Assembly (NCBI GenBank): GCA_030539565.1
Contig: JAUNYA010000002.1
Location: 1-34,039 of the forward strand
DNA length: 34,039 bases
Source of the DNA: Thermoplasmata archaeon
GTDB lineage: Archaea; Thermoplasmatota; Thermoplasmata; Methanomassiliicoccales; Methanomethylophilaceae
Direction: 5' to 3'
Positions 1-34,039 of this stretch are shown piece after piece. Made by a program: the position numbers and the translations under genes. The stretch's first letter is position 1, and each line of letters opens with the position of its first letter. The notes under the pieces were generated by a model. It saw only the letters and a list, made by a program, of their open reading frames with translations, was not told where the DNA came from and made no database searches.

Positions 1-869
1 AGCCAAGAAGTCCAGGGACCGCAACGGGTACTGAATCGGTGCCCTTCGCAGTACGAGAGCACGTTGAGCGCCGCACGGCTTCCGGGGGAGGCCTCGTTGA
101 TAGCACCCGCCACGATGCGGGCCTTCTCGTACTCGCCCCTGTCGGCGAGGCAGATGCCCAGGGTCTCCATGGCGCTGACGTTCTTCTGGTCCAGCTTTAT
201 CGCCCTGGTGGCGTAGCCCGCGGCGGCCTTGTAGTTGCCGGAGATCCTCATGGCGTACGCCGCGAGCGCGTTGGAAGCCGCGGACTTGTCCTTGAGGCAT
301 GCCCTGACGTACTTCACGGCGTCCTTGTCGCGGCCGGCGAGCATCATCGCTGACACGTACGCACGGCGGACGTCGAAGTCGTCCGGCATCTCGTCGAGGA
401 GCGCGGATATGACCTCCACGGAGGCCTTGTGGTCGCCCAGGGCGCTGAGCACCTCGGACAGCATGACGCGGTCGAAGGGCTGGGGGTCCCTGATCTCCCT
501 GACGGTGTCCAGGGCCATCCCGAACTCCTCCATGTCCTCCAGGCACATGCAGGAGAGCCTCCTGACGGCGTCGTCCGCCTCCAGGTTGCCGAGGACGGTG
601 TAGGCGCTCGACGGGTAGTCGAGGCCCCTGAGGGAGCCGGCGATCTGGATGAGCGCGTTCCTGTCCTCCGGCAGGGAGGACATGAGCTTCCTGAGGATGT
701 CCTGGGACACGGTGGACTCGTCGAGGACCTTCAGCAGCGAGAGGCACTTGATACGGACGAAAGGGTCCTCGTCCGAATCGGCTATCTGCGCCACCCTGTC
801 GATCGCCTCGGGGCCGCGTCCTTTGGAGATCAGCGTGCGGACCTCTTCGAAAGCTGCGTCTGTGTCCAT
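1..869 (-). CDS. TPR/HEAT-like helical repeat protein (C-terminus cut by window edge)
   Basis: Frame opens with ATG at 869 and stays open to base 1, giving about 289 residues without a stop. The protein is acidic and all-helical in look. It has repeating units of roughly 34 residues, such as a segment reading ALAAYAMRISGNYKAA followed by one reading AMETLGICLADRGEYEKA; these are typical TPR A/B helix pairs. The N-terminal third is more HEAT-like (RIKCLSLLKVLDE). There is no signal peptide or membrane segment. TPR proteins are protein-interaction scaffolds, and no partner can be named here. A TATA-like TTTTTAA lies about 28 bases upstream on the minus strand, so the mRNA is probably leaderless. 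It is divergent from the PARIS-like ATPase. The last dozen residues before the edge look less like TPR sequence, so the true end cannot be judged. Confidence 0.8.
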   Translation of the reverse strand, partial: MDTDAAFEEVRTLISKGRGPEAIDRVAQIADSDEDPFVRIKCLSLLKVLDESTVSQDILRKLMSSLPEDRNALIQIAGSLRGLDYPSSAYTVLGNLEADDAVRRLSCMCLEDMEEFGMALDTVREIRDPQPFDRVMLSEVLSALGDHKASVEVISALLDEMPDDFDVRRAYVSAMMLAGRDKDAVKYVRACLKDKSAASNALAAYAMRISGNYKAAAGYATRAIKLDQKNVSAMETLGICLADRGEYEKARIVAGAINEASPGSRAALNVLSYCEGHRFSTRCGPWTSW

Positions 870-940
870 CGTCCACCCCGATGTCGGACTGGGTTAAAAA
901 TCGCTGTGTTAAATACAGCAATCGGCATTCACAGTCGACC
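870..940. promoter_or_regulatory. Divergent promoter region with small dyad
   Basis: The 71-bp gap between two divergent start codons carries one TATA-like element for each direction. TTAAAAA at 894-900, read on the minus strand, is 25-31 bases before the ATG at 869. GTTAAATAC at 908-916 is about 29 bases before the ATG at 941. The second element is the loop of an inverted repeat, GCTGT-N7-ACAGC (903-919), so a repressor bound there would cover the TATA box of the ATPase gene. Both starts would be leaderless. Confidence 0.55.
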
Positions 941-2947
941 ATGAAGATAAAGTCCCTCCACGTCTCCCAGCTCTTCAACGAGTACGACTACGACCTCGAC
1001 CTCTGTCAGGGGCTCACGTTCGTCCACTCGCCGAACGGCATGGGCAAGAGCACCGTCATGAGGATGCTCTACGCGGCCCTCCGCGGGGACGTGGACTACC
1101 TCAGGGACACCCCCTTCGAGAGGATGGACATCGGGTTCGACGAGGGCAGCGTGCTCATCATCGAGAACTACCCCGGCAACTTCCTCGTCCAGATGTGGAG
1201 GAGCGAGGTCACCGTTCCCCTCACGCCCTCGGAGATGTCCGAGATCTGCGAGTCCGTGTACATCGGGCCCGACAGGCTGCTCATCAAGAGGAAGGACGGC
1301 CACATGGCCGCCACGCTGGAGGTCTTCGCCCAGGAGCTGCTGGAGACCATCCGCTACGCCAAGGAGCACCGCGAGCTGGAGCCCCATCCCAGGGACGACG
1401 TGGCCGACATGCCCGACGGGGACCTGGAGTTCTGGTGCAAGGACCTGAAGGCCAAGCTGGACTTCATCAAGGACGCCGGATTCGAGCCGGACATACCCGC
1501 CGGGAAGAAGTTCCCCCCGTCCCGCTACGAGATCGGCAAGGACAGGAAGGGCTACGAGGATCTCGCCTGCTCGATCGCGGACTACGTCGAGCGCAACTAC
1601 ATCCTCGCCGAGTCCATAATCATCTACAAGGACGTTGTCAACGAGATCTTCATCAACAAGACGATCAGCGTCTCCGACACCGGGAAGATCGGGGTGAGCA
1701 TGAACAACGGCACCTCGCTCCAGCTCCAGAAGCTGTCCTCCGGGGAGAAGCAGATCCTCATCCTGTTCTACGCGCTGCTCTTCCACGCCCCGCAGAACTC
1801 CGTCGTCATCCTGGACGAGCCGGAGATCTCCCTGCACGTGTCGTGGCAGCAGAAGCTCGGCGACTACTTCGTCGACATATGCAGGGTCCGCGGCATCCAG
1901 ATGATAGTCGCGACGCACTCGCCCCAGATCATCCATGACAAGTGGGACTCCGCCAGGGAGCTGAGGCATTCCAATGCGCGAGTACCTGACCTCCGAGGAC
2001 ATCTGCAACGAGCTCAGCATGGAGAGGACCGTCTTCGACGGCGTGTTCCTCATCGTCGAGGGCATAACGGACAGCAGGCTCTTCGGGAAGTTCATCGACA
2101 AGGACGGCGTGCAGATCCGCATCGCCCACTCCAAGGACAACGTGCGCAACGTCGTCAAGGGGATGTCCGGCAAGAGGAGGGACGAGCGCACGATCGGCAT
2201 CGTCGACCCGGACCTCGAGCTGCTCCGCGGGAGGACCGCCAAGCCCCCCATGTTCCACACCGACTGCAGGGACATGGAGATGATGGCCATCCGCAGCAAC
2301 GCCCTCGAGGACGTGCTGGACGAGTACGGGGACCCGGAGAAGCTGGAGAGGTTCAGGGAGACCGTGGGGCCCGTCAGGGACGCGCTGCTATCGGCCAGCT
2401 ACCTCATCGGGCTGCTGATGTACATCTCGCAGACCCGCGGACTCAACCTCAGCTTCAAGGACCTGGATTTCTACAGGTTCATCAACCAGAGGTCGCTGAG
2501 CCTCGACGCGTCGGCGATGGTCGCCGCCGTGATAGACAACTCCCGCTCGGTCCGCGTGGGGAGGAAGGAGCTCCTCAGGACCCTCAACGACGAGGCCGAG
2601 GCCCTGGACGACATGTGGAAGGCCGCACGCGGCCACGACACCATCGACATCCTGCTGATCGGCCTCAGGAAGACCTTCGGCGGGTTCAACGCCCAGGGCC
2701 TGAACGAGGGCGAGCTGGGCGGCGCGCTGAGGCTGGCGTTCTCGGACGCCTGCTTCAGGGAGACCGACCTCTACAGGGACACCGACAGGTGGGCGGCGGA
2801 GGCCGGCGTGGTCCTCTGGACCCTCACTCGACGTCGAAGTCCTCTGTTTTTATACCGTCGGCGGTCTCGATTATCTTCTGGATGCGCCTCTGGCCGTCGT
2901 CCAGGATGGCCTTGCAGTGGTCCCTGAGCACGACGGCCCTCTCGTAG
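941..2947 (+). CDS. SMC/ABC-type AAA ATPase, AriA-like (PARIS candidate); coding character ends near 1960-1975
   Basis: Residues 1-340 are a compact ABC/AAA15-type ATPase. The N-terminal strand is followed by Walker A PNGMGKST (31-38), the ABC signature LSSGEKQ (about 265-271), Walker B VVILDEPE (about 288-295) and the H-loop ATHSPQ (about 324-329). This layout is that of AriA, OLD-family and AbiEii-like ATPases. The ATG at 941 was chosen for its TATA spacing and because homologues begin this way. The frame has no stop until TAG at 2947. After about 1960, however, its translation is Arg/Gly/Pro-rich and merely shadows the next gene. A TGA at 1962-1964 lies one frame over, so a single-base shift would end the ATPase 9 bases before the DUF4435 start. 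The region is either frameshifted or has lost a stop. In PARIS the ATPase senses a phage anti-restriction protein and controls the TOPRIM partner. The PARIS assignment is inference from the gene pair. Confidence 0.75.
   Translation: MKIKSLHVSQLFNEYDYDLDLCQGLTFVHSPNGMGKSTVMRMLYAALRGDVDYLRDTPFERMDIGFDEGSVLIIENYPGNFLVQMWRSEVTVPLTPSEMSEICESVYIGPDRLLIKRKDGHMAATLEVFAQELLETIRYAKEHRELEPHPRDDVADMPDGDLEFWCKDLKAKLDFIKDAGFEPDIPAGKKFPPSRYEIGKDRKGYEDLACSIADYVERNYILAESIIIYKDVVNEIFINKTISVSDTGKIGVSMNNGTSLQLQKLSSGEKQILILFYALLFHAPQNSVVILDEPEISLHVSWQQKLGDYFVDICRVRGIQMIVATHSPQIIHDKWDSARELRHSNARVPDLRGHLQRAQHGEDRLRRRVPHRRGHNGQQALREVHRQGRRADPHRPLQGQRAQRRQGDVRQEEGRAHDRHRRPGPRAAPREDRQAPHVPHRLQGHGDDGHPQQRPRGRAGRVRGPGEAGEVQGDRGARQGRAAIGQLPHRAADVHLADPRTQPQLQGPGFLQVHQPEVAEPRRVGDGRRRDRQLPLGPRGEEGAPQDPQRRGRGPGRHVEGRTRPRHHRHPADRPQEDLRRVQRPGPERGRAGRRAEAGVLGRLLQGDRPLQGHRQVGGGGRRGPLDPHSTSKSSVFIPSAVSIIFWMRLWPSSRMALQWSLSTTALS
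1974..2927 (+). CDS. DUF4435 TOPRIM-like protein, AriB-like effector candidate
   Basis: Predicted 317 residues. The N-terminal half has TOPRIM hallmarks: the conserved acid in LIVEG (E29) followed by TDSRLFGKF, and an acidic DPD motif (D78, D80) after a hydrophobic strand. DUF4435 proteins pair with SMC/ABC-like ATPases, and in PARIS the AriB member is a TOPRIM nuclease that cleaves host tRNA. The ATG at 1974 has GAGG seven bases upstream and follows the end of the ATPase domain directly, so the two genes are surely one unit. A fused AriA-AriB reading is possible through a +1 shift between 1965 and 1974. The 3' end runs 104 bases into the convergent xseB gene, and its last 35 residues (Arg/Ser-rich) look like antisense sequence, so the natural end may be near 2825. 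DUF4435 identity is fairly secure. Nuclease activity and target are inferred. Confidence 0.75.
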   Translation: MREYLTSEDICNELSMERTVFDGVFLIVEGITDSRLFGKFIDKDGVQIRIAHSKDNVRNVVKGMSGKRRDERTIGIVDPDLELLRGRTAKPPMFHTDCRDMEMMAIRSNALEDVLDEYGDPEKLERFRETVGPVRDALLSASYLIGLLMYISQTRGLNLSFKDLDFYRFINQRSLSLDASAMVAAVIDNSRSVRVGRKELLRTLNDEAEALDDMWKAARGHDTIDILLIGLRKTFGGFNAQGLNEGELGGALRLAFSDACFRETDLYRDTDRWAAEAGVVLWTLTRRRSPLFLYRRRSRLSSGCASGRRPGWPCSGP

Positions 2948-3078
2948 ATCTCCAGGCTCCTGTCCAGGTCGGTTCCGCCCTGCTCCAGCTCCTGTACGAG
3001 CTGCTCCAGCGCCTCCATGCTTGCCTCGAAGCCCATCTCCGAGACCTCTGCCTTGTACTGCTCCATGTCGGATGTCAT
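2824..3078 (-). CDS. xseB: Exonuclease VII small subunit
   Basis: The 84-residue protein has the usual XseB length and its helical-hairpin pattern: FEASMEALEQLVQELEQGG, then DLDRSLEIYERAVVLRDHCKAIL. XseB binds several copies per XseA and is needed for the processive single-strand DNA exonuclease that degrades ssDNA from both ends. Its ATG overlaps the end of xseA by 4 bases (3075-3078, ATGA), so the order is xseA then xseB with translational coupling. The 3' end overlaps the convergent DUF4435 frame. Exonuclease VII is mainly bacterial, and its presence in this archaeal context suggests past transfer into the lineage. Confidence 0.93.
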   Translation of the reverse strand: MTSDMEQYKAEVSEMGFEASMEALEQLVQELEQGGTDLDRSLEIYERAVVLRDHCKAILDDGQRRIQKIIETADGIKTEDFDVE

Positions 3079-4481
3079 CTCTTCTCCTCCCTGATCTCCC
3101 TGACCGTCGCCTTCGCCGTCCCGTCGCGGAGGCGGATGTCCACCCTCTCGCCGACGAGCAGCCCGGAGACGGACGTGACGGCCCTCCCGTCCGGCCCCAT
3201 GAGGATCCCGTAGCCCCTCTCCATCACCCTGGTGGGGTTGAGGGAGGTGAGCCGCCCGTCGGCGGCCCTGAGCGACGCCTCTGCGGATGCGAGGACGCTC
3301 CGGGATTCGCTGGAAATTGAATTGAACGCGTAGTCCACGCGCGACGACCTCATCTCGAGGTCGGTAAGTGCGGATTGAGGCGAGAGCCTGCCGTAGACGG
3401 CGTCGAGGCGCGCATCGAGGGCCTCCAGGCGTCCGAGCGCCGCATTGGGCGAGATCCTGGCTTCGGCCACCTCGAACCGCCTCCTCATATCGGAGATCTG
3501 GTCGTTGAGGGCGCGCTCTGCGCGGGACATCAGGTCGTCCAGGGACATGGACTGCATGTCCATCTCCCTCATCGCCTTCTCCGGGGACAGCTGGGCGTCC
3601 AGCACCCTGAACCTGGACTCCATCCTCTCGATGACCGAGGACAGAGCCCTCGAAGCGTTGGCCATGTCCCTGTTCAGCTGGTCGCGGATCTCCGTCCTCT
3701 CCCTGAGGATGATCGCGGCGGCTCCGGTGGGGGTCGGTGCCCTCGCATCGGCGACGAAATCCGCTATCGTGAAGTCGGTCTCGTGGCCGACGGCGGATAC
3801 GATCGGGATCCCGGAAGCCGCGATGGCGCGGGCGACGATCTCCTCGTTGAAGGGCCAGAGGTCCTCCAGGGAGCCTCCTCCCCTGCCCACGATGATGACG
3901 TCGACGCCCACCTTGTTCAGCAGGCGGATCCCGGCGACAATGGTCTCCGCCGCACCTGCGCCCTGCACCTGTGCCGGAGCCAGCAGGATATCCGCGGGGA
4001 ACCTGGACGACGACGTGGTGATTATATCGTGGATCACCGCGCCCGTCTCGGACGTGACGACTCCGATGGTGCGCGGATACCTCGGAAGCGGCCTCTTCCT
4101 CTCCTGATCGAAGAGTCCCTCGGCCTTCAGCTTGGCCTTGAGCTCCTCGAACGCCTGGTACAGGTCCCCGATCCCGGTCTGGCGCATGGTGGCCACGATG
4201 AACTGGTAGGAGCCCCTCTGGACGTAGATGTCCAGGCTGCCGAAGGCGTTGACCTTCATGTTCTCCTTGGGCTCGAAGCTCATCCTGGAGCGGGCGCCGG
4301 CGAACAGCACGCCGCTGACCTGGCTCCCGGCGTCCTTCAATGTGAAATAGTAGTGCCCCGAGGAGTACTTCTTCAGGTTCGAGATCTCGCCCGTGACCCA
4401 GACGTCCGTCACGTCGGGGCTCTTCTTCAGCAGCTCCTTGGCCTTGTTGTTGAGCTGCGTGACGGTGAGGGTCTCGGCCAT
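3075..4481 (-). CDS. xseA: Exonuclease VII large subunit
   Basis: The 468-residue protein is full length for XseA. An N-terminal OB-fold (about 5-100, with VWVTGEISNLKKYSSGHYYFTLKD) is followed by the catalytic domain. Its conserved motifs are visible: VGRGGGSLEDLWPFNEE, SAVGHETDFTIADFVAD and RAPTPTGAA. A long coiled-coil segment (about 270-400) and a C-terminal segment (GYGILMGPDGRAVTSVSGL) follow, as in bacterial homologues. With XseB it forms the ssDNA-specific exonuclease used in mismatch repair and clearing of single-strand tails. A weak TATA (AAATAC on the minus strand, plus positions 4503-4508) lies 22-27 bases before the ATG, so the mRNA is probably leaderless. Confidence 0.95.
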   Translation of the reverse strand: MAETLTVTQLNNKAKELLKKSPDVTDVWVTGEISNLKKYSSGHYYFTLKDAGSQVSGVLFAGARSRMSFEPKENMKVNAFGSLDIYVQRGSYQFIVATMRQTGIGDLYQAFEELKAKLKAEGLFDQERKRPLPRYPRTIGVVTSETGAVIHDIITTSSSRFPADILLAPAQVQGAGAAETIVAGIRLLNKVGVDVIIVGRGGGSLEDLWPFNEEIVARAIAASGIPIVSAVGHETDFTIADFVADARAPTPTGAAAIILRERTEIRDQLNRDMANASRALSSVIERMESRFRVLDAQLSPEKAMREMDMQSMSLDDLMSRAERALNDQISDMRRRFEVAEARISPNAALGRLEALDARLDAVYGRLSPQSALTDLEMRSSRVDYAFNSISSESRSVLASAEASLRAADGRLTSLNPTRVMERGYGILMGPDGRAVTSVSGLLVGERVDIRLRDGTAKATVREIREEKR

Positions 4482-4570
4482 GGACGGGCGATGGGGGACG
4501 CCGTATTTGGACTTTCCAAGGACGTTTCGCTACGTGTTGACATCATCGCGGAGCGGCCATGCGAAAGTTC

Positions 4571-4578
4571 CTTTATCA
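4571..4578 (+). promoter_or_regulatory. TATA-like element of thioesterase gene
   Basis: CTTTATCA is centred about 24 bases before the ATG at 4598. This spacing puts the transcript start on or next to the start codon and argues for a leaderless mRNA starting at 4598 rather than at the upstream in-frame ATG at 4559. Confidence 0.5.
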
Positions 4579-4597
4579 TGACCGCAGATTGGCGTGC

Positions 4598-5029
4598 ATG
4601 GACAAGGACGGGATCCTAGCGCTGATGGCGGACGACGTCAAATGCTATGCCGACGCCATCCTCGACATGTACAACGCGCCCTACGCGCGCTTCCTGGGCC
4701 TCGAGATCGAGTCCCTGGAGAAGGACAGGGCCGTCTGCTACCTGGACCTCCGCCCCGAGCTTATGAACAGCATGGGCAGGGGCCACGGGGCATCCGTTTA
4801 CGGGCTGATCGACCACACCTTCGCGATAGCCTGCAACATGAGCCACCCGTCCACCGGCCAGAGCTGCAACGTCATCTACTACCGTCCGGCCTCCGGGAGA
4901 CTCAGAGCGGTCTGCGTCCCGATAAACAGGTCCCGCTCGCTCGAGATATACGACGTAAGGGCGTACAACGAGGACGGCAAGCTCGTGGCCTCCGCGACAT
5001 GCACCGCGTTCATCCTGAAAGGTGAGTGA
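4598..5029 (+). CDS. Hotdog-fold PaaI-type thioesterase
   Basis: The 143-residue protein has the PaaI/YdiI hotdog pattern: a short N-terminal helix, PYARFLGLEIESLEKDRAVCYLDLRPELMNS, then the active-site region GRGHGASVYGLIDHTFAIACN (Gly-His-Gly followed by Asp in the central helix), and C-terminal strands ending TCTAFILKGE. These enzymes hydrolyse acyl-CoA thioesters, and the substrate cannot be told from sequence. An in-frame ATG 39 bases upstream (4559) was rejected because the TATA-like element lies between it and the chosen start. The zinc-ribbon gene follows after one base, so the two probably form one transcript. Confidence 0.85.
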   Translation: MDKDGILALMADDVKCYADAILDMYNAPYARFLGLEIESLEKDRAVCYLDLRPELMNSMGRGHGASVYGLIDHTFAIACNMSHPSTGQSCNVIYYRPASGRLRAVCVPINRSRSLEIYDVRAYNEDGKLVASATCTAFILKGE

Positions 5030-5030
5030 A

Positions 5031-5468
5031 ATGGCCGAGAGACGCTGCCCCAACTGCGGCGAGCTGGTGCCCTCCAACAGCATCACCTGCCCCAAGTGCT
5101 ACAAGAAGATCCCCAACGACCCGGAGCCCGTTCGCAGCTCGGAGCAGTCGTCGGGGACCGGCGGCAGGAAGATTCCCTGGACGCCCAACATGAAGATCGC
5201 CTTCGCGCTGGACATCATCCTCGGCCTGTTCGGACTGAACGGCATCGGGCAGCTCTACTGCGGCAGGAGGCGCGGGGCGATATTCCTGGGAGTGGGCCTG
5301 CTGGTGTTCGTCATCGCCGGGCTGCTGACTTGGGTCATCCCGCCATTCTCCATCGTCCTGGCGCTGCCCTTCTACATCGTCTACGTGCTGGTCTACCTCG
5401 GCAGCATCGTGGACCTCGCCATGGGGTCCGCGCCCATCCACTTCGGGATGTCCAGGATGTCACGCTAA
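5031..5468 (+). CDS. Zinc-ribbon plus TM2-like membrane protein
   Basis: The 145-residue protein starts with a double-CxxC zinc ribbon (CPNCGE at about 6-11, CPKCYK at about 24-29), then a short linker and two to three hydrophobic segments. The first is preceded by a TM2-domain signature (FGLNGIGQLYCGRRRGAIFLG). Function is unknown. TM2-type proteins with zinc ribbons are common small membrane proteins in archaea and bacteria. The ATG at 5031 was chosen over the GTG at 5022 because GGTG sits six bases upstream and the GTG would overlap the thioesterase stop. A similar architecture occurs at 23072-23548. The end overlaps the convergent gene at 5460 by 9 bases. Stop codon is TAA. Confidence 0.8.
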   Translation: MAERRCPNCGELVPSNSITCPKCYKKIPNDPEPVRSSEQSSGTGGRKIPWTPNMKIAFALDIILGLFGLNGIGQLYCGRRRGAIFLGVGLLVFVIAGLLTWVIPPFSIVLALPFYIVYVLVYLGSIVDLAMGSAPIHFGMSRMSR

Positions 5469-6005
5469 GCCGTTCTCCCTCAGGACGAGGAGGATCGAGG
5501 CCGTCATCTGCGCCAGGTCGACGGCGCGCATGCCGTCGCCGACGCCGGCCGGATCGCCAGGGCATATCGAGTTGTACGCCGCGCGTATCAGGAGATGCTC
5601 GTCCTCGGGGCGGCCCTTCAGATCCTGCGGGAGCCTGGTGGACACCGACGGCAGGAGCGTGAGGTTCCTGGTCGAGTTCCAAGGCTCGAAGCTCAGGAAC
5701 CTTCCGAACACGTTGCCCACGTTGTACGAGGTGCACTCGGTGCCGAAGACGGTCCTCTGGAAATCGGCCACGACGCGGTCGAGCGGGCTCCCCCGGTACA
5801 GGTCCTCCGGCTCTATCCCGTAGTTCTCCTGCATGAAGTCCAGCGGGCCCTTGCCGAGGTCCAGCGGGTCCAGTGCGACGCCGTCGTTGTACACCAGCGA
5901 GAATTCGTCGCCGGAGACCCTGCAGACCGCGATCTCCGCAACGGCGTCGGCCGGAGCCCCCGAGGGCCCGGTGACAGCCACCTGGACAACGTGCACGTCG
6001 CTCAT
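5460..6005 (-). CDS. DnaQ-fold protein with catalytic residues lost (exonuclease pseudoenzyme)
   Basis: The 181-residue protein aligns along its length with the DEDDh exonuclease at 14443-15102. Matches include AVCRVS with GICRVS, TSYNVGNVFGRFL with TAYNTGYDFTKFL, a shared GDPAG, and a C-terminal helix ending LRENG versus MSRNG. The catalytic acids are absent: the DTET motif is replaced by VAVTG, the Asp of YDFTKFL is Val, and the His of DHRALSDA is replaced by Met. It is therefore probably an inactive paralogue, perhaps structural or regulatory. It is divergent from addB, with three GGATAAC repeats in the shared upstream region. The fold call rests on visual alignment with the neighbour. Function is unknown. 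Confidence 0.75.
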   Translation of the reverse strand: MSDVHVVQVAVTGPSGAPADAVAEIAVCRVSGDEFSLVYNDGVALDPLDLGKGPLDFMQENYGIEPEDLYRGSPLDRVVADFQRTVFGTECTSYNVGNVFGRFLSFEPWNSTRNLTLLPSVSTRLPQDLKGRPEDEHLLIRAAYNSICPGDPAGVGDGMRAVDLAQMTASILLVLRENGLA

Positions 6006-6017
6006 GCCACCGACATG

Positions 6018-6067
6018 GGATAACTCGGATTTGGGGTTTGGGGGATAACAGAGATGACACGGATAAC
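6018..6067. repeat. Three GGATAAC direct repeats in divergent intergenic region
   Basis: GGATAAC occurs at 6018-6024, 6043-6049 and 6061-6067, and the inverted GTTATC lies at 6134-6139, just before the addB ATG. The 136-bp gap separates the inactive exonuclease-fold gene from addB. The copies could be binding sites for a regulator of either gene. No strong TATA box is obvious, although CATAATG near 6109 is about 30 bases before the addB start. Confidence 0.4.
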
Positions 6068-6141
6068 AGCCAGCAGTTCATATGCTGAAACGCCCTCTGC
6101 GAGTTGCTCATAATGGATGAGGGCATACGGGGGATGTTATC

Positions 6142-8787
6142 ATGCGGCGGCTCAAGACGATCGACGAGATATACGAAGAGGTGAAGGGATGCGACCTGGT
6201 CATCACCAACGACATCTCGCTCGAGACCGCCCTCAACTCGCGCATCGCCGAGCCGCGCATCGGCCAGCTGGCCATGACCCCGCGCCACATCGCCGAGAAG
6301 CTCGCTTCCAGCATCCTCGGTAAGCCCATAATGTCCGACCTCCAGCAGATCGCCACCGTGTCCGAGGAGACCGGCTACGGCTTCAGGCAGGTGTACAGCG
6401 AGATCCTCAACATCCGCGACATCAGGAACTACACGGAGGACGTCCGCGGCAACCTCACGGGACGCGGCGCCAGGGCTATCTACGACTCGTACTCCCGCCT
6501 CCCCACGCTGGAGAGGGCGATGTCCGAGATGGACCCGGAGGACGGGAGGGTGGCATGGTTCTTCGACAGGCCCCGCGGCGTCGCGGTCGTGGGACTCGAT
6601 CTGTTCGACGACCTGGACAAGCACTGCGTCCCGTTCGACTTCCTGGACGTGGATGTCTTCACCGACGGCGAGTACGGCATAGACACGATCCACATCGTGG
6701 GCAACGACAGGCTCCTGGCGGAGAACGCCGCCGACCTGATCGACCCGGAGAGGCCGGCCGACTACGCGATAGTCCTGAGCGCCAACTCCCCCATCGCCGA
6801 CGCCGTCCGCTCGTCGCTCTACCGCCGCCAGCTGCCGTTCGTCAACAGCCTCAACGTGAGGGACCTCGCGCCCATCAGGGACTACATCAGCTTCCTGACC
6901 CTGTCGCTCTCTTACCCGACGCTCCGCGTCAGGCAGGTCAAGGAGCTGTACTCCAACTACGGAGGGGGCTTCAGGGCCAAGCGCGAGGGTTACCTCCTGA
7001 GCAAGCAGACCGACATCGACATGCTCGGGAGGACCGCGGAGCTCAGGGAGGCCATGCGCGCGATCTGCGAGGACGGGATGACCTTCGGCGACGCCATGGC
7101 CGCGGTGTGCGGGGACCAGGGCCGCCACGTGAAGACCCTCCTGAACGAGCTCGATGTCGCGGAGAAGACCATCGTCCCCGACAGGCTCGCCGAGGTCAGG
7201 TTCGCGGTGGAGAACGTCCAGCAGCTCACCCACAACGAGCAGATCCCGGAGAACGAGAGGTCCGGCGTGCTTATAGCGGACTGCAAGAACTCCGTATTCG
7301 TCGACAAGCCCGTGGTCATCTACCTGGGCCTGGGGCAGGAGTGGACGATACCGGTCGTCGGACGCCGCTACATGGACTCCGAGGCCGAGGCGGAGAGGAA
7401 CGCGCTCCGCCTGGAGGCGCTGCTCCAGCAGGGGCAGAGGCGCCTGTACTGCGTGAACTCGACGAAGAACGGCAAGCCCGCCTCACCTAGCGTCACATTC
7501 GACTCGCTGGTGGGGAAGCCGGTCTCCGGATTCGGGGACATTGCGGAATCACTTGTCAGGGGCAGGTGGGCCGGGGAGCTCGCCGAGATGGTGGCGGAGG
7601 ACCGCTCCGAGATGCCCTTCGGCGACGGCTTCGACGAACCGTTCAGCAAATCCACGTTCAACGCGTACGCCTCCTGCCCGAGGAAGTACCTCTTCCAGAA
7701 GCTCCTGACCGTGCCGGACGAGACCAGCATGGAGTTCGGGAACCTGGTCCACGAGTTCGCGGAGTTCTACGCCTGCTACGGAGAGCTCGCCAGGCGGCAC
7801 GACATGGAGGAGTTCGTCTCCATGGTCGCGGACAGCTACTCGGGCCTCTCCACGCCGCTCATGGACGGCCTGGACCGCACGAGGATCCGCATCGCCCTGG
7901 AGAACGTCAGGCGCTACATCGACGCCTGCGGGGTCGCCGCTCCCCTGAACAAGGCGTCGAGCGGGAGGAACCGCTTCATGGCCGCGTTCGGGCTGGAGGA
8001 GTCCAGCGATGCATGCGAGACAGACCACTCGTCGGCGGACCACCCGATCCACGGGCTGTTCGACCTCCTGTGGGAGGGGGACATCACCGACTACAAGACA
8101 GGGAGGGGGAAGGACGCCAGGGAGATCCGCGCAGGCATGAACCTGGACGAGATCGCGAAGTACCCCGAGTTCCAGCCCCTTATCTACCTGGCGCTTGCGA
8201 TGGAAGCCGAAGGCGCCGTCCCGCGGTTCACGCAGCTGTACGTCATGGACAACGACACCGAGTCCGTCGACCCGGGTTTCGACATCCGCCGCAACATCCG
8301 CACGATATCGCTCTCCACCGAGGGGCTGGACACCACCATGAGGTCGCAGGCCTTCGTGGACGTGTACGCGGAGGCGCTGAGCAAGGAGATGAAGCCGCAC
8401 GCGGCCTCCATCATATCCGCCATGGTCCCGACTCCTCCGGACCCGAAGGGCTGGAGCACGGACGACGCGATACTCTCCAGGGTGCTGGTGTCCTGCGGCA
8501 TCGCGGACACCGCCGACGGCCGCAAGAAGGCCGCCACGGCGCTGAAGAAGCTGGCGAGCCTCGTGGAGGGCGGCATGACCTGCAGCGGCTCGGACGTGTG
8601 CGTCCCGATCCCGTTCCTGGAGAGGTTCCTGGACCGCCTGGACCTCATGCACGAGACGCTGAGGTCGCAGGTCTACTCCGAGCTCCCGGCGGACCCGCAG
8701 GGCAACTGCCAGTGCAGGGACTGCGGATACTTCGAGGCGTGCACCCGCAGCCGCGCCGCCACCGACGGGGGTGCGTCCGATGAGTGA
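6142..8787 (+). CDS. addB: AddB-like nuclease subunit with Fe-S cluster motif
   Basis: The 881-residue protein resembles AddB: a long N-terminal inactive-helicase region without a recognisable Walker A motif, then a C-terminal PD-(D/E)XK nuclease. Nuclease residues include the His of FGNLVHEFAEF (about 538), and Asp and Lys in DITDYKTGRG (about 647-654). Cysteines C512 (SCPRKYLF), C859, C862 and C868 give the C-x(n)-C-x2-C-x5-C pattern of the AddB 4Fe-4S staple. With AddA it would process double-strand DNA ends for RecA/RadA recombination and degrade foreign linear DNA. The TGA stop overlaps the addA start by 8 bases. AddAB is mostly bacterial, so this is an unusual archaeal example. A generic RecB-family nuclease is the alternative. 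Confidence 0.85.
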   Translation: MRRLKTIDEIYEEVKGCDLVITNDISLETALNSRIAEPRIGQLAMTPRHIAEKLASSILGKPIMSDLQQIATVSEETGYGFRQVYSEILNIRDIRNYTEDVRGNLTGRGARAIYDSYSRLPTLERAMSEMDPEDGRVAWFFDRPRGVAVVGLDLFDDLDKHCVPFDFLDVDVFTDGEYGIDTIHIVGNDRLLAENAADLIDPERPADYAIVLSANSPIADAVRSSLYRRQLPFVNSLNVRDLAPIRDYISFLTLSLSYPTLRVRQVKELYSNYGGGFRAKREGYLLSKQTDIDMLGRTAELREAMRAICEDGMTFGDAMAAVCGDQGRHVKTLLNELDVAEKTIVPDRLAEVRFAVENVQQLTHNEQIPENERSGVLIADCKNSVFVDKPVVIYLGLGQEWTIPVVGRRYMDSEAEAERNALRLEALLQQGQRRLYCVNSTKNGKPASPSVTFDSLVGKPVSGFGDIAESLVRGRWAGELAEMVAEDRSEMPFGDGFDEPFSKSTFNAYASCPRKYLFQKLLTVPDETSMEFGNLVHEFAEFYACYGELARRHDMEEFVSMVADSYSGLSTPLMDGLDRTRIRIALENVRRYIDACGVAAPLNKASSGRNRFMAAFGLEESSDACETDHSSADHPIHGLFDLLWEGDITDYKTGRGKDAREIRAGMNLDEIAKYPEFQPLIYLALAMEAEGAVPRFTQLYVMDNDTESVDPGFDIRRNIRTISLSTEGLDTTMRSQAFVDVYAEALSKEMKPHAASIISAMVPTPPDPKGWSTDDAILSRVLVSCGIADTADGRKKAATALKKLASLVEGGMTCSGSDVCVPIPFLERFLDRLDLMHETLRSQVYSELPADPQGNCQCRDCGYFEACTRSRAATDGGASDE

Positions 8788-11710
8788 GCTCAACGAATCC
8801 CAGAAGCGGATCGCGGAGACGCTGGACGGCATGCTCATCGTCGACGCGGGACCCGGCACCGGGAAGACGCACACCATCGTCAGGCGCTACATCAACCTGG
8901 TATCGCGCAAGGATGAGAGCGGGCAGCCCATGGCCGGCCCCCGCGACGTCCTGTTGCTGACGTTCACAAGGAACGCGGCGGCGGAGATGGAGGAGAGGAT
9001 CAAGAGGACCATGTCCGAGGAGGGCATGACCGCCGAGTCGAAACTCGTACAGGTGCAGACGTTCGACGCGTTCTGCCTGTCCGTCGTCATGGAGTCGCCG
9101 GACGACGCCGGGAGGCTGTTCGGCATCGATGAGCATCTTACGCATTCAGTCCGCCTGGTAGAGAACCAGAGCCTGAACAGGACATACTTCTCGACGTTCC
9201 TCGACATGTTCCTGGACTCCCGCGGGGAGGACTACGGCGACGCCGCCGTGGTGTTCTCGCAGATGCACCTGGACGTGTACGATTTGATCAACCGCCTCAT
9301 GTCTCGCGGCATCTACCCGCTGAAGAAGGGATGGTTCGGGGGGAGCGACGGCGACGAGCTCTACGGGGACATCTCCGGGCTCGCGGCCGGGCTCTTAGAT
9401 CTCAACACCGCCGGCAAGCGCGGAGGCAAGTCGCCAGCGTGCAAGGCGGTATCGGACATGGACCAGGGCTCCTACGACCCCCTGCCGGAGATCGGCGAGG
9501 CAGCGGAGCTCGACCGGTCTGTCATCGAAGAGGCCGCAAGGGAGGACCGCCGCGACCTGATCAACCTGATCCACGACGTCTACTGGCATTACATCCGCTC
9601 GTGCATCGCCGACGACCGCCTCACGTTCGGCGTGAACGCGATGCTGGCGTTCTCCATCCTTTACACGAACGCGACGGTCAGGATGCTGAACTCCTACCGC
9701 TACCTGATGATCGACGAGTTCCAGGACACCAACTCCGGCCAGCTGATGATGGCCCTCATGATGCTGAAGGAGCCCAACCTATGCGCGGTGGGGGACTGGA
9801 AGCAGGGGATCTACGGGTTCCGCTACGTCTCGATCGACAACATCACCGACTTCGAGAGGAGGGCCGTCGCCCTCAGGAGGCAGCTGAACGAGGATGGGAA
9901 CAGGCGCGTGGCGTTCGGGATCCCCGAGACTGTCCGCCTACCCCTCGACGAGAACTACCGCTCGTCTCAGAGGATCATCGACATGGCGTTCGACGGCCTC
10001 TACATACCCGCCACCGGCGACGAGAAGCTGGACACGGCGAAGCTGGACGCCGACGTCACTAGGATACGCGCCGCCAGGGAGGACATCGGCGAGGACACCG
10101 CGATCCGCTTCGTCCAGTGCGAGGCCAAGGACGCGGAGGCCGCCATGGTCGCCAGATGCGTCCGCGACTACGTCGGGTCCGGGAACTACACGGTCCGCAG
10201 GGACAGGGAGTCCCGCCCCATGGGCTACGGGGACATCGCGGTCCTGTGCAGGACCGTGGAGGCCTGCAGGACCGTCGTCGACCGCCTGACGGCGGAGGGC
10301 ATACCCGCGTTCCTCCAGGGCGATGTCGAGCTCATGTCCACCCGCGAGGGTAAGCTCGCGCTCGCATGGCTGCGCTACGTGAACAACTCCAGGGACCCCT
10401 GGGGCTACGTGCCGATCATGGCCGACCTGGGGTACCCGCTGGTCGCCATCCAGCGCGCCTTCCGGAAGGAGGAGGGGATCCCAGGCGAGATCGTCAGGCA
10501 GAGGGAGATCCTGTACCGCAAGAGGCGCAGGGTCACCGACCTCCTGACGACGATGTTCGGATGGTACGGACTGGACAACGACATAACGCAGGCGCTCATC
10601 ACAGTGCTGTCCACCGCGCACCGCGACTCGCTGATGACCATCTCCGACCTGATCGGCATCATCGAGGACGACATCTCCAACGGCTCCAAGGCGACCTACT
10701 CGGTTGACGCGGACCTGGATGCGGATGCCGTGATTGTTACGACCATGCACAAGGCCAAGGGACTGGAGTTCCCCGCGGTCATCATCCCGTACGTCGACGA
10801 CAAGACCTTCCCCAGCACCAAGGGCGACAGCTCCCTGCTGTACTTCGACCCCCTCACCGGCGTCAGGTGCAGGAGGACCGTGGGCAGGTTCGGCGACTAC
10901 GCCAAGGTATGCAGGTCCTGGCGCGCCGACCTCGCGAGGATGTGCCTCAGGCACGACTACGACGAGGAGCGCAGGCTGCTGTTCGTGGCGCTCTCCAGGG
11001 CGAAGCAGTACGAGACGCTGATCTGCGCCAAGCCGTCGAAGTTCATGACCGCCCTCTCCGGCGGATGCTACACGGCGATAGAGGACCACCCAGCCCCTCC
11101 CGCGTCCGAATCCGCGGGCATGCTGAAGCGCCCGGACCTCACCGGCTACGAGACCCGCAGGCCTAACCTCGGCGTGCACAGCATCCTGGTCTTCACGGGA
11201 GAGGACAACCCCGACCCCAGCGGGGAGGTCGACGAAATCGGCGGCAAGGGCATGGAGTACGGGACGAAGGTCCACAGGGAGGCCGAGCTGCTGGACCGCG
11301 GCCTGAAGCCCTCTGGCGAGTTCCCGGAGGCCGAGTACATACTAGAGGAGGTTCTGTCCAGGAAGAAGGATCCCCTATTCATCCGCTCGTACCCCGAGGT
11401 GGAGTGCACCCTTCCGATCGAGAAGGCGGGAGTAGTCATGAAGGGCGTCATCGACCTGCTGCTCCTGTTCGAGGACCGCGTCGAGGTCCACGACTACAAG
11501 ACCGACGTGTCCGACCGCTTCCAGGGCGAGTACGAGATACAGCTCTCGATCTACGCCCTCGCGGCATCCCTGTACTACCCCACCCTGCCCGTCAGGTGCT
11601 TCATAGACTACGTCTCGCAGGGGAGAACGGTCGAGTTCGAGCCGATGGAGCGCGAAGACCTGGAGTTGCTCGTCGCCCAGAGGGTGGAAGGCCAGGGTTT
11701 GTTGAGATAA
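8780..11710 (+). CDS. addA: AddA-like UvrD-family helicase-nuclease
   Basis: The 976-residue protein is a superfamily 1A helicase. Visible are Walker A AGPGTGKT (23-30), motif Ia LLTFTRNAAAEM, Walker B LMIDEFQDTN (about 311-320), motif III GDWKQGIYGFR, motif V TTMHKAKGLEFPAVI (about 655) and motif VI RRLLFVALSRAK. A C-terminal PD-(D/E)XK nuclease follows, with GTKVHREAELL, GVIDLLLLF, VEVHDYKTD and QLSIYALA. This domain order is that of AddA. The ATG at 8780 overlaps the addB stop (ATGAGTGA), indicating translational coupling. The pair probably forms a heterodimeric end-resection complex. Stop codon is TAA. Confidence 0.9.
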   Translation: MSELNESQKRIAETLDGMLIVDAGPGTGKTHTIVRRYINLVSRKDESGQPMAGPRDVLLLTFTRNAAAEMEERIKRTMSEEGMTAESKLVQVQTFDAFCLSVVMESPDDAGRLFGIDEHLTHSVRLVENQSLNRTYFSTFLDMFLDSRGEDYGDAAVVFSQMHLDVYDLINRLMSRGIYPLKKGWFGGSDGDELYGDISGLAAGLLDLNTAGKRGGKSPACKAVSDMDQGSYDPLPEIGEAAELDRSVIEEAAREDRRDLINLIHDVYWHYIRSCIADDRLTFGVNAMLAFSILYTNATVRMLNSYRYLMIDEFQDTNSGQLMMALMMLKEPNLCAVGDWKQGIYGFRYVSIDNITDFERRAVALRRQLNEDGNRRVAFGIPETVRLPLDENYRSSQRIIDMAFDGLYIPATGDEKLDTAKLDADVTRIRAAREDIGEDTAIRFVQCEAKDAEAAMVARCVRDYVGSGNYTVRRDRESRPMGYGDIAVLCRTVEACRTVVDRLTAEGIPAFLQGDVELMSTREGKLALAWLRYVNNSRDPWGYVPIMADLGYPLVAIQRAFRKEEGIPGEIVRQREILYRKRRRVTDLLTTMFGWYGLDNDITQALITVLSTAHRDSLMTISDLIGIIEDDISNGSKATYSVDADLDADAVIVTTMHKAKGLEFPAVIIPYVDDKTFPSTKGDSSLLYFDPLTGVRCRRTVGRFGDYAKVCRSWRADLARMCLRHDYDEERRLLFVALSRAKQYETLICAKPSKFMTALSGGCYTAIEDHPAPPASESAGMLKRPDLTGYETRRPNLGVHSILVFTGEDNPDPSGEVDEIGGKGMEYGTKVHREAELLDRGLKPSGEFPEAEYILEEVLSRKKDPLFIRSYPEVECTLPIEKAGVVMKGVIDLLLLFEDRVEVHDYKTDVSDRFQGEYEIQLSIYALAASLYYPTLPVRCFIDYVSQGRTVEFEPMEREDLELLVAQRVEGQGLLR

Positions 11711-11724
11711 AGTGCGAACTGCTC

Positions 11725-11733
11725 AAATATATA
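11725..11733 (+). promoter_or_regulatory. TATA box of P-type ATPase gene
   Basis: AAATATATA is the strongest TATA element in this part of the window, centred 23 bases before the ATG at 11752. It lies just after the addA stop, so the ATPase has its own promoter and probably a leaderless mRNA. Confidence 0.7.
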
Positions 11734-11751
11734 GCGTTGCTAGTCCCCCCT

Positions 11752-14403
11752 ATGAGGGGACTCACCTCCGAAGAGGTGTCGCAGCGCAGGGCTCAGGGCC
11801 TGGTCAACGACGCGGACGTCAAGACCAGCAGGACCTACACGGACATCTTCGTGAAGAACGCCTTCACGCCGTTCAACATCGTGCTGTTCATTCTGGGCAT
11901 ACTCCTGCTCATCTGCGAGGAGCCCATCAGCGCCGTTTCCGCGACGGGGATCATCATCGTCAACATCCTGATCTCCACCATCCAGGAGATGAGGGCCAAG
12001 CGCAGGCTCGACAAGATCTCGCTCCTCACGAGGCCGAAGGTCAAGGTCGTCCGCGACGGCCAGCAGGTCGAGGTCGACCAGAACGACGTCGTGAAGGACG
12101 ATGTGGTGCTCCTCGAGGCCGGCGACCAGGCGGTCGTGGACGGTGTCATCGAGGAGTGCAAGTCGCTGGAGATGGACGAGTCCCTCCTCACCGGCGAGTC
12201 CAGCACGGTCAGGAAGAAGGCCGGCGACACGATCTACTCGGGATCCAACTGCGTGACCGGGCAGGCCTACTACACGGTCACCAGCTTCGGAGCCGACTCG
12301 TACGCGTCGCAGATGCTGAGCAGCGCCAAGAAGTTCACATCCAAGAAGACCCCCCTCCAGATGGAGACCGGCACGGTCACCAAGATGCTGATGGCCATCG
12401 CGGCTGTGCTCTTCATAATCACCATCATCAAATCCATCTTCATCACCCACGAGAGCTTCAGCAAGACCCTCGAGGTCTTCGTGCTGTGCCTCGACGTGGT
12501 CCCGATCGCGCTGTTCCTGCTCATCACGCTGACCTACATGATCGCCGCGATGCGCATGGCCGACTCCGGCGTGCTGCTCCAGAGGTCCAGCTCCGTCGAG
12601 TCCATCAGCCATGTGGACACCGTCTGCATGGACAAGACCGGAACGATCACCACCAACAAGCTCCGCTTCGAGGACTCGTGGGATCTCATCTCCCCCGTCG
12701 ACGCCGGGCACGTCATCTCGGTGTTCGCAACTTCCACCGGGAGCAGGAACCGCACGGTCGACGCGCTTATCGAGCACTACGGCGAGACCTCGTCCGAGCT
12801 GCTGGAGGAGGTCCAGTTCTCCTCCGACAGGAAGTACAGCGCCGTCCGCGTGAAGGACGGGGACGAGACCTACAACATCTACATGGGCGCGTGGACCGCG
12901 CTCGGTTCTCACGTCAGATCCGAGTACGACGTGCCCGGGTACATCGAGGCCCAGTCCAAGAAGGGCCTCAGGACCGTACTCATCTGCAAGGGTCCCGACA
13001 CCCCGCTCCACGACGCGGACGAGAACCCGGTCATCGGGGAGATGGAGCCGGTCTCCGTGGTGTCGATAAGGGACGAGGTCAGGCCCGACTGCAGGCAGAC
13101 CATCCAGGTCTTCATGGACAACGGCATGGACCTGAAGGTCATCTCCGGGGACGATCCCGTCACAGTGGACTCGCTGTTCACCATCGCAGGCATCCCCGGC
13201 GAGAGGAAGATCGTTTCCGGCCCCGAGCTGGACGCCATGAGCCACGAGGAGTTCACCAAGGCGGCCCTCGAGTGCAACATATTCGGCAGGATGAGGCCGG
13301 AGAACAAGGAGCAGGTCATCGAGACCCTCAAGAACAACGGCCACTACGTCGCCATGATCGGCGACGGAGTCAACGACGTCAAGTCCCTGAAGACCGCCCA
13401 GGTCGGGGTCTCGCTCGAATCCGGAGCCGGAGCAGCCAGGGGCGTGGCGGACATGATCCTCATCGACGACAACTTCTCCGCCCTGCCCAAGGCGCTGGTC
13501 GAGGGCAGGAGGACCGTGTCCGGCATGAGGGACATCCTCAAGCTGTACCTGACCCGCAACTTCACCCTCGCGGTGCTGTTCGTGATAATATACGTGCTCT
13601 TCGGGAACATCCCGATGATCCCGATCCAGAACACGTTCTACGCGTTCATCTCGGTCTCGATCATGGCGTTCTTCATGACGCTGTTCGCCAAGGCGGACGA
13701 GAACAAGGACCTGATACTGCCGGACGTGCTGAGATACTGCATACCGTCGTCGATCATGATAGCCCTGTTCGGGCTGATAGTATACGGGACCGCGTGGTAC
13801 GCCGTCACGAGCGGATCGCTGGTCATAGACTTCGACGCCATGGCCCAGACCATCAAGTTCGACGGGACCGGCGCCGACCTCATCGCCAAGCTTTCCTGGA
13901 ACGGATCCGGCGTGGAGGAGATAGTCGCGAGGACCGCCATGGTGCTGTTCGTCACGCTGGCGGGACTGATGCAGATCTTCATCATCTGCCCCAGGTGGAG
14001 GATCTTCTCCGTGGACGGGAGGACCAACAAGAGCCTGGTGCCCTTCGTGATCACCCTGCTCATCCTGGCCCTCGTCGTCACCATGTACGTCTACTTCCCC
14101 GCCCTGGCGGTGGAGTTCATCGGCTTCGCGCTGCTGCCTAACGAGTGCTACCTGGCGATAGTCTGCTTCGTCGCCCTGCTGATGGTGCTCGAGCTGTTCG
14201 TCCTCAAGAGGAACGTCTTCAAGAGGATCATCGACCGCTTCGAGGCCTACTACATGAGGAAGCTGGACGAGGAGTACAGCGAGGGGGACGTCGTCGAGGA
14301 GAGGAACGCCGACCTGAAGAAGATGGCCGACCTCAGGAACCTGAAGGACCTGACGGACATCCCCGGAATCAAGGACATCAAGGACCAGTTCAAGAAGAAC
14401 TGA
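11752..14403 (+). CDS. P-type cation-transporting ATPase
   Basis: The 883-residue membrane pump shows the P-type order: N-terminal helix pair (about 41-76), actuator domain with TGES (147-150), a second hydrophobic pair (about 205-265), phosphorylation motif DKTGTIT (D294), nucleotide-binding domain, and hinge GDGVND (537-542). Six further membrane helices follow and a charged cytoplasmic tail. It lacks the N-terminal metal-binding domains and the CPC motif of heavy-metal pumps, and helix M4 reads VVPIALFLL rather than PEGLP. This resembles the CtpE-like group, whose best-studied member handles calcium. The ion is therefore unknown. The long open frame upstream of 11752 overlaps addA and is a shadow; the TATA box fixes the start. 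Confidence 0.92.
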   Translation: MRGLTSEEVSQRRAQGLVNDADVKTSRTYTDIFVKNAFTPFNIVLFILGILLLICEEPISAVSATGIIIVNILISTIQEMRAKRRLDKISLLTRPKVKVVRDGQQVEVDQNDVVKDDVVLLEAGDQAVVDGVIEECKSLEMDESLLTGESSTVRKKAGDTIYSGSNCVTGQAYYTVTSFGADSYASQMLSSAKKFTSKKTPLQMETGTVTKMLMAIAAVLFIITIIKSIFITHESFSKTLEVFVLCLDVVPIALFLLITLTYMIAAMRMADSGVLLQRSSSVESISHVDTVCMDKTGTITTNKLRFEDSWDLISPVDAGHVISVFATSTGSRNRTVDALIEHYGETSSELLEEVQFSSDRKYSAVRVKDGDETYNIYMGAWTALGSHVRSEYDVPGYIEAQSKKGLRTVLICKGPDTPLHDADENPVIGEMEPVSVVSIRDEVRPDCRQTIQVFMDNGMDLKVISGDDPVTVDSLFTIAGIPGERKIVSGPELDAMSHEEFTKAALECNIFGRMRPENKEQVIETLKNNGHYVAMIGDGVNDVKSLKTAQVGVSLESGAGAARGVADMILIDDNFSALPKALVEGRRTVSGMRDILKLYLTRNFTLAVLFVIIYVLFGNIPMIPIQNTFYAFISVSIMAFFMTLFAKADENKDLILPDVLRYCIPSSIMIALFGLIVYGTAWYAVTSGSLVIDFDAMAQTIKFDGTGADLIAKLSWNGSGVEEIVARTAMVLFVTLAGLMQIFIICPRWRIFSVDGRTNKSLVPFVITLLILALVVTMYVYFPALAVEFIGFALLPNECYLAIVCFVALLMVLELFVLKRNVFKRIIDRFEAYYMRKLDEEYSEGDVVEERNADLKKMADLRNLKDLTDIPGIKDIKDQFKKN

Positions 14404-14442
14404 GCCCGCTGGAAACCGTTTCGAAACCCCTTCCCGTTCTTC

Positions 14443-15102
14443 TCACGGGCGGTACTGCCCGTTCCTGGACATTGCGATCATGAGATGGGACGCCATACGC
14501 GCGTCGGAGAGGGCGCGGTGGTCCTGGACGCCGTGGATGCCCGCCGGGTCGCCGTCGACGATCTTGGCGTACGCGTAGTCCAGCTTGGGGTACTTGTACT
14601 GGCGGCCGTAGTACTCGCTGGGGATCTTGCAGACCTGCGTCGCGGCGAGCATGATGTCGGCGCACTCGACGAACCACCCGCGCATGCACCAGGGGTCCTC
14701 GTAGAGGAACTTGGTGAAGTCGTATCCAGTGTTGTAAGCGGTCACGGGCTGGTTCCTGAGGATGCGGCGGACATCGGCGATGACGTCCAGCGCCGGAGGG
14801 GCCTCCTCGACCATCTCCAGAGTCATGTCGGTGTTCTGGAAGATCCACGCCTCGCGGAGGTAGTCGTCCCACTCGTCGGTGTCGTAGCCGAGGACCGACG
14901 AGTACACATCCTCGACGGTCCCGTCCCTCAGGGACACGCGGCATATCCCCACGTCCACGACGAGGTCCCTGGGGGCGCCATCGAGGCCCGTCGTCTCGGT
15001 GTCGAGCACGAGGATCTCGTCGGACGTCATGCACTCGCCCACGGTCCTGAAAGCGTCTCCGCGGGGCGTCTGCACCCTCTCGTACGTGAGGAATCCTTCC
15101 AT
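14443..15102 (-). CDS. DEDDh 3'-5' exonuclease (DnaQ/RNase T family)
   Basis: The 219-residue protein keeps all the family motifs: Exo I LVLDTETTGLDG (D34, E36), Exo II AYNTGYDFTKFL, and Exo III DHRALSDAR (His and Asp). It would remove nucleotides from 3' ends of DNA or RNA, with substrate not deducible. The ATG at 15102 is preceded on the minus strand by a T-rich TATA-like element about 23 bases away. An internal ATG (residue 25) is an alternative start. The frame continues further upstream into sfsA antisense, which was rejected. It is the active relative of the inactive-looking protein at 5460-6005. Confidence 0.88.
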   Translation of the reverse strand: MEGFLTYERVQTPRGDAFRTVGECMTSDEILVLDTETTGLDGAPRDLVVDVGICRVSLRDGTVEDVYSSVLGYDTDEWDDYLREAWIFQNTDMTLEMVEEAPPALDVIADVRRILRNQPVTAYNTGYDFTKFLYEDPWCMRGWFVECADIMLAATQVCKIPSEYYGRQYKYPKLDYAYAKIVDGDPAGIHGVQDHRALSDARMASHLMIAMSRNGQYRP

Positions 15103-15120
15103 GCACGGGGCATGTCCGAG

Positions 15121-15137
15121 GCACAAAAAACAATTTC
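15121..15137. promoter_or_regulatory. Shared A/T-rich divergent promoter
   Basis: A short A/T-rich core (ACAAAAAACAATTT) lies in the 54-bp gap between the exonuclease ATG (15102, minus) and the sfsA ATG (15157, plus). It is 20-35 bases from each, so one segment seems to supply the TATA element in both directions. Confidence 0.5.
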
Positions 15138-15156
15138 CCCTCGCCCATGCGGGGGC

Positions 15157-15906
15157 ATGCGCTACGAGAGGACGGTGAGGGCGGAGTTCGTGTCGAGGCC
15201 CAACAGGTTCGTCGCCAACGTCATCCTTGACGGCGAGCCTATCGCGGTCCACGTGAAGAACACCGGCAGGTGCAGGGAGATTCTGGTTCCAGGTGCCCCG
15301 GTCGTGCTGTACGACTCGGGGAACCCGGAGAGGAAGTACCGCTACGACCTCATCGCGGCGGAGAAGGACGGCCTACTGATCAACATCGACTCCCAGGCGC
15401 CGAACAGGGCTTTCCACGAGCACATCCTCGAAGGCCAGGTGTTTGGACCCGACCCGAAGGTCTTCCCGGAACACACCCACGGAGACTCCCGCTTCGACTT
15501 CTACGTCGAGTCCGGCGACCGCAGGATATTCGCCGAAGTGAAGGGAGTGACGCTGGAGTTCGACGGTGTCTGCATGTTCCCCGACGCGCCCACGGAGAGG
15601 GGCCTGAAGCACGTCAGGGGGCTCATGGAGTGCGTGAGGGAGGGCTACGAGGCCTACGCCGTGTTCGTGGTCCAGATGGCCCGTATGAGGGAGTTCGTGC
15701 CCAACGCCGCGACGGATCCGGACTTCGCTGAGGGTCTGCGCATCGCCGAGGAAAACGGCGTGAAGGTCCTCTGCCTGGGATGCGACGTCACCGACGACAC
15801 GATGCGCATCTCCTATGGGATGCCGCACAGGATGGCGCGAGTCACTCGAACTCGACGGTCTCCTTCTTCATGTAGCCGCTGGTGTCCTGGTCCTGAAGGA
15901 GCTTGA
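15157..15906 (+). CDS. sfsA: SfsA family protein (DNA-binding / nuclease-like)
   Basis: Recognised by the SfsA signature blocks: an N-terminal OB-like part (ERTVRAEFVSRPNRF), GRCREILVPGAPVVLYDS, YRYDLIAAEKDGLLINIDSQAPN and SRFDFYVE. The PD-(D/E)XK-like core with FAEVKGVTLE and FPDAPTERGLKHVRGL follows. The family was named from a sugar-fermentation phenotype in E. coli and is now viewed as a nuclease-fold DNA-binding family; its cellular role is uncertain. The natural end is expected soon after ISYGMPHRM. The frame runs on for about 20 Ser/Arg-rich residues to TGA at 15904, overlapping the convergent membrane-protein gene by 65 bases. Confidence 0.9.
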   Translation: MRYERTVRAEFVSRPNRFVANVILDGEPIAVHVKNTGRCREILVPGAPVVLYDSGNPERKYRYDLIAAEKDGLLINIDSQAPNRAFHEHILEGQVFGPDPKVFPEHTHGDSRFDFYVESGDRRIFAEVKGVTLEFDGVCMFPDAPTERGLKHVRGLMECVREGYEAYAVFVVQMARMREFVPNAATDPDFAEGLRIAEENGVKVLCLGCDVTDDTMRISYGMPHRMARVTRTRRSPSSCSRWCPGPEGA

Positions 15907-16792
15907 TCATCTTCAGGTAGTCCGCCACGGCGGCCTCCTGATCGTTGATCATCTGGTGCACCAGGTAGATGTTCTTCATGGTCGGGTTGGCGGCCATGAA
16001 GCTGCCGTCCTCCGGCTCCTCCTTCAGCATCGCGATGACCATGGTCTTCATGGACTTGGTGCCGGCGCGGGTGTCCTCGTAGCTGATGACCGCGTCGAGC
16101 GCGGCCTCGCCGTAGGAGGTGGCGTTCAGGTAGCGCATGGCTGCGTCCGCGATCTCGGGGTAGAAGGTGAAGTCGACGCTCTGGATGAGGCCCTCGAAGT
16201 GGTCCCTCAGGACCCTCTGGTAGTGGCCGTAGCGCCTGATCTTGGAGATGCCAACGTCGGAGACCAACTCGGACGCGCCGTACATGTCGCGCATGTCCCT
16301 GACGGTGAAGTTGGAGTCGACCTGGAACTTCTTCATGGTCTTGCCGTTGGGCGTGATGACCATGTTCTTCCTGACCAGGTACATCTCGATCTCGGGGCTG
16401 ATGAGGCGGTTGTAGCGCAGGATCTTCCTGGCCTCCTCCCTCTGGACGCGCGAGTCGCGGTTCCTGTTTACCAGCGTGTCGAGGCAGAGGACCACGACGA
16501 ACATCGCCAGGATGTTGCAGGCCATGTTGTAGAAGAAGTCCTTCCACGTCCAGTCGCCGTTGCAGAAGAACCCGATGAGGAAGAAGACCGCGCTGGACAC
16601 GACGATTATGCCGAACGAGATCCACATGACGGAGAACTCGTGGCTCCGCTCGACGTTGCTGGCGCGGGTCCTCTGGAACCCCTTGTCCAGGACCTTGGCG
16701 GAGGTGTCCACGGACTCCTTGAGGCGGTTCGCGATGGCCTTGACCCCGGATCCCTTCCCGGACGGCCCTATCCTGCGCACCTTGTCGCTCAT
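15842..16792 (-). CDS. Two-helix membrane protein of unknown function, partner of HprK-like gene
   Basis: The 316-residue protein has a basic N-terminal tail (about 1-50), then two strong transmembrane helices (about 54-75 and 88-107). A long, charged cytoplasmic C-terminal domain (about 115-316) is rich in Met, Asp and Arg. I recognise no domain. The ATG at 16792 overlaps the end of the HprK-like gene by 4 bases (ATGA), so the two proteins are made together. The open frame extends upstream through the HprK-like gene, but that part is Arg/Gly-rich shadow sequence. A membrane-anchored sensor or a substrate of the kinase-like protein is possible, but that is guesswork from the coupling. Confidence 0.8.
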   Translation of the reverse strand: MSDKVRRIGPSGKGSGVKAIANRLKESVDTSAKVLDKGFQRTRASNVERSHEFSVMWISFGIIVVSSAVFFLIGFFCNGDWTWKDFFYNMACNILAMFVVVLCLDTLVNRNRDSRVQREEARKILRYNRLISPEIEMYLVRKNMVITPNGKTMKKFQVDSNFTVRDMRDMYGASELVSDVGISKIRRYGHYQRVLRDHFEGLIQSVDFTFYPEIADAAMRYLNATSYGEAALDAVISYEDTRAGTKSMKTMVIAMLKEEPEDGSFMAANPTMKNIYLVHQMINDQEAAVADYLKMIKLLQDQDTSGYMKKETVEFE

Positions 16793-17739
16793 ATCCCGCA
16801 CCTCTCCTTCAGGACATCGCGGATGAGCTCCTGCGTCTCCTCCGCGGTGCGCGTCGTGTTCACCATGAATGTCTCGCACTCCGAGAGGTACCTGCGGAAG
16901 AAGTCCTCCCTCAGGGCCATGCGCCTCTCGTCGCGGATCAGCTGGTGGGGGTTGCAGTAGTCGTGCTCCTTCAGATACGCCAGCGCGTCCTCGGGGTCCA
17001 TCCTCGTGACGACGGACGGGTCGTCGAAGTCCCTCTTCAGGAGGAACACGTAGCGCATGCCGGTGCCCCTGATGACGGAGCCCTCGCCTGCGACCCACCT
17101 GACGTTCCCGATCCCGCGGCCCTTGTTGTCGAAACGGACCTCGCTGACCAGGGGCTTGTACTCCTCCCACACATCGCCGATGTCGGCGTCGATGTAGCAG
17201 TTCCTCTCGGAACCCTCGACCCAGGGCCTCCCGCAGCCGAAGCTGACGAAGTACCAGTCGTCGGTGATGAGGTGGGAGTTCTTCCCGCGGAGCAGACCCC
17301 AGGACTGGGTGGTCTTGCCGGTTTTGGAAGGCGCTATGAGGGTGACTCCGGATCCGTCGATGTCCAGGGCGGCGCCGTGGACCGAGTAGATCGAGTGCCC
17401 GTCCTCCAGGATGTTGCCGGCGAGTCCGAGAGCGATGCTCTTCACCCACCCGTAGTAGTCGAAGTTGAACAGGAACATGGTGCGCGTCTCCACGTCGTAC
17501 TCCGCGTGGAGGTCGGTGGACTCGTCGTTCAGGCAGAATATCCTCGCATGTGACCTGACGCTGTCCGACATGTGGTAGAAGTTGTCGGACCACATGTCCG
17601 CGTAGGTCTTGTTCTCCGTGTACAGCTGGACGCAGACGCCGTTGATGTCCGCCTTCATCGTGTACATGTTGAGGCGGCCGCAGCGGTCCCTCAGCTCGCG
17701 GGAGCGCCCGTCCCCGATTGTCTCGAGCCTGTATGCCAT
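16789..17739 (-). CDS. HPr kinase/SerK-like P-loop protein
   Basis: The 316-residue protein shows the C-terminal-domain pattern of HPr kinase/phosphorylase relatives: VHGAALDIDG (H121 region), the P-loop APSKTGKTT (136-144), then LITDDW (158-162) where the family has its paired acids. The N-terminal 110 residues match no domain I know. Relatives of this fold phosphorylate a protein serine or a small molecule. No HPr or other phosphotransferase-system gene is visible here, so the substrate is unknown. It is first in a two-gene unit with the membrane protein at 15842. The upstream TATA-like segment at 17770-17779 is shared with the divergent yjbQ-like gene. Confidence 0.75.
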   Translation of the reverse strand: MAYRLETIGDGRSRELRDRCGRLNMYTMKADINGVCVQLYTENKTYADMWSDNFYHMSDSVRSHARIFCLNDESTDLHAEYDVETRTMFLFNFDYYGWVKSIALGLAGNILEDGHSIYSVHGAALDIDGSGVTLIAPSKTGKTTQSWGLLRGKNSHLITDDWYFVSFGCGRPWVEGSERNCYIDADIGDVWEEYKPLVSEVRFDNKGRGIGNVRWVAGEGSVIRGTGMRYVFLLKRDFDDPSVVTRMDPEDALAYLKEHDYCNPHQLIRDERRMALREDFFRRYLSECETFMVNTTRTAEETQELIRDVLKERCGI

Positions 17740-17769
17740 GTCCTATCGCCCCGGGTAATCGCGGAATCC

Positions 17770-17779
17770 ATTGATATAC
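17770..17779. promoter_or_regulatory. Near-symmetrical TATA element shared by divergent genes
   Basis: ATTGATATAC reads as a TATA-like element both ways. It is 22-31 bases before the ATG at 17801 (plus) and about 31-40 bases before the ATG at 17739 (minus). The plus transcript would be leaderless, and the minus transcript would have a leader of several bases. Confidence 0.45.
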
Positions 17780-17800
17780 CCGCGCAGTCTGCTCTTAGGT

Positions 17801-18610
17801 ATGAAGGGATACTCCGAGTTCCAGGTCAAGACGGGTGCCAGCCAGATGGTCGACATCACCTCGAAGGTCCGCGGGATCGTCCGCGACAGCGGTGTCGACG
17901 AGGGCATCTGCGTGGTGTTCTCGATGCACACGACCGCTGGGATCACGATAAACGAGAACGCGGACCCCGACGTGAAGACCGACATGCTCCTCGGCCTCTC
18001 GGAGGCCTTCCCGGACAGGCCGGAGTTCTTGCACGCCGAGGGGAACTCCCACGCGCACCTCAGGACCAGCTGTGTTGGGCCCTCCGTGACGGTTATCGTC
18101 TCAGGCGGGGAGCCTGTCCTCGGAACCTGGCAGGGGATCTTCCTTTGCGAGTTCGACGGGCCTCGGACTCGGACCGTCGCGGTGAAGGTCGTCCGCGGCC
18201 GACGGCACCTTCGGCACTACGACGTAGACCATCTGGTGCTGCGCGCCCCAGAGGCCGAGGGCCTTCAGGACCGGCAGGATGGACGTGCCCTTGTCGGTGA
18301 GCGCGTAGGTGACCTTCAGCTTCCTGTCGGTGCCCACGGTGCGGGAGATCATCCCGTCGCCCTCCAGCTCCTTCAGCTGCTTCGAGAGGATCCTGGACGT
18401 GACGTCGCCGATCTTCCTCTCCAGCTCGGAGAACCTCATGGGGCCGTTCATGAAGAGCATGCACAGGATGGTTCCCTTCCACCTGCCCTCTATCACCGAC
18501 ATCGCCGCATCGATGCAGCAGTTGAACCGAGCCGGCGCGATCTTCTTCGCCTCTTCCTTCAGCCTGTCGTACTCCTCCACGGCCATGCTATCAACTATCC
18601 GTATCATTAG
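17801..18610 (+). CDS. YjbQ/UPF0047 family protein with 3' extension antisense to hxlR
   Basis: Residues 1-131 are a complete UPF0047 protein: YSEFQVKTGASQMVDITSKV, CVVFSMHTTAGITINENADPDV, EGNSHAHLRTSCVGPSVTV and GTWQGIFLCEFDGPRTRTVAVKV. Family members have weak thiamine-phosphate-synthase activity, and their real role is debated. The family normally ends about here (near 18195). In this sequence no stop follows, and the frame stays open for some 138 more codons to TAG at 18608-18610, overlapping the convergent hxlR gene almost completely. The extension is His/Arg/Leu-rich and looks like antisense of hxlR. A TGA one frame away at 18181-18183 suggests a lost stop or a one-base error. The first 131 residues are secure, the extension is not. 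Confidence 0.85.
   Translation: MKGYSEFQVKTGASQMVDITSKVRGIVRDSGVDEGICVVFSMHTTAGITINENADPDVKTDMLLGLSEAFPDRPEFLHAEGNSHAHLRTSCVGPSVTVIVSGGEPVLGTWQGIFLCEFDGPRTRTVAVKVVRGRRHLRHYDVDHLVLRAPEAEGLQDRQDGRALVGERVGDLQLPVGAHGAGDHPVALQLLQLLREDPGRDVADLPLQLGEPHGAVHEEHAQDGSLPPALYHRHRRIDAAVEPSRRDLLRLFLQPVVLLHGHAINYPYH
18101..18586 (-). CDS. HxlR-family winged-helix regulator
   Basis: The 161-residue protein has the HxlR core: paired Cys at 23-24, SVIEGRWKGTILCMLFMNGPMRFSELERKIGDVTSRILSKQLKELEGDGMI, then the wing TDRKLKVTYALTDKG. HxlR proteins are dimeric repressors or activators, and several sense electrophiles or redox state through an N-terminal cysteine. It is divergent from an iron-sulfur flavoprotein gene, its likely target. 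The ATG at 18586 was preferred over the upstream frame start (18625) because a TATA-like element on the minus strand (plus 18612-18623) sits about 29 bases before it. The last 40 residues read antisense to the yjbQ-like gene and may not be conserved. Confidence 0.9.
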   Translation of the reverse strand: MAVEEYDRLKEEAKKIAPARFNCCIDAAMSVIEGRWKGTILCMLFMNGPMRFSELERKIGDVTSRILSKQLKELEGDGMISRTVGTDRKLKVTYALTDKGTSILPVLKALGLWGAQHQMVYVVVPKVPSAADDLHRDGPSPRPVELAKEDPLPGSEDRLPA

Positions 18611-18650
18611 GATATTTAATAACATTTTGTAGGCAAATACTTATATAGAG
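18596..18650. promoter_or_regulatory. Divergent hxlR / iron-sulfur flavoprotein promoter with dyad
   Basis: ATATTTAATAAC (18612-18623) gives a TATA element for hxlR on the minus strand. TTATATA (18641-18647) gives one for the flavoprotein at 18678 on the plus strand. A dyad TATCC-N9-GGATA (18596-18614) lies between the hxlR start and its TATA box, a sensible place for an autoregulatory site. Confidence 0.55.
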
Positions 18651-18677
18651 TATCTGATGGGAGCATGGGCAAGTCTC

Positions 18678-19232
18678 ATGTCTGATGTAACAGCAATAAT
18701 AGCATCCCCGAGAAAGAACGGAAACTGCGTCGCGCTCGTCGACAAGATGGTCCAGACCCTCACGGCGGAGGGGAAGACCGTCGACGTCTTCAGCCTGAAC
18801 ACCATCGAGGGCAAGGGCTGCCAGGCCTGCATGGCCTGCAAGAAGGCCGGGAAGTGCGTGAGGAAGGACGGGTTCACCCCCGTGCTTGAGTCCATGACTC
18901 AGAGCGGCTCGATCATCATCGCCACCCCCGACTACTTCGGCCAGTCCTGCGCCCAGTACAGGCTGCTGGAGGACCGCATGTACGGCTTCGTCGGAATGGG
19001 CGAGAACGGTTTCGTCTGCAACCTCCCCGCCGGGAAGAAGGTGGCGGTCGTCGTCACCTCCGGATCCGGAGCGGGAGCTGACAACATCATCACCGGAATC
19101 AAGAACGTGATGGGCGGGTTCCTCGGATGCGAGGTCGTCGGAGAGATAAACTACAAGGAGGGACCTTCGGGACCTGCTGCAGACAACGCCCCGGCCCTCG
19201 GCGAGGCCGAGGCCCTGGCCAAGAAGCTCTGA
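18678..19232 (+). CDS. Iron-sulfur flavoprotein (Isf-like), copy 1
   Basis: The 184-residue protein has an NADPH-dependent FMN-reductase/flavodoxin-like fold: strand TAIIASPRKNGNCVALVD, TPDYFGQSCAQYRLLEDR and KVAVVVTSGSG. The compact cysteine motif C48-x2-C51-x2-C54-x5-C60 is the 4Fe-4S ligand pattern of Isf from methanogens. Isf proteins bind FMN and one cluster and accept electrons from ferredoxin, with proposed roles in oxygen or peroxide defence. The ATG at 18678 aligns with the start of the second copy (20077), so the upstream in-frame ATG at 18657 was rejected. It is probably controlled by the divergent HxlR and co-transcribed with the flavodoxin 25 bases downstream. Confidence 0.88.
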   Translation: MSDVTAIIASPRKNGNCVALVDKMVQTLTAEGKTVDVFSLNTIEGKGCQACMACKKAGKCVRKDGFTPVLESMTQSGSIIIATPDYFGQSCAQYRLLEDRMYGFVGMGENGFVCNLPAGKKVAVVVTSGSGAGADNIITGIKNVMGGFLGCEVVGEINYKEGPSGPAADNAPALGEAEALAKKL

Positions 19233-19257
19233 AAAGACTGCTGAGGAGTGACGGGAA

Positions 19258-19659
19258 ATGAGCAAAGCGATCATCTACGCTACTGGAATAACGAAGAACA
19301 CCAAAGCCGTGGCCGACTACATGGCCAAGCAGCTGGGGGCCGACGTCTTCAACCTGAAGGACCTGTCGAAGCTCGACATCTCCGGATACGACACGATCAT
19401 CTTCGGCACCGGCATCCACGCCGGCAAGCCCTACAAGCCCGTGGTCGAATTCATCGAGAACAACAAGGAGGCCCTGGCCGGCAAGAAGCAGTACCTCTTC
19501 ATCGAGTGCATGTACAACAAGGAGAAGGGGGACGCCCAGTGCGCCAAGGTCGCCGAGCAGCTCGGAATCTCCGACGCGGTCTACTTCAACAAGAAGGCCG
19601 AGGAGATGAACGAGGCCGGCTTCCCCAAGGCCGTCGACGAGTTCATCGCGAGGCTCTGA
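19258..19659 (+). CDS. Flavodoxin-domain protein
   Basis: The 133-residue protein starts with the flavodoxin nucleotide-phosphate loop pattern (IIYATGITKNTKAVADYM), followed by DTIIFGTGIHAGKPYKPVVEFIE and QYLFIECMYNKEKG. FMN binding and electron transfer are expected. It resembles the protoporphyrinogen-oxidase-like flavodoxins in length, but no specific role can be assigned. GGAG lies about ten bases before the ATG. It sits between the first iron-sulfur flavoprotein and a small membrane protein, with short gaps, so one redox operon is likely. Confidence 0.88.
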   Translation: MSKAIIYATGITKNTKAVADYMAKQLGADVFNLKDLSKLDISGYDTIIFGTGIHAGKPYKPVVEFIENNKEALAGKKQYLFIECMYNKEKGDAQCAKVAEQLGISDAVYFNKKAEEMNEAGFPKAVDEFIARL

Positions 19660-19664
19660 TCCCG

Positions 19665-19946
19665 ATGGTCACCATCGCCACGTCCACGCTGCTGATCATC
19701 TACGTGGTGATCAACGTCGTGGTCTTCGCCATGTACCTGGTCGACAAGTACAAGGCGAAGAACGACAAATGGCGCACACCAGAGTCCACGCTCCTGCTGG
19801 GGGCCCTCTTCGGCCCGTGGGGCGCGGTCATCGGGATGAAGGTTGCCCACCACAAGACGCGCAAGCCCAAGTTCAAGCTGGTCTACGTGTTCCTGGTGCT
19901 CCACATCGCGCTCATCGCGTACATGTTCGGCGCGGACATCCTTTGA
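19665..19946 (+). CDS. DUF1294 small membrane protein
   Basis: The 93-residue protein has three hydrophobic segments and the DUF1294 pattern: FAMYLVDKYKAKNDKWRTPESTLLLGALFGPWGAVIGMKVAHHKTRKPKF. In this family the basic and Trp-Arg-containing loop and the HKTRKPKF motif are conserved; function is unknown. The ATG lies five bases after the flavodoxin stop, so it is the last gene of that unit. A terminator-like hairpin follows seven bases after its stop. Confidence 0.85.
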   Translation: MVTIATSTLLIIYVVINVVVFAMYLVDKYKAKNDKWRTPESTLLLGALFGPWGAVIGMKVAHHKTRKPKFKLVYVFLVLHIALIAYMFGADIL

Positions 19947-19952
19947 AACTTC

Positions 19953-19980
19953 GGGCCTCCGGGCCCCCTTCCCTTCTATT
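19953..19980 (+). terminator. Hairpin and pyrimidine tract after DUF1294 gene
   Basis: GGGCC (19953-19957), loop TCCG, GGCCC (19962-19966), followed by a C/T-rich run with several T residues (CCCTTCCCTTCTATT). Archaeal termination depends mainly on the T-rich part, so this is a moderate call. Confidence 0.45.
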
Positions 19981-20038
19981 ATTTGCTTCCGCGGTATTTT
20001 GCTGCGCCTAAAATAAGTGACACCGTGTAGATAATAGC

Positions 20039-20045
20039 TTATACC
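20039..20045 (+). promoter_or_regulatory. TATA-like element of second flavoprotein gene
   Basis: TTATACC sits 38 bases before the ATG at 20077, almost the same distance as TTATATA before copy 1 (37 bases). The leader just before the start is also similar (GGGCAAGTCTC versus GGGCATATCTC), so the promoter was duplicated together with the gene. Confidence 0.5.
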
Positions 20046-20076
20046 CATGCCTGGATGCGACTGCCGGGCATATCTC

Positions 20077-20628
20077 ATGGCAGATGTTACAGCAATCAAC
20101 GCCTCCCCGAGGAGGAACGGAAACAGCCCCGCGATCATCGACAAGATGGTGGAGACCCTCAAAGCCGAGGGCAAGACCGTCGACGTGTTCAACCTGAGGG
20201 ACGTCCAGGGAAGCGGATGCGTCGCATGCTACGCGTGCAAGAAGACCGGGAAGTGCGTCAGGAAGGACGGGATCACCCCGATCCTCGAGAGCATCGCGCA
20301 GAGCGGCTCGCTGCTCGTGGCGGTCCCCGACTACTTCGGGCAGCCCTGCTCCCAGTACAGGGTCCTGGAGGACCGCCTCTACGGGTTCGTCGGCATGAAC
20401 GAGAACGGGTTCTTCTGCAACGTCCCCGGCAAGAAGGTCGCGGTCGTCGTCACCTCCGGGTCCGGGGTGGAGTCCGACAACGTGATCGAGAGCATCTCCA
20501 AGGTCATGAAGGTCTACATGCAGGCCGATGTTGTCGGCACCATGCACTACCAGGAGCGCCCCGACGGACCCTTCGCGGACAACCCGAAGGCCATCGAGGA
20601 GGCAGTCGAGCTCGCCAAGAAGCTCTGA
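20077..20628 (+). CDS. Iron-sulfur flavoprotein (Isf-like), copy 2
   Basis: The 183-residue paralogue of the protein at 18678 carries the same C48-x2-C51-x2-C54-x5-C60 cluster motif and the same FMN-site blocks (NASPRRNGNSPAIID, VPDYFGQPCSQYRVLEDR, VTSGSG). The two copies are clearly a tandem duplication separated by the flavodoxin and DUF1294 genes. The ATG at 20077 was chosen because it aligns with copy 1; the in-frame ATG at 20047 lies too close to the TATA element. It is followed by a strong hairpin terminator. Confidence 0.88.
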   Translation: MADVTAINASPRRNGNSPAIIDKMVETLKAEGKTVDVFNLRDVQGSGCVACYACKKTGKCVRKDGITPILESIAQSGSLLVAVPDYFGQPCSQYRVLEDRLYGFVGMNENGFFCNVPGKKVAVVVTSGSGVESDNVIESISKVMKVYMQADVVGTMHYQERPDGPFADNPKAIEEAVELAKKL

Positions 20629-20637
20629 GAACCAAAC

Positions 20638-20672
20638 GCCCCCTCCCAGAGGGGGGGGCACCTTCTCTTTTT
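20638..20672. terminator. Bidirectional G/C hairpin terminator between convergent genes
   Basis: GCCCCCTC (20638-20645), a three-base loop and a G-rich complementary arm reaching 20659 form a strong stem. It is followed by CCTTCTCTTTTTC on the plus strand. It lies between the stops of the second flavoprotein and taw1, separating the two convergent units. Confidence 0.65.
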
Positions 20673-21613
20673 CAATCCAGGCCGTGGAGCTTGCGGACGT
20701 CGGTCTCCATGCCGGGCTGTCCGAGCAGAACCACACGGCTGTCCTCGCGCTCGTTGATGATGGACATCCCGATGCGGTCGCCCAGCTGCCTGGAGAAGTC
20801 CTTGATCTCCGCGAAGGACGGCATGCAGTCTATGGTGAGCCTGGTGCGGGATCCTCCGACGAAGACGTATCCCTTGGGCTCCACGAGGTCCGGATCCGCG
20901 ATCTTATCGAGCGCCGCGTACTCGTCAAGCCACCCGAAGTTCTCGTTCTTCACCAGGGTGTGGCGGATGACCGTGCGGGTGTCCAGCGAGGGGAGCATCT
21001 CCAGGGTGCGCATGATGCGCTCCCACCCGTCCTTTATCTTCGGCCTGCAGACCCTGGTGTAGATCTGCGGGTTCGGCGCGGCGACGGTGACGTAGAGCTG
21101 CATCGGGAGGACGTCAAGCTCCTCCAGCCTCTCCGGGTACGTGCCGTTGGTGACCATGAACGTGGTCATCCCGCGGGAATGGCACTCCCTGAGGAAGTCG
21201 GACAGGTACGGGTAGGTGATGGGCTCGCCTGCAAGCGAGATGGCCACCTGGTTGGGATTCCTGGCCTCCTCGAACCTCTCGAGGTCGCAGCGGGGGTCGC
21301 CCTTGAAGCCGGAGACCAGCTTCCTCTGCTGCTCGATGAGGTTGTCAAGCATCTCCTTGGGCTCCGCCCAGTCCCTCACCTCGAAGTCGTGCTCCTGGAC
21401 CCTCCAGCAGAAGGTGCACCTGTGGCTGCACTCGTTGATCGCCGGGGTCATCTGGAGGCACCTGTGCGAGTCGATGCCGTAGAAGTCCTGCTTGTAGCAG
21501 TGCCTCCCGCGGAGCATGCTCTCCTTCATCCAGTGGCAGAGCTTGACCGCGGAGTGGTCGTTGTACAGCCGGTACTGCTGCTTGATCAGGAGGTCGCGGT
21601 ATCCTTCGTCCAT
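20672..21613 (-). CDS. taw1: tRNA 4-demethylwyosine synthase (radical SAM)
   Basis: The 313-residue protein matches archaeal TYW1/Taw1. It has the radical-SAM triad C62-x3-C66-x2-C69 (ECSHRCTFCW) and the second-cluster cysteines C26, C39 and C52, at the same numbers as in the characterised Methanocaldococcus enzyme. Further blocks are SLAGEPITYPYLSDFL, TNGTYPERLEEL, LYVTVAAPN and EPKGYVFVGGSRTRL. It converts N1-methylguanosine 37 of tRNA-Phe to 4-demethylwyosine using pyruvate and SAM. It lies four bases after rfcL and is probably the last gene of that operon. Confidence 0.96.
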   Translation of the reverse strand: MDEGYRDLLIKQQYRLYNDHSAVKLCHWMKESMLRGRHCYKQDFYGIDSHRCLQMTPAINECSHRCTFCWRVQEHDFEVRDWAEPKEMLDNLIEQQRKLVSGFKGDPRCDLERFEEARNPNQVAISLAGEPITYPYLSDFLRECHSRGMTTFMVTNGTYPERLEELDVLPMQLYVTVAAPNPQIYTRVCRPKIKDGWERIMRTLEMLPSLDTRTVIRHTLVKNENFGWLDEYAALDKIADPDLVEPKGYVFVGGSRTRLTIDCMPSFAEIKDFSRQLGDRIGMSIINEREDSRVVLLGQPGMETDVRKLHGLD

Positions 21614-21617
21614 GGTA

Positions 21618-23075
21618 TCAGAAGTCGAACAGGCTGCGCTGTGCCTTAGGCTTCGCCGGAGGCTCCGGAGCGGGCGCAGGGGGCTCCGGGGCCTTCGCGG
21701 GTGCCGGTGCGTCTATGTGCATCCTCGGTGCCTCCACGGGCGCGGAGCGGGCCTGCAGGGCCCTCTCCTCAAGGATGCGCTCCGCCTCGGCGAGAGCGGC
21801 CTTGACGTCCTTGGAGTCGGGCTTCTTCCCGATGAGCATCCCCATCTCGTCCTCGTCGAGGCCGAGGTCGGCGGCGAGCACGGGACGGAGCGAGGGGTCG
21901 GCCGTCGCGGCGGCCGACAGGAACGGTATGATGTCGCTGTCCGCGCGGGACGGCGTGGTGTGCAGGTAGACCGCGAGCTTGAACGACAGCGAGCCGCGGG
22001 TCCCGCGGACGCCCCTGCTGCGGGACATGCGGGTCATGTACGAGGGGAACCTCATCCTTTCGCGGCCGAAGCGGTCGGACATCCTCGACGTGGAGAGCCC
22101 GAACGACATGAGGTCCGAGGCGTAGGACCAGAACCCGTAGTACTGGCGGCGGCTCACCCTTCCGAGGTAGATCGCCGACTTGGAGAGCTTGTCGTATCCG
22201 CGGACGAGGTCGCCGGTGTCGATGTACTCGGTGGGGAGGTTCTCGTCGATCCAGAGCAGCTTCGTGGACGGATCCTCGTCGACCTCGGCGAGGGCCCTGC
22301 GGGCGTTGGCCGGGTCGTTCTTCCTGAACACCGCGGACAGCATCCCGAACAGGTCGGTGCGGGTGTCCCTGCGGGACAGCCCGTCGGACATGTCCTTGGT
22401 GACGGAGGCCTCGCCGATCGCCATGGACTCCAGGTTGCGCACGGCCGCGCGCATGTCGCCCGCCGCGTTCTCCGCGATTGCTTCCATAGCGGCGGGGTCC
22501 ACCTCGACGCCCTCCTGCTCCGCGATCCTGTAGAGCGCCTTGGCGACGGTGGATGCCTGGGGCTTCTTGAACGTGATCTGCAGCGTCTTGTTCTTGATGA
22601 CGCTGCTCTTCCTGCTGATGGCGTAGAAGTCGTTTACTATGAGGATCACAGGCTGGAGCGTCCCGTTGATCAGCTCGTTGACCATGGGTATGGCCCCGCG
22701 GTCGCTGTTGCCGAAGAAGTTGTCCGCCTCGTCGAGGACTATGAGCTTCCTCCCCCCGGTCGAGGCGTCACCATAGGAACCGTCGTCGCCGAAGGTGTTG
22801 AAGCGGGAGCCGCGCACCGCGATGTCCTGGATGGCCGACGCCTTCCTCTGGTCGGAGGCGTTCATCTCCACGATGTCCCATCCCATCTCGCGCGCCAGCG
22901 CCTCGGCCGACGTCGTCTTGCCGACCCCGGGGGGTCCCATGAGCACCACGGCGCGCATCTCGGGCACGCCGGACTCCCAGGCCTTGGCCCAGGCGCGGAG
23001 CGTGCTCACCGCCCCGGGGTTCCCCACGACGCCGTCGAGGGTCTGCGGGCGGTACTTCTCGGTCCAGTCCGTCAT
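21618..23075 (-). CDS. rfcL: Replication factor C large subunit
   Basis: The 485-residue clamp-loader subunit opens with WTEKYRPQTLDGVVGN. It carries Walker A GPPGVGKT (47-54), Walker B LIVLDEAD and sensor-region sequence, then the helical collar. A Pro/Ala-rich linker leads to a C-terminal PIP box QRSLFDF, which binds the PCNA clamp. RfcL with four RfcS subunits loads PCNA at primer ends. The ATG overlaps the zinc-ribbon gene stop by four bases (23072-23075), which sets the start and excludes the longer upstream frame. Confidence 0.96.
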   Translation of the reverse strand: MTDWTEKYRPQTLDGVVGNPGAVSTLRAWAKAWESGVPEMRAVVLMGPPGVGKTTSAEALAREMGWDIVEMNASDQRKASAIQDIAVRGSRFNTFGDDGSYGDASTGGRKLIVLDEADNFFGNSDRGAIPMVNELINGTLQPVILIVNDFYAISRKSSVIKNKTLQITFKKPQASTVAKALYRIAEQEGVEVDPAAMEAIAENAAGDMRAAVRNLESMAIGEASVTKDMSDGLSRRDTRTDLFGMLSAVFRKNDPANARRALAEVDEDPSTKLLWIDENLPTEYIDTGDLVRGYDKLSKSAIYLGRVSRRQYYGFWSYASDLMSFGLSTSRMSDRFGRERMRFPSYMTRMSRSRGVRGTRGSLSFKLAVYLHTTPSRADSDIIPFLSAAATADPSLRPVLAADLGLDEDEMGMLIGKKPDSKDVKAALAEAERILEERALQARSAPVEAPRMHIDAPAPAKAPEPPAPAPEPPAKPKAQRSLFDF

Positions 23076-23548
23076 TTCTCCTCCGGCGCGTAGGCGTACC
23101 TCAGGATGTCCATGCACTGGTAGAAGTAGACCGCGACGTCCAGGAACATGGTGAACACGCTGCTGGCGCGCCAGCTCCAGTCGTTGAGGAACCACAGCAC
23201 CAGGGTCATCACCAGGAACATCGCCCCGCGGGCGTACTGCTTCAGGACGAAGTGCCCCAGGCCGAAGATGTTGAAGAATCCGGGGAGGAGCGCGAGAGCG
23301 ATCGCAAGCGTCCCGTTGGACCGGAGCTTCGGCGTCATCATGGGCCTCACGCTGTCCGGTATCTCGGTGCCGCACTTACCGCAGTAGCGGTCGCCAGGAA
23401 GGTACGGCTCGCCGCAGGCGGGGCAGACGTTGCTCACGTACCCTTTGTCGTCGAACACGAAGGCCTTGTCCCTCATGCACCCGCAGGCGGGGCAGAAGTC
23501 CATGTCCGAGTCGATCTCGTTGCCGCACTCGGAGCAGACGTACCTCAC
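23072..23548 (-). CDS. Double zinc-ribbon membrane protein
   Basis: The 158-residue protein has two zinc ribbons in its first 70 residues (CSECGNE with CPACGCM, and CPACGEP with CGKCGTE). Two or three hydrophobic segments follow, with a TM2-like GLGHFVLKQYARGAMFL stretch and an acidic end. The start is GTG at 23548, overlapping the ABC ATPase stop (GTGA), because the frame upstream is antisense-like. Its architecture parallels the protein at 5031-5468. The ABC ATPase before it has no permease gene nearby, so this protein could anchor it in the membrane, but that is speculation. Confidence 0.8.
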   Translation of the reverse strand: MRYVCSECGNEIDSDMDFCPACGCMRDKAFVFDDKGYVSNVCPACGEPYLPGDRYCGKCGTEIPDSVRPMMTPKLRSNGTLAIALALLPGFFNIFGLGHFVLKQYARGAMFLVMTLVLWFLNDWSWRASSVFTMFLDVAVYFYQCMDILRYAYAPEEK

Positions 23549-24348
23549 TCTATCACCGAATCCGCCAGATGCATGCGGTAGATCCCGCCGCTGCACTCGA
23601 CGACGACGTCCTCGCCGAAGAGCTCGGAGACCCTGGCGCTGGTGAGCAGCTCCTCCTTGGGCCCGTTGGCGAAGATCCTGCCGTCCTTTACCATGACGAC
23701 GCGGCTGACGGACGACGGTATGTCGGTGAGCTCGTGCGTTATCATCACGATGCTCACCCCTGCCTCGATCAGGATGTCGAACATGGCGCGGAACTTGGAC
23801 TTCATGACGATGTCGAGTCCGGTCATGGGCTCGTCGAGGACCAGGAGGTCCGGGCCCGTGACGAGGGCCCTGGCTATGAGGGCGCGCCTCATCTCGCCGA
23901 GGGAGAGGTTCTCTATCGGCCTGTCCATCAGGTCCTCGATGCCCATCGACGTCGCGGAGCGGACGGCCGCCTCCTCCATCTCGGGGGTGAGCGTGTGGTT
24001 CCTGAAGACGTCCAGGCTGTTGAAGAATCCGGAGCAGACCACCTCCCGCACCGTGGTGTCGGGGCGGAACATGGACTGCAGGTCCATGGAGACCACGCCC
24101 ATGCGGCCCCTGACCTCGAACAGGTTCCACCTGTCCTGGCCGAAGATGCGCATGACGGCGGGGCTCTCCTCGTTGTAGTAGGGGTGGATGTCACCCCTGA
24201 GAAGCTTGATGAGGGTCGTCTTGCCGGAACCGTTGGGGCCGATCACCGCGAGGTTCTCGCCCTTGAAGATGTCGAGGTCGACGGAGTCCAGTATCCGGAC
24301 CCCGCTTCTCACGACGGAAACGTTCCTCAGTTCCAGCGCCTTTTCCAT
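23545..24348 (-). CDS. ABC transporter-type ATP-binding protein
   Basis: The 267-residue single ABC domain has Walker A GPNGSGKT (about 37-44), Q-loop region SMDLQSMFRP, signature LSLGEM, Walker B LLVLDEP and H-loop ITHELTD. The overall pattern is closest to the ModF/YlmA-type stand-alone ATPases. No transmembrane partner of the usual kind is next to it. It heads a unit with the zinc-ribbon protein, rfcL and taw1. Its ATG at 24348 is about 26 bases from a TATA element that sits in a perfect palindrome, so transcription is probably repressor-controlled and leaderless. Confidence 0.88.
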   Translation of the reverse strand: MEKALELRNVSVVRSGVRILDSVDLDIFKGENLAVIGPNGSGKTTLIKLLRGDIHPYYNEESPAVMRIFGQDRWNLFEVRGRMGVVSMDLQSMFRPDTTVREVVCSGFFNSLDVFRNHTLTPEMEEAAVRSATSMGIEDLMDRPIENLSLGEMRRALIARALVTGPDLLVLDEPMTGLDIVMKSKFRAMFDILIEAGVSIVMITHELTDIPSSVSRVVMVKDGRIFANGPKEELLTSARVSELFGEDVVVECSGGIYRMHLADSVIE

Positions 24349-24361
24349 GCTTGGAAGCGAT

Positions 24362-24391
24362 GCGCGCGAGGTACTTAACTCCCTCGCGCGC
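24362..24391 (-). promoter_or_regulatory. Perfect 10-bp inverted repeat centred on a TATA box
   Basis: GCGCGCGAGG (24362-24371) is repeated inverted as CCTCGCGCGC (24382-24391), with the spacer TACTTAACTC. On the minus strand the spacer is GAGTTAAGTA, the TATA-like element about 24-30 bases before the ATP-binding protein's ATG. The right arm covers the 3' end of the winged-helix gene, whose TAA stop (24375-24377) is in the spacer. It could be an operator over the core promoter or, as RNA, a hairpin at the end of the winged-helix message. Confidence 0.6.
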
Positions 24392-24677
24392 GGTTCGCGT
24401 TTTTAACGCACTTGTCAATGGCTACCAGGAGGCTGGCGACCTGCTCTCCGGACGGGGTCAGCGATACTATCGTAGAGCGCGTGACCGCATCCATCTCCTG
24501 TACGAGGAGTCCCATCTCCTCGAGGAGGTTGAGCTTGTCTGGCATCCTGGGGTTTGACGACACGCCATCGTAGATATCGATCTTTCTGCTTGGATCGTTA
24601 TCGGCTAGGAACGTGAGGATAGCAATCATATGCTTCTCCTCAAGCGCCGTAACACTGGCGGTGTCCTTCTGATTCAT
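24375..24677 (-). CDS. Winged-helix (MarR/ArsR-like) transcriptional regulator
   Basis: The 100-residue protein is a single winged helix: helices LEEKHMIAILTFLADNDPSRKIDIYDGV, recognition region NPRMPDKLNLLEEMGLLV, wing AVTRSTIVSLTPSGEQVASLL, and a short basic end. I do not know its family more exactly. The ATG at 24677 has GGTGAC a few bases upstream, and the TATA element at 24734-24742 leaves a leader of roughly 30 bases. The ATG at 24722 is too close to that TATA. The gene ends inside the palindrome over the next operon's promoter, which makes that operon a natural target. Stop is TAA. Confidence 0.8.
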   Translation of the reverse strand: MNQKDTASVTALEEKHMIAILTFLADNDPSRKIDIYDGVSSNPRMPDKLNLLEEMGLLVQEMDAVTRSTIVSLTPSGEQVASLLVAIDKCVKNANRARGS

Positions 24678-24694
24678 TGTGTCACCCTTGCGAT

Positions 24695-24717
24695 CGCGGG
24701 TACGCGATACGCGGGTA
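24695..24717. repeat. CGCGGGTA direct repeats in leader of winged-helix gene
   Basis: CGCGGGTA occurs at 24695-24702 and 24710-24717, a 15-base period, between the TATA element (24734-24742) and the start codon at 24677. The position around the expected transcript start suits an autoregulatory site. Confidence 0.4.
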
Positions 24718-24733
24718 ACCATGATGCGACGAA

Positions 24734-24742
24734 CTATTTAAG
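24734..24742 (-). promoter_or_regulatory. TATA-like element of winged-helix gene
   Basis: CTTAAATAG on the minus strand, in the gap after the symporter stop at 24776. It gives the regulator gene its own promoter, with a transcript start expected near 24710. Confidence 0.5.
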
Positions 24743-24775
24743 CCCTGTTCACTGTAAATCCATAATACCTGTAAC

Positions 24776-26419
24776 TCAGCACGCCTCCGCCGTGGAATTC
24801 TCGGTCCTCCTGAACACGACAAGCGCCACTGCCATGGTGATTATGGACAGGGGCAGGGCGATGACCAGCGGATCGGTGCTCGCCAGGAAAGAGTCCGGGA
24901 ACAGGACCTTCTGTCCGGTCAGCAGGTTGCAGATGGGCAGGAACACGCTCGTCCCGGTGTTGATGAACAGGGCCAGGAACAGGTACGAGACCGTACCGAC
25001 GGATATGCTGGCCAGGGCGGCCTTCCTGCAGGGGTTCTTCGAGTAGAGCGCGTGGAAGTACGCCGGTAGCAGCGCGGCGGCGGTCATGCCCATGAACACG
25101 GAGGTGGCCTTGGCGATGATGTCGCTGGGCATCAGGTAGCAGTAGACGACGAGCAGCACCATGATGACCACGATGCAGATCCTGTTGAGCCTGACGCTCT
25201 GGGAGTCCCCCTGGAGCCTGCCCTTCTTGTTCTGATACAGGGTGTACAGGTCGTATCCGCCGGCGGCCCCGATGGTGTGCAGGAGCGCGCTGATCGTCGA
25301 GATGGCCGCGCAGACCAGGGACAGCAGGAACAGGGAGACGAACACGTCGCCGAAGGTCATGCCGTTGAATATCTCGAGGATGAACTGCGGGATGATGAAG
25401 TCGGTTCCGAGGCCTATGCTGGTGATGTACTCGTAGGCGATCGCCCCGTCCTCCTGGAAGAAGTAGACGTTGGACAGGGCACCGACGGTGTACGCGGACC
25501 CGACGATGACGATCATGAATATGGATCCGACGAGCAGGGACTTGTTCAGGTCCCTGTCGGACTTGGCTGACATGAACCTGACGGCCAGCTGGGGCTGGGT
25601 GAGGGCTCCGATCCCGACTCCGAGAAGGAACGTGGTGACCACGGTCAGCCACTCGGTCGACCCGAAGTCCGAGAAGTTCGTCCAACCGTTGAATCCCTCC
25701 TGGGTACCGGCTATGGAGCCCATCTCGGAGAACTTGGTGTTCCAGAGGTCCACGAGGGCGGAGTTCCCGGCGGTGACCCCTCCGAAGTAGGAGTAGGTGA
25801 CGATGAGGATGACCGCCATCCCGACGAACATGATGGCGGCCTGGAACGCGTCGTTGTACATGACGGCGATGATCCCGCCGTAGACGACGTAGACGGCGAC
25901 GATGATCGCGAGGAGTATCAGGATGAGGTCGTAGTACTCGTTGAGGCCGGTGATGGTGGCCAGCGAGTTGACTCCTCCCTTGAGGACGGCGGCGGCGTAG
26001 ATGGGCATCATGACGATGATGAGGATCGCGGTGAACGCGCGGATGCCCTTGGATTTGTAGATCTTGCCGAGCAGGTCGGCGTACGTGGAGGCGCCGAGCT
26101 CCCTGCCCTTGCGCCTGGTGGGGCCTCCGAACACGAGGAAGGCCACGATGAGTCCCACGAAGAGATTCAGGAAGCACAGCCAGATCATGGTCATACCGTG
26201 GACGGCGGCCTGTCCGCCGAAACCTATGACCGCGGAGGCGGAGAGGAATGTGGATCCATAGGAAAGGGCGATGATCAGGGGGCTCGCCTTGTTCCTTCCG
26301 AGGAGGAACTCCTGGTTGTCCTTGGTGTTCCTGTACCCGTACCAGCCGAGCAGCAGGGTGATGACGATGAAGACGGCGACCATAGCGCCGAACACGACCA
26401 GGTCGACGCCGTCACTCAT
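24776..26419 (-). CDS. Sodium:solute symporter (SSS family)
   Basis: The 547-residue protein has about 13 transmembrane helices. It has the SSS pattern: YRNTKDNQEFLLGRNKASPLIIALSYGSTFLSASAVIGFGGQA near the N-terminus, helix GLNEYYDLILILLAIIVAVYVVYGGIIAVMYNDAFQAAIM, and the loop GALTQPQLAVRFMSAKSDRDLNKS. Such carriers couple Na+ entry to uptake of solutes such as pantothenate, proline or organic acids; the substrate is not deducible. The ATG at 26419 was preferred to the one nine bases upstream because GGAGG is then nine bases before it. It overlaps the accessory gene's stop (ATGAGTGA). Confidence 0.92.
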   Translation of the reverse strand: MSDGVDLVVFGAMVAVFIVITLLLGWYGYRNTKDNQEFLLGRNKASPLIIALSYGSTFLSASAVIGFGGQAAVHGMTMIWLCFLNLFVGLIVAFLVFGGPTRRKGRELGASTYADLLGKIYKSKGIRAFTAILIIVMMPIYAAAVLKGGVNSLATITGLNEYYDLILILLAIIVAVYVVYGGIIAVMYNDAFQAAIMFVGMAVILIVTYSYFGGVTAGNSALVDLWNTKFSEMGSIAGTQEGFNGWTNFSDFGSTEWLTVVTTFLLGVGIGALTQPQLAVRFMSAKSDRDLNKSLLVGSIFMIVIVGSAYTVGALSNVYFFQEDGAIAYEYITSIGLGTDFIIPQFILEIFNGMTFGDVFVSLFLLSLVCAAISTISALLHTIGAAGGYDLYTLYQNKKGRLQGDSQSVRLNRICIVVIMVLLVVYCYLMPSDIIAKATSVFMGMTAAALLPAYFHALYSKNPCRKAALASISVGTVSYLFLALFINTGTSVFLPICNLLTGQKVLFPDSFLASTDPLVIALPLSIITMAVALVVFRRTENSTAEAC

Positions 26420-26540
26420 CGTCCTCATCCTCCGCTTTTATTCCCTTCAGGTACGCGTACACGCAGCAGAACACCACGCTCAGGATGCTCAGCGCGTAGC
26501 CGCCTATGATCCAAGGATCCGACAGTCCCAATATCTCCAT
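26412..26540 (-). CDS. Symporter small accessory protein
   Basis: The 42-residue protein starts at ATG 26540: a short amphipathic start (MEILGLSDPW), one transmembrane helix (IIGGYALSILSVVFCCVYAYL) and an acidic end (KAEDEDDE). Small single-helix proteins of this layout are encoded just before archaeal SSS symporters, where they are assumed to assist the carrier. GGTGAG lies three bases before the ATG. The stop overlaps the symporter start by eight bases, so the two are translationally coupled. Confidence 0.88.
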   Translation of the reverse strand: MEILGLSDPWIIGGYALSILSVVFCCVYAYLKGIKAEDEDDE

Positions 26541-26558
26541 GATCTCACCATGTGTTCC

Positions 26559-26575
26559 GTGCTAACAATTAGCAC
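26559..26575. promoter_or_regulatory. 17-bp palindrome in symporter promoter
   Basis: GTGCTAACAATTAGCAC has perfect 7-bp arms around CAA. It lies between a TATA-like CGTTTAAGC (minus strand, plus 26577-26585) and the accessory-protein start at 26540, covering roughly -5 to -20 of the expected transcript. That is where a repressor would block the symporter operon. Confidence 0.65.
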
Positions 26576-26603
26576 GCTTAAACGCTCTATGTCCAACGCA
26601 TAC

Positions 26604-26614
26604 TTAAAATATAT
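26604..26614 (+). promoter_or_regulatory. Strong TATA-like element upstream of structured segment
   Basis: TTAAAATATAT is a near-ideal TATA element, pointing to a plus-strand transcript start near 26630-26638. This is about 100 bases before the SRP RNA. It could serve an unknown small RNA, or a longer precursor of the SRP RNA. It can also be read in the minus direction as an upstream promoter for the symporter unit. Confidence 0.45.
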
Positions 26615-26628
26615 CGTGTGCTCGCGGG

Positions 26629-26700
26629 CCGGAATCCCTCCGGGGACGATACTCCCGGGCGGTATGGGGGCCTCCTCCGGATACCGAGTCCTATGATGGA
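26629..26700 (+). other. Hairpin-rich intergenic segment, possible small RNA
   Basis: Between a strong TATA element and the SRP RNA promoter lies a G/C-rich segment with three local hairpins: CCGGA-ATCCC-TCCGG (26629-26643), GGGA-CGATAC-TCCC (about 26643-26656) and CGGTAT...ATACCG (26660-26686). I see no credible protein frame and no tRNA, box C/D or known riboswitch pattern. It may be a small RNA or just a leader. Confidence 0.35.
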
Positions 26701-26701
26701 A

Positions 26702-26710
26702 TGTATTATT
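26702..26710 (+). promoter_or_regulatory. TATA-like element of SRP RNA gene
   Basis: TGTATTATTA is 22-30 bases before the predicted 5' end of the SRP RNA (26732), the normal archaeal spacing for a stable RNA promoter. Confidence 0.6.
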
Positions 26711-26731
26711 ATGGAGGGGCGACATCAGGGT

Positions 26732-27042
26732 GCGTCTGGCTTGACCGGGGCGCTTGGCGTGCCCTATACCCGAAATCGTCAATACGCGGGGGTGACAGCA
26801 GGGGACGGCCCCGCTGAACATTTCAAGCCCATCTAGCGACAATGAAATCTTGTCCTGCAGAGTCGGAGTTTGCGACGAATGCGACCGGAGGGCCGCAGTT
26901 CACGCATCAACTGGGGGAACCGGGTCAGGTCCTGACGGGAGCAGCCTTACCCTGGACTACTGACGTTTGCGGGATCGCAGGGTTGAGAAGCGAAATGGCA
27001 AACTTGAGATGGGAGGTGGGGACAACCCCTGTGGCCAGGCGC
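26732..27042 (+). ncRNA. ffs: Signal recognition particle (7S) RNA
   Basis: About 311 bases, the usual archaeal length. The conserved domain IV (helix 8) is at about 26915-26952, with GTCAG, the apical stem GTCC-TGAC-GGGA and AGCAGCC, which binds SRP54. The 5' domain contains TATACCCGAAATCGTC, matching the helix 3/4 region of archaeal 7S RNAs. Helix 1 pairs 26732-26740 with 27034-27042 (nine pairs). The long helix 5 is supported by CCCATCT (26828-26834) with AGATGGG (27007-27013) and GTCCTGC (26852-26858) with GCAGGGT (26977-26983). The apical tetraloop is TGAC (URRC type) instead of the common GGAA. The RNA ends a few bases before the convergent stop codon at 27046. Confidence 0.93.
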
Positions 27043-27045
27043 TTC

Positions 27046-28032
27046 TCAGTTCTTCGAACCGGAAGGTCCGAGCCCCGTGATTATCTCGCTGGCGAAGTCG
27101 AAGACCGTCGCCTCCTCAGAGCCGTCGGTTATCCTCAGCTTACCGGTGTCGTCGACCCTTCCGACGACCGCACCCTTGCACGACACCTCCGAGAAGATGT
27201 AGATGATCTCCTGCGAGTTCTCGGGAGGGCACGCGAAGCAGAAGCCGCATCCCTGGTAGGCCAGGAGCCAGCGCTTCAGGTCGGCCCCCTCGGGCGCGGG
27301 GATCTTCGTCACGTCGACGAGCGCGCCGACGCCGGACGACTCGAGCATCATGCCGAGCGTACCGACGCTCCCGGGGTTGCTCATGTCCTTGCACGAATGC
27401 GCCAGATGCCTCTCCGCGACGATCGCGACGGCCTCCATCTGCCCGCGGACGATGTCGTCGGTCTTCTGGACCGTCGTCACGAAAGCGTACGGCAGCCTCT
27501 CGGGGTAGAAACCGTCCGTGTCTATGACGAACACGATGTCGTCGCCGGGCTTCGCGGTGCTGCTCCTGAGCAGAGCGTCCTTGGCGACCTTGCCGACGAT
27601 CGAGATGTCTATGGCGTTGTAGTGGCAGTCGGGGTGCACGTGGCCTCCCACGATGGGGACGTCGAACTTGCGGATGCCGTCCTGCATGCCGCGGATGATC
27701 TCCCTGCACACGTTGCCGTGCACGATGGACATGACGTCGACCATGCCGAGGGGCCTCCCTCCCATGGCCGCGATGTCGTTCACATTGACGAGGACGGCGA
27801 AGTAGCCGGCATAGTACGGATCCGTGCTCACCAGCGACTCCATGATTCCGTCCGCCGCGAAGAGGATGTACTGGTCTCCAACGTCGATGGCCGCTGCGTC
27901 CTCCCCCTCGGCGGCCGCGACCTGCGGGAACCCCGAGGTGGGCAGGAGGTCCACGATCTTGTGGATGGCGTGCTTGCGGGTCACGCCGGGATAGCTGCGG
28001 ATGGCCTCCGCCAGGTCTCCGATCGCTTCCAC
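27046..28032 (-). CDS. AIR-synthase-like protein, probable methanogenesis marker 2
   Basis: The 328-residue protein has the PurM/HypE/SelD fold: IRSYPGVTRKHAIHKIVDLL, GEDAAAIDVGDQYILFAADGIMESLV, FAVLVNVNDIAAMGGRPLGMVDVMS, GGHVHPDC and PGDDIVFVIDTDGF. The C-terminal part contains GCGFCFACPP. This combination is that of the methanogenesis-marker-2 family, found in methanogens with unknown function; members of the fold activate substrates with ATP. The GTG at 28032 has AGGAGG eight bases upstream and was preferred to ATGs at 28071 or 28056. It overlaps the CorA-like gene by 52 bases, and its stop touches the SRP RNA end. The family call is from memory of the pattern. Confidence 0.8.
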   Translation of the reverse strand: MEAIGDLAEAIRSYPGVTRKHAIHKIVDLLPTSGFPQVAAAEGEDAAAIDVGDQYILFAADGIMESLVSTDPYYAGYFAVLVNVNDIAAMGGRPLGMVDVMSIVHGNVCREIIRGMQDGIRKFDVPIVGGHVHPDCHYNAIDISIVGKVAKDALLRSSTAKPGDDIVFVIDTDGFYPERLPYAFVTTVQKTDDIVRGQMEAVAIVAERHLAHSCKDMSNPGSVGTLGMMLESSGVGALVDVTKIPAPEGADLKRWLLAYQGCGFCFACPPENSQEIIYIFSEVSCKGAVVGRVDDTGKLRITDGSEEATVFDFASEIITGLGPSGSKN

Positions 28033-28967
28033 AGGCCCTTCCTCCTGAGCCCCCATATGGAGAGGGCGCAAAGCGCGACCATGGCGACGAGGAGGACGAC
28101 GTAGGCGTACTCGAAGTCCTCGCCGGGCAGGCTGACGTTCATACCGTAGAAGCTGGCGAGCATCGTCGGTATCGCGATGATGAGCGTGATCGAGGTCAGG
28201 AACTTCATGACCAGCGCGAGGGAGTTGTTCAGGTCCGCCTCGACCAGCTGCCTGGTACCCTTGATGATCTGGCTGTACGTCATGGTCATCTCGAGCGCCT
28301 GGTTGGTCTCGATTATCACGTCGTCCATCAGGTCCCTGTCCTCAGGGGTGGAGACGAAGCGCGACTGCTTGCTCATCCTCTCGATGATGGACGCGTTCAC
28401 GCTGAGCGATGTCTTGAAGTAGACCAGGTTGGACTCCAGCTCGTGGAGCTCGAAAAGGTCGTCCCTGCGGGTGGCCTTGCGGATGGACTCCTCGATGGCC
28501 ATCCTCTTGACCTCGATGTACTTGAGGTCCGTCTGATAGTTGATCGCGATCCTGAACAGGATCTGGAGCACGAACCTCGCACGGTTGGAGACGTCGAAGA
28601 TGCTCTTGCCCTTGACCTTCCCCGAGGTGATGTTGGAGATGGCGAAGAGCTCCTGCAGACACACGGTCACGATGGCGGTGTCCGTCACGGTGATCGACAC
28701 AGGGTAGGTGGTGAACTCCTCGCGGCTGTTCCTCCACTCCCTCGTAGGGGCGTCGACCAGGATGAGGGTGTAGTCCTTGGAGACCTCCGTCCTCGATCCC
28801 TCCTCGTCGTCCAGCGCCGAGGTAAGGGCCTCGCGGTCTATGCCGAGGAACCCCTGCACCAGGTCTATCTCCTCGACCGTGGGCGCGACCAGGTTGATCC
28901 AGACGTCCTCCTTGATCTCGTCCGTGCGCACCGGGCGCCCGTCCATCATCTCGTAGATCTCCATCAT
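27981..28967 (-). CDS. CorA-like divalent cation transporter
   Basis: The 328-residue protein has the CorA layout: a cytoplasmic alpha/beta N-terminal domain (DVWINLVAPTVEEIDLVQGFLGI), long helices, then two C-terminal transmembrane helices. The signature YGMN follows the first helix (ASFYGMNVSLPG). CorA pentamers move Mg2+, Co2+ or Ni2+. The first ATG (28967) has GGTGAG upstream; the GTG nine bases earlier is part of that site. The final 15 residues run into the next gene. It follows the protease gene by 13 bases. Confidence 0.92.
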   Translation of the reverse strand: MMEIYEMMDGRPVRTDEIKEDVWINLVAPTVEEIDLVQGFLGIDREALTSALDDEEGSRTEVSKDYTLILVDAPTREWRNSREEFTTYPVSITVTDTAIVTVCLQELFAISNITSGKVKGKSIFDVSNRARFVLQILFRIAINYQTDLKYIEVKRMAIEESIRKATRRDDLFELHELESNLVYFKTSLSVNASIIERMSKQSRFVSTPEDRDLMDDVIIETNQALEMTMTYSQIIKGTRQLVEADLNNSLALVMKFLTSITLIIAIPTMLASFYGMNVSLPGEDFEYAYVVLLVAMVALCALSIWGLRRKGLWKRSETWRRPSAAIPA

Positions 28968-28980
28968 TCTTCTCACCCCC

Positions 28981-30591
28981 TCAGATTACCATGGCCAGTA
29001 TGACCAGTATGAACAGGAATAGCACCACCGTGGACACGTTCCCGGCGATGCTGTCCGTGAGCTTCCTGTTGCGCTCCGGGTCGCGTACCCCGAGCTTCTC
29101 CAGGAACCAGCTGACTCCTCCCGCGAATATGAAACCTCCGTCCAGGACGTAGGTGGGCAGGGCGTTGGATATCGCCAGCAGGATGTCCAGCCAGAATATC
29201 CAGTACATCAGCGTTATGAATATCCACGTCAGGTCGCCTCCAGGCGCATCGTACCACCACTTGACCTCGTCCGATATGGGATCCATGCCGTTGAACGGGC
29301 CGGACAGGTAGCTGAACAGCGCCGTGACGTACGAGTACGCGTCGGTCGTGTTGTAGAACGGGTTGACCGCCCTGTCCAGCAACTGGTCCGGCGTGGTGAA
29401 CGTCAGGCCGCCGGTCGTGGTGGTCACTCCGAGGAACCCGATGGAGTTCCTTGTCCCGAGCGTCACGGTGTGGTCCTCCATGGTGTACGCGCCGGTGTCG
29501 TCCATGACCGAGACGGTGGTGACGACGATCGTCTCACCGCCGGTGGTCGATGCCATGAACGCGTTGAACTCCCCGTACCCGCCGATGACGGTGGTCGTGC
29601 CGTCCATCGTTATGGAGTAGATGAACGTGCCCGCGGTGATCCCGCCCTCGTCCGCGCCGGATCCGGAGGTGATCGCCTTCACGTACAGGCCCATCTGCGT
29701 GGCCGTTGACGTATGGGTCCCGTCCTCCGTCATGTACGTGATTATGTACCGTTGGGTCGGGTCGAAATCGTAGTTCAGGTAGGCGGCCGAACCTGACAAA
29801 GTGGTTGTGAGATCCCCGGCGGTCTGGCCGGCCTCGTTGGTCCCGATGAGGAGGTTCCCGTCCTCGTCGGATATGCCGATAATGAGAGCGGACGCGGGGA
29901 TCCCGGCATTGTACGCCGGCGAGCCGTCGTCCACATAGTAAACGCCCGCGCTGTCCCCGTAGTCGGAGGACACGAAGCCGCAGGCGAAGATCATCAGAAG
30001 GATGCTTATGACCGCGAACACGGTGTTCACGGTGATGCCCGCGGCGTAGACGTCGATCTGCGCCTTGCGGGGCTTCTTGGCCATCTCCTCCTCGTTGGGC
30101 TCGACGAACGCGCCCATGGGGACCACGACGTACAGGAGCCCGGAGGACTCGACGCGGATCCCGTTGACGCGCGCCTGTATCCCGTGGCCGAGCTCGTGGA
30201 CGACCATGGCGAAGAAGAGCGCCACGATCCCGTAGCTCAGCGGCATGATGGGGTTGAACCCGGGGATGGCCAGGGCGTACTCTATGCCGATGGACGAGCC
30301 GGACGCGAGCCTCGAGGGCACCGCCAGGAGCGCCACGATCAGCATGTACATCATCAGGAAGAACAGCACCGCGGAGACCAGCTTGGAGGCGAACCCGAAG
30401 GCGTGCCAGAAGCGGGGATACGCCGCCAGGCGATCCATCGTCTTCATTCCGAGCTGCGTCTTGATCATGATGCAGGGCCCGTACTTCTGGAGATGCCAGC
30501 GCGCGGCCTTCTCCGGGTTCCTCCAGACCCACACCCAGATCGGGATGTACACGATGAGCAGGATCAGCATTACAAGGTACGCGGTGCTCAT
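28981..30591 (-). CDS. M50 site-2-type intramembrane metalloprotease with PDZ domain
   Basis: The 536-residue membrane protein has the zinc motif HELGH (132-136) in a transmembrane helix and, far downstream, NALPTYVLDGG, the third zinc ligand region of site-2 proteases. Between them is a PDZ-like segment starting GVYYVDDGSPAYNAGI and an extracytoplasmic region of about 200 residues rich in Thr, Ser and Gly. Such proteases cut transmembrane proteins, often releasing membrane-bound regulators. The ATG at 30591 was chosen from the start of the hydrophobic N-terminus. It lies 33 bases after the TAG of mptE, and a read-through mptE frame would end in an ATGA overlap with it. Confidence 0.9.
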   Translation of the reverse strand: MSTAYLVMLILLIVYIPIWVWVWRNPEKAARWHLQKYGPCIMIKTQLGMKTMDRLAAYPRFWHAFGFASKLVSAVLFFLMMYMLIVALLAVPSRLASGSSIGIEYALAIPGFNPIMPLSYGIVALFFAMVVHELGHGIQARVNGIRVESSGLLYVVVPMGAFVEPNEEEMAKKPRKAQIDVYAAGITVNTVFAVISILLMIFACGFVSSDYGDSAGVYYVDDGSPAYNAGIPASALIIGISDEDGNLLIGTNEAGQTAGDLTTTLSGSAAYLNYDFDPTQRYIITYMTEDGTHTSTATQMGLYVKAITSGSGADEGGITAGTFIYSITMDGTTTVIGGYGEFNAFMASTTGGETIVVTTVSVMDDTGAYTMEDHTVTLGTRNSIGFLGVTTTTGGLTFTTPDQLLDRAVNPFYNTTDAYSYVTALFSYLSGPFNGMDPISDEVKWWYDAPGGDLTWIFITLMYWIFWLDILLAISNALPTYVLDGGFIFAGGVSWFLEKLGVRDPERNRKLTDSIAGNVSTVVLFLFILVILAMVI

Positions 30592-30623
30592 GATATCTCC
30601 CCGTGCCCGTGGATGGCATCCTT

Positions 30624-31325
30624 CTATAAAACAAAACACCAAGGCTGGATGCGAAATGCTCGGAGCATCGGACGGAGCGTCTCGACGCCTCCTACGGAGG
30701 CGATTATCTCCCTGGCCCAGGCAAGCTTGCGGAGCTTGACGGCGGGGTCCGATCCCTCCTTGGGGTTGGGGTGCTCGAAGTCGAAGCCCTCCAGCAGGAT
30801 GCTCCGGGCGCCCAGCTCCCTCGCGATGCACACGGCGCGGTCGCCGTCGGTGAACCCGCCGAAGTTGAACACGGTGGTGGACGGAATGGACTGCGTGGTC
30901 AGAACCACGGGGCCCTCGAACTTGCCTGCATGCATGCGTACGAGCTCGCCGTTGTCCCCGTGGGCGTGGATGAACGTGACCGCGCCGGACCTGCTGGCCT
31001 CCAGCTGCGCGTCGATGTCGCCGTCCAGATCCGTCACGACGGCATCCGGGCGTATTCCTAGGGCCAGAAGCCTCCTGACCGCGGAGCCGGAAGCGACCAG
31101 CGGCCCGAGCGGGGGACGCGAACGGATATCGTCCTCCAGGCAGGGCGCGTCCCCGAACACTGTCGCACCGTCCGAGAACATCGGGCGCAGGTCGTCCGGG
31201 TCCACGAGGTCGGAACCGGTGGTGACGGCCTTCAGTATCCTGACGGTCGCCTCGTCCTCCTCCCGGGAGTAGCCCATGTCGGAGAGGATCCTCTCGTAGA
31301 ACTGTTCCCACTCAGGCGGCCTCAT
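30624..31325 (-). CDS. mptE: 6-hydroxymethyl-7,8-dihydropterin pyrophosphokinase (MptE, DUF115)
   Basis: The 233-residue protein matches the archaeal MptE/DUF115 family: VFGDAPCLEDDI, PLVASGSAVRRLLALGIRPDAVVTDLDGD, FIHAHGDNGELVR and GGFTDGDRAVCIARELGA. It adds pyrophosphate to 6-hydroxymethyl-dihydropterin, a step towards tetrahydromethanopterin, the C1 carrier of methanogens. The ATG overlaps the DUF373 stop by 14 bases. The stop is TAG, the only believable TAG stop in this window. Read-through would add twelve codons (the TAG, then KDAIHGHGEIS) and end at TGA overlapping the protease ATG. Confidence 0.88.
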   Translation of the reverse strand: MRPPEWEQFYERILSDMGYSREEDEATVRILKAVTTGSDLVDPDDLRPMFSDGATVFGDAPCLEDDIRSRPPLGPLVASGSAVRRLLALGIRPDAVVTDLDGDIDAQLEASRSGAVTFIHAHGDNGELVRMHAGKFEGPVVLTTQSIPSTTVFNFGGFTDGDRAVCIARELGARSILLEGFDFEHPNPKEGSDPAVKLRKLAWAREIIASVGGVETLRPMLRAFRIQPWCFVL

Positions 31326-32436
31326 CAGCCACCGCCTCGTCGTCGACGGGCCTCATCTTGTTCCTGAGGACGCTGTTCGAGATGGACAGCAGGATACCGG
31401 CGATGATCTCGACGACGCCCATGTTGGTGCCCATGCCCGCGTCCAGATAGGCCATGCCGACGTCGAATATACCGGACGCGACGAGACCGAGGCTCGCCAT
31501 CCCCAGGCATCCGAACACGACGGAGACTCCGACCTCCTTGTGCTTCATGAACTTCTCGATTATGTGCCCGCCCTGGTAGATGATGACGGCGATGATCAGC
31601 GGCCAGATCATGGTCGAGACGTAGTACATCACCTTCACCACATCGTTCCTGAGGTACAGGTTGCCGATCTCCACGTAGGTGTACGCTGCCATGAGGACCA
31701 CGAACGCCAGGGAGATGCTCAGGAAGATGATGGGGGTGGTGCGCCCGGTCATGGAGGCGACGATGTTCCTCCTCATGTCGTAGAGGCGCTCGGTGGTGTT
31801 GTACCCGTACAGCAGGATTATCAGGCCGATGAAGAACACGGCCATCGAGCCGGACATGGAGCTGAGCCTAGCCGGGTCCCAGTCTGTGATGTACACCAAC
31901 AGCCCGGGTATCAGGAAGAACAGGGACAGCAGGATGATCACGTACCCCAGGGGGATCATGAACCTCTTCCTCTTGTCCGGGTCGTTCAGCATCTTGGTGA
32001 TGATATAGAACGTGCCCTCCAGACCGGGGGCCTGCTTGACGTAGACCTTGCGCACGGAGTCCACATGGGCGCGGGAGGAGATGATCGGGTAGATGTACTC
32101 GTCCTCCGCACCGTCGCCGACCAGGACGACGCTGTCCGGGTTGATCTCGTCCAGGACCTCCTCCAGCTGCGAGACGAGCGCCAGATCGGACCTGTGGCCC
32201 ACCTTCTCGTCCCCGCAGATGAGGGCGACGTCGGCCTCGCGGCCGTCCTCCTGGAGCTCCAGGCAGGCGCTCACGGCGGCGTACAAGGCGTTGAGGTCCG
32301 AGTCCTCGGGGTCCGCGATTCCGAAGGCTGTGGCCGCGTCGAGGCAGTTCTGCACCCCGATGACCGGAGTGTTCACCTTCCCCTTGACGCCGAAGTCGTC
32401 GTCCCTGTCGACGACCAGGACCAGAGTCTTCTTCAT
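31312..32436 (-). CDS. DUF373 family membrane protein
   Basis: The 374-residue archaeal-specific protein has a soluble N-terminal domain of about 170 residues (LVLVVDRDDDFGVKG, ALICGDEKVGHRSDLALVSQLEEVL). Six to seven transmembrane helices follow. Function of DUF373 is unknown. The ATG at 32436 is about 27 bases from a TATA-like element (plus 32458-32466), so it heads the five-gene minus operon. The longer upstream frame starting at 32565 overlaps the divergent hydrolase and was rejected. Confidence 0.9.
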   Translation of the reverse strand: MKKTLVLVVDRDDDFGVKGKVNTPVIGVQNCLDAATAFGIADPEDSDLNALYAAVSACLELQEDGREADVALICGDEKVGHRSDLALVSQLEEVLDEINPDSVVLVGDGAEDEYIYPIISSRAHVDSVRKVYVKQAPGLEGTFYIITKMLNDPDKRKRFMIPLGYVIILLSLFFLIPGLLVYITDWDPARLSSMSGSMAVFFIGLIILLYGYNTTERLYDMRRNIVASMTGRTTPIIFLSISLAFVVLMAAYTYVEIGNLYLRNDVVKVMYYVSTMIWPLIIAVIIYQGGHIIEKFMKHKEVGVSVVFGCLGMASLGLVASGIFDVGMAYLDAGMGTNMGVVEIIAGILLSISNSVLRNKMRPVDDEAVADEAA

Positions 32437-32456
32437 GAGCTCGGGTATGCCCCCAG

Positions 32457-32518
32457 TGTATATTAGTAGTTGCCACAAAGACGCTCGAATTGTGCATTCC
32501 GGCCTAGAATGGCTTATA
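32457..32518. promoter_or_regulatory. Divergent promoter region of DUF373 operon and hydrolase
   Basis: GTATATTAG (32458-32466, read on the minus strand) serves the DUF373 start at 32436. CTTATAT (32512-32518) serves the hydrolase start at 32542. Each is about 24-30 bases from its ATG, so both mRNAs are probably leaderless or nearly so. Confidence 0.6.
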
Positions 32519-32541
32519 TCGGGGTCGCCGATGGGGTGCCG

Positions 32542-33183
32542 ATGAGGATCGTAAGGCACGGCCATTCCTGCTTCGAGTTCGCGGATTCAAGACTGACCGT
32601 GGTCATCGACCCCCACGACGGCAAGTCCATCGGGATAAAGCCGCCCGTCGCTTCTGCGGACGTGGTCCTCATGACCCACGGCCACTACGACCACAACGCC
32701 TCCCGCGTGATACGCGGGGACCACGAGGACGTCATGGCCAGGAACGGAAAATTCGAGGTCAAGGGCCTTGAAGTCGAAGGATTACCGACGTTCCACGACC
32801 ACAGCAACGGCGAGGAGCGCGGCCCCAACACGATGTACGTGTTCGAGATGGACGACCTGAGGATATGCCACTGCGGCGACCTCGGGTGCATCCCCGGCGA
32901 GGAGATCCTCTCCAAGATCCGCGGCATCGACATCCTGATGCTCCCGGTGGGCGAGGTGTTCACCATGCCCCTCCCGGAGGTCCGTGAGTTCCTGGAGACC
33001 GTGAACCCGCACATCATCGTCCCCATGCACTACAGGGAGGGCGGCCTCTCGATCCCGCTGACCCCGCTGGACGACTTCCTCGAGATGATCCCTGAGGAGG
33101 CCGTCGACTACGTGGGTGAGGAGATCGACGTGATGCCCGAGGACCTCACCGACATGAAGGAGTGCTGGGTCTTCTCCAGCTGA
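32542..33183 (+). CDS. Metallo-beta-lactamase-fold metal-dependent hydrolase
   Basis: The 213-residue protein has the RHGHSCFEF start typical of the UPF0173/UlaG-like group and the metal motif HGHYDH (H46, H48, D50, H51). Further metal ligands follow: HDH in the middle, CHCGDLG, and PMHYREGG near the end. These enzymes hydrolyse phosphoesters or lactones; the substrate is unknown. The ATG at 32542 is set by the TATA spacing. The ATG at 32531 is in another frame. Confidence 0.9.
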   Translation: MRIVRHGHSCFEFADSRLTVVIDPHDGKSIGIKPPVASADVVLMTHGHYDHNASRVIRGDHEDVMARNGKFEVKGLEVEGLPTFHDHSNGEERGPNTMYVFEMDDLRICHCGDLGCIPGEEILSKIRGIDILMLPVGEVFTMPLPEVREFLETVNPHIIVPMHYREGGLSIPLTPLDDFLEMIPEEAVDYVGEEIDVMPEDLTDMKECWVFSS

Positions 33184-33217
33184 TCCGGGTCGGGCGCTCA
33201 CGCTGTCCGGAACTACT

Positions 33218-33238
33218 CTCAGTAGAATTCTCAGTAGA
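33218..33238. repeat. Tandem CTCAGTAGA repeat giving two in-frame TGA stops to aIF6
   Basis: CTCAGTAGA occurs at 33218-33226 and 33230-33238. Because the period is 12 bases, the minus-strand aIF6 frame meets TGA at 33231-33233 and again at 33219-33221. The second stop would catch read-through. Confidence 0.6.
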
Positions 33239-33890
33239 GGACGAGCCCGTCCTCGATCCTGCCCATCTCGATGGGCGTGGTCTCGTCGCCGACGACAGCC
33301 CCGCGGGAGTTGGCCACGATGCCGGCTCCGACCGCGCGGACGCCGTGGTTGACGGTGGTGCGTATGGCCTCGACCTTCAGGACGTCCTTGATGAGGGCGA
33401 CCTCCTCGTCGGAGGCGTCCATGTGGCAGACGCATCCCTTGTTGGTGACCCTGCAGACGGATCCGACGGTGTTGATGCCGCCTATCGAAGAGCGCACAGC
33501 CTCGACCCCCAGGGCCTCGCCGATCATGCGGGCGGCGGACTCGGAGTACTCCGGGCTGACAATCGCCCCGAAGTCGTTCACGAGGATGTTGTTGCCGGCC
33601 GCGTTCAGCCTGTCGTCCAGCCTGACGCAGGGCAGCCTCTCCGCGATCTTCGCGATCTCGCCGTCGTCGGCGAGGTCGGAGACCACGGCGCCGTTGGAGT
33701 TCATCGCCACCAGCGAGCCGACGACGAACGATCCTCCCACGGAAAGTTTGACGACATCGACGCCGAGCACCTCCCCCAGGGTCGCTACGAACTCGGGGGA
33801 GGCGTCGGTGGCGGTAAGGGCGAGGCTCTCGCACGCCGTGGAGAACACGGCGATGTTGGGACTGCCCGAATAGCGCGAGAGCCTCATCAT
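33231..33890 (-). CDS. eif6: Translation initiation factor 6 (aIF6)
   Basis: The 219-residue protein has the fivefold pseudo-repeat of eIF6/aIF6: GSPNIAVFSTACE, VKLSVGGSFVVGSLVAMNSNGAVV, NNILVNDFGAIVSPEYSE, SSIGGINTVGSVCRVTNKGCVCH and TVNHGVRAVGAGIVANSRGAVVGDET. It binds the large ribosomal subunit and keeps it from joining the small one. The ATG at 33890 has GGAGTGA five bases upstream, which also contains the rpl31e stop. The gene order rpl31e-aIF6 is conserved in archaea. Confidence 0.97.
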   Translation of the reverse strand: MMRLSRYSGSPNIAVFSTACESLALTATDASPEFVATLGEVLGVDVVKLSVGGSFVVGSLVAMNSNGAVVSDLADDGEIAKIAERLPCVRLDDRLNAAGNNILVNDFGAIVSPEYSESAARMIGEALGVEAVRSSIGGINTVGSVCRVTNKGCVCHMDASDEEVALIKDVLKVEAIRTTVNHGVRAVGAGIVANSRGAVVGDETTPIEMGRIEDGLVLY

Positions 33891-33895
33891 TTGAA

Positions 33896-34039
33896 TCACT
33901 CCGCGAGGGAGACCTCGACGAGGCCGTCCTCGAACTTGACGGCCTTGACGGTGATCTTGTTGGGAGGGTTGCGGATTCCGTTCTCCCAGAGCTTCTCGTT
34001 GACGCTGGCGTCGATCCAGACGTTCTCCTCGGAAACCCT
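33896..34039 (-). CDS. rpl31e: Ribosomal protein L31e (N-terminus cut by window edge)
   Basis: The last 47 residues are visible: [35 protein letters not shown], then GLVEVSLAE and TGA. The segment around [16 protein letters not shown] is the conserved core of archaeal and eukaryotic L31e, which sits near the exit tunnel of the large subunit. It is directly followed by aIF6, whose ribosome-binding site overlaps this stop. Confidence 0.95.

What the first reader, a model, noticed from the sequence alone, without database searches (positions are those of the whole stretch)
30588..30629. Sole TAG stop lies in mptE, and readthrough would end in an ATGA overlap with the next gene
Of 33 genes with a credible stop I count one TAG. 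Reading through it adds twelve codons (TAG, then KDAIHGHGEIS), and the frame then ends at TGA overlapping the protease ATG as ATGA, the coupling seen elsewhere in this window. In pyrrolysine-decoding methanogens, TAG can be read as an amino acid. MptE could therefore have a Pyl-containing tail, or the two genes may be coupled only when Pyl is inserted.
Basis: partly seen in the sequence, partly recalled or inferred. Interest (0 to 1): 0.55.

Follow-up and report, generated by a model that had tools for sequence, protein, structure and literature searches.

The report
Amber codon inside neighbour's TATA box
The lone TAG that ends this gene is part of the next gene's promoter; this archaeon can read TAG as the rare amino acid pyrrolysine, so a short tail may sometimes be added, but nothing suggests that the tail or a coupling to the next gene has been selected.

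Summary
In detail: mptE (window 31325-30624, minus strand) ends in TAG at 30626-30624. Reading through adds TAG plus 11 codons to a TGA that overlaps the M50 protease ATG as ATGA. The genome has pylT (anticodon CTA), pylS, pylC, pylB, part of pylD, and MtmB/MttB genes with in-frame TAG, so UAG can be decoded as pyrrolysine.

The specific interpretation fails. The TAG is the 3' end of TTTATAG, the TATA box of the M50 gene. A TATA-like element lies 28-41 bases before the M50 start in 27 of 27 genus loci tested. The mptE stretch just before the TAG is not coding-like (codons 221-233), and AlphaFold gives pLDDT below 50 for residues 221-244. Relatives end mptE with TGA or TAA, usually before the TATA box, and nothing after the TAG is conserved as protein. 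Most likely the lineage lost its ancestral stop and the frame ran into the neighbour's promoter. Decoding there is probably a contest between Pyl insertion and release. M50 appears to have its own promoter, so Pyl-dependent coupling is unsupported.

A better Pyl-MptE candidate is in a congener (G009): an in-frame TAG in the conserved C-terminal helix, before invariant W203, A204 and I207.

The parts
30624..31325 (-). mptE (6-hydroxymethylpterin diphosphokinase MptE-like), 233 codons plus TAG
   Evidence: Pfam PF01973, 68.3 bits against a cut-off of 34.6; orthologues in 29 of 31 genus genomes
30624..30626 (-). the TAG codon (position 234 of the frame)
30624..30630 (-). TTTATAG: TATA box of the M50 gene; its last three bases are the TAG
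   Evidence: first T at -39 from the M50 ATG; TATA-like element in 27 of 27 genus loci, opposite strand 3 of 27
30627..30665 (-). codons 221-233 of mptE: spacer-like DNA in open frame, not coding-like
   Evidence: mean codon score -1.18, third-position GC 0.38; pLDDT below 50
30588..30623 (-). possible read-through tail KDAIHGHGEIS and the back-up TGA (30590-30588)
   Evidence: not conserved in relatives
28981..30591 (-). M50 family membrane metalloprotease gene, 536 codons
   Evidence: Pfam PF02163, 100.9 bits; start placed by relatives
31312..32436 (-). DUF373 gene upstream of mptE, overlapping its start by 14 bases
   Evidence: Pfam PF04123, 291 bits; coordinates

Best explanation
The TAG is a promoter-embedded, accidental stop. 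The lineage lost the ancestral mptE stop, which in most relatives lies before the M50 TATA box. The open frame then ran through variable spacer DNA into that TATA box, where TTTATAG happens to supply TAG in frame. In this Pyl-decoding archaeon the ribosome at UAG probably faces a contest between release and Pyl-tRNA; whatever fraction reads through stops 11 codons later at TGA, giving a 245-residue protein with a disordered tail of no selected function. M50 is transcribed from its own TATA box. Shown: gene layout, TATA conservation, lack of tail conservation, Pyl genes. Inferred: loss of the ancestral stop, decoding at this UAG, transcription from the TATA box, absence of a function for the tail.
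For: TATA-like element 28-41 bases before M50 in 27 of 27 genus loci, exact TTTATA in 18, opposite strand 3 of 27; genome-wide TTTATA upstream of 17 of 342 genes against 3 of 342 on the opposite strand. mptE stops before the TATA box in 19 of 27 loci, and in or beyond it in 8, which shows that the end of this frame wanders. Codons 221-233 score -1.18 each against +0.64 for 196-210. pLDDT below 50 from residue 221 on. No tail conservation among 31 proteins. Pyl genes.
Against: No strain of the same species was available, so conservation of the tail within the species is untested. The 11 codons after the TAG score mildly positive (+0.32 per codon), though over only 11 codons of GC-rich leader. 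No transcript data: the TATA box is inferred from sequence. A single draft genome (69% complete) carries the allele.
Confidence: 0.8

Rival explanations
1. TAG is effectively a sense codon in this genus, so MptE here is routinely a 245-residue protein with Pyl234 and an 11-residue tail, ending at TGA. The tail may still be functionless.
For: Complete or near-complete Pyl system. In congener G009 TAGs fall inside Pfam matches for PhoU, methyltransferase, 4Fe-4S and GNAT domains, and in G004 inside a GNAT match. TAG ends are rare: 8 of 457, 3 of 656 in G004 after 3 methylamine-methyltransferase-type genes (recognised by eye) are set aside. I recall a 2025 Science paper on archaea that read all TAGs as Pyl; it is not held.
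Against: Several confident genes of this genome end at TAG with non-coding-like extensions (e.g. a helicase with 9 and a PBP-domain gene with 8 further codons, scores negative), so TAG as an end is tolerated. No peptide data. This is compatible with the best explanation for the origin of the TAG and differs only on decoding.
Confidence: 0.35
2. Regulated coupling: Pyl insertion carries the ribosome to TGA at ATGA, so that M50 is translated by re-initiation only when Pyl is available.
For: The ATGA overlap exists; one relative, L030, ends mptE in an ATGA overlap with M50 by an ordinary TGA.
Against: M50 has a conserved TATA box of its own; 19 of 27 loci stop mptE before that box with no overlap; no relative has the TAG; no PYLIS or special fold.
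Confidence: 0.04
3. The missing ordinary stop is an assembly or sequencing error (indel) in the mptE tail, which put the frame onto the TATA box.
For: The genome is a draft of 171 contigs, 69% complete; L004 likewise lacks a stop and its frame runs on into M50.
Against: Seven of the 27 loci besides the window also pass the TATA box in open frame (L004, L015, L016, L019, L029, L030, L032), so such frames occur in several assemblies.
Confidence: 0.1

Closest known systems
TAG-ended and TAG-interrupted genes of 'Ca. Methanomethylophilus alvus' (Borrel et al. 2014, PMC4153887)
   Same: Pyl-decoding Methanomassiliicoccales lineage; TAG rare as a stop (1.6% there, 8 of 457 here); extra genes with in-frame TAG
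   Different: Their Pyl candidates continue into sequence with the same BLASTP hit after the TAG; window mptE does not. MptE is not in their Table 7 by that name (read). G009 mptE does resemble their candidates.
Methylamine methyltransferases MtmB/MtbB/MttB
   Same: UAG in a gene of a Pyl-decoding methanogen; both MtmB and MttB occur in this genome
   Different: there Pyl is catalytic and internal (PMC8211752, passages); here the TAG is terminal and lies in a disordered tail
Archaeal TATA-box promoter overlapping the 3' end of the upstream gene
   Same: TTTATA about 39 bases before the start codon, on the sense strand, kept across the genus
   Different: in the window its last bases also serve as the upstream gene's stop or Pyl codon

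Membership tests
Pyl-containing protein (window MptE) | host carries pylT, pylS and pylBCD | tested here: met
   pylD only partial at a contig end, below its cut-off
Pyl-containing protein (window MptE) | homologous coding sequence continues past the UAG | tested here: not met
   no relative shares the tail; pLDDT below 50
Pyl-containing protein (window MptE) | peptide with Pyl observed | not testable with these tools
   needs mass spectrometry
Programmed stop-codon read-through | conserved extension or cis signal | tested here: not met
   no conserved extension, no Rfam match, fold z-scores 0.15 to 0.79
MptE-like (PF01973) | Pfam match over the curated cut-off | tested here: met
   68.3 against 34.6 bits; NCBIfam gave no family
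MptE-like (PF01973) | 6-hydroxymethylpterin diphosphokinase activity | not testable with these tools
   enzyme assay needed
Archaeal TATA promoter of the M50 gene | TATA element at a kept distance on the sense strand | tested here: met
   27 of 27 loci, opposite strand 3 of 27
Archaeal TATA promoter of the M50 gene | transcription start about 25-30 bases downstream | not testable with these tools
   needs 5'-end mapping; the distance is recalled

The most novel reading that the evidence does not exclude
TAG is always read as pyrrolysine in this genus, so the window's MptE is a 245-residue protein whose Pyl codon is cut out of its neighbour's TATA box; and in congener G009 MptE carries Pyl inside its conserved C-terminal helix, which would make methanopterin synthesis, and so methanogenesis itself, depend on pyrrolysine supply.
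Probability: 0.3. Interest if true: 0.6.

Novelty: new member of a known kind. Interest (0 to 1): 0.3.

Why it matters
It shows how a TAG end can arise in a Pyl-decoding archaeon without selection: the codon is supplied by a constrained neighbour (here a TATA box; in another gene of the same genome a tRNA gene). Such TAGs should be set apart before counting Pyl proteins or TAG stops. If the G009 case is real, an enzyme assigned to the methanopterin pathway would contain Pyl, tying methanogenesis to the Pyl system beyond the methylamine enzymes.

Tried and rejected
Tried without gain: RNA folding and Rfam around the TAG. A back-up-stop test (do TAG-ended genes have a nearer second stop, within 18 codons?): 6 of 8 against 171 of 433, p = 0.049, with methyltransferases dropped and a threshold chosen afterwards; 6 of 10, p = 0.16, with them kept; G004 2 of 6 and G009 1 of 3 show nothing. 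I call it inconclusive. A first gene caller was mistrained (it called antisense ORFs); its counts were discarded for those. Literature: no paper held with both 'pyrrolysine' and 'MptE'; a 'Pyl code' search was empty; the recalled 2025 Science paper on TAG as Pyl is not held and one search listed nothing relevant.

Considered and rejected: Pyl-dependent mptE-M50 coupling (own TATA box); a selected Pyl tail (no conservation, disordered); PYLIS-driven decoding.

Rows dropped: L033, L035, L036 and L037 are named copies of L005, L015, L016 and L019 and are not counted in the 27 genus loci. L021 and L026 look nearly identical and both are counted. L008, L031 and L042 run off their contigs. L011 gave no M50 hit, though a TTTATAG can be seen. 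L004 and L026 were left out of alignment A1. L034 and L038 to L041 are named relatives outside the 27; L034 and L041 had no TATA match in the range, L038 and L039 did, and L040 has no adjacent M50.

Full report
What is there. On the minus strand a DUF373 gene, mptE and an M50 membrane protease follow each other. mptE ends in TAG at 30626-30624. Read through, it gains O234 and KDAIHGHGEIS and stops at TGA 30590-30588, which overlaps the M50 ATG (30591-30589) as ATGA. In my count the window has 28 genes at score 20 or more: 25 TGA, 2 TAA and 1 TAG.

The host can decode TAG as pyrrolysine. The same assembly holds pylT just upstream of pylS, with anticodon CTA, pylS, pylC, pylB on another contig, and a pylD fragment at a contig end, below the family cut-off. 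PylS is over its cut-off in 27 of 31 genomes of the genus; the other four have partial or weaker matches. MtmB and MttB genes with in-frame TAG are present. In 554 kb of the genome 10 of 459 confident genes meet TAG first; without the 2 methyltransferases 8 of 457 end there. This agrees with the 1.6% of TAG stops and 16 additional Pyl candidates given for 'Ca. M. alvus' (PMC4153887, passages and section 12). A review says that no cis signal has been found to be required and that Pyl insertion is proposed to compete with release factors (PMC8211752, passages).

Where the TAG comes from. I compared 27 mptE/M50 loci of the genus, from 26 genomes. A TATA-like element lies 28-41 bases before the M50 start in all 27, the exact TTTATA in 18; the same loose pattern on the opposite strand occurs in 3 of 27. 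Across confident genes of the window's genome TTTATA occurs upstream in 17 of 342 and on the opposite strand in 3 of 342; its positions cluster around -40 to -26, most clearly in G004 and G009. In the window TTTATA starts at -39 and the next base is G: the TAG is the end of TTTATAG. In 19 of 27 loci mptE stops before the TATA box (G009 counted by its TGA, seen). In 8 it stops in or beyond it: the window in it; L015, L016, L019 and L032 at -20; L029 at -9; L030 as an ATGA overlap; L004 far inside the M50 gene. First stops are 23 TGA, 2 TAA and 2 TAG (the window, and an internal TAG in G009).

The tail does not look like protein that selection has kept. Conservation among 31 MptE proteins ends at the helix KLxWAxxII. 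Codon score falls from +0.64 per codon (196-210) to -1.18 (221-233), and third-position GC from 0.87 to 0.38; the 11 codons after the TAG score +0.32. AlphaFold2 on the read-through protein with 30 relatives gives mean pLDDT 89.7 but below 50 for residues 221-244, so disorder begins before the TAG and includes the read-through part. No PYLIS match or special fold is found.

Mechanism, with status. Shown: layout, TATA conservation, unconserved tail, Pyl genes. Inferred: an ancestor lost its stop, the frame ran on through the spacer, and the TATA box supplied TAG. G026 (L004), which groups with the window on the MptE tree (support 95/30, weak), also lacks the usual stop, in line with a shared loss. 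Inferred: UAG here is decoded as Pyl in some fraction, and the TGA 11 codons on keeps this harmless. A hint that TAG ends are tolerated mainly where a back-up stop is near did not hold across genomes. M50 has a promoter-like element of its own, so coupling through Pyl is not needed.

A better lead than the one given. In congener G009 mptE has TAG inside the conserved C-terminal helix: RKL-TAG-WARKIIQNLQIL, then TGA. The codon precedes residues that are invariant in the alignment (W203, A204, I207) and corresponds to position 202, in a helix of the model at residues 194-211. Four relatives have Gln codons there (L025, L028, L034, L039); CAG is one transition from TAG. G009 also has TAGs inside Pfam matches for PhoU, methyltransferase, 4Fe-4S and GNAT domains, so sense reading there is likely. 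G009 is one draft assembly and the TAG was not checked against reads.

Noticed in passing
L018:2092-2094 (+), same place as L145:10070-10072 (G009:C8): In-frame TAG within the conserved C-terminal helix of G009 mptE, before invariant W203, A204 and I207; a stronger Pyl-MptE candidate than the window's.
   Followed up: partly
L161:1507-3180, L162:4216-5331, L163:1206-2327, L160:6910-7383 (G009); L135:3642-4187 (G004): TAG inside Pfam matches of a Na/Pi-cotransporter-PhoU protein, a methyltransferase, an aldo/keto reductase with 4Fe-4S domain and two GNAT proteins: likely sense TAGs.
   Followed up: partly
L119:2511-2596 and 2587-4422 (-): A 611-codon PBP-domain gene of the window's genome takes its TAG from the start of a tRNA-Ser gene: a second stop supplied by a constrained neighbour.
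   Followed up: partly
L004:1501-3222 (+): In G026 the mptE frame has no stop before or in the TATA box and runs on out of frame through much of M50 (574 codons); real overlap or an indel.
   Followed up: no
L001 (G000:C16) and G000:C98:3989-4999; G004:C1:1270686-1272635: In the window's genome pylT-pylS-pylC-pylD lie together and pylB elsewhere; in G004 pylB follows pylS directly. The Pyl cluster is rearranged within the genus.
   Followed up: no
mptE/M50 spacers of many genus loci, just after the TATA box: A block like GATGAAGGCTTA or GATGAGGGCAT follows the TATA box in many relatives (e.g. L004, L011, L014, L018, L021) and is weaker in the window; possibly an operator or initiator.
   Followed up: no
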